From: Ignavibacteriales bacterium
GTDB taxonomy: Bacteria; Bacteroidota; Ignavibacteria; UBA10030; SZUA-254
Direction of reading: 5' to 3'
Assembly (NCBI GenBank): GCA_016214905.1
Contig: JACRMQ010000002.1
Coordinates: forward strand, 1 to 64,000
Length of the DNA stretch: 64,000 bases
Shown: positions 1-64,000 of the stretch, one piece after another
Layout of the letters: every line of letters begins with the position of its first letter
Position numbering within the stretch: the first letter of the stretch is position 1
Made by a program: the position numbers and the translations under genes
Notes under the pieces: model-generated
What the model was told of the DNA's origin: nothing
The model's input: the letters and a program-made list of their open reading frames with translations, nothing else
Databases searched by the model: none

Positions 1-1611
1 AGTGCAGGCTCGAACGGAAGTATCAGTCCGACACCAACTGCGATAGTGAACTACGGCGGAAGTCAGACATTTACAATTACACCAAGTACCGGTTATCATG
101 TTGACAGCTTGATAGTCGATGGAGTGAAGGTAACATCGGCAACGAGTTATCAGTTCACGAATGTAACTGCAGATCATACGATAAGAGTGACATTCGCGGT
201 TACCCTCATTGATGGATACCGATCTTTTTGCGCAGATAGTTTGGCGTTGACAAAAGACAATAAAGGGAAAGCTGGATTACTTGTTAAAAGGAAACCAGTA
301 CGAGCGCAATTTTCATTCGAACTTTCATCTCAATCAGAAGATATAACAGGATTATATATCGAATTCAGCAGCGGTATTGAGATAGCGTATCCTCTCATAA
401 CCAATCCGCCATCTCAGGGTGCAGCCGTTGATACGAGGTCGAAGAAGTGGGATTTTATATTCAATCCTCCGCTAACAGCCGGACAGATTGTAACAATCTC
501 AGGATATAGTAGAGAAGGAAAATTCCAGAAAGTTGTTAAATATTTCTGGAAAAAATATGGTTTACGAGAGGGAGACATAGTAAAGTATCCAACTGCGATG
601 GTGAATAATTTGAAATTACCGATGCCTAACAGGGTGAATGTTTTAGCGGAAGCATTTTTGCAAGGTGGATTCTCATCAACGGATGGAATGATAATCGGTC
701 AAAACCGTAAAATGGGGCAGGACAGTTCAAAATATTATGCCTGGTATCAAGCGGTAAAATATGGAGATGTTGTAAAAACCTTATATGCATCTCGAGTTGC
801 AAAGATGCATACGGGTATTCCCAAAGGTTTCGATCAATTTAACAATAATCAGATAATGAAAAGCAAACAAAAAATGCTTTCCCCGACAAAATATGATAAT
901 GTTTTACTAGCAGATATGATTGCGCTTAAGCTAAGTATCGTATCCAGTGCGATGAGGAAAACCCCTCTCGGATTCGGAGAATTGATATACGAAAATCCCG
1001 ATGATAGTACAAATCCATATAATGGTAAAATGGTTAAGGAGCTCGCAGCAATAGGGGATTCCTTAATGATGGGTTATTATGAAAATGGAACGCATCTATT
1101 TGCCGATGCCAGTGTTTACAATCTTTTCGATGGAACAATTAAAAGCATAAATCTTGCTTTCGAAGGAAAAATAGATACATCGTCGTTCGCTGATTCATTA
1201 ATTTTGACGGCAACAAATTTACTTGCAGATGTCCCATTTCTCAGAAAAGATTCTTCGATAGTTCCGGCAATAATTATTCCGATTAACAATCTGACAGAGG
1301 AAATTCCTGAATCATTCGAGCTATGTCAGAATTATCCGAATCCGTTTAATCCTGTAACAACCATTGAATTCCATTTGCCTGTTCAGTCGAATGTGACTCT
1401 GAACCTCTTTAATATTGTAGGCCAGCAAGTGGCAACAGTTATTGATAATGAAATATTGGATGAAGGAACACATCAACTTGATTATTATCCTGATAATCTG
1501 TCATCAGGAGTATATTTTTACAGAATAACTGCCATTGGAGTTCAGGAAGATGATGGCTCGAAACAGGATGCAAAATATACTAGCGTTAAAAAAATGATTT
1601 TAATGAAATAA
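1..1611 (+). CDS. secreted protein with InlB-like repeat and T9SS type A sorting domain (5' end outside window)
   Basis: The frame is open from base 1, so the N terminus lies upstream. The first ~65 visible residues form a bacterial InlB-type/Flg_new_2 repeat (NYGGSQTFTITPSTGYHVDS, then a VTADHTI.VTF ending). A unique middle region of about 350 residues has no motif I recognise. The last ~95 residues are a classic T9SS C-terminal domain: QNYPNPFNP, a hydrophobic beta repeat, FNIVGQQVATV, SGVYFYRI and a terminal KKMILMK. In Bacteroidota and Ignavibacteriota this domain directs export across the outer membrane and is removed or anchored. The protein is therefore predicted to be surface-exposed or released. 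Its function beyond that is unknown. Confidence 0.88.
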   Translation, partial: SAGSNGSISPTPTAIVNYGGSQTFTITPSTGYHVDSLIVDGVKVTSATSYQFTNVTADHTIRVTFAVTLIDGYRSFCADSLALTKDNKGKAGLLVKRKPVRAQFSFELSSQSEDITGLYIEFSSGIEIAYPLITNPPSQGAAVDTRSKKWDFIFNPPLTAGQIVTISGYSREGKFQKVVKYFWKKYGLREGDIVKYPTAMVNNLKLPMPNRVNVLAEAFLQGGFSSTDGMIIGQNRKMGQDSSKYYAWYQAVKYGDVVKTLYASRVAKMHTGIPKGFDQFNNNQIMKSKQKMLSPTKYDNVLLADMIALKLSIVSSAMRKTPLGFGELIYENPDDSTNPYNGKMVKELAAIGDSLMMGYYENGTHLFADASVYNLFDGTIKSINLAFEGKIDTSSFADSLILTATNLLADVPFLRKDSSIVPAIIIPINNLTEEIPESFELCQNYPNPFNPVTTIEFHLPVQSNVTLNLFNIVGQQVATVIDNEILDEGTHQLDYYPDNLSSGVYFYRITAIGVQEDDGSKQDAKYTSVKKMILMK

Positions 1612-1652
1612 TGATTACCTTATGAATATTGTCAGCTTAGGATATAACTGTT

Positions 1653-3020
1653 ATGAATGATAAGAACAAAGTAAATATCCGACTCCTTCATGTAGATGAC
1701 GAAGAAGCATTTCGGCTGCAGATCAGCGAAATACTATCGTCAGATGGTTACATTGTGGAAACAGTGGTGGATGGAGTTGAAGCAATAAATATTCTGCAGG
1801 CAAAAAGATTCGATCTTGTACTGCTTGATATATCGATGCCTAAAGTTAGCGGGATAGAAGTGCTGCATTTCATCAAAAATAACTATCCGGCTACCGAAGT
1901 TATTATGTTAACCGGAGTCGATGATCTGAAAGTGGCAGTCGATTGTATGAAAGAAGGCGCGTTCCACTATCTGACAAAACCATTCCTTGTTGATGAATTG
2001 ACTCAGGTCATCGAAAGAGCTATCGAACATCGCATCCTGAAGAACGAGAACAAAATAATGCGATCTGAGATAAATCGGATTGGTGGTAGTTCGGAGTTGA
2101 TCGGTGCGAGCCAGGCATTCAAATCGGTTATTTCAATCGCTGATAAAGTAGCTCCAACTGATAGCGGTGTACTTATACAAGGATCGAGCGGCACGGGTAA
2201 AGAATTGGTAGCTGATTATATTCATAAACACAGCTTACGTTCAGGAATGCCACTTGTGGCGATAAACTGTGCCGCAATTCCCGATACGCTGCTTGAAAGC
2301 GAACTATTCGGACATGAAAAAGGAGCTTTCACCGATGCGCGAAGTCAGAAACAAGGATTGATTGAGTTGGCAGATGGAGGTACATTATTCCTGGATGAAG
2401 TTGGTGATATAAGTTCTATCATTCAGCCCAAGTTACTTCGGTTTGTGCAGACCGGGGAATTCAGACGCATTGGTGGAAACACAACTTTACGGGCTGATGT
2501 TAGAATAATTTCGGCGACGAATAAAGACCTTCGGGAGGAAGTGAAGCAATCGAGGTTCAGAGAGGATCTTCTTTACCGTTTAAATGTTATCACTATAACC
2601 ATACCTCCGCTGCGTGAACGAAAGGAAGATATTCCGTTGTTGGTTACTAATTTTTTTAATAAAAAACTTAGAGGTAAAAAAACAAAATGGTTAAGCGGCA
2701 AGGCACTTGATGTTTTATGTAAATATGATTGGCCCGGTAATGTCAGGGAACTTGAGAATGTTCTGGAGAGTGCGGTGATACTTTCCAATGGAGATGAAAT
2801 AGAGCCGGGTGATTTACTCTTGCCGAATTATCGAAACAATTTTTCAGGATCAATCAGCGAGATAAATTCGTCGATGGGCGAAATATCATTGAAGGAACTT
2901 GAAAGAATCCATATCACGAACATTCTAAATAATGTATCGGGAGATAAAAAAATCGCCTCGAAAGTTTTGGGTATCAGCTTAAAAACTCTCTATACAAAAA
3001 TCGCTCAATATAATCTTTAA
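1653..3020 (+). CDS. sigma54-dependent response regulator (NtrC family)
   Basis: Three-part NtrC architecture in 455 residues. The receiver domain spans 8-125, with acidic pocket D15/D16, phospho-acceptor D59, T87 and K109. The AAA+ domain spans ~145-375, with Walker A GSSGTGKE at 177-184, the sigma54-contact loop GAFTDA at 224-229 (a common variant of GAFTGA) and Walker B GGTLFLDE. The C-terminal Fis-type helix-turn-helix ends SLKTLYTKIAQYNL. It would use ATP hydrolysis to open promoters held by sigma54 RNA polymerase. It begins 41 bases after the T9SS cargo gene on the same strand, with AGGA ahead of the ATG. No histidine kinase is adjacent, so its partner is unknown. Confidence 0.93.
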   Translation: MNDKNKVNIRLLHVDDEEAFRLQISEILSSDGYIVETVVDGVEAINILQAKRFDLVLLDISMPKVSGIEVLHFIKNNYPATEVIMLTGVDDLKVAVDCMKEGAFHYLTKPFLVDELTQVIERAIEHRILKNENKIMRSEINRIGGSSELIGASQAFKSVISIADKVAPTDSGVLIQGSSGTGKELVADYIHKHSLRSGMPLVAINCAAIPDTLLESELFGHEKGAFTDARSQKQGLIELADGGTLFLDEVGDISSIIQPKLLRFVQTGEFRRIGGNTTLRADVRIISATNKDLREEVKQSRFREDLLYRLNVITITIPPLRERKEDIPLLVTNFFNKKLRGKKTKWLSGKALDVLCKYDWPGNVRELENVLESAVILSNGDEIEPGDLLLPNYRNNFSGSISEINSSMGEISLKELERIHITNILNNVSGDKKIASKVLGISLKTLYTKIAQYNL

Positions 3021-3486
3021 TCTATCTAATCAAAATATAGCGATCGATTGGATGTCATTATCATAATTTCTACATACATTTGTAGAATTTAAAATCTTCT
3101 TACCATTTTATCATCAGATCCGGGAAATATCATATATCCATAACTTATTCAAATGGAAAGAGATAGATGATTTTATTTACTTCCTGATCATGCTGCCCGA
3201 TGTTGGCATCGAATTTGATCATTAATATTTAAGAGAAAATAATGATTGATGTCAGGTCCACGAAAAATGAAAAATATAATCTGATCGAGAATTAATGAAA
3301 TTAAAGTACATCTGGCAATTGCGGGAATAAATTAATCAAATAACAGTTATTCATACTGTCCTCCTGATGCCGTGCGTATACCCCCTTTGCGTACGGCATT
3401 TTTGTTTGATACTCAATCGGTTTTTTCATATATTCCTTTCGCTACAACTTATTGTTTTATCATCTATTTAAGAGAAAATATATTGC
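3021..3486 (+). other. 466-base intergenic region, candidate small RNA plus aspS leader
   Basis: No convincing protein gene. A 15-base direct repeat (ATTTAAGAGAAAATA) occurs at 3227-3241, just ahead of a 17-codon ATG frame (3243-3296), and again at 3466-3480, just ahead of the aspS start. A strong intrinsic terminator at 3367-3407 lies ~350 bases beyond the upstream stop and ~80 bases before aspS. It is therefore better explained as the end of an independent short transcript than of the regulator mRNA. The stretch before the hairpin holds CCTCCT and the loop holds CCCCC; both could pair with Shine-Dalgarno sequences. The small RNA is an inference. Confidence 0.35.
3367..3407 (+). terminator. 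intrinsic terminator upstream of aspS
   Basis: Inverted repeat ATGCCGT (3367-3373) / ACGGCAT (3393-3399), followed by TTTTTGTTT. The loop is C-rich. Orientation is plus strand. Confidence 0.75.
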
Positions 3487-5250
3487 ATGAATTATAAACA
3501 ACGTACACACACCTGTGGAGAATTAAGAGCAACTGATGCGGGAAAGATTATTACTCTTACCGGTTGGGTAGATTTTCAGCGTGATCTTGGCGGAGTTATC
3601 TTTGTTGTCGTCCGTGATCGTTACGGCAAAACTCAGGTTGTATTTAATCCGCAAAATAATCCTCAGCTTCATCAGCAAGCTGCCTCTCTTAGAAGTGAAG
3701 ATGTTATTTCCGTATCTGGTAAAGTGAATCATCGTCCGGATGGTATGATTAATCCTAATATGCCAACGGGTGAAATTGATGTCACCGCGGAAGAACTTAC
3801 AATAGTAACTAAAGCCGATGTACCGCCGTTCGGAATAACTGACGATGTTAACGCGAGCGAAGAGTTGCGTCTCCAATATCGATATCTTGATCTCCGTCGG
3901 CCCGCAATGCAGAAGAACTTTATAACTCGTCATCATATGTATCAGATTACACGCAAATATTATGATGAGCTGAAATTCATCGAGGTAGAAACCCCGATAC
4001 TTATGAAGAGCACTCCGGAAGGTGCACGCGATTATCTTGTTCCGAGTCGGGTTCACCATGGAAAATTCTACGCGCTTCCGCAATCGCCGCAAACGTACAA
4101 GCAATTGCTGATGGTTTCAGGGATGGATAGATATTTTCAAATTGTGAAATGTTTCCGCGATGAAGATTTGCGCGCAGATCGTCAACCTGAATTCACTCAG
4201 ATCGATGTTGAAATGTCTTTTGTTGATGAAGAAGATATTTATCGGGTGACGGAAGGTTTGATGAAGCGGTTCTTTAAAGAGATTAAAGGAATCGATATAC
4301 AAACTCCGTTTCCACGTTTGACATACAAAGACGCGATTGAAATGTATGGTTCGGATAAACCGGATTTAAGATTTGATTTGAAGTTCACCAATATAAATGA
4401 GTTGGTTCAAGATTCAGGATTCAAGATTTTTGCAGATGTTGTAAAAAAGGGTGGAGATGTTGCCGGATTTGTTGCGTCGCAATGTGCAAATTATTCACGT
4501 AGTCAGCTTGATCTCCTTACTGATCTCGCAAAGAAATTAGGCGCAGGTGGATTGGTATGGATGAAAGTTACAGCAGATACCGTTGAATCACCGATCGAAA
4601 AATTTATCGGTAAAGAAGTCCTTACCAGCATCAAGAATAAAATGAAAGCTAATGTCGGTGATCTTATTTTACTAATCTCCGATAGTTGGATAAAGACGTA
4701 CACCATACTTGGTAATCTCCGGCTTGAAATCGGCAAAAGATTGAATCTTCTAGACGAATCGAAAAATAATTTGTTATGGGTTACTGACTTCCCGATGTTC
4801 GAATATGATGAAATCGAAAAAAGGTACGTGGCAGTCCATCATCCATTCACATCACCAAAGTTGGAAGATTTATCGTTGTTAGACTCCGATCCGTCAAAAG
4901 CTCACGCGAGAGCGTACGATTTAGTTTTTAACGGAAGTGAAATTGCAGGTGGAAGCATTCGTATTCATGACCGTGCATTGCAGAGTAAAGTATTTGGATT
5001 GTTAGGAATCAGCGAAGAACAGGCAAAGAAGAAATTCGGATTTTTACTCGAAGCATTTCGTTATGGCGCACCACCTCACGGCGGAATTGCTTATGGGTTT
5101 GACCGTATCTGCATGTTGTTAACGGGAGAAAAATCTATTCGCGATGTAATTGCGTTTCCGAAAACAACGAGCGCAATGTCGTTGATGGATGAATCACCGT
5201 CAGAAGTCGATGAAGCACAATTAAAAGAGCTGCATATAAAAATCGTATGA
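3487..5250 (+). CDS. aspS: aspartyl-tRNA synthetase, bacterial type
   Basis: Class II aminoacyl-tRNA synthetase that charges tRNA-Asp in the cytoplasm. At 587 residues it matches the bacterial family. An N-terminal OB-fold anticodon-binding domain (about 1-105) contains TLTGWVDFQRDLGG. The catalytic core shows motif 2 (FRDEDLRADRQPEFTQID) and motif 3 (GGIAYGFDRICMLLTG). A bacterial GAD insertion lies between (about 290-410). The start follows AAGAGAAAATATATTGC, a weak purine-rich ribosome site that repeats a sequence found 240 bases upstream. No second synthetase or amidotransferase gene is nearby, so whether it discriminates against tRNA-Asn cannot be settled here. Confidence 0.97.
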   Translation: MNYKQRTHTCGELRATDAGKIITLTGWVDFQRDLGGVIFVVVRDRYGKTQVVFNPQNNPQLHQQAASLRSEDVISVSGKVNHRPDGMINPNMPTGEIDVTAEELTIVTKADVPPFGITDDVNASEELRLQYRYLDLRRPAMQKNFITRHHMYQITRKYYDELKFIEVETPILMKSTPEGARDYLVPSRVHHGKFYALPQSPQTYKQLLMVSGMDRYFQIVKCFRDEDLRADRQPEFTQIDVEMSFVDEEDIYRVTEGLMKRFFKEIKGIDIQTPFPRLTYKDAIEMYGSDKPDLRFDLKFTNINELVQDSGFKIFADVVKKGGDVAGFVASQCANYSRSQLDLLTDLAKKLGAGGLVWMKVTADTVESPIEKFIGKEVLTSIKNKMKANVGDLILLISDSWIKTYTILGNLRLEIGKRLNLLDESKNNLLWVTDFPMFEYDEIEKRYVAVHHPFTSPKLEDLSLLDSDPSKAHARAYDLVFNGSEIAGGSIRIHDRALQSKVFGLLGISEEQAKKKFGFLLEAFRYGAPPHGGIAYGFDRICMLLTGEKSIRDVIAFPKTTSAMSLMDESPSEVDEAQLKELHIKIV

Positions 5251-5296
5251 TAGAAATCATTGAAACCAAATTTATTTATTGGGATAGTAAAACATA

Positions 5297-5878
5297 ATGA
5301 AACAAATCGTGCCACAGGAGATCATCGAAAAGAGAATCTTTCTGATAAGAGGGCAGAAGGTCATGCTCGATTTCCATCTTGCTGGACTTTACGAGGTTGA
5401 AACAAAGGCCCTCAAGAGAGCCGTTAAAAGGAACCTTGAAAGATTTCCAGACGATTTTTGTTTTGCATTATCTGATGAAGAATGGAATAACTTGAGGTAC
5501 CAATTTGGCACCTCAAGTTCTGCACAATGGGGAGGGAGGCGTTACCTGCCTTACGTCTTCACAGAACAGGGTGTCGCGATGCTCTCATCAGTTCTGAGAA
5601 GCAAGAAAGCCATTCAAGTTAACATCGAAATTATGCGTGCATTTGTTAGGTTAAGGGAAATATTAGCGACTCACAAAGACTTAGCCCGCAAGCTGGAAGA
5701 AATGGAAAAGAAATATGATGCACAATTTAAAATTGTATTCGATGCAATTCGTCAATTGATGCTACCTCCCGAAAAGCCAAAACGCCCGATTGGCTTTCAT
5801 ATAGAGGAAAAGAAAGTTAAATATTCGGTAAAAAATAAATTTAAGGGTAAATATTTAAATTATAAGTCTGAAATCTAA
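5297..5878 (+). CDS. ORF6N domain protein
   Basis: 193 residues. The N-terminal half (about 8-110) is an ORF6N domain: [68 protein letters not shown]6N is a phage-derived putative DNA-binding domain related to KilA-N/BRO proteins and is common as a stand-alone chromosomal gene. The C-terminal ~80 residues are charged, with a predicted coiled coil ([19 protein letters not shown]). It lies 46 bases after aspS and 30 before the HMG-CoA synthase gene. It has a weak ribosome site and no evident link to either pathway. A regulatory or anti-phage role is possible but unproven. Confidence 0.85.
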
Positions 5879-5908
5879 AAAATCCAAAAATCTATTTAAG
5901 GAGAACTT

Positions 5909-6955
5909 ATGATCGGAATTGTTGGTTTTGGCGCGTACCTTCCTCGGTACCGCATAAAAGCAGAAACGATCGCAAAGCAATGGGGAATGGATGCTAATGC
6001 GATTGTTCGTGGTTTGCAGTTAAATGAAAAAACTGTCCCCGGACAGGATGAAGATACGATAACTATTTCTGTCGCGGCAGCGAAGAATGCACTTTTGCGT
6101 GCGCAAATCGATCCGCAGGAAATTGGTGCATTGTACATTGGATCTGAATCGCATCCATACGCTGTGAAACCGAGCGGCACAATTGTGATCGATGCACTCG
6201 GAGTTGGTCCCCATGTTCACGTTGCGAGCTACGAGTTTGCATGTAAAGCAGGAAGTGAAGCAATGTTTGTTGCATATAGTCTTGTTAAAGCAGGCGAGAT
6301 GAAATATGCAATGGGCATCGGTGCCGATACATCTCAGGGTGCACCGGGCGATGCACTGGAATATTCCGCATCAGCAGGCGGCGCAGCGTTCATCATGGGA
6401 AGCGAGAAAGTTGTGGCTGAAATTCTTTTCACTCACTCTTACACATCCGATACTCCCGATTTCTGGCGGCGTGAAGGTGAAGACTATCCTCGTCACGGCG
6501 GAAGATTCACTGGCGACCCTGCATACTTCAAACATGTTATGGGTGCCGCAAACGCACTTCTAGAAAAATCGAAAATGAAACCTTCCGAATTCAAGTATGC
6601 TGTGTTTCATATGCCGAATGGCAAATTTCCACAGGAAGTCGGCAAGCGTCTCGGTTTTACAAAAGAGCAATTGGAAGTCGGATGGATTGTTCCGTGGATG
6701 GGTAACACTTATTCAGGTTCATCCCCAACCGGACTTGCAGCGATTCTCGATGTTGCCAAGCCGGATGATAAGATATTTATGGTCTCGTTCGGTTCAGGCG
6801 CGGGCAGTGATGGATTTATTTATCGTGCAACAAAAGAGATCACCAAAGTTCAGAATCGCGCGCCGAAGTTAAGAGATTATCTTGATAAAGATAAAATCTA
6901 TTTAGACTACGGTCAGTATGCGAAGTTCCGTAAAAAAATTAAACTTAATGAATAA
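5909..6955 (+). CDS. hydroxymethylglutaryl-CoA synthase, archaeal type
   Basis: Condenses acetyl-CoA with acetoacetyl-CoA to HMG-CoA, the second step of the mevalonate pathway. The 348 residues match the short archaeal-type family, not the ~390-450 residue bacterial/eukaryotic form. Visible catalytic residues are Glu80 in ESHPYAVKP, Cys112 in SYEFACKAGSEA and His234 in YAVFHMPNGKFP. The start ATG follows AAGGAGAACTT. A thiolase and a DUF35 gene follow immediately; in archaea these three proteins form one complex that channels the acetoacetyl intermediate. Plasmid-type HMG synthase homologues in polyketide clusters are less likely, because no acyl-carrier protein or polyketide synthase is nearby. 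Confidence 0.92.
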   Translation: MIGIVGFGAYLPRYRIKAETIAKQWGMDANAIVRGLQLNEKTVPGQDEDTITISVAAAKNALLRAQIDPQEIGALYIGSESHPYAVKPSGTIVIDALGVGPHVHVASYEFACKAGSEAMFVAYSLVKAGEMKYAMGIGADTSQGAPGDALEYSASAGGAAFIMGSEKVVAEILFTHSYTSDTPDFWRREGEDYPRHGGRFTGDPAYFKHVMGAANALLEKSKMKPSEFKYAVFHMPNGKFPQEVGKRLGFTKEQLEVGWIVPWMGNTYSGSSPTGLAAILDVAKPDDKIFMVSFGSGAGSDGFIYRATKEITKVQNRAPKLRDYLDKDKIYLDYGQYAKFRKKIKLNE

Positions 6956-6967
6956 GGAGACCCGACC

Positions 6968-8119
6968 ATGAGAGATGTAGTAGTTATTGGAGCCGGCATG
7001 ACGAAGTTCGGCGAGCTTTGGGGCAAATCAATAAAAGATATTTTTGTTGAAGCCGCACTTAAAGCGATTGAAGATGCCGGAGTTAAACAAATTGACTCGA
7101 TGTACGTAGGTGCGATGTCGTCTGGTTTATTCGTTGGGCAGGAACATTTAGGCGCGGTGATGGCAGATTATCTTGGTGTAACTCCGATTCCGGCAACACA
7201 CGTTGAATCGGCTTGCGCCTCAGGCGGCGTTTCGTTCCGACAAGCATATCTTGAAGTTGCTTCAGGTGCGAGTGATATAGTACTTGCAGGCGGTGTTGAG
7301 AAGATGACAGACGGTGCCGATGTAACAGAAGCATTGGCAACCGCCGCCGATCAAGAATATGAAGTTTATCAGGGAGTTACATTCCCCGGATTATATGCAA
7401 TGATCGCACACGCTCATATGAAAGAATTCGGCACAACACGGAAACAGCTTGCCGCAGTTGCTGTGAAGAATCATCGTAACGGTGCCAAGAATCCAAACGC
7501 GCAATTTCGTTCGGATATTACAATAGATCAAGTCCTTAACGCGACAATGGTCTCTGATCCGTTCGGGTTGCTCGATTGCTCACCAGTGAGCGATGGAGCC
7601 GCAGCCGTAATTGTCACAACGATGGAGATTGCAAAGAAACTTAAGAAGAAACCAATCAAAGTTATCGCATCTGCGCAAGCTTCCGATACGATAGCGCTTC
7701 ACAGCCGACCGAGCATTACAACTCTCGGTTCTGTTGTGAATGCCGCGAAGAAAGCATACAAGATGGCAGGATTGAAACCATCTGATATCGATCTTTGCGA
7801 AGTGCACGATTGCTTCACGATTGCAGAGATTGTTGTTTCGGAAGATTTAGGATTTTTCAAGAAAGGCGAAGGGGGAAAAGCCGCTGAGAAAGGTTTGACT
7901 GCAATCGGCGGAAAAATTCCAATCAACACAAGCGGCGGACTGAAATCTAAAGGTCATCCGGTTGGAGCAACAGGCATCGCGCAAATAATTGAACTTTACG
8001 AACAACTCAATGGCAAAGCAGGCGACCGTCAGGTTAAAGGCGCGCGTATCGGTATGGCGCAGAACATGGGCGGAAGCGGCGCAAGCTGTGTCATTCATAT
8101 ACTGGAGGGCGGAAAATGA
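6968..8119 (+). CDS. acetoacetyl-CoA thiolase (archaeal-type thiolase)
   Basis: Joins two acetyl-CoA to give acetoacetyl-CoA, the unfavourable first mevalonate step. 383 residues. The nucleophile is Cys83 in [11 protein letters not shown]. The C-terminal half carries HDCFTIAEI and the [14 protein letters not shown] loop, typical of the SCP2/archaeal thiolase branch. It starts 12 bases after the HMG-CoA synthase stop with an AAGGAGA ribosome site. Its stop overlaps the next start by four bases (ATGA), so translation is coupled. Some members of this branch act on other acyl-CoAs; the fixed neighbourhood supports the acetoacetyl-CoA role. Confidence 0.92.
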
Positions 8120-8508
8120 TTACTGCACGTTATCATCGCGAAATTCCTCAACGCTATCGGCTCGAAGCAGGCAAATGCACAAAGTGCGGATATGTTGCTT
8201 TCCCGCCGCGGCTTGTTTGCCCGAAGTGTAACACGAAAAAATTCAAACCAATCGTGTTGAAGGATGAAGGGAAAATAATTACCTACACTGTAATTCGTGT
8301 GGGACCCGATAAATTTTCAAAAGAGACTCCATACGCAATCGGAATTATCGAGTTGAACGATAAACTCCGTTTGACAGCTCAGATCGCAGGTGTGGTTGAT
8401 TTTGATAAACTGAAGATCGGACAGAAGGTGAAGCTCGTCTTCCGCAAAATTCAAGACGACGGCAAAGCCGGCATACACATGTATGGGTATAAAGCTGTAC
8501 TAGTTTAA
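8116..8508 (+). CDS. DUF35 zinc-ribbon/OB-fold protein, thiolase-HMGCS scaffold
   Basis: 130 residues. An N-terminal helix is followed by a rubredoxin-like zinc ribbon with Cys21, Cys24, Cys35 and Cys38 (KCTKCG and VCPKCN), then an OB-fold ([18 protein letters not shown] to [15 protein letters not shown]). This is the DUF35/ChsH2-type family. In methanogenic archaea the DUF35 subunit bridges thiolase and HMG-CoA synthase and holds the swinging CoA arm between their active sites. ATGA overlap with the thiolase gene implies matched stoichiometry. No terminator is obvious directly after the stop. Confidence 0.9.
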
Positions 8509-8512
8509 GAAT

Positions 8513-8559
8513 GTGCGACTCACTTTCAGCATAGGTTCTTGGTTGGAAGTGAGTCGTAC
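8513..8559. repeat. dispersed inverted repeat, copy 1
   Basis: Arms at 8513-8527 (begins GTGCGACTCAC) and 8546-8559 (ends GAGTCGTAC), loop about 18 bases containing GGTTGG. Copy 2 lies at 22158-22204 with matching loop words. One T:A pair of the stem becomes G:C in copy 2, a compensatory change. Confidence 0.75.
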
Positions 8560-8575
8560 TTAAATTTCCGAAGGA

Positions 8576-8672
8576 ACACGAAGCATCTTCGAGTAACTTC
8601 GTACCTGCACGCCGGTGCATTTTCTTGTTCGAGTTTCGGCATGCAGGCGTGTCTTCTCCGTGATCTTCGTGT
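8576..8672. repeat. short element bounded by ACACGAAG inverted repeats
   Basis: Left end ACACGAAG followed by CATC, right end GATCTTCGTGT, so the ends are near-perfect inverted repeats 97 bases apart. Internal hairpin TGCAC/GTGCA. Related words (TTACACGAAG, CACGAAGATC) recur at 11621-11688. Possibly a degenerate miniature element. Confidence 0.45.
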
Positions 8673-8723
8673 AACAAACACCTTGCTGGGAAGGAGTTCC
8701 ACTCCTGACCCAAGCGGAAAGAG

Positions 8724-8784
8724 GATTTGATTTTGTATCTATTTCATCATACACTCTCGTTATGTTTATATAGATAATTGGCAA
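8724..8784 (+). promoter_or_regulatory. promoter-like block A, recurring upstream of other accessory genes
   Basis: GATTTGATTT, then a T-rich stretch with ATCATACA, then TAGATAATT. By eye it aligns with blocks at 22216-22277 and 22604-22665. In all three cases a short accessory gene starts 15-31 bases downstream. A shared promoter is the simplest reading. Confidence 0.4.
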
Positions 8785-8814
8785 TGTAATTAAAATTATA
8801 TAGGGGAGAGTATT

Positions 8815-9753
8815 ATGGGTTTTAAAAAGATTGAAGATTTTATAGGTGTCGAACTTGATCCCGATGCACGAGTAATGTTTGTTGAGTGGGAGAAATATCT
8901 CAATAAAATTGTTTATTTCGGAGGGGAAATATTTTGTGAAATTCTCAATAAATCTACGTTAGGTAAAGACGATTCGCTCCCGTTAATTATGTTTTTTCGT
9001 AATAGCATCGAACTGGTTGGCGCAATTTCCTCATTGAATGTCAACTTTTATAGTGAGCCGGCGAAAATAATTCTTCGGACCCTTTTAGAGACAATGCTAT
9101 ATATAAATTATATTTCTCAAAAAGATTCTAAACAAAGGGCTTTGAGTTTTTTGATTTGTCAATATCATGAAAAGCTAAATGCTTACAAGAAACTAGATCC
9201 AACTAAAGAACAAGGAAAGAGATTCCATGAGCAATTAAAAGATGATGAATTTTTTAAGACTTATAAATTTCAGGAACAAGATTTATTAAAATTGCAGATA
9301 GAGAATTTAGAATCTCTAATTAAGAATGATTTATACAAAGAAGTTGAAAAAGAATACCAAAGAGTAAAGAAAGAAAATCCTCGACATAAACCCGTATGGC
9401 ATGAATTCTTTGGTGGTCCCAAAACGATTGAAAAATTAGCTTATAATTTAAAAGTCGGTTCTCTTTATGAAATAATTTATAGAAATTTATCAAAAGGTAC
9501 TCATGGTAACAATATTATCGACGGTTATATTTCTGATGGAGGTGAAGGAATTACTCATTTCTCACAAATAAGATTCCCTTACTCTGCTCAATTTGTTTGT
9601 CAAATCACGATTACCCTTTCACTTAGGATATATAGAATAATTATCGTTAATCAAGTTCCAGAGATGATGGATAAATATAAATCATTTTATCTGAGTGAGA
9701 TAAGAGATTTTCATCTTGCCATGGCAAATCAGGAGTTTCTTAAAATAAAGTGA
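8815..9753 (+). CDS. DUF5677-like hypothetical protein
   Basis: 312 residues with no signal peptide and no clear membrane span. The core matches the DUF5677 type by eye: FFRNSIELVGAISSL, then EPAKIILRTLLETMLYINYI, then GTHGNNIIDGYI. It is helical and charged, with a lysine/glutamate-rich centre. The biochemical role of this family is not established; members occur in variable genome regions. The gene is more AT-rich than the operon before it, stands alone, has a strong GGGGAGAG ribosome site, and sits behind a repeat-laden leader. Those are signs of acquisition. A defence role would be speculation. Confidence 0.6.
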   Translation: MGFKKIEDFIGVELDPDARVMFVEWEKYLNKIVYFGGEIFCEILNKSTLGKDDSLPLIMFFRNSIELVGAISSLNVNFYSEPAKIILRTLLETMLYINYISQKDSKQRALSFLICQYHEKLNAYKKLDPTKEQGKRFHEQLKDDEFFKTYKFQEQDLLKLQIENLESLIKNDLYKEVEKEYQRVKKENPRHKPVWHEFFGGPKTIEKLAYNLKVGSLYEIIYRNLSKGTHGNNIIDGYISDGGEGITHFSQIRFPYSAQFVCQITITLSLRIYRIIIVNQVPEMMDKYKSFYLSEIRDFHLAMANQEFLKIK

Positions 9754-9805
9754 ACGCCATATAACCCGCCGCTAATGTTAATGAAATTAAAATATATATA
9801 ATAAA

Positions 9806-9907
9806 ATGGAAGCCATAGTTTATCACAAATACGGTTCACCGGATGTTCTGGAATTAAAAGAGGTAGAAAAACCTACTCCAAAGGATGATAAGGTCAATGA
9901 AATATAA
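9806..9907 (+). pseudogene. N-terminal remnant of a zinc-type alcohol dehydrogenase/quinone oxidoreductase (MDR)
   Basis: A 33-codon frame reads [20 protein letters not shown] and then [10 protein letters not shown] before ending in NEI and a stop. This is the diagnostic start of the MDR family, where the next residues would be a hydrophobic strand such as LIKV. Everything downstream is missing, and the VOC gene begins inside the remnant. A deletion joining the two is the likely cause. Confidence 0.7.
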
Positions 9908-10220
9908 ATACCATCATATCGGGATTCCAACAACAAAAGCTATCGAGGGTGAAGAATATTTAAAGGATTATAAAGTATATCATTACGGTTTCGAGAATAG
10001 TGAGTTCGGAATCGAATGGATGCGGTACGAGGAAGATTGTGAACTCCCGGAAATAGTAAAAACTCTACCGCATGTTGCTTTCGAGGTAGATGATATTTAC
10101 GAAGCGATCAAAGGTAAAAAGGTGATCATCCAACCAAATAGTCCATCGGAAGGAAATGTTGTGGCATTTATAGAAGAGAATGGCGCACCGATTGAGTTTA
10201 TTCAAAAGCTGATTGAATGA
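9897..10220 (+). CDS. VOC (glyoxalase-fold) family protein
   Basis: About 107 residues from the ATG at 9897; an in-frame ATG at 9885 is also possible but lies inside the dehydrogenase remnant. The pattern [27 protein letters not shown] and [14 protein letters not shown] is the paired beta-alpha-beta-beta-beta arrangement of vicinal oxygen chelate proteins. Metal ligands are not evident beyond H and E candidates in the first and last strands, and the substrate cannot be named. Its stop overlaps the next start (ATGA). The upstream promoter may have come from the deleted dehydrogenase gene. Confidence 0.72.
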
Positions 10221-10753
10221 AAACTTACATTGCGTTATTCAGAGGCATCAATGTCGGCGGTAAAAATTCATTGCCGATGAAAGAGCTTGTTGCCATTCTG
10301 GAAAATATTGGCGCACGGAAAGTCAAGACCTATATCCTGAGCGGTAATGCAGTATTTCAGAGCGATGAAAAAAACCTGTCACAACTCTCCAAGCGGTTGA
10401 CTATTGAAATCAAGAAGCGCCATGGTTTCGAGCCGCATGTTCTTATTCTCGAGTTAGATGCAATAAAAAGAGCAATGACGGAAAATCCATTTCCTGAGGC
10501 AGAAGCAGACCCAAGCAGTTTGCATCTTGGTTTTCTTATCTCTACACCTAAGAATCCTGACCTCAAGAAACTCGAGAGTTTTAAAAAGAAAAGTGAACGA
10601 TATTATCTAAGCGATCATGTTTTTTATCTGCATGCGCCCGAAGGGATCGGCAGATCCAAGCTTGCTGCAAGTACCGAAAAATTACTTGGTGTTCCGATGA
10701 CAGATCGTAATTGGAGAACCGTATGCAAAATCAGAGAATTGGCAAATGAATGA
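10217..10753 (+). CDS. DUF1697 family protein
   Basis: 178 residues. The N terminus TYIALFRGINVGGKNSLPMK is the signature of DUF1697, followed by LKTYILSGNAVFQS-like sequence (here VKTYILSGNAVFQSDE) and a late RSKLAASTEKLLGVPMTDRN segment. The family is a widespread cytoplasmic alpha/beta protein of unknown function, often near stress or accessory genes. It is translationally coupled to the VOC gene by ATGA overlap. About 180 bases without features follow. Confidence 0.9.
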   Translation: MKTYIALFRGINVGGKNSLPMKELVAILENIGARKVKTYILSGNAVFQSDEKNLSQLSKRLTIEIKKRHGFEPHVLILELDAIKRAMTENPFPEAEADPSSLHLGFLISTPKNPDLKKLESFKKKSERYYLSDHVFYLHAPEGIGRSKLAASTEKLLGVPMTDRNWRTVCKIRELANE

Positions 10754-10930
10754 TTAATAAGACCGAATATTCTGATCAATCTGCCGTATAGAAAGGGAGC
10801 AACGGATATTGGTGAACTCAGACAGTTGATAGCACTAAATATATTTGATGAGCGAATCATTTTTCTCTAAATTTTGTTAATAATAATTGTCAATGGATTA
10901 TTAAATTATGCTTTCATTTAGAAATATATT

Positions 10931-11515
10931 ATGCAAAAAAATAGATTAGAAGCTTTCAGCGATGGAGTAATTGCTATCATTATAACCATTATGGTCCTTG
11001 AGTTGAAGATCCCTCATGAACCGGATATCTATGAATTGTTCCATATATTCCCAAAGTTTTTAAGTTACGTACTCAGCTTTTTATACCTTGCTATCTACTG
11101 GAATAACCACCATCATTTGCTACACACCGTTCATCGTGTCAATGGAAAAATATTATGGGCTAACATACACTTGCTTTTCTGGTTATCACTAATTCCATTT
11201 GCCACAGCATGGTCCGGGGAAAATAATTTTGCCGCCGATCCGGTTATTGTATATGGTTTTATACTGTTCATGTCAGGACTATCATATTTTATTTTATCCA
11301 AGACAATAATATCCTCACACGGAAAAGATTCGATTTTGGCATCGGCAATAGGAAAAGATTTTAAAGGTACATTGTCGGTAATACTTTATGCTGTATCGAC
11401 TCCGCTTGCGTACTGGGAACCAGGAATCTCAATGGGAGTTTATACATTGGTTGCCATAATGTGGCTCATACCAGATAAACGCATTGAGAAGGAACTTTCA
11501 AGGACGGTTGAATAG
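10931..11515 (+). CDS. TMEM175/DUF1211-family membrane protein
   Basis: 194 residues with about five or six hydrophobic segments. The N terminus RLEAFSDGVIAIIITIMVLE carries the FSDG motif on the first helix that defines the TMEM175 family. Bacterial members characterised elsewhere form tetrameric potassium-permeable channels. WNNHHHLLHTVHRVNG after the third helix is also typical. Monocistronic: 177 bases precede it and 188 follow. No ribosome site is clear; the upstream sequence is AT-rich. Channel activity is inferred from the family alone. Confidence 0.85.
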   Translation: MQKNRLEAFSDGVIAIIITIMVLELKIPHEPDIYELFHIFPKFLSYVLSFLYLAIYWNNHHHLLHTVHRVNGKILWANIHLLFWLSLIPFATAWSGENNFAADPVIVYGFILFMSGLSYFILSKTIISSHGKDSILASAIGKDFKGTLSVILYAVSTPLAYWEPGISMGVYTLVAIMWLIPDKRIEKELSRTVE

Positions 11516-11620
11516 CGGGTAATATTCCGACATTCTATCCCATCTTGGAAATGTGATGTTAATTTTGTTTTCTGTTATGTTCTGCTTAATTTAAGTCAAA
11601 GTTGAATGAGTAACAAAGCA

Positions 11621-11688
11621 TTACACGAAGGGCACGAAGAGAAATATTTCACGAAGATCCCCGAAGTATCACCGTTCTCTTTGTGTAA
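11621..11688. repeat. short inverted-repeat element with CACGAAG repeats
   Basis: Left end TTACACGAAG (11621-11630), right end CTTTGTGTAA (11679-11688), 9 of 10 complementary. Inside, CACGAAG is repeated (11633, 11650). It resembles the element at 8576-8672. It lies between the TMEM175-like and AtuA-like genes. Confidence 0.45.
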
Positions 11689-11703
11689 CAAAAAAAGGAT
11701 TGT

Positions 11704-13065
11704 ATGAAAGATAAAATCAGAATAGCATCCGGACAAGGATTTTGGGGAGACTTGCAAAGTGCACCGATGGATCAGGTAACGAAAGGACAGATCGATTATT
11801 TAATGATGGATTTTCTTGCGGAAGTAACTATGTCCATTATGCAAAAACAGAAACGCCGCAATCCTGAACTCGGTTATGCAAAAGATTTAGTCCAGATTAT
11901 CGAACAAATACTTCCTATCTGCATAGAGAAAAATATCAAGATCATAACTAACGGTGGCGGAGCTAATCCCGAAGGTTGTCGTGATGCTATTTTCAAGTGC
12001 GCAAATAAAAAGGGATATAAGAATCTCAAAATCGCGGCAGTGCATGGCGACGATATCCTTCCGAATATCGAACTCCTTCGCAAGCAAGGTATTCCATTTA
12101 CAAATTTAGAAAATGGGGCATCATTTGATTCAATCGGACATAAAATTCTGAGTGCAAATGTTTACTTTGGTGCGAGACCGATTGTTGAAGCTTTGAAGCA
12201 AGACGCCCAGATTGTAATTACAGGTCGAACTACTGACACATCATTAACTTACGCACCAATGATTTATGAATTCGGTTGGTCGTGGGATGATTGGGATAAA
12301 TTAGCTGCCGGTGTTGTGGCGGGTCATATACTTGAATGCGGCGGACAGGCGACAGGCGGCAATTTTTCTGCCGGCTGGAAATCTGTACCCGACCTTGCAC
12401 ACATCGGTTTTCCGATTGCAGAAGCATATCCAAACGGCGAGTTCATTATTACAAAACACGAGAACACTGGCGGACTTGTTTCAGTAGATACGATCACCGA
12501 ACAGCTTATGTACGAGATTGGCGATCCACAAAATTATATCACGCCAGATTGTGTTGCCGATTTTTCATCAATAAAACTAGAACAGGTTGGAAACAATAGA
12601 GTAAAAGTTTTTGGAGTGAAGGGGAGACCCGATACCGACACATTCAAAGTCTCAATGGCATACGCCGATGGTTACACTGCCGTTAGCACGCTTACCTTCA
12701 CATGGCCCGATGCATTAGAGAAGGCGAAAAAAGCGGATGAAATTCTTCGAACGCGCCTAGCTGATTTGAAGTTACATTTTGATGAAATACGGACGGAATT
12801 TCTCGGTTTAAATTCGTGTCATGGGCATTTGGCTCCAATGCCTGATAAGATCAATGAAATAGTTTTGCGAATCGGCGTGCGTTCACACGATCATCACGCG
12901 GTTGAAAGATTCGGAAAAGAAATAGCCCCGTTAATTTTAACAGGACCTCCATCAGTTACAGGATTTGCCGGGGGCAGACCGAAACCGAGTGATGTGATTG
13001 CCTACTGGCCCTCACTTATTCCTAAAAAAGATATCAATCCTATTGTAACGGTAACGTCAATTTAG
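11704..13065 (+). CDS. AtuA-like protein (DUF1446), N-terminal component
   Basis: 453 residues. It opens KIRIASGQGFWGDLQSAPMD and contains ITNGGGANPEGCRDA, ITGRTTDTSL and GHILECGGQATGGNFSAGWK, the pattern of the acyclic terpene utilisation AtuA/DUF1446 family. AtuA is required for citronellol/geraniol degradation in Pseudomonas, but its reaction is not established and most homologues sit in other acyl-CoA contexts. The family normally has a ~100-residue ferredoxin-fold domain fused or encoded next door. Here that domain is at 14366, beyond an inverted lipoprotein gene. The start follows AAAAAAGGATTGT. No terpene genes are seen nearby. Confidence 0.85.
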   Translation: MKDKIRIASGQGFWGDLQSAPMDQVTKGQIDYLMMDFLAEVTMSIMQKQKRRNPELGYAKDLVQIIEQILPICIEKNIKIITNGGGANPEGCRDAIFKCANKKGYKNLKIAAVHGDDILPNIELLRKQGIPFTNLENGASFDSIGHKILSANVYFGARPIVEALKQDAQIVITGRTTDTSLTYAPMIYEFGWSWDDWDKLAAGVVAGHILECGGQATGGNFSAGWKSVPDLAHIGFPIAEAYPNGEFIITKHENTGGLVSVDTITEQLMYEIGDPQNYITPDCVADFSSIKLEQVGNNRVKVFGVKGRPDTDTFKVSMAYADGYTAVSTLTFTWPDALEKAKKADEILRTRLADLKLHFDEIRTEFLGLNSCHGHLAPMPDKINEIVLRIGVRSHDHHAVERFGKEIAPLILTGPPSVTGFAGGRPKPSDVIAYWPSLIPKKDINPIVTVTSI

Positions 13066-13088
13066 TTTTCTATTTTTATTGCAGATAA

Positions 13089-13120
13089 GAAAAAAGCCCC
13101 AACATGCGAGCTGAGGCTTT
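13089..13120 (-). terminator. terminator between convergent genes
   Basis: Inverted repeat AAAGCC (13093-13098) / GGCTTT (13115-13120), with one inner mismatch then a further pair. On the minus strand the hairpin is followed by TTTTTTC, so it best serves the lipoprotein gene; on the plus strand it could also stop AtuA transcription. Confidence 0.6.
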
Positions 13121-13144
13121 CAATTATTGAGGAAAATAAATTGG

Positions 13145-14113
13145 TTAACGACCTGATGCTTTCAAATTAATATCGATGTAAGTCAGGTTGTTCGAATAAT
13201 CGAATGTGGGAATCCCGCCTGTTCCTTTTGTCGGAATTATTCCACTTATACCATCGAGGAAAAAAGTATTGAGTGCAATGCTTGGATGGCCTGTGCCATT
13301 CATTCCATCCAAACTGAATGTTAATCGATATGTTCCTGCTCCTGCATTCAGATCACGAGTTTTCCAGTTGTATCCGTAAATAATTTTTCCGGGAATATTG
13401 ATTTCGGCAGAGTAATAACCTGAACCATCTGCTGCTTCCCACACACCGCCGTTAAATAACACCGTAGCTGCATCTTGACCTTCCCAGATTCCAAGTCCAG
13501 GATTCCATATTGCATTCTGAACAACTCCTTTAGGCTGAATCATCTTTTGGATTGTCAGTCTGGCACAACCGGAATAAATTGTGGACTTTGTGCTTTGATA
13601 AGTAGTTGTATTTGTTCCCCACATTTCTGAAGTTCCCTTTCCATACAGCAGCTGCATAGTGAAACCGAGCATTGCGGGCCATTCTGTTGTTCCAAGATTT
13701 TTAAACAGGACAACCTCAGTTCTTAGAACTGATCCGATCGACCAGTCTTTCGATTCAAGGTTGTCACCCCAATCGACTGAATCAACCACTACCTGCGGTC
13801 CGGTTGCGGCACTCACTAATAAATTCTCTGCCTGCCAAACATTGAATTCATCCTGTTGGAGATACCAGTTAACTCCGTCGACGGTCAAGTATTTTCCTGT
13901 AAAATTAGGAACGCCAAAAGTTCCTCTCAGAACTTTTGTTGCTCCGTCGGACCAAATGACCGGGAAGGAGAGATTATTTCCGAATACTATAGTCTCACCA
14001 CCGCCACCTTTCTGTAGCGGGCTGAGTTCTGTGTTCGGTGCAATTTGATCATACGAACATTGTGTAAACAATGCTAACCAACAAATGATCAAAATTAAGA
14101 TAAGTTTATTCAT
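13145..14113 (-). CDS. lipoprotein of unknown function
   Basis: 322 residues. The signal peptide MNKLILILIICWLALFTQC ends in a lipobox, with Cys19 as the lipidated residue. The mature part is rich in Gly, Thr, Trp and aromatic residues (VDGVNWYLQQDEFNVWQ, YSAEINIPGKIIYGYNWK), suggesting a beta-sandwich. I recognise no named domain. It lies on the opposite strand between the two AtuA-type genes, with its own terminator and about 250 AT-rich bases upstream. It looks like an insertion that split an older gene pair. Confidence 0.8.
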   Translation of the reverse strand: MNKLILILIICWLALFTQCSYDQIAPNTELSPLQKGGGGETIVFGNNLSFPVIWSDGATKVLRGTFGVPNFTGKYLTVDGVNWYLQQDEFNVWQAENLLVSAATGPQVVVDSVDWGDNLESKDWSIGSVLRTEVVLFKNLGTTEWPAMLGFTMQLLYGKGTSEMWGTNTTTYQSTKSTIYSGCARLTIQKMIQPKGVVQNAIWNPGLGIWEGQDAATVLFNGGVWEAADGSGYYSAEINIPGKIIYGYNWKTRDLNAGAGTYRLTFSLDGMNGTGHPSIALNTFFLDGISGIIPTKGTGGIPTFDYSNNLTYIDINLKASGR

Positions 14114-14365
14114 AATATTTAACCCCTTAAATATTAATTTGAAATTAGTTAATTAGGTGCTTTAGATTGCCCATTTGATGTGCAAATGCAAATTACGAAT
14201 TAAGCGATAACAAGTCAAGATAATTTTATGAGTTTTAAATATTTTACTTGAAATTTTATTATGAATCAGAATATCAGATATTATAGTATGAATTGATTGT
14301 TTGATAATAATTCAATTTTACCTATTTTAGTTTGAGAATATAAATTTTTACTACAGGTTAATGTT

Positions 14366-14692
14366 ATGAAAGTTAAATTAGAGAATATTTGTCATACCCG
14401 TTCGGGTGATAAAGGTGATACTGCAAATATAGGTTTGATCGCCCGTAAACCTGAATACTATCGGATCATAAAAAAATATGTTACTGCTGATATCGTAAAA
14501 AAATATTTCGAAGGAATCTGCCTTGGTAAAGTTGTTCGTTATGAAATGCCAAATCTTAACGCCTTAAATTTTCTTCTTTATAATTCACTTGGCGGAGGGG
14601 GCACAGTTTCTTTGATGAACGATGCTCAAGGAAAAACACTTGGCAGTGCATTGTTGAGAATGGAAATTGAAGTTGATGAAGATTTTCGGTAA
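14366..14692 (+). CDS. AtuA-like ferredoxin-fold partner protein
   Basis: 108 residues. LENICHTRSGDKGDTANIGL near the N terminus and LNALNFLLYNSLGGGGTVSL in the second half are the hallmark of the small C-terminal domain of AtuA proteins. Elsewhere it is fused to DUF1446 or encoded directly after it. It presumably associates with the product of the gene at 11704. Here it is separated by 1.3 kb and has its own AT-rich upstream region. About 290 bases without recognisable features follow. Confidence 0.83.
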   Translation: MKVKLENICHTRSGDKGDTANIGLIARKPEYYRIIKKYVTADIVKKYFEGICLGKVVRYEMPNLNALNFLLYNSLGGGGTVSLMNDAQGKTLGSALLRMEIEVDEDFR

Positions 14693-14982
14693 TCCAATCT
14701 TGTTATCCTCGTTTTATCAAAAATCCGGATTTAAAAGAACAACTATCACCTAAATTCAATACTTCATACACTTTATAATGGAAATCGGATAAAGTAGTAA
14801 CCATTCTGAATATATATCTGCGACGTTGGTGGTTGAAACTAAAACCATACACAGGTTGGTTATATCCTTTACGGAACGCACGTCACTGATGGGCACCATG
14901 CCATTCTTTCGCGGAATTATTTACACATTGAAGTAAAATCAAAATAATTATTTAATGATCAAATAAAAGACTGGAGAAGAGC

Positions 14983-16503
14983 ATGCTCTTACACCAACAA
15001 TTTGTACGAATAGCAAAGCAACACGAGAAGAAACTCGCGATAGTAGATAGAACTCTTCGACGTCGGGTAACTTACAAAAAGGCACTGATAGGCGCCCTTA
15101 TTCTTGCAAAGAAATTTCAAAATTATCCCCCGGGATTTTTAGGCATCATGCTGCCGAATTCTGCCGGTTCTGTTTTGTCAATCTTGGCAACTTTGATGAG
15201 CGGTCGTGTACCTGTCATGATAAATTATTCAACGGGTGCAGCCGCTAATTGTGAGTTCGCGCAGAAGAAATGCGATTTCAAAACTATCATTACGTCAAGA
15301 GCACTCTGCGAGAAAATCAATTGTAAAAAGATAAATGGCATGATCTTTCTTGAAGATATCATGGAATCAATTTCTTTCTTCGATAAGATCAAAGCGGCTA
15401 TCACTGCAGGTCAATCGGCAGACCAAATATTAAAAAAGATACATGCAGGGAACGAGGATGATACATTACTTATTTTGTTCACCAGCGGTAGTGAGAAAGA
15501 TCCTAAAGGTGTTCAATTAACTCACAGAAATATTACATCCAATTACGAAAGTCTAATCAAGGCATATTCGTTTTCGTCGGAAGATATATTTTTAGCAAAT
15601 TTGCCATACTTCCATGTTTTTGGGCAAACGGCAAATCTTTGGGTACCAATAGCAGTTGGGATGACGATAGTTACTTATGCAAATCCTCTTGACTTTAAAG
15701 TTATATGTGATATTGTTCGAGAAGAAAACGTTACACTTATGGCAGGAACGCCAATGTTTTTCTGGGGCTATCTCAGAAATTCCAAAACCGGCGATTTCAA
15801 ATCGGTAAGAATTCTACTATCAGGAGCCGATAAATGTCCGGATGCTCTCCGTAAAGGTTTTCTTGAGAAGCATGACAAAGTTTTACTGGAAGCATACGGC
15901 GCCACCGAAACAAGTCCTGCAATAACAGTTAACACGCTGGAAAATAATCGGCCGGGAAGTGTTGGACGGCCAATTGACGGAGTTCTGGTGCGAGTGGAAA
16001 ATTATGAAACAGGTGAGGAATGTGGTGTGGGAGAAATCGGGAAAATTTTAGTTAAAGGTGATAATGTAATGAAGGGATACTTTGATGATTTTGAACAGAC
16101 TTCGTTGAGCATTCGCCATGGATGGTATGACACTGGAGATATGGGGTATCTGGACGCAGAAGGTTATCTATGGCACGTTGGCAGATTGAAACGTTTTTTG
16201 AAAGTCGGTGGCGAAATGGTGTCGTTAATAAAAGTGGAAGATGTTTTGGAAAAACTTCTATCGGCGGATATTGAATGTTGTGTGGTCGAAGTCCCCGATG
16301 CGATACGCGGAGCCAGAATTGTTGCTGCGGTGACGAAGCAAATCGATGATAAACTGATCCTGAAGAAAATGTCTGAGCAGTTACCAAAAATATCGTTACC
16401 GAGCAAATTCGTGGTTATACCCGAAATGCCGAAAACAGGGAGTGGAAAAATTGATTTTAGAGCAATCACCGAACGAGTAAGAGATGTAATTCAGAATATT
16501 TAG
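14983..16503 (+). CDS. AMP-binding acyl-CoA/acyl-ACP synthetase-like enzyme
   Basis: 506 residues of the ANL adenylating superfamily. Visible core motifs: phosphate loop LFTSGSEKDPKGVQLTHRN, A5 YGATETSPAI, A7 YDTGDMGYLDAEGYLWHVGR, hinge GRLKRFLKVGGEMVS, and the catalytic A10 lysine in PKTGSGKIDFRAI. It should activate a carboxylic acid as acyl-AMP and pass it to CoA or ACP. The N-terminal part (GIMLPNSAGSVLSILATLMSGRVPVMINYS) resembles the AMP-binding domain of Aas-type acylglycerophosphoethanolamine acyltransferase/synthetases, without the acyltransferase domain. Ribosome site CTGGAGAAGAGC. The exact substrate is unknown. Confidence 0.88.
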   Translation: MLLHQQFVRIAKQHEKKLAIVDRTLRRRVTYKKALIGALILAKKFQNYPPGFLGIMLPNSAGSVLSILATLMSGRVPVMINYSTGAAANCEFAQKKCDFKTIITSRALCEKINCKKINGMIFLEDIMESISFFDKIKAAITAGQSADQILKKIHAGNEDDTLLILFTSGSEKDPKGVQLTHRNITSNYESLIKAYSFSSEDIFLANLPYFHVFGQTANLWVPIAVGMTIVTYANPLDFKVICDIVREENVTLMAGTPMFFWGYLRNSKTGDFKSVRILLSGADKCPDALRKGFLEKHDKVLLEAYGATETSPAITVNTLENNRPGSVGRPIDGVLVRVENYETGEECGVGEIGKILVKGDNVMKGYFDDFEQTSLSIRHGWYDTGDMGYLDAEGYLWHVGRLKRFLKVGGEMVSLIKVEDVLEKLLSADIECCVVEVPDAIRGARIVAAVTKQIDDKLILKKMSEQLPKISLPSKFVVIPEMPKTGSGKIDFRAITERVRDVIQNI

Positions 16504-16579
16504 AATATAATTGGGAAGAATATCCGAAATCATATTTCTGAATTATCTGATTTGAAAATGTGATTCGTATGGAGAATGT

Positions 16580-17155
16580 ATGATGAAAAGATGCAGTTGG
16601 TGTGGCACTGATGAACTATACATAGCTTACCACGACGAAGAATGGGGAGTACCCATACACGATGACCGGCATCTTTTTGAAATGCTGACGCTTGAAGGGG
16701 CACAGGCAGGTTTGAACTGGTTAACCATTCTTAAAAAAAGAGAGAACTATCAAAAAGCATTCCATAATTTTAATATTACACGAATTGTCGGTTATTCACT
16801 AAAAGATTTTAAACGCCTCCTTGCTGATTCAGGTATAGTGAGAAACCGGTTAAAGATTGAATCGACAATATCTAACGCTAAAGCTGTATTGAAAATTCAA
16901 AAAGAATATGGATCGTTCGATTCGTATATTTGGCAATTTGTAAATCACAAATCCCGGCAGAATAATTGGTGTACAAGCGAACAACTTCCTTCGCACACAA
17001 ATGAATCTGATGCGATGAGCAAAGATTTAAAATTGCGTGGATTCAAATTTGTCGGTTCAACAATTTGCTATGCCTTCATGCAAGCAGTTGGGATGGTGAA
17101 TGACCATACAGCAGATTGTTTTAGATATAAAAAAATTAAAAAACTTATGAACTAA
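16580..17155 (+). CDS. tag: DNA-3-methyladenine glycosylase I
   Basis: Base-excision repair enzyme that removes 3-methyladenine from alkylated DNA. 191 residues. It begins KRCSWCGTDELYIAYHDEEW with the conserved zinc ligands Cys5 and His18. The C-terminal ligand pair lies in VNDHTADCF, as in the E. coli enzyme. LFEMLTLEGAQAGLNWLTIL matches the conserved active-site helix with its glutamate. The ATG at 16580 or the one three bases later could start it, behind GGAGAATGT. It stands alone 76 bases after the synthetase gene. Confidence 0.96.
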   Translation: MMKRCSWCGTDELYIAYHDEEWGVPIHDDRHLFEMLTLEGAQAGLNWLTILKKRENYQKAFHNFNITRIVGYSLKDFKRLLADSGIVRNRLKIESTISNAKAVLKIQKEYGSFDSYIWQFVNHKSRQNNWCTSEQLPSHTNESDAMSKDLKLRGFKFVGSTICYAFMQAVGMVNDHTADCFRYKKIKKLMN

Positions 17156-17247
17156 GCACTATAATTAACCAGGAAACCTACCACAAATCTTCTATTATTA
17201 CCTTCATTTTTTATTCATTTTCATCAAAGAGAGGATAATATTGCAAA

Positions 17248-17292
17248 AATATGTCAAACATACTTGACATATTGTAAAATATATATTACATT
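17248..17292 (+). promoter_or_regulatory. operator dyad overlapping a promoter of the XRE gene
   Basis: Perfect 10-base arms AATATGTCAA (17248-17257) and TTGACATATT (17264-17273), six-base spacer. The right arm includes TTGACA (17264-17269). With a 17-base gap, TACATT (17287-17292) follows as a -10 box. A repressor bound to the dyad would cover the -35 element. Autoregulation by the adjacent XRE protein is the natural inference. Confidence 0.6.
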
Positions 17293-17315
17293 AGGGAGTA
17301 ATATTGGAGAAATGG

Positions 17316-17525
17316 ATGAAAACCAGTTTAAGAAAATTTAGATTCGAACATGGCGATTTAAGTCAGCAGCAACTCGCCGATATGGTAAAAGTTTCCCGTC
17401 AAACGATTGTAGCGATAGAGCGAGGTGACTACAATCTCTCGGTGAAACTTGCGTTGTTACTCGCTCAGACGCTTAAAACAACTGTAGATGAACTTTTCCA
17501 ACTTGAGGAGAAAGATTATGTTTAA
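17316..17525 (+). CDS. XRE-family transcriptional regulator
   Basis: About 69 residues, a single Cro/CI-type helix-turn-helix: LSQQQLADMVKVSRQTIVAI followed by ERGDYNLSVKLALLLAQTL. I prefer the ATG at 17316 (MKTSLRKFRF) because GGAGA lies five bases ahead, the likely promoter would start transcription near 17299, and homologues begin at this point. A TTG at 17304 is possible. The stop overlaps the next gene's start by eight bases, so the two are a coupled pair. It probably represses its own operon through the dyad just upstream. Confidence 0.88.
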   Translation: MKTSLRKFRFEHGDLSQQQLADMVKVSRQTIVAIERGDYNLSVKLALLLAQTLKTTVDELFQLEEKDYV

Positions 17526-18201
17526 TAAAGACAAAATATTCTGGATGGCAACTTTTATTTTTGTTTTGGGAATTATTATCGCAGTCATAACTCAAAATCA
17601 GTTGTGGTTATTTATACTTGTCGGATCGTATCTCCTCAGACCCACACTAGCTTCGCTGAATATTGGAAGAGAAAGTATCGATGAGCGACAGATGAGTATC
17701 CAATATCGCGCTGGAAATATTGCGTTCGCAGTTATGGTTATTGGATCTATTGTCATGTCAATCTGGGAAAGCACCAGGGGTGATCATAGCTGGGAATTTT
17801 TCAATGCAATAGTTATTCTTGGTATCGCGGCACGTGGCTTGGCAAATGTTATTCTTATTGGAAATTATCGTGAGTCAGCAACAAAAATAATTATGACAGT
17901 GGGACTAATGGTTATACTTTTTGTCACTCTTGAAAACGGATTTAGTCTGGGTGGTCTAATAGAATCACTCCCAGGGCTGGGTATCGTAGGTGTCGGCTGG
18001 TTATCAAAGAAATATCCCAAAACAATTGGTGGAATAATATTTGTCATAACAATCGCAATGCTATTTCTGATTTTGAGTCGAGGATTTGTTATAGGGCAAT
18101 TTATTACTGCCGTACTAATTACAGTTCCCTTAGGTACTGCTGGCATTGGTCTTACTATGGGTGATAGAAGAAAAGACGATTCTGATGATGTGCACACTTA
18201 A
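17518..18201 (+). CDS. multi-pass membrane protein paired with XRE regulator
   Basis: About 227 residues from the ATG at 17518, which has GAGGAG eight bases upstream; a start at 17488 would overlap the regulator further and lacks a better site. Roughly six or seven hydrophobic helices (IFWMATFIFVLGIIIAVIT, WLFILVGSYLLRPTLA, NIAFAVMVIGSIVM and others). A cytoplasmic-looking loop GRESIDERQMSIQYRAGN follows the second helix. It resembles DUF2178-like membrane proteins that often sit after a small XRE gene; the family assignment is tentative. Function is unknown. The coupling suggests the regulator may respond to the membrane protein's state. Confidence 0.75.
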   Translation: MFNKDKIFWMATFIFVLGIIIAVITQNQLWLFILVGSYLLRPTLASLNIGRESIDERQMSIQYRAGNIAFAVMVIGSIVMSIWESTRGDHSWEFFNAIVILGIAARGLANVILIGNYRESATKIIMTVGLMVILFVTLENGFSLGGLIESLPGLGIVGVGWLSKKYPKTIGGIIFVITIAMLFLILSRGFVIGQFITAVLITVPLGTAGIGLTMGDRRKDDSDDVHT

Positions 18202-18235
18202 TCTATTTCTTATTCATTTATAAAAAGGAGAGACT

Positions 18236-18634
18236 ATGCTTAAAAGACATATCAAAACATTATTCTTATTTAGTGCACTAATTAGCACTTTGTTTTCATC
18301 TTGTATGATGCAGGGAATAGAGCCGATTCCAGCAGATAAACAATCGTTCATTGGAAAATGGAAATCGGAGGTAGGTATAGAGATAGAAATATTCTCGAAA
18401 GGGACTGCCAATATCGTACGTCTCGAAAATAAAACTGGCACTGAGAAATTGGATATTAATGCATCCAATCCGACAAATTTCAGAGTTTATTTTCCCAAGG
18501 ACAGCGTCTTGATGTTGATTCAACCACAAAACATCGCACGTGAATATAGAATTGATCGATATCCGACAGGGCTCGATAATAAAGTGACGATGATACTGAA
18601 TGGTGTAACGTTGGTGAAAGAAGAATCCAAATAA
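18236..18634 (+). CDS. small lipoprotein
   Basis: 132 residues. The signal sequence ends in a lipobox (TLFSSC, Cys23). The mature part has a GKWKSEVGIEIEIFSKGTAN segment and alternating beta-like stretches, reminiscent of small lipocalin-like or META-type envelope proteins, though I cannot assign a family. AAAAAGGAGAG precedes the ATG. It lies 34 bases after the membrane gene and could be the third gene of that operon. Confidence 0.75.
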   Translation: MLKRHIKTLFLFSALISTLFSSCMMQGIEPIPADKQSFIGKWKSEVGIEIEIFSKGTANIVRLENKTGTEKLDINASNPTNFRVYFPKDSVLMLIQPQNIAREYRIDRYPTGLDNKVTMILNGVTLVKEESK

Positions 18635-18724
18635 AAGAAACAGAATAATTTACTCTCTTAAACACTGCATTCTCTCGAATTCAAACTAATCAAATCAACA
18701 ATAACTAAAAAGAAAGGAATTCAC

Positions 18725-19258
18725 ATGTCGTTATCACGATATTTTTCCGGAGCGATTGTATTTGTCGTGCTTATGTCTCTTTGCATTCTGGGATGCTCGA
18801 CCTATTCCAACGCTCAAGCCAAACAACGGATCGGAATATTTGATTCGCGTTCTGTTGCTATTGTTCATGCAAATTCAAAGTTCTTTAAAAATCCATATCC
18901 TGAAATCAAAAAGAGAATGGAAACTGCTAAAGAAAAGAACGATACGAAAGAAATTGCAAAGATTGAATATGAAGCAAAGTTGCATCAGGCAATTCTACAC
19001 GATCAGGGATTTGGTAAAGGATCAGTAAATACTATTATTGATTTGTATAAAGATAAAATAGCTGAAATCGCAAAAGCAGAAAATCTAAGCGCAGTAGTAT
19101 CGAAATGGGAAGTTGTCTATTCTAATCCGGACATTGAACTTGTAGATATCACGGATAAAATTACTGCTTTCTTCGAGCCTTCAGATAAAATGAAAGAAAC
19201 TATAAAGGAAGTTCCGCAGCATGAACCTGTGAAAGATGCATTTTTCATAGATGATTAA
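18725..19258 (+). CDS. OmpH/Skp-like secreted lipoprotein
   Basis: 177 residues. An N-terminal membrane segment ends in a lipobox-like ILGC (Cys24). The mature part starts QRIGIFDSRSVAI, the beta strand that opens Skp/OmpH-type periplasmic chaperones. It continues with a charged helix (EIKKRMETAKEKNDTKEIAK) and ends VVYSNPDIELVDITDKITAF, also typical of OmpH-like proteins. The helical arm is shorter than in E. coli Skp. It probably sits on the periplasmic side of a membrane. AAAGGAA precedes the start. Confidence 0.65.
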   Translation: MSLSRYFSGAIVFVVLMSLCILGCSTYSNAQAKQRIGIFDSRSVAIVHANSKFFKNPYPEIKKRMETAKEKNDTKEIAKIEYEAKLHQAILHDQGFGKGSVNTIIDLYKDKIAEIAKAENLSAVVSKWEVVYSNPDIELVDITDKITAFFEPSDKMKETIKEVPQHEPVKDAFFIDD

Positions 19259-19270
19259 GCAGATTTACTA

Positions 19271-19331
19271 CTGGAGACATACGAGGGATGGGTATGTCTC
19301 CGGAAGCAATAAATGCAGAAATTATTTCTGC
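19271..19331 (+). other. two tandem hairpins/dyads between lipoprotein genes
   Basis: First: CTGGAGACATAC (19271-19282) / GTATGTCTCCGG (19292-19303), a 12-pair stem with one wobble and a nine-base loop, no T-run. Second: GCAGAAAT (19315-19322) / ATTTCTGC (19324-19331), a near-continuous palindrome suited to a dimeric repressor. The FISUMP gene starts 52 bases further on. Confidence 0.5.
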
Positions 19332-19382
19332 TAACACAAATAGTAAATTTTGCATTGTTAACTATACTTAAAGGAGAATGTC

Positions 19383-20051
19383 ATGAAATGCAAAAATATT
19401 TACCTGATAATTTGGGGATTAATTATTTTTTTCATTGGTTGTGGTACTAATGAATCTGATGTTCCATTAACAGCCAAACCAAATGAGAAGGGGAGTTTTA
19501 CAGATACAAGAGATGGCAAAATTTATAAAACTATAAAAATAGGTGAGCAATGGATTATGGCTGAAAATCTGGCATATAAACCAGCTAATGGAAATTATTG
19601 GGCATATAATAACGACACAATGAATATTACAAGGTATGGTTATTTGTATGATTGGGAAACTGCAAAGCAAGTCGCGCCACCGGGTTGGCATCTGCCGACC
19701 GAATCAGATTTTCTGACATTTCGAAAATCTTTGGGCGGGAAAAGAGATCTATATAAATATTTGGGAGGCACTATGGAACTGGTTTATAAACAAATGGTGG
19801 TTGGTGGTTGTGGATTTAATGCGTTAATGGCTGGTGTTCGAAGAGGTGATGGCAAATTTTTTGGCTTGGGAGGGCAAACAGATTTTTGGAGCTCTACTAA
19901 AACAAACAATGGACAATGTTTCTACATATTAGATGCTAAAATAGATGGCAAACCTCACGGACTGTTGGATAGCAAAGAAGGTACCGCAGCTTTAGCAGAT
20001 CAACAAGACAATGCAACATGGGGAAAAAGTGTTCGCCTATTCAAAGATTAG
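19383..20051 (+). CDS. FISUMP-domain lipoprotein
   Basis: 222 residues. Signal peptide with lipobox IGCG (Cys20). The body is a Fibrobacter succinogenes major paralogous (FISUMP) domain: FTDTRDGKIYKTIKIGEQWI, MAENLAYKP, YGYLYDWETAKQVAPPGWHL, PTESDF, and a late FWSSTKTNNGQCFYI. These surface or periplasmic proteins are frequent in the FCB group; their molecular role is not established. AAAGGAG lies ahead of the ATG. The two dyads just upstream suggest specific regulation. Confidence 0.88.
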   Translation: MKCKNIYLIIWGLIIFFIGCGTNESDVPLTAKPNEKGSFTDTRDGKIYKTIKIGEQWIMAENLAYKPANGNYWAYNNDTMNITRYGYLYDWETAKQVAPPGWHLPTESDFLTFRKSLGGKRDLYKYLGGTMELVYKQMVVGGCGFNALMAGVRRGDGKFFGLGGQTDFWSSTKTNNGQCFYILDAKIDGKPHGLLDSKEGTAALADQQDNATWGKSVRLFKD

Positions 20052-20146
20052 TAATGATTTGATATATCACTGATACCTAGCATGCAAGGATATGACATTC
20101 GGAATGTAAGAGATTAAATAATGACTAAATTTTGGAGATTAATAAA

Positions 20147-20707
20147 ATGAATACTCTATCAGAACACCTCGAACCTCGAAATAAACGAACAGAAATTTTT
20201 GTTTGGTTTATAATAGGCTTGATTTCAATCGTGATTACTTTAATTATAGGTATAAACGATAATCTTCCCGGAATCTTGCTATTATTGCTCGGATCCTTTG
20301 CGCTTGTTTACGCTTTACTACAACTCATTGGTAAATCAAAGAATCTCAGCCCCGCGCAACAATTGTTATACTGGTCACCAAGAGTTCTTTCGATTGTCTT
20401 TATAGCATTCACCTGTATTTTCGCGCTAGATGTATTTGGGGAGTCTCGGGGATTCGGAGCGACAATTCTTGCTCTTCTCATACACCTTATTCTTCAATTT
20501 ATTATGATAGGAGTTCTAATACTATCATGGCGTAGAGAGTGGATCGGAGGAATCATTTTTATTTCCCTCGGACTACTTTATATTGTTGAAATGTGGGGTA
20601 AGTTCCCACTGATGACATATGTCATAATATCCGGACCTCTTGCACTTATTGGAGTACTATTTTTTCTCAACTGGCGGTATCGGAAAAATATGAGACTCAA
20701 TTCGTAA
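20147..20707 (+). CDS. six-helix membrane protein of unknown function
   Basis: About 186 residues. I chose the ATG at 20147 because TTGGAG sits eight bases upstream; the same frame could open at a TTG at 20132. Six hydrophobic segments in close pairs (IFVWFIIGLISIVITLIIGI, GILLLLLGSFALVYALLQLI, VLSIVFIAFTCIFALDVFG and three more) leave little outside the membrane. No catalytic motif or known family is evident. It is followed after 47 bases by the phosphatase gene and may share its transcript. Confidence 0.65.
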   Translation: MNTLSEHLEPRNKRTEIFVWFIIGLISIVITLIIGINDNLPGILLLLLGSFALVYALLQLIGKSKNLSPAQQLLYWSPRVLSIVFIAFTCIFALDVFGESRGFGATILALLIHLILQFIMIGVLILSWRREWIGGIIFISLGLLYIVEMWGKFPLMTYVIISGPLALIGVLFFLNWRYRKNMRLNS

Positions 20708-20754
20708 GTGAAGGTCGAATTTGAATCTAGAAATAAAATGAAGTAAGGTATGAC

Positions 20755-22137
20755 GTGCAAGAATTAACTGAACGCATCAGCAACGCTTTAGCGAAAGAAG
20801 AAGCAAGAGCTGAATTCTATGCAAATAGCGGACGGGTAACATTTCTTATCATCATGACATTTATCGCGTTGCTTAATGTCAGGTCTGTAACGTTTCAAGC
20901 GAATATAATGAATTTCAGTATTCTTGCTCTTGGTTATACCTATGGGTTATTTGTGCTTATACGGATGCGGCGCTTTGGTTATCATCCAGCCATGAAGTAC
21001 ATCACATCTTGTCTCGATATTATTTTGGTTTTTCTATTGCTCTTCCTGTACACAAAAATAGAAATCCCGGCAGTTGCACTGAAGAATTATGTCTTTGTTA
21101 TCATTTATCCTCTTATCGGTTTAACAGTTTTTCGGTATGATAAGAAGTTAACTTTGGTAACAGGCATCTTAGCTGTTTTGTTGTATATGATTATAATTAC
21201 TTACCTCTGCATCTCCGGTTCGATTACGATGACTTGGGGTGGGTATGACCGTGAGCTTTTTAGTCAAGATGTTACGTACATAGGACAAGCTACAAAAATA
21301 ATTTTACTCATTGGCTTTATCGCTTTGATGGCATTTCTTGCTCAATATTCACGTCGGTTAATTTTTAAACTTGTTAATGATGAATCCAAAATCAGACAAA
21401 AACAAGAACAGATTGAACATGAACTTAGAATCGCTTCGCATGTGCAGCAAAAATTTGTGCCAAGCTCATTTCCGGAAGTTGCCGGTCTCTATCTTTACGG
21501 TATTGTTGAGCAAGGTAAATTTATCGGTGGTGATTATTGCGATTTTATTAAGTTTGCGGATGACAGACTTTTAGTTGTTGTTGCGGATGTTTCGGGGAAT
21601 GGAATTCCAGCGGCATTGATAATGGCTGAAGTGCGGGCTTCGATTCATCTTCTTGCTAAAATGGAAATCGGATTAGAGCAACTTGTTGAGCGATTAAATA
21701 TTTTGTTATTCCATAGCACGCAAAAGAAGCATTTTGTAACGTTTTTCGCAGCAGAAATCGATACGACCAAACAAATTATTTCGTATGTCAATGCGGGTCA
21801 TCCGTCACCTTTAATATATGCCGATGGTGCTATTCGTACATTAAAGAAGGGGACAATCCCTCTCGGTGTTCGTTCGTCATTGCCAAATCTGACTAAAGAG
21901 ATTGAAGAGTTTCGATCCGGCAGTATGATTATTTCTTATACCGATGGACTCGTTGAGCAATTCAATTCACAGGAAGAACAGTATGGTGAGCAGCGGCTGT
22001 ACGAATATTTTCAATCTAACTTTAAGTTAGATGCTCAAACATTTGCGCAAAATCTATTAGAAGAGGTGAAGATTTTTAGCAAAGAGAGAACACTCGATGA
22101 CGATGTTGGTCTCGTGGTTGTAAAATTTTTGGATTGA
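20755..22137 (+). CDS. membrane-bound PP2C-type (SpoIIE/RsbU) serine phosphatase
   Basis: 460 residues, GTG start behind AAGG. Residues ~25-205 hold six or seven membrane helices with no recognised sensor domain. A short coiled coil (KIRQKQEQIEHELRIASHVQ) follows. Then comes a SpoIIE/RsbU PP2C domain (~225-460): FIGGDYCDFI and VVVADVSGNGIPAALIMAEV with metal-binding aspartates, FAAEIDTTK, YVNAGHPSPL, ISYTDGLVEQFN and the final LDDDVGLVVVKF. Such enzymes dephosphorylate STAS anti-anti-sigma proteins in partner-switching systems. A STAS gene is present at 34166, but linkage to it is speculative. Confidence 0.9.
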   Translation: MQELTERISNALAKEEARAEFYANSGRVTFLIIMTFIALLNVRSVTFQANIMNFSILALGYTYGLFVLIRMRRFGYHPAMKYITSCLDIILVFLLLFLYTKIEIPAVALKNYVFVIIYPLIGLTVFRYDKKLTLVTGILAVLLYMIIITYLCISGSITMTWGGYDRELFSQDVTYIGQATKIILLIGFIALMAFLAQYSRRLIFKLVNDESKIRQKQEQIEHELRIASHVQQKFVPSSFPEVAGLYLYGIVEQGKFIGGDYCDFIKFADDRLLVVVADVSGNGIPAALIMAEVRASIHLLAKMEIGLEQLVERLNILLFHSTQKKHFVTFFAAEIDTTKQIISYVNAGHPSPLIYADGAIRTLKKGTIPLGVRSSLPNLTKEIEEFRSGSMIISYTDGLVEQFNSQEEQYGEQRLYEYFQSNFKLDAQTFAQNLLEEVKIFSKERTLDDDVGLVVVKFLD

Positions 22138-22157
22138 ATGAAACTTAAGATATAGAT

Positions 22158-22204
22158 GTGCGACTCACGTTCAGGTTAGATTCAAGGTTGGACGTGAATC
22201 GCGC
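22158..22204. repeat. dispersed inverted repeat, copy 2
   Basis: Arms at 22158-22172 (begins GTGCGACTCAC) and 22191-22204, loop containing AAGGTTG. Matches the copy at 8513-8559 in arms, loop length and loop words, with compensatory stem changes. Confidence 0.75.
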
Positions 22205-22215
22205 TTTAAGTTATG

Positions 22216-22277
22216 GATTTGATTTCCTATTTATTTTATGGTAAATTTTTACTGTGATTAATTTATTTAGTTTGCAA
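22216..22277 (+). promoter_or_regulatory. promoter-like block B
   Basis: GATTTGATTTC, then TTTATGGTAAATTTTT, TGATTAA and a TTTGCAA end. Similar to the blocks at 8724-8784 and 22604-22665, each followed closely by a short accessory gene. Confidence 0.4.
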
Positions 22278-22290
22278 TATAATAATTAGA

Positions 22291-22590
22291 ATGGGCTCCT
22301 GGATGAAAATCCTATCATTGAATAAGCCGAGTGCTTTTCTTCCGCTGGCAATGTCGCTTGTCGCCTTAGCCATGGTACTTGGTCATGCTGCAATATTCGG
22401 CGTTGTCCATGAGGCAGATGAGGGGACTGCTGCCCATATCTTTCAGTTGCTCATGGTTGCACAGGTACCGATAGTGGCGTTCTTCGCAATCAAGTGGCTG
22501 CCACGGGCGCCAAGACAAACGTTACTGGTACTTGCACTGCAGTCAGGCGCTGCGCTTGCAGCAATTGTTGCCGTCTTCTTCCTCACATAG
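22291..22590 (+). CDS. small membrane protein, three helices
   Basis: 99 residues, or 95 if the ATG at 22303 (MKILSLNKPS) is used. Three hydrophobic helices: AFLPLAMSLVALAMVLGHAA, LLMVAQVPIVAFFAI and LVLALQSGAALAAIVAVFFL, joined by a short acidic loop HEADEGTAAH. It is noticeably richer in G and C than the AT-rich flanks, a sign of transfer from a different background. No function can be assigned. It is flanked on both sides by the shared promoter-like block. Confidence 0.7.
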   Translation: MGSWMKILSLNKPSAFLPLAMSLVALAMVLGHAAIFGVVHEADEGTAAHIFQLLMVAQVPIVAFFAIKWLPRAPRQTLLVLALQSGAALAAIVAVFFLT

Positions 22591-22603
22591 CATTCAACTT
22601 CGC

Positions 22604-22665
22604 CATTTGATTTCTTTTCTTTTTTATGATACATTTTCAATGTGTTTAATAGAGATAATTAACAG
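22604..22665 (+). promoter_or_regulatory. promoter-like block C
   Basis: CATTTGATTTC, TTTATGATACATTTTCAATG, TTTAATAGAGATAATT. The best match to block A at 8724-8784. It begins only 14 bases after the preceding stop and ends 30 bases before the next start. Confidence 0.4.
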
Positions 22666-22694
22666 CAAAATTTAAAGCTATATGGTTTTATAAT

Positions 22695-23158
22695 ATGGGT
22701 ACATTGAAAGAATTTCCGACTGTTCTTTCTGGTTTTCTAACTCCAGTAATTGCGATCCTGACATTGATCATTGCTTATAGCCAATATAGAATTCAAGAAT
22801 ATAAAGTGAGGTTTGACCTTTACGGACCTAGGATGAAAATCTATGAGTCAATCATGGATTTCTTAAAGCGGTTAGACAGAAAGGTAATGTTACAAATGAG
22901 GAACTTATTCTTTTTCTTCAAGAGACAGCACATTCGAAATTCTTGTTCAAAGGGGAAATTGCAAAACACATCGATGCAATCTCGAAGCGAGCTGCGGAAC
23001 TGCAGTATGTTCAGACTGAACTAAATAATAAGACTTTACCTGTAGGAGATGAAAGAACTATGTTTACAAAACAAATGACAGAGCATTTCAAATGGTTGAG
23101 AGGACAAGTAAGTAAAACGGACAAGATGTTTATTAGATATGTGAAACTTGACAAGTAA
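22695..23158 (+). pseudogene. membrane-anchored hypothetical protein, single frameshift
   Basis: The first frame (from 22695) encodes an N-terminal membrane anchor, GFLTPVIAILTLIIAYSQYR, then RFDLYGPRMKIYESIMDFLK. Near 22880 the sensible coding switches frame and continues as GNVTNEELILFLQETAHSKF, KGEIAKHIDAISKRAAELQ and so on to the stop at 23158. One extra A in the AAA run at 22880-22882 would restore a single ~155-residue protein, so this is either a real one-base loss or a sequencing error in a homopolymer. Function unknown. It sits behind promoter-like block C. Confidence 0.7.
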
Positions 23159-23286
23159 GAAAACCGCTCAGTCAGTGGCTCAAGCTGAATATCTAATCAT
23201 TTAAAAATTCCACCCAAATTTTGTTTTACGAGCTATTATACGTAATTTAGGTCGGTAAAATAATAAAAATAGCATTGAATATTGAT

Positions 23287-24394
23287 ATGTTTGAAGACGT
23301 AAAAGATAAATTAAAAGAACTTGAAGCAAAACTAACATCTCTCCGGGGGTATCTTTGACCTTGACAAAAAAGAAAAGGAAATAGCCGACCTCGAAGCGAA
23401 AGCCCACACACCTAATTTCTGGAACGATAATATTGCCGCACAAAAAGTGATGCAGCAAATAGATCGGCGAAAGCAATGGGTGAATTCGTGGTCTGCCATC
23501 CGGCGTAAATATCAAGATGCGCAAGCACTCTTAGAGCTTGCAGTTGAATCGGCAGATGATTCTTTTGAGACTGAGTTGCAGAATGAGATTACCGATACTG
23601 AAAAACTTCTTGACGATTTAGAATTCCGCAACATGCTCAGCGGCGATGACGACGAGAAGAATTGCATTCTCACCGTCCATGCAGGCGCAGGTGGAACAGA
23701 GGCGCAAGATTGGACTGAAATGTTGATGCGAATGTATCTCCGCTGGTGCGAGCGAAAAGGATTTAAAACATTTTTATTAGATGAATTAGCAGGCGAAGGA
23801 GCAGGATTGAAAAGCGCAACCATTGAAGTGCAGGGACAATTCGCTTACGGATATTTAAAAGCAGAAAGCGGTGTACATCGCTTGGTTCGCATTTCACCGT
23901 TCGATTCTAATGCGCGCAGGCATACTTCGTTTTCTTCTGTCTTCGTCTATCCCGAAATTGAAGATGATGTTGAAATCGAGATCAATCCAGCCGATCTCGA
24001 TATCGGTACTTATCGAGCAGGCGGCAAAGGCGGACAGAACGTAAACAAAGTTGAAACTGCTGTACGAATTAAGCATATTCCCAGCGGTGTTGTTGTTGCA
24101 TGTCAGCAGGAACGTTCACAATTCCAAAACAAAGAGCGCGCGCTGAAGATGTTAAAGTCACGGCTTTATCAGTTGCGTAAAGAAGAGGAAGAAGCGCGGC
24201 TTGCCACAATCGAAAGCACGAAAAAGAAAATCGAGTGGGGTAGTCAGATTCGCTCTTACGTTTTTCATCCATACAACATGGTTAAGGATCATCGTACCGA
24301 TGTGGAAACGAGTAATACCCAAGGTGTGATGGACGGAGATCTGGATCAGTTTATCAAAGCATTCTTGATGGAATATGGGAAACAAACTCATTGA
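23287..24394 (+). CDS. prfB: peptide chain release factor 2, with programmed +1 frameshift
   Basis: Two frames make one protein: 23287-23355, then 23357-24394, about 368 residues. The first frame ends at an in-frame TGA (23356-23358) inside CGGGGGTATCTTTGAC, nearly identical to the E. coli site, with its internal Shine-Dalgarno-like GGGGG and the slippery CTT. Low RF2 lets ribosomes slip +1 and read [20 protein letters not shown]. Downstream are the stop-codon recognition tripeptide SPF (VRISPFDSN) and the catalytic GGQ ([15 protein letters not shown]). It releases peptides at UGA and UAA. The ribosome site before 23287 is weak. Confidence 0.97.
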
Positions 24395-24456
24395 ACAATT
24401 CAAAATTAAAAATTAAAAAGTAAAAATATCAATACCTCATAACTCATAACTTAAAA

Positions 24457-25668
24457 TTGTCTCTTTCCTGGTTTATAGCAAAACGTTACATGGAGTCGCA
24501 CAGGCGAAACGGATTTCTTTCCTTCATTACATCGATTGCGATAATAGGAGTGATGCTTGGAACAGCCGCTCTCATAATAACTCTGACAGTTCTCGATGGA
24601 TTCGAAAGGGAAATTAAAGAAAAGGTTATTGCCTTTACATCTCATATTGAAGTCCGTGGTTATCAAAACATTCCTCTTACGAATTACAAAGAATCGATTC
24701 AAAAAGTAAAACAACAAATAGCCGGCGTAAAAGATATTGCCCCATTTGCGGCACGCGAAGGAATGATTCGTTCTTCTGAATCAATAGATGGAATATTCTT
24801 GAAAGGTATTGATCCTGCATCGCAAGTTTTGACTTCACATCAGCACATTGTTTCGGGAAGGTATATTGATGTTGTCAAGCGAGATAAACCGCAGATAGTG
24901 ATAGGGAAAAAACTTGCCAATAGACTGAATGTGAATGTTGGTGATAAGCTTGTGGTTTTTGCGTTGCCTCAATCTAAAGGTTTGCAACCGCGGGCGAAAC
25001 AATTCGAGTTAGTCGGTGTTTATGAGTCGGGTATGGCTGAGTTCGATGATATCAACGCTTATACCACCTTAGAAGAAGCACAGCAACTGTTCCAGATGGG
25101 AGAAAATATTTCCGGCTATGATATAACCGTCCATGATATTAAGGAAGTTGATAAAATTGCGGCACAAGTACAATCGTCACTCGGTTATCCGCATTATGTG
25201 CGAACCGTTTTTCAACTATATCGCAATCTGTTTTCATGGGTTGAGCTTCAAAAGAAAATGTCGCCAATTCTGTTGAGTTTGATAATAATGGTTGCCACGG
25301 TGAATATCATCGGCACTTTACTCATGTTTGTACTCGAAAAAACTCACGCTATCGGTATCATGAAGTCACTGGGAGCCGGTCCGAAGTTGGTGAAAAGTAT
25401 TTTTCGTCTGCAAGGTTTACTACTCTCTATCGTTGGAATATCATTAGGTAATTTGCTTGCATACGTATTATGTTGGCTACAAGTTGAATTCAAAATATTA
25501 TCTTTACCCTCCGACATATATTATATGGATACGGTTCCTATGATGTTGCGGTGGGAGAATTTTGTTCTGGTATCATTTTTAGCATTGCTGCTTTGCATGC
25601 TGACTACAATCCTTCCTTCACGCTCTGCATCAAAACTTGATACCGTAACAGCACTGAGGTTCGGTTAA
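24457..25668 (+). CDS. LolC/LolE-family lipoprotein-releasing permease (first)
   Basis: 403 residues, TTG start. N-terminal helix after KRYMESHRRNGFLSFITSIA, a large periplasmic MacB-like domain (about 45-265) and three C-terminal helices with the FtsX core (IMVATVNIIGTLLMFVLEKT, HAIGIMKSLGAG). With LolD such permeases extract lipoproteins from the inner membrane for transfer to the outer membrane. The stop and the next start overlap (TAATG). This fits the three lipoproteins encoded at 13-20 kb and the PstS-like lipoprotein at 37 kb. Confidence 0.92.
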   Translation: MSLSWFIAKRYMESHRRNGFLSFITSIAIIGVMLGTAALIITLTVLDGFEREIKEKVIAFTSHIEVRGYQNIPLTNYKESIQKVKQQIAGVKDIAPFAAREGMIRSSESIDGIFLKGIDPASQVLTSHQHIVSGRYIDVVKRDKPQIVIGKKLANRLNVNVGDKLVVFALPQSKGLQPRAKQFELVGVYESGMAEFDDINAYTTLEEAQQLFQMGENISGYDITVHDIKEVDKIAAQVQSSLGYPHYVRTVFQLYRNLFSWVELQKKMSPILLSLIIMVATVNIIGTLLMFVLEKTHAIGIMKSLGAGPKLVKSIFRLQGLLLSIVGISLGNLLAYVLCWLQVEFKILSLPSDIYYMDTVPMMLRWENFVLVSFLALLLCMLTTILPSRSASKLDTVTALRFG

Positions 25669-26903
25669 TGTTGAATCGGGTTGAAATATTAATCGCTCTC
25701 AGGTATCTTCGTTCAAAACGAAAAATCCGTTTTATCAATATTATCGGTTATATCTCCATTGTTGGAATTACTATCGGCGTAGCGGCGTTGCTGATTGCAC
25801 TTTCGGTCTTCAATGGGTTCAGCGGTGTTGTTACATCGGTTCTTGTAGGTTTTGATCCACACATAAGAATCGAAAAACGGGGGAACATCACTTCCGACGA
25901 GTATGAAAAGTTTCAATTGGAGTTAAAGGATAATCCGGATGTGCTTGCATATTCTCCATTTATTTCTGGCAAGGCTATGTTGACAATGGAATCGTTCAAT
26001 AAAGTTGTTTTCATCCGCGGTGTGGATGAAAATGGAGTTGGCAATGTTACAGGTTTAAAGAATAAAATTGTTCTGGGCAATTTGAAATTTACAGAGAAAG
26101 AGGGTGTACCGGGGATGATTATTGGTTTAACTCTGGCCGATCGTCTTGCTTCGATACTTGGGAACGAAATTGTGGTTTACAGTCCAAACAGTGTTCAGAC
26201 GGCGCTAACAGGTGTCAATATTCCAGAAGGATCGAAATTTCATGTCGCCGGAATTTATGAATCCAACAATCGCGATTATGACGGAAGTTATGCTTACATA
26301 TCTTTAGCAGAAGCGCAAAGGATGTTCGGTTTGGTTGAAAAGTTTAACGGTATAGAGATTCGCTTGCATGATTTCAACAAAGCCGATCAGGTAAAAAATA
26401 TTCTGATGGATCGGCTTTCAAACGAATACTCGGTCTCAACATGGTACGATTTGCACAAAAATTTATATTCGGTAATGCAAATTGAGCGGTGGGCAGCTTA
26501 CATTCTGTTAAGCATAATAATTCTTGTGGCAACATTCAATATGCTTGGTTCGCTAACTATGGGTGTTCTTGAAAAGCAACGCGATATAAGCGTACTCAAG
26601 GTGATGGGAATGAATTCGAAAAATCTTGTTCGATTGTTTATGTTTGAGGGATTAGTTATAGGGATTATCGGTACAGTGCTTGGCATAATTATCGGACTTA
26701 TTGTATTGTACTTGCAGGTTCGATATCAAATATTTCCGCTCGATACTTCTGTTTACATTATACCGGCAATACCGGTTGATATTCAATGGACAGATTTCGT
26801 TTCAATAACTATCGCATCGTTAGGACTTTCATTTATTGCCGCGTATTATCCGGCACGCAAGGCGGCTGCAACTTTACCGTCGGAAGGATTGAGATGGGAA
26901 TGA
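25668..26903 (+). CDS. LolC/LolE-family lipoprotein-releasing permease (second)
   Basis: 411 residues, same architecture as the preceding gene: first helix IIGYISIVGITIGVAALLIA, periplasmic domain, and three C-terminal helices with LVATFNMLGSLTMGVLEKQR, DISVLKVMGM. The pair forms a heterodimeric LolCE-type channel, or belongs to a related MacB-like exporter. The stop overlaps the ATPase start (ATGA). Two distinct permeases followed by LolD support Lol over FtsX. Confidence 0.92.
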   Translation: MLNRVEILIALRYLRSKRKIRFINIIGYISIVGITIGVAALLIALSVFNGFSGVVTSVLVGFDPHIRIEKRGNITSDEYEKFQLELKDNPDVLAYSPFISGKAMLTMESFNKVVFIRGVDENGVGNVTGLKNKIVLGNLKFTEKEGVPGMIIGLTLADRLASILGNEIVVYSPNSVQTALTGVNIPEGSKFHVAGIYESNNRDYDGSYAYISLAEAQRMFGLVEKFNGIEIRLHDFNKADQVKNILMDRLSNEYSVSTWYDLHKNLYSVMQIERWAAYILLSIIILVATFNMLGSLTMGVLEKQRDISVLKVMGMNSKNLVRLFMFEGLVIGIIGTVLGIIIGLIVLYLQVRYQIFPLDTSVYIIPAIPVDIQWTDFVSITIASLGLSFIAAYYPARKAAATLPSEGLRWE

Positions 26904-27589
26904 GTAATCAAATTCTACATTGTGAAGAAATTTATAAAAGTTATCACATCAATGAAAATAAATCATCTTCTCTGGAAGTTCTTAAAGGGATAGACTTTCA
27001 AGTGTACGAAGAAGAGATTGTAACAATTGTCGGTGCCTCGGGATCGGGGAAGAGCACATTACTCCATATCCTTGGCGGATTGGATAAACCGACAAGCGGT
27101 AAGGTATTCTGGCATGATAAGGATATTTCATCCTTTAACGATGAAACAATTGCCAGACGGCGATTCGAAAATATCGGTTTCATTTTTCAATTCCATCATC
27201 TTTTACCCGAGTTTACTTCGATTGAGAATGTAATTATACCACTGATGATTGCGGGGATGAATAAAAATGAAGCCCGGAAAAGGGCGATTGAATTACTGGA
27301 TAAAGTTGGGATGACACATCGAGGAGAGCATAAACCGACAGAATTATCCGGAGGCGAACAGCAAAGAGCGGCTGTTGCACGCGCCCTCGCCAATAAACCT
27401 AAGATAGTTTTGGCTGATGAACCTACAGGTAATCTCGACTCTGCGAACGGTGCGCAACTGCATGAGTTGATATTGGAATTGAATAAGACGGAGAAGCAAT
27501 CGTTCGTAATAGTAACCCATAACGATCGATTCGCGAAACGCTCTGATAGAAATTTCAAGATGACAGATGGTAAACTTTTTCAAATTTGA
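26900..27589 (+). CDS. lolD: lipoprotein-releasing ABC transporter ATPase
   Basis: 229 residues from the ATG at 26900, which overlaps the permease stop. Longer upstream readings in this frame run into the permease gene and are not needed. Walker A GASGSGKST, Q-loop FIFQFHHLLPEFT, signature LSGGEQQRAAVARAL, Walker B KIVLADEPTGNLDS and the switch histidine in VTHNDRFA are all present, so it should be an active ATPase. It powers the two permeases encoded just upstream. The operon is lolC/E-like, lolC/E-like, lolD, starting 62 bases after prfB. Confidence 0.95.
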   Translation: MSNQILHCEEIYKSYHINENKSSSLEVLKGIDFQVYEEEIVTIVGASGSGKSTLLHILGGLDKPTSGKVFWHDKDISSFNDETIARRRFENIGFIFQFHHLLPEFTSIENVIIPLMIAGMNKNEARKRAIELLDKVGMTHRGEHKPTELSGGEQQRAAVARALANKPKIVLADEPTGNLDSANGAQLHELILELNKTEKQSFVIVTHNDRFAKRSDRNFKMTDGKLFQI

Positions 27590-27643
27590 GTAATTGATAC
27601 TTTTTTATTACATTAGTGCCGAACATATTAGGAAATTAGTAGT

Positions 27644-27919
27644 ATGGCAAAAATTGAAAAATCGAAATTGACAAAAAAATTGAAGCAGGATGAGATCCTC
27701 CCTTTAGAGAGGGTGAATTATATAATCTTGGGAATCGGATTACTTGTTATAATTCTCGGTTATATTGCACTCTCGGGAAATAAGGTTGAAGGATTTTCCC
27801 AACTCACGCTCGCACCGATATTGTTGGTGCTTGGCTACTGCGTGATTATTCCTGTTGGTATAATGTATAGGAAAAAAGAAAAGAAAAATGAGATGCCTGC
27901 GGAACAAGTTCCGCAGTAA
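27644..27919 (+). CDS. DUF3098-family small membrane protein
   Basis: 91 residues. A basic N terminus is followed by two helices, NYIILGIGLLVIILGYIALS and LTLAPILLVLGYCVIIPVGI, and a lysine-rich tail. The layout matches DUF3098, a small inner-membrane family of the Bacteroidota/Chlorobiota lineage with no known function. AGGAAAT precedes the ATG. It is followed by a strong bidirectional hairpin. Confidence 0.82.
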   Translation: MAKIEKSKLTKKLKQDEILPLERVNYIILGIGLLVIILGYIALSGNKVEGFSQLTLAPILLVLGYCVIIPVGIMYRKKEKKNEMPAEQVPQ

Positions 27920-27938
27920 AAAAATAAGAATAAATTCT

Positions 27939-27980
27939 AAAAGGTATTTTGCCGATACAAGGTGTAAAATACCTTTTATA
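27939..27980. terminator. bidirectional terminator
   Basis: Perfect 12-base arms AAAAGGTATTTT (27939-27950) and AAAATACCTTTT (27966-27977), 15-base loop, A-rich on one side and T-rich on the other. Lies between convergent genes and can serve both. Confidence 0.85.
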
Positions 27981-27983
27981 TTT

Positions 27984-28355
27984 TCAGGAGGAGCCGAGTG
28001 TTTTAATGACCACGTGCAGCAATTCTTCAGGGTCGTAAGGTTTTGATATATAATCTTTCGCTCCAAGCTTAACACACTCGAGGGCAGTGGGAACATCGTT
28101 CACCGCAGTTAACATGATGATTTGAGGAAGACGATTTGTTTTTTTTAATTCTCTCAGAACAGTTATACCATCCATACGGGGCATCTTCATATCCATCAGA
28201 ACGATATCATAATGATTGGTCGTTAATTTTTCTAACGCGATAATTCCATCTTCAGCCGTATCGACATCGAAATCCTCGTTCATAAATTGATCTTTGAGAT
28301 TGTTGCGTAACTCCGAGTTATCATCCACGCATAACATTTTCATGTGAGCTGCCAT
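27984..28355 (-). CDS. single-domain response regulator (CheY-like)
   Basis: 123 residues from the ATG at 28355 (MAAHMKMLCVDD), which has AAAGGAA upstream; a longer frame to 28421 exists without a ribosome site. Receiver only: D11/D12, phospho-acceptor D55 in VLMDMKMPRMDG, and the conserved Lys in ISKPYDPEE. With no output domain it must act through protein contact or as a phosphate sink. It lies tail to tail with the DUF3098 gene and head to head with another receiver gene at 28519. Confidence 0.9.
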   Translation of the reverse strand: MAAHMKMLCVDDNSELRNNLKDQFMNEDFDVDTAEDGIIALEKLTTNHYDIVLMDMKMPRMDGITVLRELKKTNRLPQIIMLTAVNDVPTALECVKLGAKDYISKPYDPEELLHVVIKTLGSS

Positions 28356-28460
28356 TACGATTCCTTTGTCATTGACTGAAAGATTATATGAAAATTTACA
28401 AAAGTGTAAAGGTAATGTCAATTTATTTTTACGAATTTATAAAAAAAGTCAAGAAAAAAC

Positions 28461-28489
28461 TTGATTATTGCGTTTGCATTGGCTATATT
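28461..28489 (+). promoter_or_regulatory. sigma70-like promoter of the second receiver gene
   Basis: TTGATT (28461-28466), 17 bases, TATATT (28484-28489). Transcription would begin near 28496, about 23 bases before the ATG, leaving AAAGGGA as the ribosome site. Confidence 0.5.
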
Positions 28490-28518
28490 GGCACAACCAG
28501 TAAAAGGGAACTATTAAG

Positions 28519-28911
28519 ATGGCAGTTCAAGTAGATAAATCTCGAAAAATATTGTTAGTTGATGATGAAATCGGGTTTGCCGAGTTATTGCGCGACCTTC
28601 TATTAATGGATAACTACCACGTTGAAGTTGCTAATGACGGACTTGAAGGATTGGAAAAAATTGCATCCTTCAAACCTGATGTGATCATATCAGATGTTGT
28701 TATGCCGCGGATGAGCGGTTTCGAGATGTTTAAGAAAGTAAAATCCACACCCGAAATGGCGAATATTCCGTTTTTATTCATCACCGGTTTTCAGGATGAT
28801 CGTGTTCTTTCTGAAGCTCGCAAGATAGGGGTATTCGGAATATTGAAAAAACCGATTGATGTTGAGCAGATTGAACTGCGTCTTGAAGATATTCTCTCAA
28901 AAATGTCATGA
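28519..28911 (+). CDS. single-domain response regulator
   Basis: 130 residues, receiver fold only: D15/D16, phospho-acceptor D59 in VIISDVVMPRMSG, a threonine in FLFITGF and the lysine in GILKKPIDVEQ. The C-terminal SKMS tail leaves no room for an effector domain. Its final bases overlap the end of the convergent transporter gene by six. It is transcribed divergently from the receiver gene at 28355. The cognate kinase may be the one at 30713 or elsewhere. Confidence 0.92.
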   Translation: MAVQVDKSRKILLVDDEIGFAELLRDLLLMDNYHVEVANDGLEGLEKIASFKPDVIISDVVMPRMSGFEMFKKVKSTPEMANIPFLFITGFQDDRVLSEARKIGVFGILKKPIDVEQIELRLEDILSKMS

Positions 28912-30621
28912 TCGGTAGATGAGCAATTGAATCTCTTCCGGTAATAATTCCGAAACTGTACGAATAACATCTCCACGTAACGCTTTATCAACTAAACTTC
29001 GTTGGGTGGCACCTAAAATCAATCGATCTACAGCGAGTGTAGCGGCATGTTCTGCAATCGTATATCCTACCTCGTTCGATAGAACGCTGATGACCTTAAA
29101 CGGTATTCCATATTCACTGCAAATCTCAGCCATCCAATCGTTATTTATAAAGTTCTCAGCAGCAATATGCTCGGGTAACGAACCGGTGACGGCGATTTCT
29201 TTGATATTTAGTATGAAGAGAAACGCTTTTTTCAATTTTGCATCTTCACATGCCTGACGTAATAATTTTTGTCCGCCGCCTCTTACCGCAACAAGCATTC
29301 GCGATGTGAATGTAGAAATTTCAGGTCGGGGTATCGTACCGATAGGTGAAACCGCAACAGGTATTGGTGGTGCAACGACAACTTTTCGTCTGCGTGCGAT
29401 CTCACGCGCACCCAACCCGATAAATAATACGCTCAATGCGAACAGCACGGCTTTGGATTTTTCTACAACGATGGTAGCTTCAATTAAAAATAACACGACC
29501 GTGGAGAGGATCATGAAAGCGCGTGTCCATGTCGGTAATTTAATCGATCTATCTGTCCCAGTCGATCCTACATTGATCATAATCGCGCCAACCACTCCGA
29601 TTGCATAAAGGGAGGAGAGAGTTATGACATCGTTAATCAGTATCAATACAATTATCGGCAGTAGCGTTGAGATCATCAGCGGATAAATAGGTACACCGTA
29701 CTTATTCAGTTTTCTCAATCCGATTGGTAACTCACCATCCACCGACATTAAAAATTGGATCGAAGTGAGGGCGTTGATGGCAGTGTTACCGGCGGATATT
29801 AAAAGAAATCCCAGCACAAACCCGATTATCGGTCCGAACCAATTCCCAACATAAACAGACCCAAGGAATCTAATCATTTCTTCTTTATGTTCCGTACGGC
29901 TGAGATCGGGAACGGCATTCATTGCCAACCCCAAAACAATGGTTACGACAGAAATTTTAAGAAGAACTGTGAGAATAGCTTTTCGAGAACTGCGCGTAGG
30001 ATCTTTCATTACTCCAGTCATATTCGAGATTGATTCTATGCCGGATATTGATAAAATAATAGCGACGAAGAAAGACCAGTTGGTCATGAAACCGTTAGGA
30101 TCCGGAGCAAGCGATACATTCTTAACAGCAGTGGGAAACGCATAAGCAACAAGTACTGCTAATCCAGCGAGTGTTGCAGTTGATATAATCATTGCAAAAC
30201 TGCCGGCATGCCTTGGCCCGAACCAATTTAGAATTCCGATTCCAAAAAGAATTCCAATCGCCCATAATTCGGGTCTACCGAATGCGAGATAATGACAGCC
30301 GTCCAGAACAGAAAGGGAAGCTGTTATAACATAATCGGCGCTCAGCATTAATGCGCCAATTACTGCTAGGGGTCGTGAACGATGACTGACAGAAGAATAT
30401 ACACCACCTCCGGCGGGATATAACCTGCAAATGGTTATATAATTCAGCGAGATCATTATAGTGAAGGCGAGCATCATCATGAGATGCAAGCCGCTATAGT
30501 AACCGGCGTGGAAAAATGCAATACCTAAGACATAAGCAATGCTCGTTCCCCAATCACCGTCTAAAATTGCAGCGCTACGGAGCCACCCTAAAACACGGGG
30601 GCGGCTAGTGGAAAGTTCCAT
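28906..30621 (-). CDS. APC-superfamily permease fused to a universal-stress-like domain
   Basis: 571 residues. About 12 membrane helices in residues 10-410, with an amino-acid/polyamine permease N terminus (ILDGDWGTSIAYVLGIAFFH, CRLYPAGGGVYSSV). A cytoplasmic tail from ~445 is UspA-like: RMLVAVRGGGQKLLRQACED, AEHAATLAVDRLILGATQ, with the late GAT...RGD segment typical of nucleotide-binding Usp folds. The transported substrate is unknown. The fusion suggests that uptake is gated by nucleotide or stress state. It is divergent from the kinase gene across 91 bases, so the two may be co-controlled. Confidence 0.85.
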   Translation of the reverse strand: MELSTSRPRVLGWLRSAAILDGDWGTSIAYVLGIAFFHAGYYSGLHLMMMLAFTIMISLNYITICRLYPAGGGVYSSVSHRSRPLAVIGALMLSADYVITASLSVLDGCHYLAFGRPELWAIGILFGIGILNWFGPRHAGSFAMIISTATLAGLAVLVAYAFPTAVKNVSLAPDPNGFMTNWSFFVAIILSISGIESISNMTGVMKDPTRSSRKAILTVLLKISVVTIVLGLAMNAVPDLSRTEHKEEMIRFLGSVYVGNWFGPIIGFVLGFLLISAGNTAINALTSIQFLMSVDGELPIGLRKLNKYGVPIYPLMISTLLPIIVLILINDVITLSSLYAIGVVGAIMINVGSTGTDRSIKLPTWTRAFMILSTVVLFLIEATIVVEKSKAVLFALSVLFIGLGAREIARRRKVVVAPPIPVAVSPIGTIPRPEISTFTSRMLVAVRGGGQKLLRQACEDAKLKKAFLFILNIKEIAVTGSLPEHIAAENFINNDWMAEICSEYGIPFKVISVLSNEVGYTIAEHAATLAVDRLILGATQRSLVDKALRGDVIRTVSELLPEEIQLLIYRS

Positions 30622-30712
30622 ATATCAGTGGTTTTTAGATATTTTTTTCATATAAAGCAGGCAAAGTATAAGAAGAATAATCTGAATAATCAAACATCTA
30701 TATATTTCTGTC

Positions 30713-32623
30713 ATGGTTGAATTTTCCACACTTTCTAGATATATTATCACAACGGTTATGCAAACTCCATTTTTAAATAGTCTAAGATTCAAAATAGGAT
30801 TCGGGTACATCGTACTCGTCTTGATCAATGTGGCTGTTACGGGATGGGCAATTTTTAATTTTGGCAGAATCACTTTAGCATTCAATTCTATCCTTAATGA
30901 AAATTATCCTCACGTTATTGTACTAGAGAGAATGGCTCACCTTGTAGAACGGCATGAGCATGGACTCAGCATGATATTGAATGGTGAATATGATAACGGC
31001 TATGCTGAGTTTAGTACCGCAAAAGATGAGTTCTATCAGGTATTCGATAAGGCGAACGAGAGACGATCGTTACCCGATGCGGACCGGATTCTCGATAACA
31101 TTCGTTCGACATACGCCGGATATATATTCGTCTCTGATTCACTATTCTCCCTAGTTTCAAGAAAAAGAGATATCAAAGCAAGAACGTATTATGGTAATAT
31201 AGTCAGACCCTTTGCTCAAAGGTTATCCGATAACGCATTCTGGTTGATTGAAGAAAATCAAAAAGAGATGATGGCCAAAGCGAAAGAATCTAAGAGTACT
31301 TCTGATGAAGCAATCATTGCTGTGCTTTTTGCGGCTATTGTAGCTGTAAGCTTGAGCATTTTAACCATGATTCAATTCACCAAAAGGATAATCGAACCTG
31401 CGGAAAAATTATCGGCGACTGTAAATCAGATTGGGAGGGGACAGCTCGATTTAAAAATTGATATCACTACGAATGATGAAATCGGAGAACTCAGCCGCGA
31501 GTTCAATAAGATGACAGAGCGGTTGCGTAAATATGAAGCGATGAACATTGAAAAAATAATTTCAGAAAAACAAAAATCTGAAACAATTGTTGAGAGTATC
31601 TCCGATGCGATTATAGTATGCGATGAAGAAATTACAATTCAACTGATGAACCGTTCCGCTGAACAGCTTATTAAAATAACTGAAGCCGAAGCTTACGGAA
31701 AAAAAATTGAGGATGTAATAACAGACGATAGGTTAATTGAGATATTCCATAACCCGGGGCAGGCCTCAACTCTTAAAGCACCATATCTGCAGTTCAATCA
31801 CAACGGTAGACAAATATTTTTACGTCCGCGCGTTTCCGAGATTGCGGTACCATCGGGTGGAAAACGGGGAGTTGTACTGATATTGCAGGATGTCACACAA
31901 TTTAAAGAATTGGATAAGATGAAATCTGATTTCATGGCGGCGGTATCTCACGAATTCAGAACACCACTCACATCGATAAACATGAGCGTCGATATCCTGA
32001 GACAAAAATTATTGGGCGAAGTTACTCCGGCACAACAAGAGTTGCTTGAATCATCGAAACAGGATTGTGAGCGTCTTACTAAAATGGTAAAAGACCTTCT
32101 GCAACTCTCAAAGCTCGAATCGGGTAAACTTGAAGTAAAAGAAGAACTGGTAGATATTCAGAAAATTATCGAAACTGCCGTGCAGCCAATGTATCTGCAA
32201 TTTAAAGAAAAAGGAGTAATGCTGATTCATAACTACGACAAGGCGATCCCGAAATTTATAGGCGATGAGCAGCAACTTATGTGGGTATTATCGAATCTTT
32301 TGGCAAACGCTCTCCGGTACACCGATTCAGGCGGAAAGGTTGAGATAAACACTTCGCAAATTAATAAAAACATACGGATCGACGTTTCAGATACGGGAAG
32401 AGGGATCCCTGCCGAATTCATTGATAAAATTTTTGATAAATTTGTTCAAGTGAAACAACAACCCGATTCGACCCCCGGGAGTGTCGGTTTGGGATTAGCG
32501 ATTGCTAAAGAAATTGTTGATATGTACGGCGGCAATATATCAGTGAAAAGCGAAGTGAATAAAGGGACTACATTCACTATCTTATTACCAATAACAGAAG
32601 TCGAGAGGACTCAGGATGGCTGA
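30713..32623 (+). CDS. membrane histidine kinase (HAMP-PAS-HisKA-HATPase)
   Basis: 636 residues. First helix IGFGYIVLVLINVAVTGWAI, a periplasmic four-helix-type sensor (about 55-190), second helix VLFAAIVAVSLSILTMI, HAMP (IIEPAEKLSATVNQIGRGQL), PAS (~290-395), HisKA with phospho-acceptor His413 in AAVSHEFRTPLTSI, and a catalytic domain with N box NLLANALRYT, G1 DTGRGIP and GLGLAIAKEIV. The start is uncertain: the ATG at 30758 (MQTPFLNSLRFK) is an alternative, and neither has a strong ribosome site. It overlaps the next gene by eight bases, so the sigma54 response regulator is its partner. Confidence 0.95.
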   Translation: MVEFSTLSRYIITTVMQTPFLNSLRFKIGFGYIVLVLINVAVTGWAIFNFGRITLAFNSILNENYPHVIVLERMAHLVERHEHGLSMILNGEYDNGYAEFSTAKDEFYQVFDKANERRSLPDADRILDNIRSTYAGYIFVSDSLFSLVSRKRDIKARTYYGNIVRPFAQRLSDNAFWLIEENQKEMMAKAKESKSTSDEAIIAVLFAAIVAVSLSILTMIQFTKRIIEPAEKLSATVNQIGRGQLDLKIDITTNDEIGELSREFNKMTERLRKYEAMNIEKIISEKQKSETIVESISDAIIVCDEEITIQLMNRSAEQLIKITEAEAYGKKIEDVITDDRLIEIFHNPGQASTLKAPYLQFNHNGRQIFLRPRVSEIAVPSGGKRGVVLILQDVTQFKELDKMKSDFMAAVSHEFRTPLTSINMSVDILRQKLLGEVTPAQQELLESSKQDCERLTKMVKDLLQLSKLESGKLEVKEELVDIQKIIETAVQPMYLQFKEKGVMLIHNYDKAIPKFIGDEQQLMWVLSNLLANALRYTDSGGKVEINTSQINKNIRIDVSDTGRGIPAEFIDKIFDKFVQVKQQPDSTPGSVGLGLAIAKEIVDMYGGNISVKSEVNKGTTFTILLPITEVERTQDG

Positions 32624-33947
32624 TCGCGCGAGAGTTTTAGTGGTTGATGATGAACCGAATATTTTAAAAACAATTAAAATTGGATTGGAAGCAATAGGAC
32701 TATATGTTGATGGCTTTTTAAATCCGGTGGATGCAGTTGAGCAGATAGCAGAGGATAAATATGATATAGCGTTTATCGATTTAATGATGCAGCCGATAGA
32801 TGGCATGCAAGTATTGAAAGAAATCCGCGCGAAATCTCCTTTGACAACGGCTGTCATCATCACCGCTCATGGATCAATTGATAGTGCAGTAGAAGCAATT
32901 AAAGCGGGGGCGTTCGATTTTCTTCAGAAACCGTTCGATTTGAAAGAGCTTCAACTATTCACTGAAAAAGTTTTGGATCATCATAATCTTCAAACCGAAG
33001 TGAACTCTCTGAGGCGAATGGTTGCAGGGATCCAATCATCCTCAGTTATCATCACACGTAACAATATCATGCAGCAACAATTAGAACTTGCCAGGCAGGT
33101 GGCAGATAGTTCGATGTCTGTACTCATCGAAGGTGAAAGCGGAACAGGAAAGGAGATGGTTGCGCAATTTATACACGATAACAGCAATAGGAAATTGAAA
33201 CCGTTAGTAAAAGTGAATTGCGCGGCGCTTCCCGAGAATTTGATTGAGAGCGAACTGTTCGGCCATGTGAAAGGAGCATTTACCGGAGCGATAAAAGACA
33301 GAGAAGGCAGATTTGAAGTTGCGAATGAAGGAACGATATTTTTAGATGAGATAGCGGATATTCCTCCATCATCGCAGGTGAAATTGCTGCGATTTTTGCA
33401 GCACCGTGAATTTGAAAGAGTTGGTGAAAACATCACGCGGAAAGTTGACGTACGCGTTATTGCGGCAACAAACCGCAGGTTAGCCGACTCTTTGAAAGAT
33501 GGAAGTTTTAGAGAAGATTTATATTACCGGCTCAACGCCGTTCGTATTTCTTTACCTCCGTTACGTGAGCGGTCAGAAGATATTATATTATTAATCTATC
33601 ATTTTATAAAAAAATTTTCCAATACAGCACATATTGATATTTCCGCTGAAGCGATGAAGCTATTAACATCCTACTCTTGGCCGGGCAATGTCCGCGAGCT
33701 TGAGAACATCATCGAACGAGCCGTCCTTTTAGCAAAACAAGGAACCATCGAAGTGTCGCATTTGCCACCCGAATTGCAAAATCCCGAATCGGTAAAAGCT
33801 GGTTTACTTTCGTTAGAAGCGATCGAGCGTTATCATATCTCACGCGTTTTAAAAGTTGTTAAGGATCTTGATGAAGCAGCGAGAATCCTACATATCGATC
33901 CTGCAACGCTATGGAGAAAGAGGAAGAAATACGGATTACATGATTGA
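32616..33947 (+). CDS. sigma54-dependent response regulator, partner of the kinase
   Basis: 443 residues. Receiver (6-120) with D11/D12 and D55; the usual MP after the acceptor is replaced by MMQP. AAA+ domain with Walker A EGESGTGKE, a canonical GAFTGA loop, Walker B GTIFLDEIAD and arginine-finger region LRERSEDI. The C-terminal Fis-type helix-turn-helix is in DEAARILHIDPATLWRKRKK. Overlap with the kinase gene makes a dedicated two-component pair. Targets probably include sigma54 promoters; one possible site lies just downstream at 34110. Confidence 0.95.
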   Translation: MADRARVLVVDDEPNILKTIKIGLEAIGLYVDGFLNPVDAVEQIAEDKYDIAFIDLMMQPIDGMQVLKEIRAKSPLTTAVIITAHGSIDSAVEAIKAGAFDFLQKPFDLKELQLFTEKVLDHHNLQTEVNSLRRMVAGIQSSSVIITRNNIMQQQLELARQVADSSMSVLIEGESGTGKEMVAQFIHDNSNRKLKPLVKVNCAALPENLIESELFGHVKGAFTGAIKDREGRFEVANEGTIFLDEIADIPPSSQVKLLRFLQHREFERVGENITRKVDVRVIAATNRRLADSLKDGSFREDLYYRLNAVRISLPPLRERSEDIILLIYHFIKKFSNTAHIDISAEAMKLLTSYSWPGNVRELENIIERAVLLAKQGTIEVSHLPPELQNPESVKAGLLSLEAIERYHISRVLKVVKDLDEAARILHIDPATLWRKRKKYGLHD

Positions 33948-33952
33948 GTCTT

Positions 33953-33976
33953 GCAATTTGCACGACGTGCAATTGC
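33953..33976. repeat. imperfect palindrome after the regulator gene
   Basis: TTGCAC (33958-33963) / GTGCAA (33967-33972) with AATT-containing flanks that extend the symmetry. No T-run follows, so it is more likely a protein-binding dyad than a terminator. Confidence 0.35.
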
Positions 33977-34109
33977 TATATTTTAAAATAAGTTATAGCG
34001 AATCTCTTTTCTCTCTCTGATCTTCATTGCGAATTGCAAGAAATCATTCCTTCGGTAACAATAATTCCATGCTAAATACCTCATTTTGATTAAATCATCA
34101 TGTACCTTG

Positions 34110-34124
34110 TGGCATCCGTTTTGT
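34110..34124 (+). promoter_or_regulatory. possible sigma54 (-24/-12) promoter
   Basis: TGGCAT, five bases, TTGT: it matches the TGGCAY-N5-TTGC pattern except that the -12 C is T. It lies 42 bases before the STAS gene start and 160 bases after the sigma54 activator gene. Weak but well placed. Confidence 0.3.
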
Positions 34125-34165
34125 TTGCTTTTGTTTTAGATTTGAATCGATAGAATAAATTCCTC

Positions 34166-34513
34166 ATGACAGTAAAATCACGAACGATACAAGATGGGCG
34201 GGTTGCCATCATTGATGTTAAAGGATCATTGATCGGTGATCAGGATACTGATCAATTTCGTCGTGAAGTTACGGATTTTATTGAACAAGGGAATAAATCC
34301 CTCATCGTCAATATGCAAAAAGTAAATTATATGAACAGTTCCGGCATCGGAGCTATCATTGCCGCTCATACGTCATTCAAAAAGAATGGCGGCGAAATTA
34401 AACTTGTAGGTCTGAGCGAGAAGGTGGAAAATCTTCTTGCTATTACACGGCTTGTGGAAGTATTTGATGTTCACGATTCGTTAGACCAAGCGGTTGAAAG
34501 TTTTAAAAAATAA
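34166..34513 (+). CDS. STAS-domain anti-sigma factor antagonist
   Basis: 115 residues, one STAS domain. IIDVKGSLIGDQDTDQF forms the first strand and helix. MNSSGIGAIIAAHTSFKKNG carries the phosphorylatable serine (Ser58) used in partner switching. SpoIIAA/RsbV-like proteins bind an anti-sigma kinase when unphosphorylated. No anti-sigma kinase gene is adjacent, but a membrane PP2C phosphatase is encoded at 20755. It stands 50 bases before exbB and may be co-transcribed with the proton-channel operon. Confidence 0.92.
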   Translation: MTVKSRTIQDGRVAIIDVKGSLIGDQDTDQFRREVTDFIEQGNKSLIVNMQKVNYMNSSGIGAIIAAHTSFKKNGGEIKLVGLSEKVENLLAITRLVEVFDVHDSLDQAVESFKK

Positions 34514-34562
34514 TAATAAATAATCATTTAAATAATCTTTAACATTTTCAGGAGTTATACTA

Positions 34563-35339
34563 ATGAAACAATCAACATTTGTTAGTGTCGTTGTCTTTTT
34601 AGCGATCGCAATCGGTTTTGTTATCTGGGTATTCATACTCGGATCTCCGGCAAACTTCTACGATGGCGCCAATCGCATGAAACCGAATAATTTGATGGGT
34701 ATGGTTTACACAGGTGGAATTATCGTTCCGTTCCTTATCGCCCTATCAATTATGGTTATCACATTTATCATCGAACGAATATTGTCTCTTCGTAAAGCGC
34801 AAGGACGAGGTGCCCTTGCAACGTTTTTGAAGAACGTTCAGAAAGCATTAGCCGATGGAAATATCGAAGCCGCGATAAAAGCATGCGACCAGCAACGCGG
34901 TTCAATGGCGAATATTATTCGCGCCGGATTAGATCACTATTTGTCATTCGCAAAAGATGGAAAATCCGTCGATGCTGAGAAGCAGATGGCTGAAGTTCAA
35001 CGCGCGATCGAAGAAGCTACGGCATTAGAAATGCCATTATTAGAAAAAAATCTTATTGCATTATCAACAATCGCCTCTATCGCAACAATGTTAGGTTTGT
35101 TAGGAACGGTAGTTGGTATGATTCGCGCATTCCAGGCACTTGCAAAAACCGGCGCCCCCGATGCTATACAGCTTTCGATCGGTATTTCTGAAGCTCTTAT
35201 TAATACGGCATTAGGTATCTTTGCCGCCATCATCGGAATCGTCGCTTACAACTTCTTCGTCAATAAGGTAGATAGCTTTACTTATATGATCGATGAAGCG
35301 AGCTTCGATATAATCCAAACGCTTAAAGTTAAAAAATAA
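34563..35339 (+). CDS. exbB: MotA/TolQ/ExbB proton channel protein
   Basis: 258 residues. An N-terminal helix, a second helix after the periplasmic loop (VPFLIALSIMVITFIIERIL), a cytoplasmic helical region, then the conserved C-terminal pair with LLEKNLIALSTIASIATMLG, LLGTVVGMIRAFQAL and ISEALINTALGIFAAIIGIV. ExbB pentamers surround an ExbD dimer and convert proton flow into torque or force for TonB. CAGGAG precedes the ATG. First gene of a tightly packed seven-gene run ending at 39714. Confidence 0.95.
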   Translation: MKQSTFVSVVVFLAIAIGFVIWVFILGSPANFYDGANRMKPNNLMGMVYTGGIIVPFLIALSIMVITFIIERILSLRKAQGRGALATFLKNVQKALADGNIEAAIKACDQQRGSMANIIRAGLDHYLSFAKDGKSVDAEKQMAEVQRAIEEATALEMPLLEKNLIALSTIASIATMLGLLGTVVGMIRAFQALAKTGAPDAIQLSIGISEALINTALGIFAAIIGIVAYNFFVNKVDSFTYMIDEASFDIIQTLKVKK

Positions 35340-35357
35340 TAAAACAAAGGCGTTACT

Positions 35358-35822
35358 ATGCCGAAAATAAAAAAACATAGACTGGGTGTCGCCATCGACA
35401 ACACACCGCTGGTGGATGTTGGATTCCTATTGTTGACATTTTTTATGTTGACAACCCAATTTAAACCACCGGAAGAAGTGCAGATTGTTCTGCCGTCGTC
35501 GCACTCAGCGTTTAAACTCCCCGATGCCAACGTCATGGCAATCACAATCAGCAAAGACAATCGAGTTTTGCTTGGTTTTGATTCACAGAACATGATGGCA
35601 AAGCTGTTCGGCGAAGAAAATAAACTTCGTTTATCAGTAGAAGTAACCACAAAAGAATTGCCGGATCTTCTAGTCCGCGCGCGTATTGCCAATCCGAAAC
35701 TTCGGACGGTGGTAAAAGGAGATAAAGACGCTGAATATGGTATCACAGAGGATGTAATGGACATTCTCCAAAAAACACAAATCACTCGTTTTAATTTAGT
35801 AACCGATTTAGAAAACGATTAA
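35358..35822 (+). CDS. exbD: ExbD-family protein (first)
   Basis: 154 residues. Single N-terminal helix with the proton-carrying aspartate: IDNTPLVDVGFLLLTFFMLT. The periplasmic part has the ExbD/TolR fold and ends TRFNLVTDLEND. It is 18 bases after exbB and 12 before the second exbD. Two different ExbD proteins are usual in this lineage and may form a heterodimer inside the ExbB ring. Confidence 0.94.
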   Translation: MPKIKKHRLGVAIDNTPLVDVGFLLLTFFMLTTQFKPPEEVQIVLPSSHSAFKLPDANVMAITISKDNRVLLGFDSQNMMAKLFGEENKLRLSVEVTTKELPDLLVRARIANPKLRTVVKGDKDAEYGITEDVMDILQKTQITRFNLVTDLEND

Positions 35823-35834
35823 GGAATTTAAATT

Positions 35835-36332
35835 ATGGGTATGGTCGATAGCAGTGGCCCGCGTGGCCACGATCGGAAAAAAGGAAAGCGCAAGAAAAAA
35901 CGCCGTATTGGTGTAAAGATAGATAATACACCGATGGTCGACGTTGCATTCCTCTTGTTAACATTTTTCATGTTGACTACTACCATGAACAAACCACAAA
36001 CAATGGAAATCAATCTTCCTCCAAGCAATGATGTAAACGTCGAAGTTGCTCAAAGTAATCTTATGACTATTCGTGTTAAGGAAGATGGAACTATCTATTG
36101 GAATATTGCAGTTGAAGATCCACAAAAAGTTGCTTTCAAAGATTTAAAAAATCTTCTAACCCAGAAGAATCAAGAAAATCCGAGACTGATAACTTTAATC
36201 AAGATAGATCGAAAAGGTAAATATTCCACAATGGTTGATATCATGGATGAGTTAAACGTGGCTAATGTTACCCGTTTTAGTTTGGCGCCAATGCAAGACG
36301 CCGATAAACGAATTCTTGCAAAATTATTGTGA
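35835..36332 (+). CDS. exbD: ExbD-family protein (second)
   Basis: 165 residues. A basic N terminus (GHDRKKGKRKKKRRIGVK) precedes the helix with the conserved Asp (IDNTPMVDVAFLLLTFFMLT). The periplasmic part is similar in plan to the first ExbD but diverged (GTIYWNIAVEDPQ). Its basic cytoplasmic tail is longer than that of the first copy. It ends 16 bases before tonB. Confidence 0.94.
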   Translation: MGMVDSSGPRGHDRKKGKRKKKRRIGVKIDNTPMVDVAFLLLTFFMLTTTMNKPQTMEINLPPSNDVNVEVAQSNLMTIRVKEDGTIYWNIAVEDPQKVAFKDLKNLLTQKNQENPRLITLIKIDRKGKYSTMVDIMDELNVANVTRFSLAPMQDADKRILAKLL

Positions 36333-36348
36333 GAAAGGAGAACGAACT

Positions 36349-37071
36349 ATGACAGCACAAGCAGTAGTGGCAACCTTAAGAAGCGGTTTTCAAGACTGGC
36401 GGGCATTATACAAACGCCACCTTGGAATCGCGCTGACGATTGCAGTTTCGTTTCATCTTCTCGCGATCGGATCGTACTATCTCGTAGGGTATCTTTCTGA
36501 AGAGGACGATCCTGTTGTGATGGTAAGAATAACAAAATATACAGATCTTGGACCGCCACCATCGATGACTGAGGCAGAAATTGCCCCGGCAGTTGCGGTG
36601 AATACACCTGTTGCAAAACCGACAGTTGGTATACCGGTTGCCGTGCCGGATGCTGAGGTTAGCCCTGAGCAGACGATTGCATCGCAGCAGGAATTATCGG
36701 CTATTCAAAGTCCGGTTGTTCAACAGCAGGATGATGGGCAGGTTCAGATCGAACAGGATATCAATATTTCTGATGAAGAACCGCCCGATTTTGTACCGGT
36801 TGAAAAACAACCTGTTCCTGTTAAACAAGTCCAGCCCGATTATCCGGAAATTGCCCGGCGTGCGGGAGTTGAAGGAACCGTTTGGATAAAAATTCTCGTT
36901 GATAAAGAAGGAAAAGCAAAGAAAGCTGTGGTCATGAAAAGCGACGCGGAAATATTCAACGAGCCGGCACAAAAGGCAGCTTTGCAGTGGGTGTTTACCC
37001 CGGCAATGATGAACAACGGACCGGTTGCCGTTTGGGCAGCAGTTCCATTCAGATTCAAGTTGAATAAATAA
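36349..37071 (+). CDS. tonB: TonB-family energy transducer
   Basis: 240 residues from the ATG at 36349, behind AAAGGAGAACG. One helix near residues 25-47, a proline/valine-rich periplasmic spacer (APAVAVNTPVAKPTVGIPVA) and a C-terminal TonB domain (PDYPEIARRAGVEGTVWIKI to VPFRFKLNK). It carries energy from ExbBD to outer-membrane or envelope partners. No TonB-dependent receptor is encoded in the window; the neighbours are instead a PstS-like lipoprotein and a TPR protein. Confidence 0.94.
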   Translation: MTAQAVVATLRSGFQDWRALYKRHLGIALTIAVSFHLLAIGSYYLVGYLSEEDDPVVMVRITKYTDLGPPPSMTEAEIAPAVAVNTPVAKPTVGIPVAVPDAEVSPEQTIASQQELSAIQSPVVQQQDDGQVQIEQDINISDEEPPDFVPVEKQPVPVKQVQPDYPEIARRAGVEGTVWIKILVDKEGKAKKAVVMKSDAEIFNEPAQKAALQWVFTPAMMNNGPVAVWAAVPFRFKLNK

Positions 37072-37080
37072 TGGTGTTCT

Positions 37081-37293
37081 GTGAACGCTTCAAATATTCT
37101 TCTAATAGTAACGTATGTGACGGCGGGTTCAATCCTGGTGTTGGGTGTAATTATCCTAACTGGATTTCTTCTGCCTACGTACATCGCTGTAAATTTCAGA
37201 ATTATGATGGGCATTATGATGATCGTTTACGGTTCTTATCGAATCGTTATTATTACAATCAGAAATCGTCGTAAAGATGAAACCGAAGAATAA
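37081..37293 (+). CDS. small two-helix membrane protein of the ExbBD-TonB operon
   Basis: 70 residues, GTG start. Helix 1 ILLIVTYVTAGSILVLGVII, helix 2 FRIMMGIMMIVYGSYRIVII, then a basic tail RNRRKDETEE. It lies nine bases after tonB and overlaps the next gene by 17, so it is a regular member of the operon. Function is unknown; an accessory subunit of the proton channel is a reasonable guess. Confidence 0.75.
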   Translation: MNASNILLIVTYVTAGSILVLGVIILTGFLLPTYIAVNFRIMMGIMMIVYGSYRIVIITIRNRRKDETEE

Positions 37294-38215
37294 ATATATC
37301 TATATAATTCTTGGATGGGCACTTTTAATTGTGTCCATCCAGGGATGTTTGCCTGAACGGACAGAGACTCCGACGAAAGGAAGAGCCACAGTCGTTGCAG
37401 CCGAATCAGTTGAACCGTTAATGCGGCAAGAGAAAGAAAAATTTGAAAGCACTTATCCCGATGCGCATATTGAACTTCTTTTCTCTTCATCGCGCGAGGC
37501 AGTCGCCCGTTTCTTCAATGATTCGATCCGCATAATTGTGACCTCACGGCCATTGAACGAAGAGGAGCGCTCGGTTGCGGAAAAATTTAAAATAGAATTT
37601 CAAGAATATAAAATCGCTATGGATGGAGTTGCATTTCTTGTGAACGCGGATAATCCGGTGTCGCAGATTCGCACAACTCAACTCGATAGCATCTACACCG
37701 GATTAATAACTAGGTGGAATCAGGTCGGCGGTAAAAACGTTCCGATCGATCTTTTTCTCCCCGATCAGAATTCCGGCAATTTCGAAATTGTCAGGAAGAA
37801 AATTCTGAAAGATAAAAAATATGAGGCACCGGCGAATACGATAAAATCTTCTGAAGAGATGCTCAAAGTTGTTTCATCTCATCCAAATGCGCTTGGTGTT
37901 GTAGGATTAAACTGGTTAAGCCAGAAAAAAGATAACGTTACTGTTCTAAAATTATCAGACCCGAACGCGCCGGATTCGTTGGGTACAAAAAATCTATATT
38001 TTGCTCCTCTCCAAGCACATGTTTACAGAAATTATTATCCTATCACCCGCGAAGTGTATATATACTCTCGGGTCGATATGTATGGCGTAGGGGCAGGATT
38101 TATCACATATATCACTAGTGCGCCTGGGCAACAGCTCGTTGTTTATAATGGGTTGGTTCCAGCCACAATGCCTATTCGTCTTGTTGAACTATCAAATAAA
38201 GGATTACAACCGTGA
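37277..38215 (+). CDS. PstS-like substrate-binding lipoprotein
   Basis: 312 residues. The signal peptide ends in lipobox SIQGC (Cys24). The body is a PstS-type periplasmic binding fold: ATVVAAESVEPLMRQEKEKF, RIIVTSRPLNEEE, YTGLITRWNQVGGKNVPIDL, NALGVVGLNWLS, VYIYSRVDMYGVGAGFITYI. No pstCAB genes are present, so it is unlikely to serve a phosphate ABC importer. Its overlap with the ExbBD-TonB operon and the TPR gene suggests that it works in the envelope with that machine. The ligand is unknown. Confidence 0.88.
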   Translation: MKPKNKYIYIILGWALLIVSIQGCLPERTETPTKGRATVVAAESVEPLMRQEKEKFESTYPDAHIELLFSSSREAVARFFNDSIRIIVTSRPLNEEERSVAEKFKIEFQEYKIAMDGVAFLVNADNPVSQIRTTQLDSIYTGLITRWNQVGGKNVPIDLFLPDQNSGNFEIVRKKILKDKKYEAPANTIKSSEEMLKVVSSHPNALGVVGLNWLSQKKDNVTVLKLSDPNAPDSLGTKNLYFAPLQAHVYRNYYPITREVYIYSRVDMYGVGAGFITYITSAPGQQLVVYNGLVPATMPIRLVELSNKGLQP

Positions 38216-39714
38216 AAAAGCACATCATCATATCGCTGCTTGCAATCATCCTTATCATCATGTATACCTTACCTGGGAAGGCGGACGATCCTCTTAAAGA
38301 AGGTATCGCACAATTTGAGAAAGGCGATTTTCAAGCCGCCATCAAATCGTTTAAAGACGCAGTGAAGGAGGATAAGAAAAATCCGCAGGCATATTTTTGG
38401 CTTGGTATCTCATATTTCAAAGCAGATTCGTTAGGATTGGCAGAAACCGCTTTTGTGCAAGCGCGCGAATTGGATCCCAAAAATTGCAAAGTACACGATT
38501 ATCTGGGCGATCTTTACTCGGCACAAAAAATTCCGGCTGCTGCAATCGAACAATATCGAAAAGCGATTGAATATTGTGGAAAGAGTGTAGATCTCTTTAT
38601 GAAGATTGCCGATGTCAGCCGTAAAGCACGTCAGTACAAAGAAGCCGCAGAGGCATATATAAGTGTTCTGTTGATTGATTCCGTAAACGTTATTGCGATG
38701 AGAGAGCTGGCTAACATATATTATCGCGCAAAACAATATTCAAATGCCCTGCCTCTTTACCGCGATCTTGTGAAGCTCCAACACGATTCACTTTCATTCC
38801 AAAAAAATTACGTGAAGTGTTTATATGAAGGGAAATATTACGCGGATTTGATTCCGGTGGCTGAAAATATCCGTAAGTTCGATTCAACCGATGAAGATAT
38901 TAATATGATGCTTCGCGATTCGTACATACAGACAAAAAAATATGATAAAGCGTTGACGCTTGTTACGTGGCAAAATCCCGACTCAATGAGCGTAGATGAG
39001 TTGGTGAAACGCGCGAAAATTTATTATGAGTTGAAAATGATCGATTCATCGATTTCGATGTATGAATATGCTTACAAACGTGATTCAAGTAGATCTGATA
39101 TGTTTTATGAAATGGCAAAATTGTACAACGAGAAAGAGCGATACACTGATGCCGTAACGATGTTCGATAAAAAAATTGCCGCTGATTCGGCGCCCGGCTA
39201 TCGATGGGCATGTTACTTTCAGGGAGCGCAATCGTTGGGTAAGATGAAAGATTTCAAACGCGCCAAAGAATATATCACTAAAAGTATTGAGTTTAAACCT
39301 GAATATATTGAAGCATGGCCGCTCTTAGCGCAGTATAACGAGGCGTTAGGTAATTCGGCAGAGCAAGGTGTTGCGAATCGGAAAATAATTGAACTGGTCT
39401 TGAAAGCCGATACAATAGGTAATGGAAATTCAATTAGGTACAAGACTCTTCTTGATAATGCTTATCGGATGGAAGCATTCAGATTATTCAATGATAAGAA
39501 ACCTTTCGAAGCGATTGAATATTATAAAAAAGCATTTCAGCTAAATCCAAAAGACTGCAAACTCGCATTGACTATCGGACAAATTTATCATCGCGAAAAG
39601 AAGGAGTTGGACGCTCAACAGTATTATTGTAAAGTAATTCAGATTTGCCCCAAATCTGAAGACGCGAAAAATGCTCAAAATTACCTGAAAATGATGGGAT
39701 TGGATTGTAAATAA
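38212..39714 (+). CDS. periplasmic TPR-repeat protein
   Basis: 500 residues. N-terminal signal helix (HIIISLLAIILIIMYTLPGK), then about ten tetratricopeptide repeats through the length (QAYFWLGISYFKADSLGLAE, DYLGDLYSAQKIPAAAIEQY, MAKLYNEKERYTDAVTMF, EAIEYYKKAFQLNPKD). TPR arrays are protein-binding scaffolds. The start overlaps the PstS-like gene (ATGA). It ends the operon, 67 bases before a strong terminator. It may gather the ExbBD-TonB/PstS-like proteins into a complex. Confidence 0.9.
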   Translation: MKKHIIISLLAIILIIMYTLPGKADDPLKEGIAQFEKGDFQAAIKSFKDAVKEDKKNPQAYFWLGISYFKADSLGLAETAFVQARELDPKNCKVHDYLGDLYSAQKIPAAAIEQYRKAIEYCGKSVDLFMKIADVSRKARQYKEAAEAYISVLLIDSVNVIAMRELANIYYRAKQYSNALPLYRDLVKLQHDSLSFQKNYVKCLYEGKYYADLIPVAENIRKFDSTDEDINMMLRDSYIQTKKYDKALTLVTWQNPDSMSVDELVKRAKIYYELKMIDSSISMYEYAYKRDSSRSDMFYEMAKLYNEKERYTDAVTMFDKKIAADSAPGYRWACYFQGAQSLGKMKDFKRAKEYITKSIEFKPEYIEAWPLLAQYNEALGNSAEQGVANRKIIELVLKADTIGNGNSIRYKTLLDNAYRMEAFRLFNDKKPFEAIEYYKKAFQLNPKDCKLALTIGQIYHREKKELDAQQYYCKVIQICPKSEDAKNAQNYLKMMGLDCK

Positions 39715-39781
39715 TCATTTCAAAAAAATATTCGACTTTTTCATCTTTTTTTATTAAATTAAACCTTCCAAGTTTGAAGTT

Positions 39782-39818
39782 CCACCCTTGAATGAACCAA
39801 GGGTGGTTCTTTTTTGTT
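39782..39818 (+). terminator. terminator of the exbB-TPR operon
   Basis: Perfect nine-base arms CCACCCTTG (39782-39790) and CAAGGGTGG (39798-39806), seven-base loop, then TTCTTTTTT. Confidence 0.92.
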
Positions 39819-39924
39819 ATTATCGGTGTTCTCGGATTTTGTTAATATCTATCACAAAATTTCGATAATAATTTTAGTTTTTTGATCAATTAATTTTAAC
39901 ACAACGAAAGGATTATTATTTCGC

Positions 39925-42090
39925 ATGGAATTATCACTTATCATCGGAATTAGCGTTCTGGGTTTATTATTTGCACTTTATTTGATTAGAGATGTTTTGC
40001 GCCGGGATACCGGTACAGAGCGCATGCAAGAAATTTCCAACGCGATTAAACAAGGGGCTGAGGCATTCCTTCGTCGGCAAAACAGGACTATTATTCTGCT
40101 TGCGATTGCACTCGCTTTTTTAATCTACATGCTGTATGCGTTTGCCCGCACACCAAATGTGCATGATCCGGCAAGCGCCGCAGATCTCGCACTCTGGACA
40201 ACTTTATCATTTTTATTCGGTGCGGCATGTTCTGTAGCGGCAGGATATATGGGAATGTGGGTCGCCATAAGGAGTAATATCCGAACGGCGGCGGCTGCGC
40301 GTAATAATATGAACGACGCTTTGCAAACATCGTTGCGCGGTGGTGCAGTTTCCGGATTCTTTGTTGTAGCTTTGAGTTTGTTGGGAGTTGCCGGATTGTT
40401 TTTGATCGTAAAAGCAGTCGGAGTTACTGATGATATGACTAAAATACCTTTGCTTATTGTCGGCTATGGTTTTGGAGCAAGTTTTGTCGCATTGTTTGCG
40501 CAATTAGGCGGTGGTATTTATACAAAGGCAGCGGATGTGGGTGCAGACCTCGTTGGAAAAGTTGAAGCAGGCATTCCCGAAGACGATCCACGCAACCCGG
40601 CAGTTATTGCAGATCTAGTTGGTGATAACGTTGGTGATTGCGCAGGTCGCGGTGCAGACCTTTTTGAATCGACAGCCGCAGAAAATATCGGAGCAATGAT
40701 TTTAGCCGCCGGTTTGTACAGAGCGAACACTCAATATTTTATGGATAATAATTTATCGCTCCTCGGTGTAATTCTGTTCCCGCTTGTAGCCCGTGCGTTT
40801 GGTATCATCGCATCTATTGTCGGTATACTTACCGTGCGCACTGCCGAAAATACAGACCCGATGAAAGCGCTCAACCGCGGCTATTTCGTAACAGCAATTT
40901 TGGCGATAGTCGGATTCTTCATAGCGTCTCAATGGCTGTTAGGTGAAAATTATTTCAACTTCTTTTTAGCAGGCGTAATCGGTGTCCTCACATCGGTCGC
41001 GTTCGTTTACATCACTCAATATTACACAGAGTATCATTATCGTCCGGTGAAATCTATTGCCGAAGCATCGCAAACCGGTCCGGCAACGAACATCATCTCC
41101 GGCATTGCTGTTGGCATGGAATCAACCGGTTATCCGATAATCGTAATCGGTATTGCTTTAGTCTCTTCATATTTTCTTGGTAATTCTTCAGGAATGGTTG
41201 ACGGCGGTTTATTTGGAACTGCGGTAGCAACTATGGGTATGTTGGGAACAGCCGCATACATTCTGGCCATGGATACATTTGGTCCAATTACCGATAATGC
41301 CGGTGGAATTGTTGAGATGAGTCAGCAGCCGGAGGAAATTCGTAAACGCACAGACCGACTCGATTCGGTTGGCAACACAACGAAGGCGCTTACAAAAGGA
41401 TATGCAGTCGGTTCAGCGGCACTCGCGGCATTTCTACTCTTTGGTGCTTACATCGATGAGGTTAGAAATTATATGCCGTCGTTCCAACCGGTTATTAATC
41501 TTAACAAACCCGAGGTATTCGTCGGCGCGATGTTAGGTTCCGTATTGGTCTATCTGTTCTCATCACTCGCGATTAAAGCGGTTGGCAAAGCGGCATACGC
41601 AATCATCAACAACGTGCGGGAGCAGTTTAGAAACAATCCCGGAATAATGAAAGGAACATCCAAACCCGATTACGGTCAGTGCGTCGATATCGCGACAAAA
41701 GCCGCGCTTCGGAAAATGGTTTTGCCGGGCGTACTTGTAGTCGGCATGACAGTTGGTGTTGGAATTATTTTTAAATGGTTGTATTACGCAGGCGGTCAAT
41801 CGCCTCATGGTGCGAGTGGTGCAGAAGTGATTGGAGGATATCTTATGGCAGGAACGATCACGGGAATTTTGATGGCGCTGTTCCTTAATAACAGCGGCGG
41901 TGCGTGGGACAATGCGAAGAAATATATCGAAACCGGAATGTACGGTGGCAAGAGATCAGATCCGCATAAAGCCGCTGTGGTTGGGGATACGGTTGGCGAT
42001 CCGTTCAAAGATACCGCGGGTCCATCGCTGCATGTGCTGATAAAATTATTAGCTACGTTAACATTAGTTTTAGCGCCGTTGTTTATTTAA
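39925..42090 (+). CDS. hppA: membrane-bound proton-translocating pyrophosphatase
   Basis: 721 residues with about 16 helices. It hydrolyses pyrophosphate and pumps ions outward. Substrate-site motifs are intact: DVGADLVGKVEAGIPEDDPR, DLVGDNVGDCAGRGADLFES, DTFGPITDNAGGIVEMS and the late KAAVVGDTVGDPFKDTAGPS. In GNTTKALTKGYA the residue at 487 is Lys; family knowledge says this lysine replaces the K+ requirement (Ala in K+-dependent enzymes), so this is a K+-independent, probably H+-pumping form. AAAGGA precedes the start. It is monocistronic with its own terminator. It could reclaim energy from pyrophosphate made by synthetases and polymerases. Confidence 0.96.
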   Translation: MELSLIIGISVLGLLFALYLIRDVLRRDTGTERMQEISNAIKQGAEAFLRRQNRTIILLAIALAFLIYMLYAFARTPNVHDPASAADLALWTTLSFLFGAACSVAAGYMGMWVAIRSNIRTAAAARNNMNDALQTSLRGGAVSGFFVVALSLLGVAGLFLIVKAVGVTDDMTKIPLLIVGYGFGASFVALFAQLGGGIYTKAADVGADLVGKVEAGIPEDDPRNPAVIADLVGDNVGDCAGRGADLFESTAAENIGAMILAAGLYRANTQYFMDNNLSLLGVILFPLVARAFGIIASIVGILTVRTAENTDPMKALNRGYFVTAILAIVGFFIASQWLLGENYFNFFLAGVIGVLTSVAFVYITQYYTEYHYRPVKSIAEASQTGPATNIISGIAVGMESTGYPIIVIGIALVSSYFLGNSSGMVDGGLFGTAVATMGMLGTAAYILAMDTFGPITDNAGGIVEMSQQPEEIRKRTDRLDSVGNTTKALTKGYAVGSAALAAFLLFGAYIDEVRNYMPSFQPVINLNKPEVFVGAMLGSVLVYLFSSLAIKAVGKAAYAIINNVREQFRNNPGIMKGTSKPDYGQCVDIATKAALRKMVLPGVLVVGMTVGVGIIFKWLYYAGGQSPHGASGAEVIGGYLMAGTITGILMALFLNNSGGAWDNAKKYIETGMYGGKRSDPHKAAVVGDTVGDPFKDTAGPSLHVLIKLLATLTLVLAPLFI

Positions 42091-42132
42091 TGGAGAGGTA
42101 TAACTGCGAAGATTAATGCAGTAGAGTTTTGT

Positions 42133-42169
42133 AAAATGGGTTTCCGAAAACGGGAGCCCATTTTTATTT
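42133..42169. terminator. terminator after hppA
   Basis: AAAATGGG (42133-42140) pairs with CCCATTTT (42157-42164). The inner bases continue pairing through wobbles to CCG/CGG with an AAAA loop, and a T-rich tract follows. Confidence 0.88.
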
Positions 42170-42285
42170 TTGGGTGCTTGATACTATAGGTGAGAACTGA
42201 ATTAGGGTTTTGAAGGTAAGTGCGACTGGATTTATTTTCCTTTCTCTTTGAAGAGTCACAAAGTGATGCCATAGGCAAAAGTAAC

Positions 42286-42337
42286 TCCGCCAGAGGCGGA
42301 TAAAAAAGAGAACTCTCCGTCCCGCTCTTCGAGCGGG
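42286..42337. repeat. pair of strong short palindromes (REP-like)
   Basis: TCCGCC-AGA-GGCGGA at 42286-42300 and CCCGCTC-TTC-GAGCGGG at 42321-42337. Both have perfect stems and three-base loops, 20 bases apart. Size and pairing resemble REP doublets. Confidence 0.5.
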
Positions 42338-42424
42338 ATAAACGGCTAATGTATGAATCGCAAAGCGGAGTTTGGTGGGTCTTGTTGATAGCGGTATGAT
42401 TGCGGAGGCAGGGTTTAGATTTGA

Positions 42425-42446
42425 GTCCTTCGACTTCGATCAGGAC
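42425..42446. repeat. dispersed-type palindrome with CTTCGACTTCG core
   Basis: GTCCT (42425-42429) / AGGAC (42442-42446) with a TCGA-rich centre. Similar palindromes containing CTTCGACTTCGCTCAGGA are scattered in intergenic DNA of many bacteria. Confidence 0.4.
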
Positions 42447-42731
42447 GAGCCTTCGCAGGGGGAGATATCTATTTTGAGTGCTACGTTACACACCACTATA
42501 TCCCCTCTCGCAGAGATTGTGCTGTGGTTAGATGGGGTTTTTGTGGAGGACTTGACAATATGATTAATTTTTGATAACTTGCCAAAACTTAAAATAAAGA
42601 AAACTAAAAGTGGATCCATTTTGGGAAGAACATACAAATTAGAATGGACTTTGTGAGTGAGGAGAGAATTCAACCCATCGATAATAAATAAATAAAACGC
42701 GCGATCTGTTTCTACAAAGGAGTCCTTCTGA

Positions 42732-42887
42732 CAACGGTTTATCCGAGGATGTGTTGAAGCAGTCAGAGAATATATCCATAATCACGAAGAACACCATAAA
42801 AAGAAAACTAATAAAGAAGAAATGGTATCAATCCTAAAGAAGTACGGTTTTGAATCAATTGAATTTGTAGGAGCAGAAGATAATTGA
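42732..42887 (+). pseudogene. C-terminal remnant of an IS200/REP-associated tyrosine transposase
   Basis: The open frame ends CVEAVREYIHNHEEHHKKKT, then NKEEMVSILKKYGFES and a short tail. The Y-I-x-N/H-x-E-E-H-H-K-K run followed by an EE...LKKYG helix is the conserved end of Y1 (HUH) transposases of the RAYT/IS200 kind. The catalytic HUH and tyrosine regions are absent; a stop lies just upstream at 42729. Only about 52 codons remain. Confidence 0.75.
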
Positions 42888-43810
42888 ATTTGGCTTTGAA
42901 AAATATGATTCTATTGTGCTGCTTGTCTCTGCTCGTATTTACCAATTATGGTTTGAATCAGGAAACAGGTAAAACCGAATCGATAATTATTGTCGGGGAT
43001 ACGCAACGAACCAGCAAGTGGGAAATCGGTACGGAGCAGAACAAAGATGTTGCGAAGAAAATCTTTGATAGAATCGCTGAAGAAAATCCGACGTGTGTTG
43101 TACATTTAGGTGATATGGTTTTCTATGGTTCATCGAAGAGATCGTGGGCATCGTTTGATTCGGATGCCGCTTCGATCATTAAGGATAGTATTCCTATATA
43201 TCCCGTACCCGGCAATCATGAATATTTCGGCAATAATAAAGCCGCATTGAGTAATTTGTATCAACACTTTCCAATCTTAAAAGATCAAACATGGTATTCG
43301 AGGCAAATAAATAAATTGGGGATCATATTCCTCAACTCGAATTTTGCAAACCTTTCGAAAAGTGCAAACAAATTGCAACTCGACTGGTATAAAAACGAAT
43401 TGGTGAATATGGAAAACGATTCAACTATTGAAAGGATAGTCGTTGTATGTCATCATCCACCATATACAAACAGTACGGTGGTAAGTGAAAGCAAAGAAGT
43501 TCAAAAATATTTTGTACAACCATTTATCACGGCTAAAAAGACAGAACTGTTTTTCTCGGGGCACTGTCATAGTGTCGAGCACTTTGTAAAGGATAACAAA
43601 CATTTCATAGTAAGCGGCGGGGGAGGTGGTCCGCGTCAGAAATTGAAAGTCGCTGCAAAGTGGAAGTATAAAGATTTACATAACGGAGGCAGAATAAGGA
43701 ACTTCAATTATTGCAAAATATCTTTTAGCGATAATGAAATTAATTTAGAAATAATCGGATGGGACGATGCAATAAAGGAAAGGAAGGTTTTATTCGGGTT
43801 TCAGTTGTAA
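42884..43810 (+). CDS. secreted calcineurin-like metallophosphoesterase
   Basis: 308 residues. N-terminal signal sequence (MILLCCLSLLVFTNYG). The metal-site motifs appear in order: VGDTQ (a D-x-Q variant of the usual D-x-H), HLGDMVFYG, PGNHEY, VCHHPPYTNS and FSGHCHSVEHF. It should hydrolyse phosphate esters outside the cytoplasm; the substrate is unknown. The TTG at 42884 has AGGAG ten bases upstream inside the transposase remnant, whereas the ATG at 42905 has none, so the start is uncertain. Possible transfer or rearrangement, given the remnant it overlaps. Confidence 0.88.
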   Translation: MNLALKNMILLCCLSLLVFTNYGLNQETGKTESIIIVGDTQRTSKWEIGTEQNKDVAKKIFDRIAEENPTCVVHLGDMVFYGSSKRSWASFDSDAASIIKDSIPIYPVPGNHEYFGNNKAALSNLYQHFPILKDQTWYSRQINKLGIIFLNSNFANLSKSANKLQLDWYKNELVNMENDSTIERIVVVCHHPPYTNSTVVSESKEVQKYFVQPFITAKKTELFFSGHCHSVEHFVKDNKHFIVSGGGGGPRQKLKVAAKWKYKDLHNGGRIRNFNYCKISFSDNEINLEIIGWDDAIKERKVLFGFQL

Positions 43811-43970
43811 TGTAAATGAGGTTATCCAAAACTGAGATTGTTTATATCTGAACATCGAAAACCGCCAATAACAAAAAAATCATAATCCTTGCCTATTTCA
43901 CAAATTTTTAGTAGATTTAATAAGTTATTTTTGAAAACCTATCATATTTTATCATTTTCAAGGATTTTTC

Positions 43971-44417
43971 GTGGCTTTAAGACAGAAATTAACACATTCA
44001 TATAGGCAGGACGAGGTTTTAAAGAAATGGTATCTCGTTGACGCAGAGGGGCAAACACTGGGCCGTCTCGCAAGCCGCATTGCAACCGTACTGCGTGGCA
44101 AGAATAAACCACAGTTTACAACGAACGCCGACTGCGGCGATTTCGTAATTGTGGTGAACGCGGATAAAATAAAGATCGCCGCTAAACGTGAGGAGTTGAA
44201 AACTTATTTCCATCACACATTATATCCGGCAGGCGCAACGGTTGAATCGTACAAAGAGTTGATTAAAACAAATCCCGAGCGCATTGTAACGATGGCGATT
44301 AAAGGAATGATACCGCATAACCGGCTTGGAGTTCAGGTTATAAAAAAATTAAAGGTATACCGCGGAACGGAACATCCACACTCGGCACAAAAGCCCGAAC
44401 CACTTAAGTTTAATTAG
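43971..44417 (+). CDS. rplM: 50S ribosomal protein L13
   Basis: 148 residues, GTG start seven bases after AAGGA. KKWYLVDAEGQTLGRLASRI at the N terminus, KIAAKREELKTYFHHTLYPA and MAIKGMIPHNRLG in the middle, and a final HPHSAQKPEPL are diagnostic. It binds 23S rRNA early in large-subunit assembly. It is followed by rpsI after 16 bases, the standard bacterial pair. Confidence 0.98.
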   Translation: MALRQKLTHSYRQDEVLKKWYLVDAEGQTLGRLASRIATVLRGKNKPQFTTNADCGDFVIVVNADKIKIAAKREELKTYFHHTLYPAGATVESYKELIKTNPERIVTMAIKGMIPHNRLGVQVIKKLKVYRGTEHPHSAQKPEPLKFN

Positions 44418-44433
44418 GAGTTGAAAGAATTAA

Positions 44434-44826
44434 ATGGCAGCATTTCATAGAATAGCAGTTGGCAGACGCAAGACAGCAGTTGCACGCGTAATTTTAAAAC
44501 CCGGTTCAGGAGAAATTAAAATTAACGACATCGCTCTGGAAAAATATTTTCCCATCGAGACTTTAAAAACAGATGTGCTTCTTCCATTTACAGTTACCGA
44601 ATTACTAGGTAAATACGATGTGGACGCGATAGTCAACGGCGGCGGATCGAGCGGACAAGCAGGCGCTGTGAAGCTCGGTATATCACGCGCTTTAGTAGAT
44701 CTTAATAACGATTTGCGCGGAAAACTCCGCGAGCATGATTTGCTCACTCGTGATTCGAGAATGGTTGAGCGTAAAAAATACGGTCAACGCAAAGCACGCA
44801 AGAGATTCCAGTTCAGTAAGAGATAA
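44434..44826 (+). CDS. rpsI: 30S ribosomal protein S9
   Basis: 130 residues. AVGRRKTAVARVILKPGSGE at the start, NGGGSSGQAGAVKLGISRAL in the middle, and the basic tail KYGQRKARKRFQFSKR whose last Lys-Arg reaches the P-site tRNA. It follows rplM; then comes 200 bases before rpsB. Confidence 0.98.
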   Translation: MAAFHRIAVGRRKTAVARVILKPGSGEIKINDIALEKYFPIETLKTDVLLPFTVTELLGKYDVDAIVNGGGSSGQAGAVKLGISRALVDLNNDLRGKLREHDLLTRDSRMVERKKYGQRKARKRFQFSKR

Positions 44827-45027
44827 TTTTTTAGCAAATGAGTATGTGAGAATTTTAGTAGATGAGATTGAGAAGAATAATTTACTCAACTACTCTTATA
44901 CTGAACTACTCAAATACTTAATTAATCAATCATACTCTCTGATTTTGAGGGAAGTGTCACGTTATAAACGGGATCCCCTCAGAAGATGACGGGAGTAGAA
45001 GAAACAACTAACATAAAGGAGTAACAA
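44827..45027 (+). other. rpsB leader
   Basis: Intergenic region of 201 bases between rpsI and rpsB. No clear terminator. A frame running across from inside rpsI has no ribosome site and is not accepted. GGATCCCCTCAGAAGATGACGG near 44970 and AAAGGAG before rpsB are the visible features. It is a possible seat of S2-type feedback control, by analogy only. Confidence 0.35.
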
Positions 45028-45783
45028 ATGCCACGTATAGAATTAGCCGACCTACTTGATGCAGGCGCTCACTTTGGGCACCTCACACGCCGTTGGAATC
45101 CCAAAATGAAACCGTTTATTTTTATGGAAAGAAACGGTATTCATATCATCGATCTGAAAAAAACACAAGACCTTTTAGAAGGTGCCGCGAACGCTCTCGC
45201 TAATATTATTGGCGAAGGGAAGAAAGTTCTTTTTGTCGGAACAAAAAGTCAGGCAGCGGTGGTGATTGAAGAAGAAGCGAAAAGATGCGGTGCGTTTTAC
45301 ACATCGTCGCGCTGGTTGGGCGGTATGCTCACCAATTTTTCAACGATCAGAAAAAGTGTTAAGCGTCTCCAGAACATCGAAAAGATGGAAACCGACGGAA
45401 CTTACGATAAGATAACGAAGAAAGAAGCATTAGTGTTAGATCGTGAAAAAGAAAAACTTTCGGATGTTTTATCGGGCGTGGTTGATATGACACGATTGCC
45501 GGGGGCTTTATATGTAGTCGACATTAAGAAAGAAGAAATCTCGGTGCGTGAAGCAAAGCGCTTGGGAATTCCGGTGTTCGCGATTGTAGATACGAATTGC
45601 GATCCAACATTCGTCGATTATCCCATTCCGGCGAACGATGACGCGATTAAATCAATTCAGGCGATAACCAGAGTGATGGCAGACGCGGTTCTTGAAGGAC
45701 AGGAACGTGTAAGCGCTATGCAACAAGCACTTAATGAGCAAGAACAAGAAAAAGCTCCCGAACCGAAACAAAGAAGAAAATAA
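45028..45783 (+). CDS. rpsB: 30S ribosomal protein S2
   Basis: 251 residues. [68 protein letters not shown] and [20 protein letters not shown] are family hallmarks. It is among the last proteins joined to the small subunit. AAAGGAG lies seven bases ahead. It is followed after 40 bases by tsf, the universal bacterial order. Confidence 0.98.
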
Positions 45784-45823
45784 TTTGAACAATTTATAAA
45801 CTGAAGAATAGTGAGTTTTAAAA

Positions 45824-46423
45824 ATGGAAATTACGTCAGAACAAGTTAAATCATTACGCGATAAAACAGGCGCCGGAATGATGGATTGCAAGAAAGCGCT
45901 TGCAGAATCGAACGGCGATATGGATAAGGCAATTGATTACCTGCGGAAAAAAGGTGCGGCAACCGCAGAGAAGCGGGCTGATCGCGCTACAAATCAAGGT
46001 GTGATCGAAGCATATATCCATGCAGGTGGGCGAATCGGTACGATGGTTGAAGTGAACTGCGAAACCGATTTCGTGGCGAAGACAGACGACTTCAAAGCAT
46101 TCGCGCGTGAGTTAGCGATGCAAATAGCTGCAATGAATCCGTTATACGTCAGTCGTGAAGATGTTTCGAAAGATGTTATCGAACACGAAATGGAAATTTA
46201 CCGAACACAAGCAAAGAACGAAAAGAAACCCGATCAGGTCGTCAACCGGATTGCCGAAGGTAAGTTGGAGAAATATTACCAGGAGTTTTGCCTGACAGAA
46301 CAAATCTATATCAAAGATTCAGGAAAAACGATTAAGGATCTGATCCTCGACCTGACGGCAAAGACGGGTGAGAAGATAACAATCCGACGTTTCAAGCGTT
46401 TTCACCTTGGAGAAAATTCATAA
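45824..46423 (+). CDS. tsf: elongation factor Ts, short form
   Basis: 199 residues. The N-terminal UBA-like domain (VKSLRDKTGAGMMDCKKALA) is followed by the TDFVAKTDDF motif that inserts into EF-Tu to expel GDP. It is about 80 residues shorter than the E. coli protein and close to the compact form known from Thermus, so the length is natural, not a truncation. A strong terminator follows within 15 bases. Confidence 0.97.
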   Translation: MEITSEQVKSLRDKTGAGMMDCKKALAESNGDMDKAIDYLRKKGAATAEKRADRATNQGVIEAYIHAGGRIGTMVEVNCETDFVAKTDDFKAFARELAMQIAAMNPLYVSREDVSKDVIEHEMEIYRTQAKNEKKPDQVVNRIAEGKLEKYYQEFCLTEQIYIKDSGKTIKDLILDLTAKTGEKITIRRFKRFHLGENS

Positions 46424-46435
46424 AAACAAAAATTC

Positions 46436-46464
46436 AGGTCTCGCATTTGTGAGACCTTTTTTTT
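46436..46464 (+). terminator. terminator after tsf
   Basis: Perfect seven-base arms AGGTCTC (46436-46442) and GAGACCT (46451-46457), followed by seven further T residues. It separates tsf from pyrH ten bases later, so pyrH needs its own promoter or read-through. Confidence 0.93.
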
Positions 46465-46473
46465 ATATGGGAT

Positions 46474-47211
46474 ATGAAAAAATATAAACCGGCATTCAAA
46501 AGAATCCTTCTAAAAGTCAGCGGTGAAGCGCTGATGGGGGAAAAAGAGTTCGGAATAGATTCTAATATTCTGAGCAAGTTCGCATCTGAGATCGGTCAGA
46601 TACATAAGTACGGGATCGAAATCGGAATCGTCATCGGAGGCGGAAACATTTATCGCGGTGTCGAGAATTCGTCCGATGGTGTCGATAAAGTAACCGGTGA
46701 TCATATGGGAATGCTTGCTACAATCATAAACGGTCTTGCGTTGCAAAGCGCGCTTGAACATCACGGCGTTTTCACCCGATTAATGAGTCCGATAAAAATG
46801 GAAGAGATGGCAGAACCATTCATTCGTCGGCGAGCGATCAGACACTTGGAGAAGGGGCGTGTTGTAATCTTTGGCGCAGGGACCGGTAATCCATATTTCA
46901 CAACCGATTCTGCGGCGGCACTCAGGGCAATGGAAATCAATGCAGATGTCATCATCAAAGGCACACGTGTTGACGGAGTTTACGATTGCGATCCTGAAAA
47001 ACACAAAAATGCGCTGATGTACAAAGAAATATCTTATCAGGATGTGTTGGAAAAAGATTTGAAAGTTATGGACCTTACCGCGATAACGTTATGCAAAGAA
47101 AACAAGATGCCGATTATCGTATTCAACTTCAATAAATCCGGAAATTTAAAACGGCTTGCACAGGGACAAAAAGTAGGAACGGTTGTTCACGCGAAAGCCA
47201 AAAGAATTTAA
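46474..47211 (+). CDS. pyrH: UMP kinase
   Basis: 245 residues of the amino-acid-kinase fold; converts UMP to UDP with [15 protein letters not shown] opens the phosphate site. [53 protein letters not shown] and [14 protein letters not shown] are typical. It lies just past the tsf terminator and 34 bases before frr; tsf-pyrH-frr is the classic order. Confidence 0.97.
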
Positions 47212-47245
47212 TAAATAGACTTGTCGAACTATTTAAGGAATAATT

Positions 47246-47803
47246 ATGATAAAAGATATCATTAAACAAACAGACGACAAGATGCACAAAGCTGTAGAAG
47301 TTGTGCGTCATGAATTCATAAAAATCAGAACCGGGAAAGCAACAACAGCTCTGCTCGACGGTGTGAAGATCGATTACTACGGACAGCATTCACCTCTCAC
47401 GCAAGTAGCGAACGTCAGCGTTAAAGACATCCACACAATATCGGTGCAACCTTGGGATAAAACAATGATTCAACCTATAGAGAAAGCGATCATCGCCGCG
47501 AATTTAGGTTTGAATCCGATCGTTGATGCAAATGGTATTCGTGTTCCAATACCTCCTTTGAACGAGGAAAGAAGAAAAGAACTCGTTAAATTGGTAAAGA
47601 AATTTGCCGAAGAAGGCAGAATTGCCATACGCAATATCAGACGTGATGCGATTGAACATCTGAAGAAATCGGAAAAAGACGAACATTTTTCCGAAGATGA
47701 ACGAAAACGTGCCGAGCAGGATGTTCAAAAAATGACCGATAAATTTATTAAAGATGTTGACGGTTTAGTTGTGTTGAAAGAAAAAGAGATAATGGAAGTT
47801 TAA
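47246..47803 (+). CDS. frr: ribosome recycling factor
   Basis: 185 residues, the usual length. KMHKAVEVVRHEFIKIRTGK begins the three-helix bundle. VSVKDIHTISVQPWDKTMIQ and IRVPIPPLNEERRKELVKLV are conserved, and IRNIRRDAIEHLKKSEKDEH starts the last helix. With EF-G it splits post-termination ribosomes. AAGGAATAATT precedes the ATG, and a terminator follows. Confidence 0.98.
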   Translation: MIKDIIKQTDDKMHKAVEVVRHEFIKIRTGKATTALLDGVKIDYYGQHSPLTQVANVSVKDIHTISVQPWDKTMIQPIEKAIIAANLGLNPIVDANGIRVPIPPLNEERRKELVKLVKKFAEEGRIAIRNIRRDAIEHLKKSEKDEHFSEDERKRAEQDVQKMTDKFIKDVDGLVVLKEKEIMEV

Positions 47804-47838
47804 TCAACTGATTAAGCGAGATTCTACAGTGGAAATTG

Positions 47839-47870
47839 ATGCCGATTCGAGATTTTGAGTCGGCATTTTG
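47839..47870 (+). terminator. terminator after frr
   Basis: ATGCCGA (47839-47845) / TCGGCAT (47860-47866) with further inner pairing TC/GA, then TTTGTTTT. Confidence 0.82.
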
Positions 47871-47975
47871 TTTTGAGTGAGGACGCTCACTGATAATTGA
47901 GGTTAGATAAATGTTCGAAACATTTCGGTAACCTCAAACGTAAAATGAAGTAAGCAATTAAAGAAAGCCAAAAAA

Positions 47976-48671
47976 ATGGAAGCAAATGGACATACAAACC
48001 GCAGATTATATAAATCGCGCCGAAACAAAGTGATAGACGGCGTGTGCGGAGGTATTGCTGAATATTTCGATGTTGACCCGACAATAGTACGACTCCTTTG
48101 GGTGCTCGTTACATTCATGGGTGGTTCGGGTTTTATACTATATATCGTTGGTATGATTATTATGCCGGTGAATCCCGAACATTTGGTATCCACAACCCCT
48201 CAGGTGCAACCGGTCAGCAATGGAACGGATAAAAAAAGATTTTTTGGCGTTATGTTAATACTCGCCGGTGCCTTCTTTTTACTTCTGAACATCGGCTGGT
48301 TCTGGGGTTTTAGCTGGTGGTCTTTTTCTCGATCCGTCCTACTACCCGTACTGTTTATAATACTCGGAGCATTTTTTATTTATATGCACACCTCGAAACG
48401 AAAAAATAACGCGGGACCGGCTTCAGAAAATATGTCAGAAATAAATCCGGAACCTTTTATTGGACGATTGAAAGAATTACGACGTTCAAGAACTAATCGA
48501 AAATTATTCGGAGTTTGCGGCGGCTTAGCGAACTATTTCGATTTCGATCCTACGCTCATGAGATTTATCTTTATAGCGTTGGTATTTATTTCATTCGGTT
48601 GGGGTTTGCTCATCTACATCATACTCGGCATAATCATGCCGGAAGAAAAATTAACTGAAACATCCGCATAA
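47976..48671 (+). CDS. membrane protein with two PspC domains
   Basis: 231 residues. The first PspC domain spans ~5-65 (LYKSRRNKVIDGVCGGIAEY and a helix IVGMIIMP). Two central helices follow (MLILAGAFFLLLNIGWFWGF and a second). The second PspC domain spans ~165-225 (NRKLFGVCGGLANYFDFDPT, LLIYIILGIIMPEE). PspC proteins take part in envelope-stress signalling. Two copies in one chain would present both at the same membrane face. It is followed after 10 bases by a LiaF-like membrane gene; the two are an operon. Confidence 0.9.
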   Translation: MEANGHTNRRLYKSRRNKVIDGVCGGIAEYFDVDPTIVRLLWVLVTFMGGSGFILYIVGMIIMPVNPEHLVSTTPQVQPVSNGTDKKRFFGVMLILAGAFFLLLNIGWFWGFSWWSFSRSVLLPVLFIILGAFFIYMHTSKRKNNAGPASENMSEINPEPFIGRLKELRRSRTNRKLFGVCGGLANYFDFDPTLMRFIFIALVFISFGWGLLIYIILGIIMPEEKLTETSA

Positions 48672-48681
48672 GGAAATTAAA

Positions 48682-49242
48682 ATGAACGGAAATGTAAAAA
48701 AAGTTTCGTGGTTCGGAATAGTCTTAATCATTCTCGGTTTATTTATGCTCTTAGATCGATTCGATCTGATTCAATTTCATTTTTCCAGTGTATTTTGGCC
48801 CCTCATGATGTTGCTTGGGATCATGGCGGTTGCCCGCGGATTCAATCAGAACCGGCGTGGTAAAATATTCTGGGGGACATCGCTCTTTCTATATTCACTT
48901 TTTTTCCTTCTCAAATCTATAGACTATTTCGAAATTTACGGGCAAACGATATTCCCCGCAACGTTTTTAATTTTCGGAATCGCTTTCTTCATGCTCTACA
49001 TTAACAACCTGAAAGATTGGCCATTCTTAATTCCTGCTTTATTATTAATCGGAATAGGCGGAGCGTTCCTTCTGAGCGAGTATGGATATCTATACAGGTG
49101 GGATGTGATAGATGTGGTGCGCACATATTGGCCCGTTATATTAATTCTCACCGGAATCGGACTATTATTCCGAAGATATAATCCTAAATCAGATGTTGTG
49201 ATCCCGAATGAAAATTCAACTACTCAAAATTCAATTAAATAA
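48682..49242 (+). CDS. LiaF/DUF5668-type membrane protein
   Basis: 186 residues, about five or six helices. It opens with VSWFGIVLIILGLFMLLDRF, the LiaI/LiaF-type transmembrane repeat. A second such repeat occurs near 140-170 (YWPVILILTGIGLLFRRY). The soluble LiaF C-terminal domain is absent. AAGGAAATTAAA precedes the ATG. Pairing with a PspC protein suggests an envelope-stress module, by family analogy. Confidence 0.8.
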   Translation: MNGNVKKVSWFGIVLIILGLFMLLDRFDLIQFHFSSVFWPLMMLLGIMAVARGFNQNRRGKIFWGTSLFLYSLFFLLKSIDYFEIYGQTIFPATFLIFGIAFFMLYINNLKDWPFLIPALLLIGIGGAFLLSEYGYLYRWDVIDVVRTYWPVILILTGIGLLFRRYNPKSDVVIPNENSTTQNSIK

Positions 49243-49248
49243 CCTCAA

Positions 49249-50337
49249 TCATTTTGTAATTTGATTTAATCCTTTTTCAAGTCGGGTAATCCCTTCGGCG
49301 AAATCGTTCGGCTCGCACCCTAAGCCGAGACGGATAAATTGCGGCATGTCGAAAAATCGCCCGGGGGTAACAGCGGTATCGTAATCTTTCATTAAAACCT
49401 CGGATAGTCGGTCTGCATTTAGGTTTTTTGATTTCAAGAAGATTGTTGTTCCAAATCCCGGTATCACTGCTTCAAGTTCATTATTTCTCTTCATAAACGA
49501 ATTCAATATTACGTGATTTTTTGAAAGTATATCCTTCGACCATTTACTGATCGTCTCTAAATTCTTGAAAGCAATTACGGCTAACTGCTCAGCAGCATAG
49601 ACATGCTTCACATAAAACAGATCGTTGAGAAGCCACATCTTTTTAATCAACTCTTTATCTGCAAAAACAAATCCACTACGTATACCGCTCAATCCATATA
49701 CTTTAGTTAAACTGTTCGTCACTATGAAATTATCGTCTAAATGAAATGACGAACACGGAGCGAGATCGAATGCAGAATCGAGATACACTTCATCAACGCA
49801 TACATAAGCACCGACCGATTTAGCTATCTTTCCGATTTCTTTTAATGTCATATCATCTGTATAAACACTACTCGGATTGTGCAGATTGGTTAGAGCAATC
49901 AATTTTGTATTGGATGTAACCTCTTTTTTCAGTGAATCGATGTCGATCTGAAAACCATCTTCAAACCTGCGATAGAATCTTTTAATTTTATAACCGACAT
50001 GTTCAGCCGCGGAAATAATAAGTTCGTATGTAGGATGCTCAATTAGTATTTCAGCCCCCGGTTCAAACATAACGGAAAGCGTCATGAAATTGGCAAATGA
50101 TGTTCCGAGCGTTGTAAATATATTCTCTTGAGGGATGCTGTATTTTTTCTCAATTTCTGCGAGAAGCGGTCCATAACCGTAGTGATGAATACCGGTCAAC
50201 TCAAGGTCGCTTATGCGCACAGGAAGTTGTGATAATTTGTAACTCATTAATCCGCTGTTGGCAAGATTGTATTGTACGTGGAAGTTAGATTTTGCCCATC
50301 TCATATAAGGTGAATGCATCGTCAGGTTTGTTGTCAT
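49249..50337 (-). CDS. PLP-dependent aminotransferase class I/II
   Basis: About 362 residues from the ATG at 50337 (MTTNLTMHSPYMRWAKSNF); the frame also allows a start at 50382. Fold-type I features: HHYGYGPLLAEIEKKYSI, ALTNLHNPSSVYTD, VCVDEVYLDSAF and the cofactor lysine in TNSLTKVYGLSGIRSGF, then a final arginine in RLGLGCEP. The amino-donor is unknown; the N terminus resembles aspartate/aromatic transaminases or capreomycidine-synthase-like enzymes. It is convergent with the LiaF-like gene (six-base gap, no terminator visible) and divergent from the helicase gene. Confidence 0.85.
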   Translation of the reverse strand: MTTNLTMHSPYMRWAKSNFHVQYNLANSGLMSYKLSQLPVRISDLELTGIHHYGYGPLLAEIEKKYSIPQENIFTTLGTSFANFMTLSVMFEPGAEILIEHPTYELIISAAEHVGYKIKRFYRRFEDGFQIDIDSLKKEVTSNTKLIALTNLHNPSSVYTDDMTLKEIGKIAKSVGAYVCVDEVYLDSAFDLAPCSSFHLDDNFIVTNSLTKVYGLSGIRSGFVFADKELIKKMWLLNDLFYVKHVYAAEQLAVIAFKNLETISKWSKDILSKNHVILNSFMKRNNELEAVIPGFGTTIFLKSKNLNADRLSEVLMKDYDTAVTPGRFFDMPQFIRLGLGCEPNDFAEGITRLEKGLNQITK

Positions 50338-50427
50338 GATGATATTTTGAGCTCTAGTGAATAATATCTGCTTTCTTATCAAAATATAAAGAAATGGGAT
50401 CTGAATACCAATCGATCTATAATTGGA

Positions 50428-50517
50428 ATGCCGATAATAAAACCTTATATTAATACAGAACTTCCGGGAGATAAAGCGGAAGACATCAAGTACTTTAAAG
50501 AAAGAAACCTCCCATGA
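50428..50517 (+). CDS. possible 29-codon leader peptide of the helicase gene
   Basis: The frame MPIIKPYINTELPGDKAEDI, continuing KYFKERNLP, ends in a TGA that overlaps the helicase ATG by four bases (ATGA). The ribosome site is poor. It may be a coupling leader or a remnant of a lost gene; chance is not excluded. Confidence 0.25.
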   Translation: MPIIKPYINTELPGDKAEDIKYFKERNLP

Positions 50518-51953
50518 AATCAGACTTATTTAAGCTGAGCAAGGGTATGATTGCTTTGTTGGAAAAGCATGGAATAACAACACCTACACAAATTCAAACT
50601 GAAATTATACCTGCGATTATGGCCGGGGATGATGTCCTTGCCCAATCCGAAACCGGTTCAGGAAAAACTTTGAGTTTTGCGATTCCTTTGATAGAACGTA
50701 TCGAACGAAATGACGGTTTGCAGGCATTGATCCTCGTCCCAACCCGTGAATTATGTGTGCAGATAACGGAAGAATTTATGAAATTTTCACACGGCAAACA
50801 CATAGGCATTGTTGCCGTGTATGGCGGAGTATCGATAAATACACAGATAAAAAAATTAAAAAAAGTGAATATCGTTGTTGCAACTCCGGGTCGGCTTTTA
50901 GATTTACTCGATAGAAAGGCACTGACACTTTCAACAATCAATTACATGGTTTTCGATGAAGCAGATAGAATGCTGGATATGGGATTCATTCCGGATGTAG
51001 AAAGAATATTACGACGCATGCCGCAGAAGAGGCAGACAATGTTGTTCAGCGCTACCGTTTCAAAAGAGATAACAGAATTGAGTAGAAAGTATCTCATCAA
51101 TCCCAAGTTTGTGCATCTTGCTTCTGCCGTGAAGCCGGAGTTTTTACGGCAAACTTATTACCAAACGCAACAGGAATTAAAATTACCTCTTCTCGTTGCA
51201 CTTTTAAAAAATGACAGAGATTTAGCATTAGTATTTTGTAACCGTAAACATGTCACCGCGAAGCTTGCCAAGAATTTATCGAGGCAGGGAGTAAGCGCGA
51301 AATGTTTACACGGAGATATGTCTCAATCGCAGCGAGAACGCGCGACCAATGATTTCAGGAACAAAAGATTTTCGGTTCTGATTGCCACAGATGTTGCCGC
51401 CCGTGGTTTACACATCGAAGATATTACGCATGTTTATAATTTCGAGATACCGAAAGATGTAGATTCATACACGCACAGAGTTGGGCGTACAGCCCGCGCT
51501 GGAAAAAAGGGGGAAGCGATATCGCTTGTTGCCGGCGGTGACGAACAAAAATTTTTCAAACAGATTTTGTTCAAGTACGGCGGAAGCATCACATTGAAAA
51601 GCGTTAACAAAGCCGATTTACCCGCCATCATACAACCGGCTGAGCAATCGAAAAAGAGCAGCGGCGGCGGACATCAACATGGTCATCAGGGAAGAATCCT
51701 TAACCGCGGTGATAAAGGAAAGAAAAATAAACCATCGCATGACAACCGAGATGCGGGAAATAAAAACAGATCATTCAAACACCATGACGATACTGTAAAA
51801 ACAAGTAAACAACCTCACCAACATTTTGAACATTCAAAAACTGAAAGAGAAACTCAGTTTAAAGAGAAGAACGAGAAAAAGCATAAAAAGAACTGGCGTG
51901 AGAAATGGTTGGGGCTTATAGAAAAACCATCTGAGAATAAAACAACCAGATAG
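50514..51953 (+). CDS. DEAD-box RNA helicase (RhlE-like)
   Basis: 479 residues. Q motif TPTQIQTEIIPAIMAGDDVL, motif I AQSETGSGKT, Ia PTRELC, Ib TPGRLLDLL, DEAD in MVFDEADRMLDMGF, SAT in LFSATV, and motif VI HRVGRTARAGKKGE. The last ~100 residues are a basic, His/Lys/Asn-rich low-complexity tail (GGHQHGHQGRILNRGDKGKK), typical of RNA-binding extensions in cold-shock or ribosome-assembly helicases. No ribosome site is clear; translation may depend on the short upstream frame. Confidence 0.94.
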   Translation: MKSDLFKLSKGMIALLEKHGITTPTQIQTEIIPAIMAGDDVLAQSETGSGKTLSFAIPLIERIERNDGLQALILVPTRELCVQITEEFMKFSHGKHIGIVAVYGGVSINTQIKKLKKVNIVVATPGRLLDLLDRKALTLSTINYMVFDEADRMLDMGFIPDVERILRRMPQKRQTMLFSATVSKEITELSRKYLINPKFVHLASAVKPEFLRQTYYQTQQELKLPLLVALLKNDRDLALVFCNRKHVTAKLAKNLSRQGVSAKCLHGDMSQSQRERATNDFRNKRFSVLIATDVAARGLHIEDITHVYNFEIPKDVDSYTHRVGRTARAGKKGEAISLVAGGDEQKFFKQILFKYGGSITLKSVNKADLPAIIQPAEQSKKSSGGGHQHGHQGRILNRGDKGKKNKPSHDNRDAGNKNRSFKHHDDTVKTSKQPHQHFEHSKTERETQFKEKNEKKHKKNWREKWLGLIEKPSENKTTR

Positions 51954-51976
51954 AGAGTTCCCGTGAAGTACCCGAT

Positions 51977-53917
51977 TTATTTCTCCAGCACTTTTCTCAA
52001 AGTTTTCAAAAGAATTTCTGCCGTGTATGGTTTTTGCAGATGAGTGCTAACTCCTGATAGTGATGAGGTAAGGGAAGATATATCCATTTTCTCGCCGCTC
52101 ATTGTGATTACCGGAATCTTACTGTTAAATTGGCGAAGAGCTTTATACATCTGGATACCATCCATCATCGGCATCATCAAATCGATTATCACGATATCTA
52201 TTTTATCTTTATTCTGAGCATAGGTAGCGATACCTTCAATGCCATCTTTGGCTGTGAATGTATGATAACCGTATAATTCCAATGTCTGTTTTATTATATC
52301 GACTATAGAATCTTCATCGTCAACTACCAGTACTCCTTCTCCTTTACCTACGATTAGGTCGACTATTTGGTTAGATACAGATTTATCTCCAATATCTTCA
52401 ACTGCCGGGATGTAAATATCGAATATGCTTCCTTTTCCGATTTCACTGCTTACATCGATAAAACCACCATGCTCTTTCACGATTGTGTGAGATGTTGACA
52501 AACCGAGACCTGTGCCTTTCCCGATTTCCTTGGTTGTAAAGAATGGATCAAATATATTTTCGATTATATCGGGTGGAATTCCGTGCCCTGTATCGCGAAC
52601 CGATATTTTAACGTACTTCCCTTCATGCGCCTGTATCTGCATTTTTGCAAATTGTTTATCCGCAATAAAATTAGAGGCAGTGATCGTGATCGTACCGTTC
52701 TCAGTAATTGCGTCGCGTGCGTTTAAAGACAGGTTCATAAGGACCTGATGTAACTGCGTGGCGTCACCTTTTACAACCCAAAGATCAGAAGCGATGTCGG
52801 ATGTAACATTAATATTTTTCGGAAACGTTTCATGAATTATATTCAAAATCTCTTTGACAATATGTTTCGATTGCAAAACATCATGTTCAGTGTTAATTCC
52901 GCGAGCGAAAGTTAGAACCTGCTTAATTATATCCCGCCCTCTAATTACGTTACCGGATAAGGTTGATAATATCTTCTGACTTTTTTCATCTGTAGCAAAT
53001 CTTTTTAGCATATCGATTGATAGCAGGATAGGAGATAACACATTGTTCAGATCGTGAGCTATACCGCTTGCCAATGTTCCCAGGCTATCTAGGCGTTGAG
53101 TTCGAAGCAGTTGTACTTCTAACGATTTTCGTTCTGTAATATCGAGTACGAATCCTTCATAATACTTCGTCTTTCCTTCAGCATCTCTGATGGCATGAGC
53201 GGATAGAAGGATGGAAATAGGTTTGCCGTCTATCTTTTTCCAATAGAGTTCTAAATTTGTCACATATCCCATCGTCTCCTGATCATATCCTCTGATCAGT
53301 TTTTCTCTATCAACGTGGTTGTAATAACAATCTTTGATGTTTACTTTAGTCAATTCATCAACCGATTGGTATCCTAGCATTGAAGCGAGACTTTGGTTCG
53401 CTGTGATAAATTCACCCGAGGGGGTTGATTGATAAATTCCGATTGGAGACCATTCAACAATCTCTTTAAACTTCTTCTCGCTATCTAGAAGAGATATTAC
53501 AGCTTTCTTATGTTCTGTAATGTCGCGAGTGACACCTAACAATTTTACAACCTCACCCGCGGCATCATGCATCGGTGCGGCATGAGTTTCTAACCATCGT
53601 CGAGTTCCTTTAAGACCGACAACTTCAAATTCCAACACACCAGTTTCACCATTCATTACTCGCTTATGCAGGTCGCGAAATGCTTCGCGGTATTCGGGCA
53701 TTATAAATACGATAAGAGTATGCTTTTGCACTTCACCGAAAGTATTCGCTTCAAGCATCTTGATACCCGCAGGGTTCATTTCCAAAAGTTCTCCGTCGCG
53801 GGAAATAACCTTTACGCATTCAGGTTCGGTCTCAAAAATTGTACGAAAAAGTTCTTCAGTTTCATGATATGTGTTTTTCGCTGTCTTGCGCTTAGTCATA
53901 TCTCGGGTCATTACCAT
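51977..53917 (-). CDS. cytoplasmic hybrid sensor histidine kinase (PAS-PAS-HisKA-HATPase-REC)
   Basis: About 646 residues from the ATG at 53917, ten bases after GGAG. It starts [15 protein letters not shown], which looks like the end of a PAS/PAC module (R-D-I-T-x-R-K), so an N-terminal PAS may have been lost. Two PAS domains follow (about 20-140 and 145-270). HisKA has the phospho-acceptor in [13 protein letters not shown], the ATPase has [10 protein letters not shown] and [13 protein letters not shown], and a C-terminal receiver contains [12 protein letters not shown]. No membrane helix is present. Convergent with the helicase gene. Confidence 0.93.
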
Positions 53918-54099
53918 CAATTCTTTTCTCCATTAAATCCTATTAATGCGATACCTATTTCAGCATCACCATCGCCGCAGTTCTTATAACGGAGCCGGGT
54001 TTCAGATGATGAATTAATATCTCCAAAACTATCAAAAAGTTCAGGATGCCTTAACCTGTACTGATTATTTTTTTTCCAGATTTTATTTCCATAACCCAT
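53917..54099 (-). CDS. possible 60-residue protein coupled to the hybrid kinase
   Basis: The frame starts MGYGNKIWKKNNQYRLRHPE and ends LRYKNCGDGDAEIGIALIG plus a short tail. Its TGA shares one base with the kinase ATG (TGATG), an arrangement typical of coupled genes, and the kinase ribosome site lies inside it. AAAGG abuts the ATG, too close for an ideal site. No known family. Confidence 0.35.
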   Translation of the reverse strand: MGYGNKIWKKNNQYRLRHPELFDSFGDINSSSETRLRYKNCGDGDAEIGIALIGFNGEKN

Positions 54100-54507
54100 C
54101 CTTTATAGAATTAAGTACCTCGATTTAATGACCGCGAATTTTAAATAAGCAAGGGAAACATGTATAATACCCCCGATTGTTGAAAGCATGAGAAACGTTA
54201 TTTATCCTCTCTAATAAGAAGATATTGAACCGAGATCGAAAAAAATATTTATTAAATAATTCCTGATAACTAAACATAATTGCGGGCTCTTATATATTAA
54301 CGATATCAGTGAAAAAATTTAATTGAAAATATATGACGATTGATTCAATTAAATGATATGTTAGTATAATAAAAAAAAGGTGTGAAAGTCAATAGATAAG
54401 TCGATAAATTGAAATTATTTTATAACCGAATTGGCAATATGGAGGATGTTTTCGATATAATTTTATGATATACACTATGTTATCGCACCCCGATTAAATT
54501 GTGTGGC
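54100..54507. other. 408-base AT-rich non-coding stretch
   Basis: Long A/T runs, no open frame of note on either strand and no clear terminator or tRNA. It may hold the promoter of the kinase operon (minus strand). I see nothing else. Confidence 0.5.
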
Positions 54508-54666
54508 TCAGAACCAATTAATCATTTCATCTCTTCCTTGAAATAGTAAGAGGTATTGAAAAACAGCTGATTTTGAGTATAGTGTAGGGGACTGCAAAAA
54601 ACGAACGATTTTAAAACCCTCCGTTCTACCGAATTTATAATATTTAAAAACGATAGAATTTGACAT
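54508..54666 (-). CDS. possible 52-residue basic protein
   Basis: The frame starts MSNSIVFKYYKFGRTEGFKI and ends QGRDEMINWF. GGAG lies seven bases before the ATG, and upstream on the same strand are a hairpin and a good sigma70-type promoter. It is basic and aromatic-rich, with no known family. The promoter, leader and ribosome site make it more credible than its length alone would. Confidence 0.4.
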   Translation of the reverse strand: MSNSIVFKYYKFGRTEGFKIVRFLQSPTLYSKSAVFQYLLLFQGRDEMINWF

Positions 54667-54697
54667 ATTATATCTCCAATTAACCAACCATAATTTA

Positions 54698-54724
54698 GGC
54701 GCCGCCCGATGAACAGACGGCACC
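54698..54724 (-). other. leader hairpin in the transcript of the 52-residue frame
   Basis: On the minus strand GGTGCCGTC pairs with GGCGGCGCC over nine pairs (two wobbles), nine-base loop. GC-rich in very AT-rich surroundings, with no T-run, so it is not a terminator. It sits in the predicted 5' untranslated leader. Confidence 0.5.
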
Positions 54725-54750
54725 TCTTAACGGAAGACGACCTCGCGATT

Positions 54751-54779
54751 ATTGTAATATATAAAATTGAAAAAGTCAA
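54751..54779 (-). promoter_or_regulatory. sigma70-like promoter on the minus strand
   Basis: Reading the minus strand: TTGACT (54779-54774), 17 bases, TACAAT (54756-54751). Transcription would start near 54744, run through the hairpin at 54724-54698 and reach the small frame at 54666. Confidence 0.55.
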
Positions 54780-54900
54780 GCTAGAAAATACTTTATAATT
54801 GACATTGAATCGGTGATTTAATAACTTATATCCAATAAATCGATGTATAGGAAAAAGATCTCTTTGCAGAATGAGTCATTTTTTGAAGGCGTAAGAATTT

Positions 54901-56151
54901 ATGAATAAGAACAGCAAAGAAATTCAAAAAAAGCTGTTAACACCGTACAAAGATTTAATATTAATTTCGGTCGTTGCTGTTGTTCTTTTTATTGCTGGAT
55001 CAATTTTCAATTTCGCCGATAGCATCGCACACTTAGTAGTCCGGATACACGATTTATTTTATCCATTCGATGAGATATTGACGGTATCCATTTTTTTAGT
55101 ATTCGCTTTTATCTTATTTTCGTTACGTAGGTGGAAAGAGCTAAGAGATGAACTCGTCAAAAGCAAATCTAAAGAAGCAGAGATAAGATTACTTGCCCAA
55201 ACTGTTGTATCTGTAAAAGATTGCATTTCGATAACCGACCTGAATGATAATATTATTTTTGTGAATGACTCGTTACTTAAAACGTATGGATACACGGAAG
55301 ATGAACTGTTAGGAAAGAAAGCATCGATTTTCCATTCACGCGATATACCACCGGACATTGAGAGACAAATTCTTCCGTCAACACTTGCCGGAGAATGGCA
55401 CGGTGAATTAATTAATCGCCGTAAAGATGGGAGTAATTTCCCCATTGAACTATGGACATCGCTTGTCAAAGGTGAAGATGGCGAGCCGGTTGGAATGGTT
55501 GGCGTTGCAAGAGATATTACGAAGCGAAAACATGCTGAGGAAGTACTGCACAGAAAAGAAGAACATCAATCACTTGTTCTCCAATCGTTACCGATGGTCT
55601 TTTATATGGCACAAGCAACAGCCGAAATGACGACCACATGGATAAGTGAGCAAGTAGAAAATATTACAGGTTTTACACCGAAGCAGTTTACAGAAAGTTC
55701 AACATTCTGGCAAAACCGGCTTCATCCCGATGATCTTGAAAGAGTGTTAAGAGAACATGATACAGTGTTCAAAAATAATTATGTTCATACCCAATATCGA
55801 TGGCATTGTGCCAATGGATTGTATCGCTGGTTCTCCGATCATATGGTGCTGACACGGGAAAATGGAGGCAAACCGAAAGAGATTGTTGGAATCTGGAGAG
55901 ATATTACGGAGCGCAAGCGCCTGGAATTTGAAAAAGAAAAACTTATTTCAGAGCTGAAGGAAGCGATAGCAAATATAAAAACATTGAGCGGTTTTATCCC
56001 AATTTGCGCTTCGTGCAAAAAAATAAGAGATGACAGGGGATATTGGAATCAGGTTGAAGAATATGTGATGAAGCATTCAGACGCGAGGTTCAGCCACGGT
56101 TTCTGCCCGGAATGTACTGAAAAATATTTCCCGGGTATTTCAAAAGAATAA
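54901..56151 (+). CDS. membrane PAS-PAS sensor protein with cysteine-rich C terminus
   Basis: 416 residues. Two N-terminal helices (DLILISVVAVVLFIAGSIF and ILTVSIFLVFAFILFSL), a short coiled coil, PAS 1 (~95-215: ISITDLNDNIIFVNDSLLKT, ending VGVARDITKRKHAEE) and PAS 2 (~220-345: GFTPKQFTESSTFWQNRLHP, ending GIWRDITERKRLE). A coiled coil and then a conserved terminal module follow: PICASCKKIRDDRGYWNQVE with CASC and, later, GFCPECTEKYFP. There is no kinase or cyclase domain. The Cys pairs suggest metal binding. It probably signals by protein contact. Convergent with polA. Confidence 0.9.
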   Translation: MNKNSKEIQKKLLTPYKDLILISVVAVVLFIAGSIFNFADSIAHLVVRIHDLFYPFDEILTVSIFLVFAFILFSLRRWKELRDELVKSKSKEAEIRLLAQTVVSVKDCISITDLNDNIIFVNDSLLKTYGYTEDELLGKKASIFHSRDIPPDIERQILPSTLAGEWHGELINRRKDGSNFPIELWTSLVKGEDGEPVGMVGVARDITKRKHAEEVLHRKEEHQSLVLQSLPMVFYMAQATAEMTTTWISEQVENITGFTPKQFTESSTFWQNRLHPDDLERVLREHDTVFKNNYVHTQYRWHCANGLYRWFSDHMVLTRENGGKPKEIVGIWRDITERKRLEFEKEKLISELKEAIANIKTLSGFIPICASCKKIRDDRGYWNQVEEYVMKHSDARFSHGFCPECTEKYFPGISKE

Positions 56152-56247
56152 AAAAATCGGAATAAAGAGTATAGCATCAAATCGATGAACATTCCTCTAC
56201 TCGTACTTAATAAACAATCGAATATGATCGAATATCCCTGTACTCAG

Positions 56248-59118
56248 TCAGTGTGCCTCTAACCAGTTATTACCAACTCCAACATCAACCACGATCGGAA
56301 CGGAAAGGGGAAGCGCATTTTTCATCTCTTCAACAATCAGGACTTTAGCTTTTTGCTCTTCGCTCCTGGCTGTTTCGAACACAAGCTCATCATGTACCTG
56401 CATTAACATGCGAATCTTAGATTTTGGATTTGAAATCTGTGCATGAATTCTGATCATCGCCAGTTTTATCATATCTGCCGCCGTACCTTGAATCGGCATG
56501 TTAATCGCTTGACGTTCAGCATTACTCCGGATATTCTGGTTGCGACTGTTTATGTCCGGAAAATATCTTCGCCTGCCTAATATCGTTGCCACATAACCGT
56601 TCCGTTTTGCGGTTTCGATTGTATCGTTTATGTACTGTTTTACTTTTGGGAATCGCTCAAAATATTTAGTGATAATATCTTTCGCTTCGGTCTGAGGTAA
56701 ATCGAGACGGGTAGCTAATCCATACGGACCTATCCCGTACATTATACCAAAATTAATTTCCTTGGCTTTCCGCCGCATTTCTTTTGAAACCTCATCGAGA
56801 GGAACACCAAATACTTTCGCGGCAGTAGTAGAGTGTATATCTTCACCGTTCTGGAATGCCTCAATCAATCCTTCATCATGAGAAATATGTGCCATAACCC
56901 GAAGCTCGATCTGTGAATAATCTGCGGAGATAATAACCTTTCCTTTTTCACTTGGTATGAACGCGCGGCGCATTCTGCTCCCAATCTCGGTTCTGATCGG
57001 AATATTTTGCAAGTTCGGGTCACTGCTGGATAAACGTCCGGTAACGGTAACCGTCTGATTGTACGAAGTGTGTAGTTTTCCGGTCCGTGGGTTTATCAAG
57101 GAGGGTAACGCATCAACATATGTACTTTTTAATTTCTGGAGCTGTCGGAATTCGAGAAGATTTTCAATCAAAGGATGCTCATGCCGTATAGTTTCTAATG
57201 TTCCTACATCGGTTGAGTAACCTGTTTTGGTTTTCCGTCCAGTGCGAAGTTTCAATTTATCGAAAAGGATTTTGCCGAGCTGTTGGGTGGAGTTTATATT
57301 GAATTTCTCTCCCGATAGTTTGTATATCACGGCAGTAAGATTACTGAGTGTATTTTCGAGTTCCTTAGAAAGATCGGCGAGGAATTTGATGTCAAGTTTT
57401 ACACCCGCAAACTCCATTTCTGCTAAAACTGGGATCAGAGGGAATTCGATATCTTCTGCCAAGTGCTTCAGGTTTTGCTTAATTATTTTCTCGCCAAGTT
57501 GTTCGTACAATCGTTGAGTGAAATCCGCATCTTCATTTGAATATTCTCCGACGGTTTCAGGTTGAATATCGCGAATATCTTTTCTATCTTTACCCGTACC
57601 TGTTAGTTCATCGAAAGAAATCATTTTATAATTCAAATGTTCAGAGGCAAGTGAATCAAGATTATGCTGGCCATCGGGGCGTAGTATGTAACTTGCAACC
57701 ATCGTATCAAACATTTTACCGTGAGTCTGTATCCCGTGTGCTGCTAGCACCAATATATCGTACTTTATGTTTTGTCCGATCTTTTTTATTTTTGGATCGG
57801 CGAATATAGGAGAGAGGGAATCTCTGACTAAAGACAACGGGAGTCCGATTTTATCGTAGATGTGAGATGTTGGATTTGGGATATTCGCTGCCGAAGCTGT
57901 TTGCGATGTAAATAAATCTCTTTGCTCCCCGCTCTTATCTCGAACTTCTAATCTTCCAGCTCTATGCCCTTCGCTTTCAACATCACACTCACTTTTCACC
58001 GGAACATACCATGCTTCTCTCGATTTTAAGGAGAAGGATAATCCAACCAATTCGGCTTGCAGCGGATCGGTGGATGTAGTTTCCGTATCGAATACGAACT
58101 CTTCGCAGTTTGCGAGGATTTTAACCAGTTTAAGAAAATCTTTTTCATTATCGACGAAATGGTACTTATGTTCATCACTTCTAATATCAGTTGACTCTGA
58201 TTTTGGTAATTCTATCTCAGTGGCATCTTTTTGCGGTGGAACTGCTGAAGATATTTTTCTCAAAAGCGCTTTAAATTCAAGTTCAGTAAATAACTGAATT
58301 AACTTCTCGCGATCGAATGGTTTTGCTTCAAGGTGGTGTATATCAACATCGACAGGAACGTTACAATCGATCGTCACCAATTCTTTTGAGAGAATGGCTT
58401 TATCTTTATGTTCTTTTAACTTATCGTGCAATCCTTTTTGCGATATCTCATTTATGTTTCTATAAAGATTCTCAATGGTTTTATATTTCTGGATAAGAGG
58501 GGTAGCGGTTTTTTCTCCCACACCCGGAACACCCGGAACATTATCAGATTTATCACCTATAAGACCAAGCATATCAATCACATTGTCAGGTGCGACTCCA
58601 AATTTTTCGTGCACACCTTTTTCATCAATAATTTCCCATTCATCTCCCTGCTTGCCGGGTTTGTACATCTTTATCCGCGAAGAGATGAGTTGCATAAAAT
58701 CTTTATCACCGGTGACTAAGAATGTATTCACCTTCTGACGTTCGGCTTTTCGCGCGAGTGTTCCCATTATATCGTCGGCTTCATAACCGGGCATCTCTAA
58801 GCTTGGAACATTGAATGCCCTGACAACTTCTTTTAATTTATCCAATTGCGCCGACATATCTTCGGGCATTTTCTGTCGGGTTGCTTTATATGGTTCATAC
58901 ATTTTATGTCGGAATGTCGGCTCCTTAGTATCGAATACAACCGCGATATGTTCTGGCTTTTCATCATTTAAAATTTTCATCAATGTATTGACGAAACCGA
59001 AAATCGCGCTGGTGTTTTCTCCTTTCGAGTTAATGAGCGGGCGGCTGATGAATGAAAAATAAGCTCGGTAGGCAAGAGCCATACCATCGAGCAGGAATAA
59101 TCGTTCAGATGATGCCAT
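56248..59118 (-). CDS. polA: DNA polymerase I
   Basis: 956 residues from the ATG at 59118 (MASSERLFLLDGMALAYRAY); upstream in-frame codons to 59163 are not needed. The 5'-3' flap nuclease spans ~1-300. The 3'-5' proofreading domain has its acidic residues (FVFDTETTSTDPL, GQNIKYDILVL, YSNEDADFTQRL), so it should be active; a ~50-residue low-complexity insertion lies between the first two motifs. The polymerase domain has motif A SADYSQIELRVMAH, motif B RRKAKEINFGIMYGIG and motif C MQVHDELVFE. Replaces RNA primers and fills repair gaps. It is divergent from the large surface-protein gene. Confidence 0.97.
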   Translation of the reverse strand: MASSERLFLLDGMALAYRAYFSFISRPLINSKGENTSAIFGFVNTLMKILNDEKPEHIAVVFDTKEPTFRHKMYEPYKATRQKMPEDMSAQLDKLKEVVRAFNVPSLEMPGYEADDIMGTLARKAERQKVNTFLVTGDKDFMQLISSRIKMYKPGKQGDEWEIIDEKGVHEKFGVAPDNVIDMLGLIGDKSDNVPGVPGVGEKTATPLIQKYKTIENLYRNINEISQKGLHDKLKEHKDKAILSKELVTIDCNVPVDVDIHHLEAKPFDREKLIQLFTELEFKALLRKISSAVPPQKDATEIELPKSESTDIRSDEHKYHFVDNEKDFLKLVKILANCEEFVFDTETTSTDPLQAELVGLSFSLKSREAWYVPVKSECDVESEGHRAGRLEVRDKSGEQRDLFTSQTASAANIPNPTSHIYDKIGLPLSLVRDSLSPIFADPKIKKIGQNIKYDILVLAAHGIQTHGKMFDTMVASYILRPDGQHNLDSLASEHLNYKMISFDELTGTGKDRKDIRDIQPETVGEYSNEDADFTQRLYEQLGEKIIKQNLKHLAEDIEFPLIPVLAEMEFAGVKLDIKFLADLSKELENTLSNLTAVIYKLSGEKFNINSTQQLGKILFDKLKLRTGRKTKTGYSTDVGTLETIRHEHPLIENLLEFRQLQKLKSTYVDALPSLINPRTGKLHTSYNQTVTVTGRLSSSDPNLQNIPIRTEIGSRMRRAFIPSEKGKVIISADYSQIELRVMAHISHDEGLIEAFQNGEDIHSTTAAKVFGVPLDEVSKEMRRKAKEINFGIMYGIGPYGLATRLDLPQTEAKDIITKYFERFPKVKQYINDTIETAKRNGYVATILGRRRYFPDINSRNQNIRSNAERQAINMPIQGTAADMIKLAMIRIHAQISNPKSKIRMLMQVHDELVFETARSEEQKAKVLIVEEMKNALPLSVPIVVDVGVGNNWLEAH

Positions 59119-59365
59119 TAGAAAATGATTTGGAAAAATGTGAAAATATGTGGCTTTTCTCAAGATACCATTTCGGAATAATGATTACAAATAACAGTTG
59201 ACTTTTAAGCGGAATTGATGTACAATAGTTGATAAATATTTTATTCGGTCAGATATGAACGAAAAAATTCGAGAATTGATTTTCAGTATTCATCCATCAT
59301 TTAATAGCAGGTGCCATATGAATTTTGTTAGACCTATTAACTTTATTTTTCGGAGATCTAAGTGT

Positions 59366-62300
59366 ATGACAAAGAACCATGCAACACTCGAAGAGATGTG
59401 GACGATAGTTTCGCTCATCGCCCTATTCTTTTTTACCGGTACCATTTTTGCACAACTACCAGATCTGACGATTTCTAACGTGATAGTTCCGGTATCTGCT
59501 TCGTCTGGTGAATACATCACCATCAAGTGGACTACCTCGAACATAGGAAGTGGCTCCACAGGCGGTGCCTTTTTGTTCGACGGGATATACATTTCCACCG
59601 ACCAAAATTTTGACAAATCAACAGATACCTATTTGAGTATATACTTCCATTCAGTAGCGATTCCCGCCGGCTCGAGCGAAGAAGATTCGACGATCGTGAT
59701 GGTACCCGACAGTTTAAATGGAAATTTTTATATTTTTGTAAATGCAGACGACTTTTCAGGTTTGAGTGAATCGAATGAGACGAATAATTACGCTCATTCG
59801 TCGGTGATCAATTTTAGTACGAACGCTCCGGATCTTAATGTTCTAAGCGTTACTGCCCCGGCAACCGGATCTTCACAGCAATATATTCAGGTCAGCTATT
59901 CAGTTTCCAACATTGGAACAAAAGATATTACCAACCAGTCGTGGTACGATTATATTATACTTTCGTCAGATACGGTGTATGATAATGGAGATGATGTTTT
60001 CCTCGGTACGGTATCGATGGATACCTCATTAACAATCGGAGATTCGTATACCAGAACAAGTTCCGTTTATTTGCCTACGGGCTTGAGTGGTATATACTAT
60101 ATTTTGGTGCGTACGAATGCGTTTGATTTCCTTAACGAAACGAGCCCTGACAACAATCTTGGCAGATCGGCTCCAATCAGTATCGATTTCAAACGACCCG
60201 ATCTTATCGTTTCACAAATTAACAGACCAGACACAGTAAACGCTGGTGACAAACTCAGATTTTCATATCAAATTACCAATACCGGGGATACAAGCACCAA
60301 CTCTCAGCAATGGTATGATGAGATTTTCATATCATCTGATTCCCTTGCGGGAAATGACACACTTTTGACGCTCTACTTACGTTCGACGAATCTGGAACCG
60401 GGTCAGAGTTTAATGGTAACTGACAGTGTCTCGATGCCGTTTGGATTACCGAAAGGAAATTACCATATCGTTGTCGGATGTGATATGCTGAATCAGATTA
60501 ACGAGTCGAGTGAAACAAATAACACGCGGATCTCGAACCCATTTCTTTATGGCTTCAACGGTCCTGATCTCATGGTAACTAAAGTTCAAACACCTGCGAA
60601 CGCTTTTTCCGGGCAGCAGATAGAAATTAATTGGATTGTAAAAAATGACGGTACACTTGCTACCAATGTACCGCAATGGTATGATCGGGTATATCTATCA
60701 CCGAATCCCGTTTTTGATCCAATGGGTGTTACAACATTGGGATATTTTGATAATATGAGTTATCTGGGACCGGGTGAAAGCTATTCTAACACACAGCATG
60801 TAACACTTCCAAATGGAATTAACGGAAGTTATTATATCTTTGTGCAATCGGATGCATTCGCGCAGGTAACAGAAGTGGATGAATCAAATAATTTCATGAA
60901 AAATGATACCGCGATGCAAGTGAATCTTTCCGCCGCATCTGATCTGATTGTAAGCGCGTTCTCGAAACCAAGTACTGCATTCTCGGGAGATACAATCGAT
61001 ATTTCCTACACCATAAAAAATGTTGGAAACGGATCGACAATCAGCGCACAATGGTATGATGTTCTTTATTTCACGCAGGATACCGTGCTCGATGTACGAA
61101 CGGCTAAATGGCTCTCATGGAATCAGCACGACGGTGTTCTTGCGCCGGAAAGTTCGTACACCAGAATTGACCGCGTTGTTCTTCCGAATGCGATCTCGGG
61201 GAAGTATTTCTTTTATCTCAGTACAGACAATTTTAACAACGTTTATGAGTTTACAGCCGAAAGCAACAACACGAGACGCGAATCCATTGATGTGGTGCTT
61301 ACTCCGCCACCCGATCTTGTAGTCACTAATGTCTCCGGACCACTAACCGGAAATTCCGGAAAACGAATTTTAGTTTCTTGGAGTGTACAAAATCAAGGTT
61401 CTAATCCTCCGTTCGAATCGGGATGGCAGGATAGATTGTATATCTCACCATCATCAACGTTCAATCCTGAATCGGCATACGTTCTCGGAACGTTCACTCA
61501 CTATGGAATCCTCGAACCTGATTCAACCTACACAAAATCAGACAGCGTTCTCATCCCGGATGGATTATCCGGGCAGTTGTACATCTACGCAAATACTGAC
61601 TGGAAAAATGATGTTTTCGAGTATCTTTTTGAAAAGAATAACTTTAGACGTTCTTCCGCCACCATTCAGGTAGAACTCAGTCCTTGGCCCGATCTCGATA
61701 TCACATTGATGACAAATCCCTCAACTGTCTCTGCAGGTCAACAGGTAACTATCAACTGGAATGTTACAAACTCGGGGGTTGGTGCTGCAACATCTCCGTT
61801 ATGGAAAGACAAAGTGTACATTTCTTCTTCTGCCGTTTGGGACTCTGCTTCCTCGACGTTATTAAAAGATGTTCCGCGTACCTCGCCGCTATCACCTTCG
61901 GGTAGTTATTCACAAACCGCGTCTGTAACTTTGCCCGTAACGATTTCAGGAACATACTATTTCTATATCATCACCGATGCGGAAAACAATGTTTATGAAC
62001 ATACGGATGAAGGAAATAATATCGAGAGAAGTTCAGCGGTGTCTGTGCAACCATATCCACCTATCGATCTTCAGGTTGGAAATATTGCCATCCCATCGTC
62101 GGGATTCTCCGGGCTTCCGGTTTCGATGCAGTACACTATACAAAACATCGGCACGGGAAAAACACTTGCACCTAAATGGGACGACGCAGTATATCTCTCA
62201 GAGGATTCAATCCTTAACGTGGGTGTGGACAGTATTCTTACAGTTGTTCGTAGAATGGGTGCGCTTGATATTGGAGAAAGTTATTCGCGGGATATAAGCG

Positions 62301-64000
62301 TCCGATTACCTGATGGCGTATCAGGAAATTATTATATTTTAGTTCGGAATGATACAGGTAACGCCGTTAATGACAGTAACATCCTGAATAATCTAAGATT
62401 TTCATCATCGATGATATCCATCGCACTTTCACCGCCACCGGATCTCCACGTTGCATCTTTCACCACACCGAGCGAGGGTCGATCGGGACAACCAATTACA
62501 GTACGCTGGACAATCCAGAACAGTGGATCGGGACAAACACTTGTTTCATCATGGAATGACGCAATCTATTTATCGACTGATATCTATCTTGATCCGGTAG
62601 ACACGAGACTTGCAACAAAATCGCATAATGAAGGACTTACCGCCGGTCAATCATATAATGATAGTCTTGAGGTTGTACTTCCGAATTACGCTTCAGGTGA
62701 TTTATTTCTTCTGATCCAAACCGACAGTAAAAAAGAAGTGTTCGAACAATCCGGTGAAAGCAACAATATACTCAGTCGACCGATTACCGTGAATATCGCT
62801 GCACCTTCAGATCTCATCATTTCAAACATCATGGTTCCGGATAGCGCTATATCGGGAGATGAGGTAACAATTTCATGGACAATTCGGAATCAGGGGTCGA
62901 ATCCCGCAACAGGGTGGATCAATGATGTAGTTTATCTCTCATCCGATTCTACTTGGGAAGTAACCGATCCGGTTTTTGGAATCTACATAAGGAACATTAA
63001 TCTCGCACCTGGGGCTTCAATGCAAGCGAGCATGAAAGCTAAGATTAGTCGCGCGTTCCTCTCAGATTCTGCCGGTAACATCACCGGTCCGGTGCCGGGC
63101 TTTGCACCCGGAAATTATTATACAATTGTTCGAACAGACATCCGTAACTATATCCATGAGAATAATGAAAATAATAATACAGGAACATCATCCGGAACAA
63201 CTCGTGTCGATGTTCAGGCACTCGAACTCGATATTCCAACATTAACATCATTCGTTGAAGGTGAGCAAAAATATTACCGGGTTAACGTGGTTGCCGGACA
63301 AACTCTGAAGGTGACACTAGACGGTAATACCCCGAACGGCAGTCTTGAAATGTATGGACGTTTTGGTATGGTACCTTCCCGGTCGCAGTACGATGTTGCC
63401 TATACAACAGCATTCTCCACTCATCAACAGATTACAATTCCCGAAACGCATAATGGCACATATTACATTCTGATTTATGCTGATCGTGTGGTGGGGGATT
63501 CGATTGGAACTACAATTCTCGCTCAATCTTTATCGTTCGGAATAAATACGGTGTCGCCAGCTAAAGGTGGAAATTCTGGTGATGTTACAATTGCAATTGA
63601 AGGAGCCCGATTTGTAAATGGCAGCACAGTGAAACTGCTCGGTTCCGGCGGTGCACTGCCGAAACTCATTAAGAGTACTTTCATCGATGCATCACGGATC
63701 GATGCGACATTCGACCTGACCGGTAATCTTCCTCTTGGTACATATGATGTCGTTGTGCGGCGTCCTGATAATTCAGAAGCCACACTCACCGGTGGATTTA
63801 CGTTGGAACCCGGGAAAAATCTCACCGCAAACTTGGGCTTTGCACCACCAAGCGCAATAGCGCGGGGAGGATCAGGATTCTACTCCATCTCGGTTGAAAA
63901 TACAACCAACATCGATCTTCCGTTCATGACTGTTTACATCATTATACCTGCGGGGCAAAGTTATAGTGTAAACTCGAACAACATGCAAACTCTGAGTCAG
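59366..64000 (+). CDS. giant secreted protein with ten CARDB repeats (3' end outside window)
   Basis: One frame stays open from the ATG at 59366 (GGAG ten bases upstream) to the window edge, giving at least 1545 residues. In-frame ATGs at 59255 and 59318 lack ribosome sites. Signal peptide: SLIALFFFTGTIFA, likely cut before QLPDL. Ten CARDB-type adhesion domains start near 59459, 59828, 60197, 60563, 60938, 61310, 61688, 62060, 62438 and 62807, each 122-126 residues with P-D-L, NIG-like, W-x-D, YLS and ESNETNN-like words. A PPC-like beta domain (~63240-63520, EGEQKYYRVNVVAGQTLKVT) and an IPT-like segment follow. Probably surface-exposed; the missing C terminus may carry a T9SS signal. Confidence 0.9.
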   Translation, partial: MTKNHATLEEMWTIVSLIALFFFTGTIFAQLPDLTISNVIVPVSASSGEYITIKWTTSNIGSGSTGGAFLFDGIYISTDQNFDKSTDTYLSIYFHSVAIPAGSSEEDSTIVMVPDSLNGNFYIFVNADDFSGLSESNETNNYAHSSVINFSTNAPDLNVLSVTAPATGSSQQYIQVSYSVSNIGTKDITNQSWYDYIILSSDTVYDNGDDVFLGTVSMDTSLTIGDSYTRTSSVYLPTGLSGIYYILVRTNAFDFLNETSPDNNLGRSAPISIDFKRPDLIVSQINRPDTVNAGDKLRFSYQITNTGDTSTNSQQWYDEIFISSDSLAGNDTLLTLYLRSTNLEPGQSLMVTDSVSMPFGLPKGNYHIVVGCDMLNQINESSETNNTRISNPFLYGFNGPDLMVTKVQTPANAFSGQQIEINWIVKNDGTLATNVPQWYDRVYLSPNPVFDPMGVTTLGYFDNMSYLGPGESYSNTQHVTLPNGINGSYYIFVQSDAFAQVTEVDESNNFMKNDTAMQVNLSAASDLIVSAFSKPSTAFSGDTIDISYTIKNVGNGSTISAQWYDVLYFTQDTVLDVRTAKWLSWNQHDGVLAPESSYTRIDRVVLPNAISGKYFFYLSTDNFNNVYEFTAESNNTRRESIDVVLTPPPDLVVTNVSGPLTGNSGKRILVSWSVQNQGSNPPFESGWQDRLYISPSSTFNPESAYVLGTFTHYGILEPDSTYTKSDSVLIPDGLSGQLYIYANTDWKNDVFEYLFEKNNFRRSSATIQVELSPWPDLDITLMTNPSTVSAGQQVTINWNVTNSGVGAATSPLWKDKVYISSSAVWDSASSTLLKDVPRTSPLSPSGSYSQTASVTLPVTISGTYYFYIITDAENNVYEHTDEGNNIERSSAVSVQPYPPIDLQVGNIAIPSSGFSGLPVSMQYTIQNIGTGKTLAPKWDDAVYLSEDSILNVGVDSILTVVRRMGALDIGESYSRDISVRLPDGVSGNYYILVRNDTGNAVNDSNILNNLRFSSSMISIALSPPPDLHVASFTTPSEGRSGQPITVRWTIQNSGSGQTLVSSWNDAIYLSTDIYLDPVDTRLATKSHNEGLTAGQSYNDSLEVVLPNYASGDLFLLIQTDSKKEVFEQSGESNNILSRPITVNIAAPSDLIISNIMVPDSAISGDEVTISWTIRNQGSNPATGWINDVVYLSSDSTWEVTDPVFGIYIRNINLAPGASMQASMKAKISRAFLSDSAGNITGPVPGFAPGNYYTIVRTDIRNYIHENNENNNTGTSSGTTRVDVQALELDIPTLTSFVEGEQKYYRVNVVAGQTLKVTLDGNTPNGSLEMYGRFGMVPSRSQYDVAYTTAFSTHQQITIPETHNGTYYILIYADRVVGDSIGTTILAQSLSFGINTVSPAKGGNSGDVTIAIEGARFVNGSTVKLLGSGGALPKLIKSTFIDASRIDATFDLTGNLPLGTYDVVVRRPDNSEATLTGGFTLEPGKNLTANLGFAPPSAIARGGSGFYSISVENTTNIDLPFMTVYIIIPAGQSYSVNSNNMQTLSQ

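Follow-up and report, generated by a model that had tools for sequence, protein, structure and literature searches.

What does an archaeal-type set of thiolase, HMG-CoA synthase (HMGS) and DUF35 protein do in a bacterium of the Ignavibacteria? The three genes lie in a 64,000-nucleotide stretch of an Ignavibacteriales genome, the whole of which is called the window here, and a preliminary description had proposed two uses for them, isoprenoid synthesis or a specialised acyl-CoA route. The features of the window that bear on the question are:

3487..5250, + strand: aspS, named by sequence inspection and used as a synteny marker
5909..6955, + strand: archaeal-type (short-form) HMGS, with Glu80/Cys112/His234; TIGR00748 and NF003274; best PDB match 6esq_I
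6968..8119, + strand: acetoacetyl-CoA thiolase of the archaeal/SCP2 type, with Cys83; Thiolase_N/Thiolase_C_1; best PDB match 6esq_A
8116..8508, + strand: DUF35 protein (zinc ribbon and OB fold), the proposed scaffold; zf-ChsH2 and OB_ChsH2_C; best PDB match 6esq_E
11704..13065, + strand: AtuA, a proposed HMG-CoA-cleaving lyase subunit; PF07287, 527.1 bits; predicted fold similar to citramalate lyase subunit A
14366..14692, + strand: AtuA ferredoxin-like domain, here a small protein of its own; PF23544, 108.8 bits
14983..16503, + strand: AMP-binding acyl-CoA/acyl-ACP synthetase (PF00501, 221 bits), of uncertain membership in the unit and not found among the recurrent trio neighbours in the clustered loci

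The positions and tight packing first described for the trio were confirmed, with 12 bases between the HMGS and thiolase genes, an ATGA overlap between those for thiolase and DUF35, and all three on the + strand. The archaeal-type identity given to each product also held, both in family models and in the PDB, where 6ESQ is the top match of HMGS (E 5.7e-126), thiolase (7.4e-118) and DUF35 (7.3e-28). HMGS passes two archaeal equivalog models, TIGR00748 (503.7 bits, cut-off 353.35) and NF003274 (532.1 bits, cut-off 244). The thiolase passes NF004720 (557.3 bits, cut-off 420) and falls slightly below the cut-off of NF053570 (AcCoTHIOL_METTL; 574.3 bits against 600), and both Pfam parts of the DUF35 protein were found. 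The archaeal complex (6ESQ and 6ET9), from Methanothermococcus, channels its intermediate by way of a DUF35 link. The window resembles it in having three near-full-length homologues with their catalytic residues in one gene run, the homologues of the thiolase and DUF35 subunits being encoded together with HMGS.

The catalytic residues described as intact proved to be conserved throughout: all 87 HMGS homologues have Glu80, Cys112 and His234, and all 83 thiolase homologues have Cys83. Each of the four zinc-ribbon cysteines of DUF35 is kept in 62–65 of 77. The trio is under purifying selection (dN/dS 0.010–0.024 against the closest relative, L041), and on conservation grounds it is plausible that it still forms a channelling complex. 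In the HMGS tree the window's protein falls in a supported clade whose 16 rows are of the Ignavibacteria type, which agrees with the earlier placement in an FCB-like bacterium; the tree included one archaeal HMGS, and 'archaeal' denotes a sequence type that says nothing on origin.

Gene neighbourhoods in relatives point to the second of the two proposed uses, and the acyl-CoA route can now be named: leucine/isovalerate-type catabolism, at its HMG-CoA step. At 28 of 80 HMGS loci a gene for 3-methylcrotonyl-CoA carboxylase (MCC) lies within 8 kb of the trio (MCCbeta, at least 50% identity), the 80 being the best of 585 relatives and biased to the window's kin. It is downstream on the same strand in 24 of these 28, within 400 bases in 21 of the 24, and on the other strand in four; where at least 5 kb of downstream sequence is available, MCCbeta is present at 25 of 51 loci. 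MCC-linked trios occur in relatives from many bacterial phyla, with a recurrent order HMGS-thiolase-DUF35-MCCbeta-ECH-BC-BCCP (for example L066, L079, L082, L084, L089 and L097), and a crotonase cluster of the hydratase type is found at 27 of the 88 loci used for neighbour clustering. The linked carboxylase scores 743 and 724 bits against human and Pseudomonas MCCbeta, 460 bits against geranyl-CoA carboxylase and at most 292 against most propionyl-CoA carboxylases; it scores as high against 9tps (737) and 4q0g (729), both named propionyl-CoA carboxylases. On the HMGS tree the linkage gives 16 label changes, at least nine of them on starred branches, a number that is perhaps too large because loci on short contigs were scored as unlinked. 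A leucine-degradation context in relatives had been named beforehand as part of what would speak against the first interpretation, and this is the context found. A role of the trio at the HMG-CoA node of leucine/isovalerate degradation is well supported in relatives.

The linked loci share MCC and hydratase genes, and the same metabolic node, with the Liu pathway for leucine and isovalerate, in which LiuE is the lyase. They differ from it in that 25 of the 29 genomes with a trio-linked MCC-type gene have no recognised HMG-CoA lyase, the trio standing beside MCC instead; 27 have no AtuA and 23 neither. These 29 follow from the neighbour-cluster definition; at 50% identity L085 and L087 leave and L105 enters, and 22 of the 27 remaining genomes (L105 being outside the count) have neither AtuA nor lyase. 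The four linked genomes with a lyase, three above cut-off and one with the gene split over two contigs, count against substitution by the trio.

We propose, at about even chances, that the trio is a thiolase/HMGS/DUF35 complex at the HMG-CoA node of leucine/isovalerate-type (3-methylcrotonyl-CoA) catabolism and that it cleaves HMG-CoA. The proposal builds on gene content and order, the catalytic residues, the failure to find HMG-CoA reductase described below and the distribution pattern. MCC and methylglutaconyl-CoA hydratase would yield HMG-CoA, on which HMGS would act in reverse (HMG-CoA + CoA -> acetyl-CoA + acetoacetyl-CoA). This step is uphill and would be driven by immediate thiolysis of acetoacetyl-CoA at the adjoining thiolase site, with DUF35 bridging the two enzymes so that acetoacetyl-CoA could be channelled; the net reaction would be HMG-CoA + 2 CoA -> 3 acetyl-CoA + H2O. 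Such a complex may replace or back up a lyase, and would spare the acetoacetate activation that the lyase route requires. We infer the formation of the complex, its direction and its products, as well as the reaction of AtuA discussed below. The proposed direction is opposite to that of the archaeal complex, and the trio's partners in relatives, MCC and hydratase or AtuA, also set it apart, as does a genome that has DXP reductoisomerase and in which HMG-CoA reductase was not found. What weighs against the proposal is that HMGS usually counts as an irreversible enzyme and that running it in reverse requires an enzyme thioester to be formed from a free carboxylate; the energy argument for reversal is a qualitative one. 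The catabolic pairs BbsAB and Ltp2/ChsH2 likewise join a thiolase to a DUF35 protein, but have no HMGS subunit and act on other substrates. No statement on a reversed HMGS, or on a link between the trio and MCC, was found in the literature at the level of titles and abstract openings. Within the window's own clade (16 HMGS rows) no locus was found to have a linked MCC gene, which also counts against cleavage, and in the HMGS genomes G332, G334 and G335 the search for MCC-type genes gave nothing above 39% identity.

The window and several relatives show a different neighbour. AtuA is near the trio in the window and at nine relatives' loci (L032, L034, L035, L038, L044, L046, L049, L056 and L120); in L034, L035 and L038 the trio stands between aspS and atuA, and in G247, of the same genus as G055, atuA directly follows aspS. 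The window's protein scores above the PF07287 cut-off and has its PF23544 partner, a domain that is fused to AtuA in G184 and L211. In G184 the fused AtuA follows MCCbeta-ECH-BC-BCCP, taking the trio's place. The predicted AtuA fold aligns with that of citramalate lyase subunit A (9evf_A) over 316 residues at 17% identity (Foldseek E 7.1e-20, VIA Z 29.1); the AtuA model is a middling one (pLDDT 71.6, pTM 0.76) built on a six-sequence alignment with two partial members. By sequence, phmmer found nothing useful for AtuA in the PDB, and a profile search returned 9erq at just E 0.27, below the unrelated 3lkv (E 0.0098); the link is based on the fold match. One citramalate-lyase PDB entry (among 9ERQ and 9EVF) is itself named 'Acyclic terpene utilization AtuA family protein', although the substrate proposed here for AtuA is HMG-CoA and not citramalate. 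For the AtuA-ferredoxin protein the PDB gave no match at E values up to 10.

A survey of 296 genomes sampled from the window's phylum, which are non-independent in that states are mostly uniform inside families, gave AtuA a distribution complementary to that of HMG-CoA lyase. All 210 MCC-like-positive genomes have AtuA and/or the lyase at a carboxylase threshold of E < 1e-88, picked after seeing the search results, and all 189 do so at E < 1e-130; carboxylase-negative genomes with AtuA or lyase number four and 25, respectively. The MCC-like set mixes carboxylase types of differing identity, with substrates not all known, and the lyase was scored at 150 bits or more, within a gap in the list between 157 and 85 bits, rather than at the curated cut-off of 246, which 32 of the 296 pass. 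Fold match and complementary distribution together suggest AtuA as a second HMG-CoA-cleaving enzyme near the trio. More tentatively, and with slightly greater doubt than confidence, we suggest that the complex, reversed in many bacterial phyla, is a channelled HMG-CoA cleaver and one of three interchangeable last steps of leucine breakdown, the others being HMG-CoA lyase and AtuA/AtuA-ferredoxin lyase. Two simpler rules failed: AtuA does not strictly accompany HMGS (9 of 10 HMGS-positive and 9 of 11 HMGS-negative genomes have it), and in the phylum MCC does not predict HMGS (210 MCC-like-positive against 10 HMGS-positive genomes).

The window's own genome fits cleavage less simply. It does not simply miss the lyase: along with AtuA it has a homologue of HMG-CoA lyase (294 bits), and the trio is not the sole candidate. 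The substrate of this homologue is unsure because its gene is clustered with those for a family III CoA-transferase, aconitase-like subunits and an isocitrate/isopropylmalate-type dehydrogenase. The genome's MCC-like gene lies on contig 7, apart from the trio on contig 2, and shares 47% identity with the linked type; for the hydratase there are two matches, at 34% and 37% identity. Both findings likewise count against cleavage there. Because AtuA and the lyase homologue coexist in this genome, redundancy or ketogenesis is possible in it. Bacterial ketogenesis, a Lynen cycle in which thiolase and HMGS make HMG-CoA and AtuA splits it to acetoacetate and acetyl-CoA, would run HMGS in its normal direction and agrees with the joint occurrence of trio and AtuA here and at the nine relatives' loci, with the complementarity of AtuA and lyase and with the citramalate lyase-like fold. 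It leaves the MCC-linked loci of genomes without AtuA or lyase unexplained, AtuA is common in the window's class among genomes without HMGS, and no acetoacetate-using enzyme was found among the ten window proteins searched; we consider it unlikely, if the strongest of the alternatives.

Somewhat less probable still is a biosynthetic direction, in which HMG-CoA from the trio would lose water and CO2 to give 3-methylcrotonyl-CoA, and this would be turned into isovaleryl-CoA for iso-branched lipids, on the model of the alternative isovaleryl-CoA route of myxobacteria. The intermediates would be identical and HMGS would again run in its normal direction. Against this, the partner MCC is an ATP-using carboxylase, acyl-CoA dehydrogenase-type genes occur at 10 of 88 loci, and some loci carry a methylmalonyl-CoA epimerase (TIGR03081, above cut-off) and a CoA-transferase-like gene, which point to amino-acid breakdown. 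A precedent is the caprazamycin gene cluster, for which use of an HMGS towards 3-methylglutaconyl-CoA is proposed (PMC9636800).

An acyltransferase complex for a secondary metabolite, like the 2,4-diacetylphloroglucinol enzyme PhlACB (5M3K, 5MG5), has three homologous subunits, PhlA and PhlB being the next PDB homologues of HMGS and DUF35 and PhlC matching the thiolase more distantly. We reject it as very improbable: PhlA has Cys, Gly and Gln at Glu80, Cys112 and His234, residues that the window type keeps invariantly, and no phloroglucinol-synthase-like family was found among the ten window proteins searched. Least probable is the isoprenoid use, with the trio opening an archaeal-type mevalonate pathway: the enzyme types fit, and Cloacimonetes MAGs that combine thiolase and HMGS with a full MEP pathway have been described in mevalonate terms (PMC7852524), but HMG-CoA reductase (PF00368, which matched in 5 of 14 known genomes in a control search) was found in 0 of 21 genomes, the window's 99.64% complete genome and 20 relatives, and DXP reductoisomerase (DXR) in all 21, which refutes this role in the window's genome barring an unrelated HMG-CoA reductase.

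If cleavage is correct, mevalonate-style labels on HMGS in DXP-pathway bacteria mislead, and the enzymes would have their place in amino-acid breakdown. An enzyme seen as a one-way synthase would then stand in for a lyase, enabled by channelling and saving the expense of acetoacetate activation. AtuA, a family that is poorly understood, would gain a sharp and testable function, at a node where papers differ, HMG-CoA lyase being assigned to AtuA in one (PMC4847356) and to LiuE in another (PMC4097962).

The three genes lie in the window exactly as the preliminary description set out:

5909-6955, + strand, archaeal-type HMG-CoA synthase (HMGS)
6968-8119, + strand, thiolase
8116-8508, + strand, DUF35 protein

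HMGS scores over the cut-offs of the archaeal equivalog models, and 6ESQ, the Methanothermococcus thiolase/HMGS/DUF35 complex, is the best PDB match for each of the three proteins searched separately. Glu80, Cys112 and His234 of HMGS are unchanged across 87/87 homologues, as is Cys83 of the thiolase across 83/83. In DUF35 the four zinc-ribbon positions are each Cys in 62-65 of 77 homologues and non-Cys in 12-15, and therefore zinc is not retained by every homologue. The DUF35 protein of one relative's locus (L037:3893-4285) has 0/4 zinc cysteines, yet the trio is retained there. Compared with the nearest relative, L041, dN/dS is 0.016/0.674 for HMGS, 0.005/0.489 for the thiolase and 0.007/0.377 for DUF35, and this low dN relative to dS indicates purifying selection on all three genes.

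Among 296 sampled genomes of the window's phylum, presumably Bacteroidota in GTDB terms, HMGS exceeds the TIGR00748 cut-off in 10, all within the window's class. The best 80 of at least 585 relatives found in a scan of genome contigs carry bacterial titles and 19 phylum labels. In a quick LG+G4 tree of 90 rows, with one archaeal sequence and the HMGS homologue PhlA as outgroup, the window HMGS falls inside a clade of 16 Ignavibacteria-type rows (SH-aLRT 98); the sample is biased towards close relatives, and the tree gives no reading of the archaeal root.

Neighbouring proteins were clustered across 88 loci (80 relatives, seven class loci and the window). The recurrent families beside the trio, with the number of loci carrying each, are:

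3-methylcrotonyl-CoA carboxylase (MCC)-type carboxyltransferase, MCCbeta-like, 29
crotonase-type hydratase (ECH), 27
biotin carboxylase (BC), 23
BCCP, 21
acyl-CoA dehydrogenase type, 10

The order HMGS-thiolase-DUF35-MCCbeta-ECH-BC-BCCP recurs in several loci. By direct tblastn count, MCCbeta at 50% identity or more is found in 28/80 loci. It is downstream on the same strand in 24, of which 21 have it no more than 400 bases from the trio, and on the other strand in 4. No NCBIfam model names the linked carboxyltransferase exactly (best model mmdA, far below cut-off), nor the hydratase (best models PRK07468 and gamma-carboxygeranoyl-CoA hydratase, both below cut-off). PDB matches of the carboxyltransferase include human MCCbeta at 743 bits, 9tps (named propionyl-CoA carboxylase) at 737, 4q0g (named acetyl-/propionyl-CoA carboxylase AccD1) at 729, Pseudomonas MCCbeta at 724 and geranyl-CoA carboxylase at 460, with the remaining propionyl-CoA carboxylases below 300; PDB matches of the hydratase do not decide its substrate. 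Mapped on the HMGS tree, the MCC label switches 16 times, an upper view because loci ending at contig ends were scored as unlinked, and at least 9 of the switches fall on starred branches. These contexts provide good support for placing the trio at the HMG-CoA node of leucine-type breakdown in the relatives.

A passage of PMC4097962 assigns the HMG-CoA lyase step to LiuE. Among the 29 carboxyltransferase-cluster genomes, whose completeness is not stated, HMG-CoA lyase (NF004283) is above cut-off in three (L052, L053, L055), split over two contigs in L079 and at 64 bits or less in the remaining 25. AtuA occurs in two (L087, L093), and 23 of the 29 have neither protein.

Two further window genes may bear on this step, with a third between them that appears lipoprotein-like by inspection:

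11704-13065, + strand, AtuA
13145-14113, - strand, lipoprotein-like gene
14366-14692, + strand, AtuA-ferredoxin, a separate small protein

Unlike in the window, AtuA and its ferredoxin-like partner are adjacent in L032 and L038. The placement of AtuA in the 10 HMGS-positive class genomes is as follows:

within ~5 kb of the trio, five genomes (window, L032, L034, L035, L038)
~12 kb away on the same contig, one (G148)
on a different contig, three (trio contigs 3.5-7.3 kb)
absent, one (G160)

AtuA also adjoins the trio in L044, L046 and L049 (Ignavibacteriota), L056 (Calditrichia) and L120 (Chlorobiota), and lies ~8 kb away in L073. G247, which shares its genus with G055, has the marker gene aspS directly before atuA and no trio between them, which implies that the trio was gained or lost while AtuA remained. 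In G184 the run MCCbeta-ECH-BC-BCCP continues with AtuA in fused form and a gene that by inspection is of the acyl-CoA dehydrogenase type. AtuA there occupies the place held elsewhere by the trio, and this genome has no lyase above 150 bits and no HMGS over cut-off.

An MCC-like carboxyltransferase is present in 210 of the 296 genomes, and every one of these has AtuA alone (110), HMG-CoA lyase alone (89) or both (11); 82 of the 86 without it have neither. Paired absence of AtuA and the carboxyltransferase occurs within families (G078, G120, G240, G156, G212, G006). At E <=0.001 Foldseek finds a single match for the predicted AtuA model (pLDDT 71.6, pTM 0.76): 9evf_A, from the structure of a citramalate lyase complex, at E 7.1e-20 (VIA Z 29.1 across 316 residues, next best Z 6.8). 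The PDB lists this chain both as an AtuA family protein and as citramalate lyase subunit A. The distribution, complementary to that of the lyase, and the predicted fold suggest that AtuA with AtuA-ferredoxin may be an alternative HMG-CoA lyase. Three Gemmatimonadota-labelled loci (L212, L214, L218) carry AtuA and a 41% carboxyltransferase beside genes that by inspection look like those of methylmalonyl-CoA mutase; such loci may combine propionyl and branched-chain functions in one module.

The window's genome holds the trio, AtuA and an HMG-CoA-lyase homologue (294 bits), so that the HMG-CoA node there has as many as three candidates, the trio among them. It also has an MCC-like gene, 47% identical, beside an acyl-CoA dehydrogenase, and hydratase matches at 34% and 37% identity. 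The lyase homologue lies in this cluster:

L169:5338-11856 (contig 5, ~115.3-121.9 kb), HMG-CoA-lyase-like gene, family III CoA-transferase, two aconitase-like subunits and isocitrate/isopropylmalate-type dehydrogenase

Similar clusters, some partial, were seen by inspection in L170, L171, L172, L173 and L203; this type possibly represents a hydroxy-dicarboxylate route. Among 22 further HMGS genomes, nine have a close MCCbeta (63-74%), ten the 41-49% type and three neither; AtuA is present in nine. In the window itself, 59617-61019 holds no ORF of at least 80 aa in the non-overlapping list, and Rfam gives no match at gathering score in the whole 64 kb.

A possible ketogenic arrangement, in which the trio builds HMG-CoA and AtuA cleaves it, is in keeping with the coexistence of trio and AtuA in this genome. 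The isoprenoid role suggested earlier was rejected, since HMG-CoA reductase was found in 0/21 and DXP reductoisomerase in 21/21 genomes searched (the window's, 3.3 Mb and 99.64% complete, and 20 relatives), so that the mevalonate reading fails for the window's genome.

A position of the trio at the HMG-CoA node of leucine-type breakdown is likely in the window's genome too. The forward HMGS reaction is exergonic and thiolase condensation endergonic. In a reversed complex the two enzymes would swap energetic roles, and therefore one channelled complex could in principle run HMG-CoA + 2 CoA -> 3 acetyl-CoA + H2O near equilibrium. This cleavage mechanism is weakest at the formation of the enzyme thioester, which has to start from a free carboxylate on HMG-CoA. 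Gene context, with an ATP-using carboxylase, dehydrogenase-type genes and, in some loci, amino-acid-breakdown genes, favours the catabolic direction but is not proof of it. HMG-CoA cleavage by the trio is the best single explanation, and we consider its chances roughly even. The trio would then be a variant of the known thiolase/HMGS/DUF35 complex.
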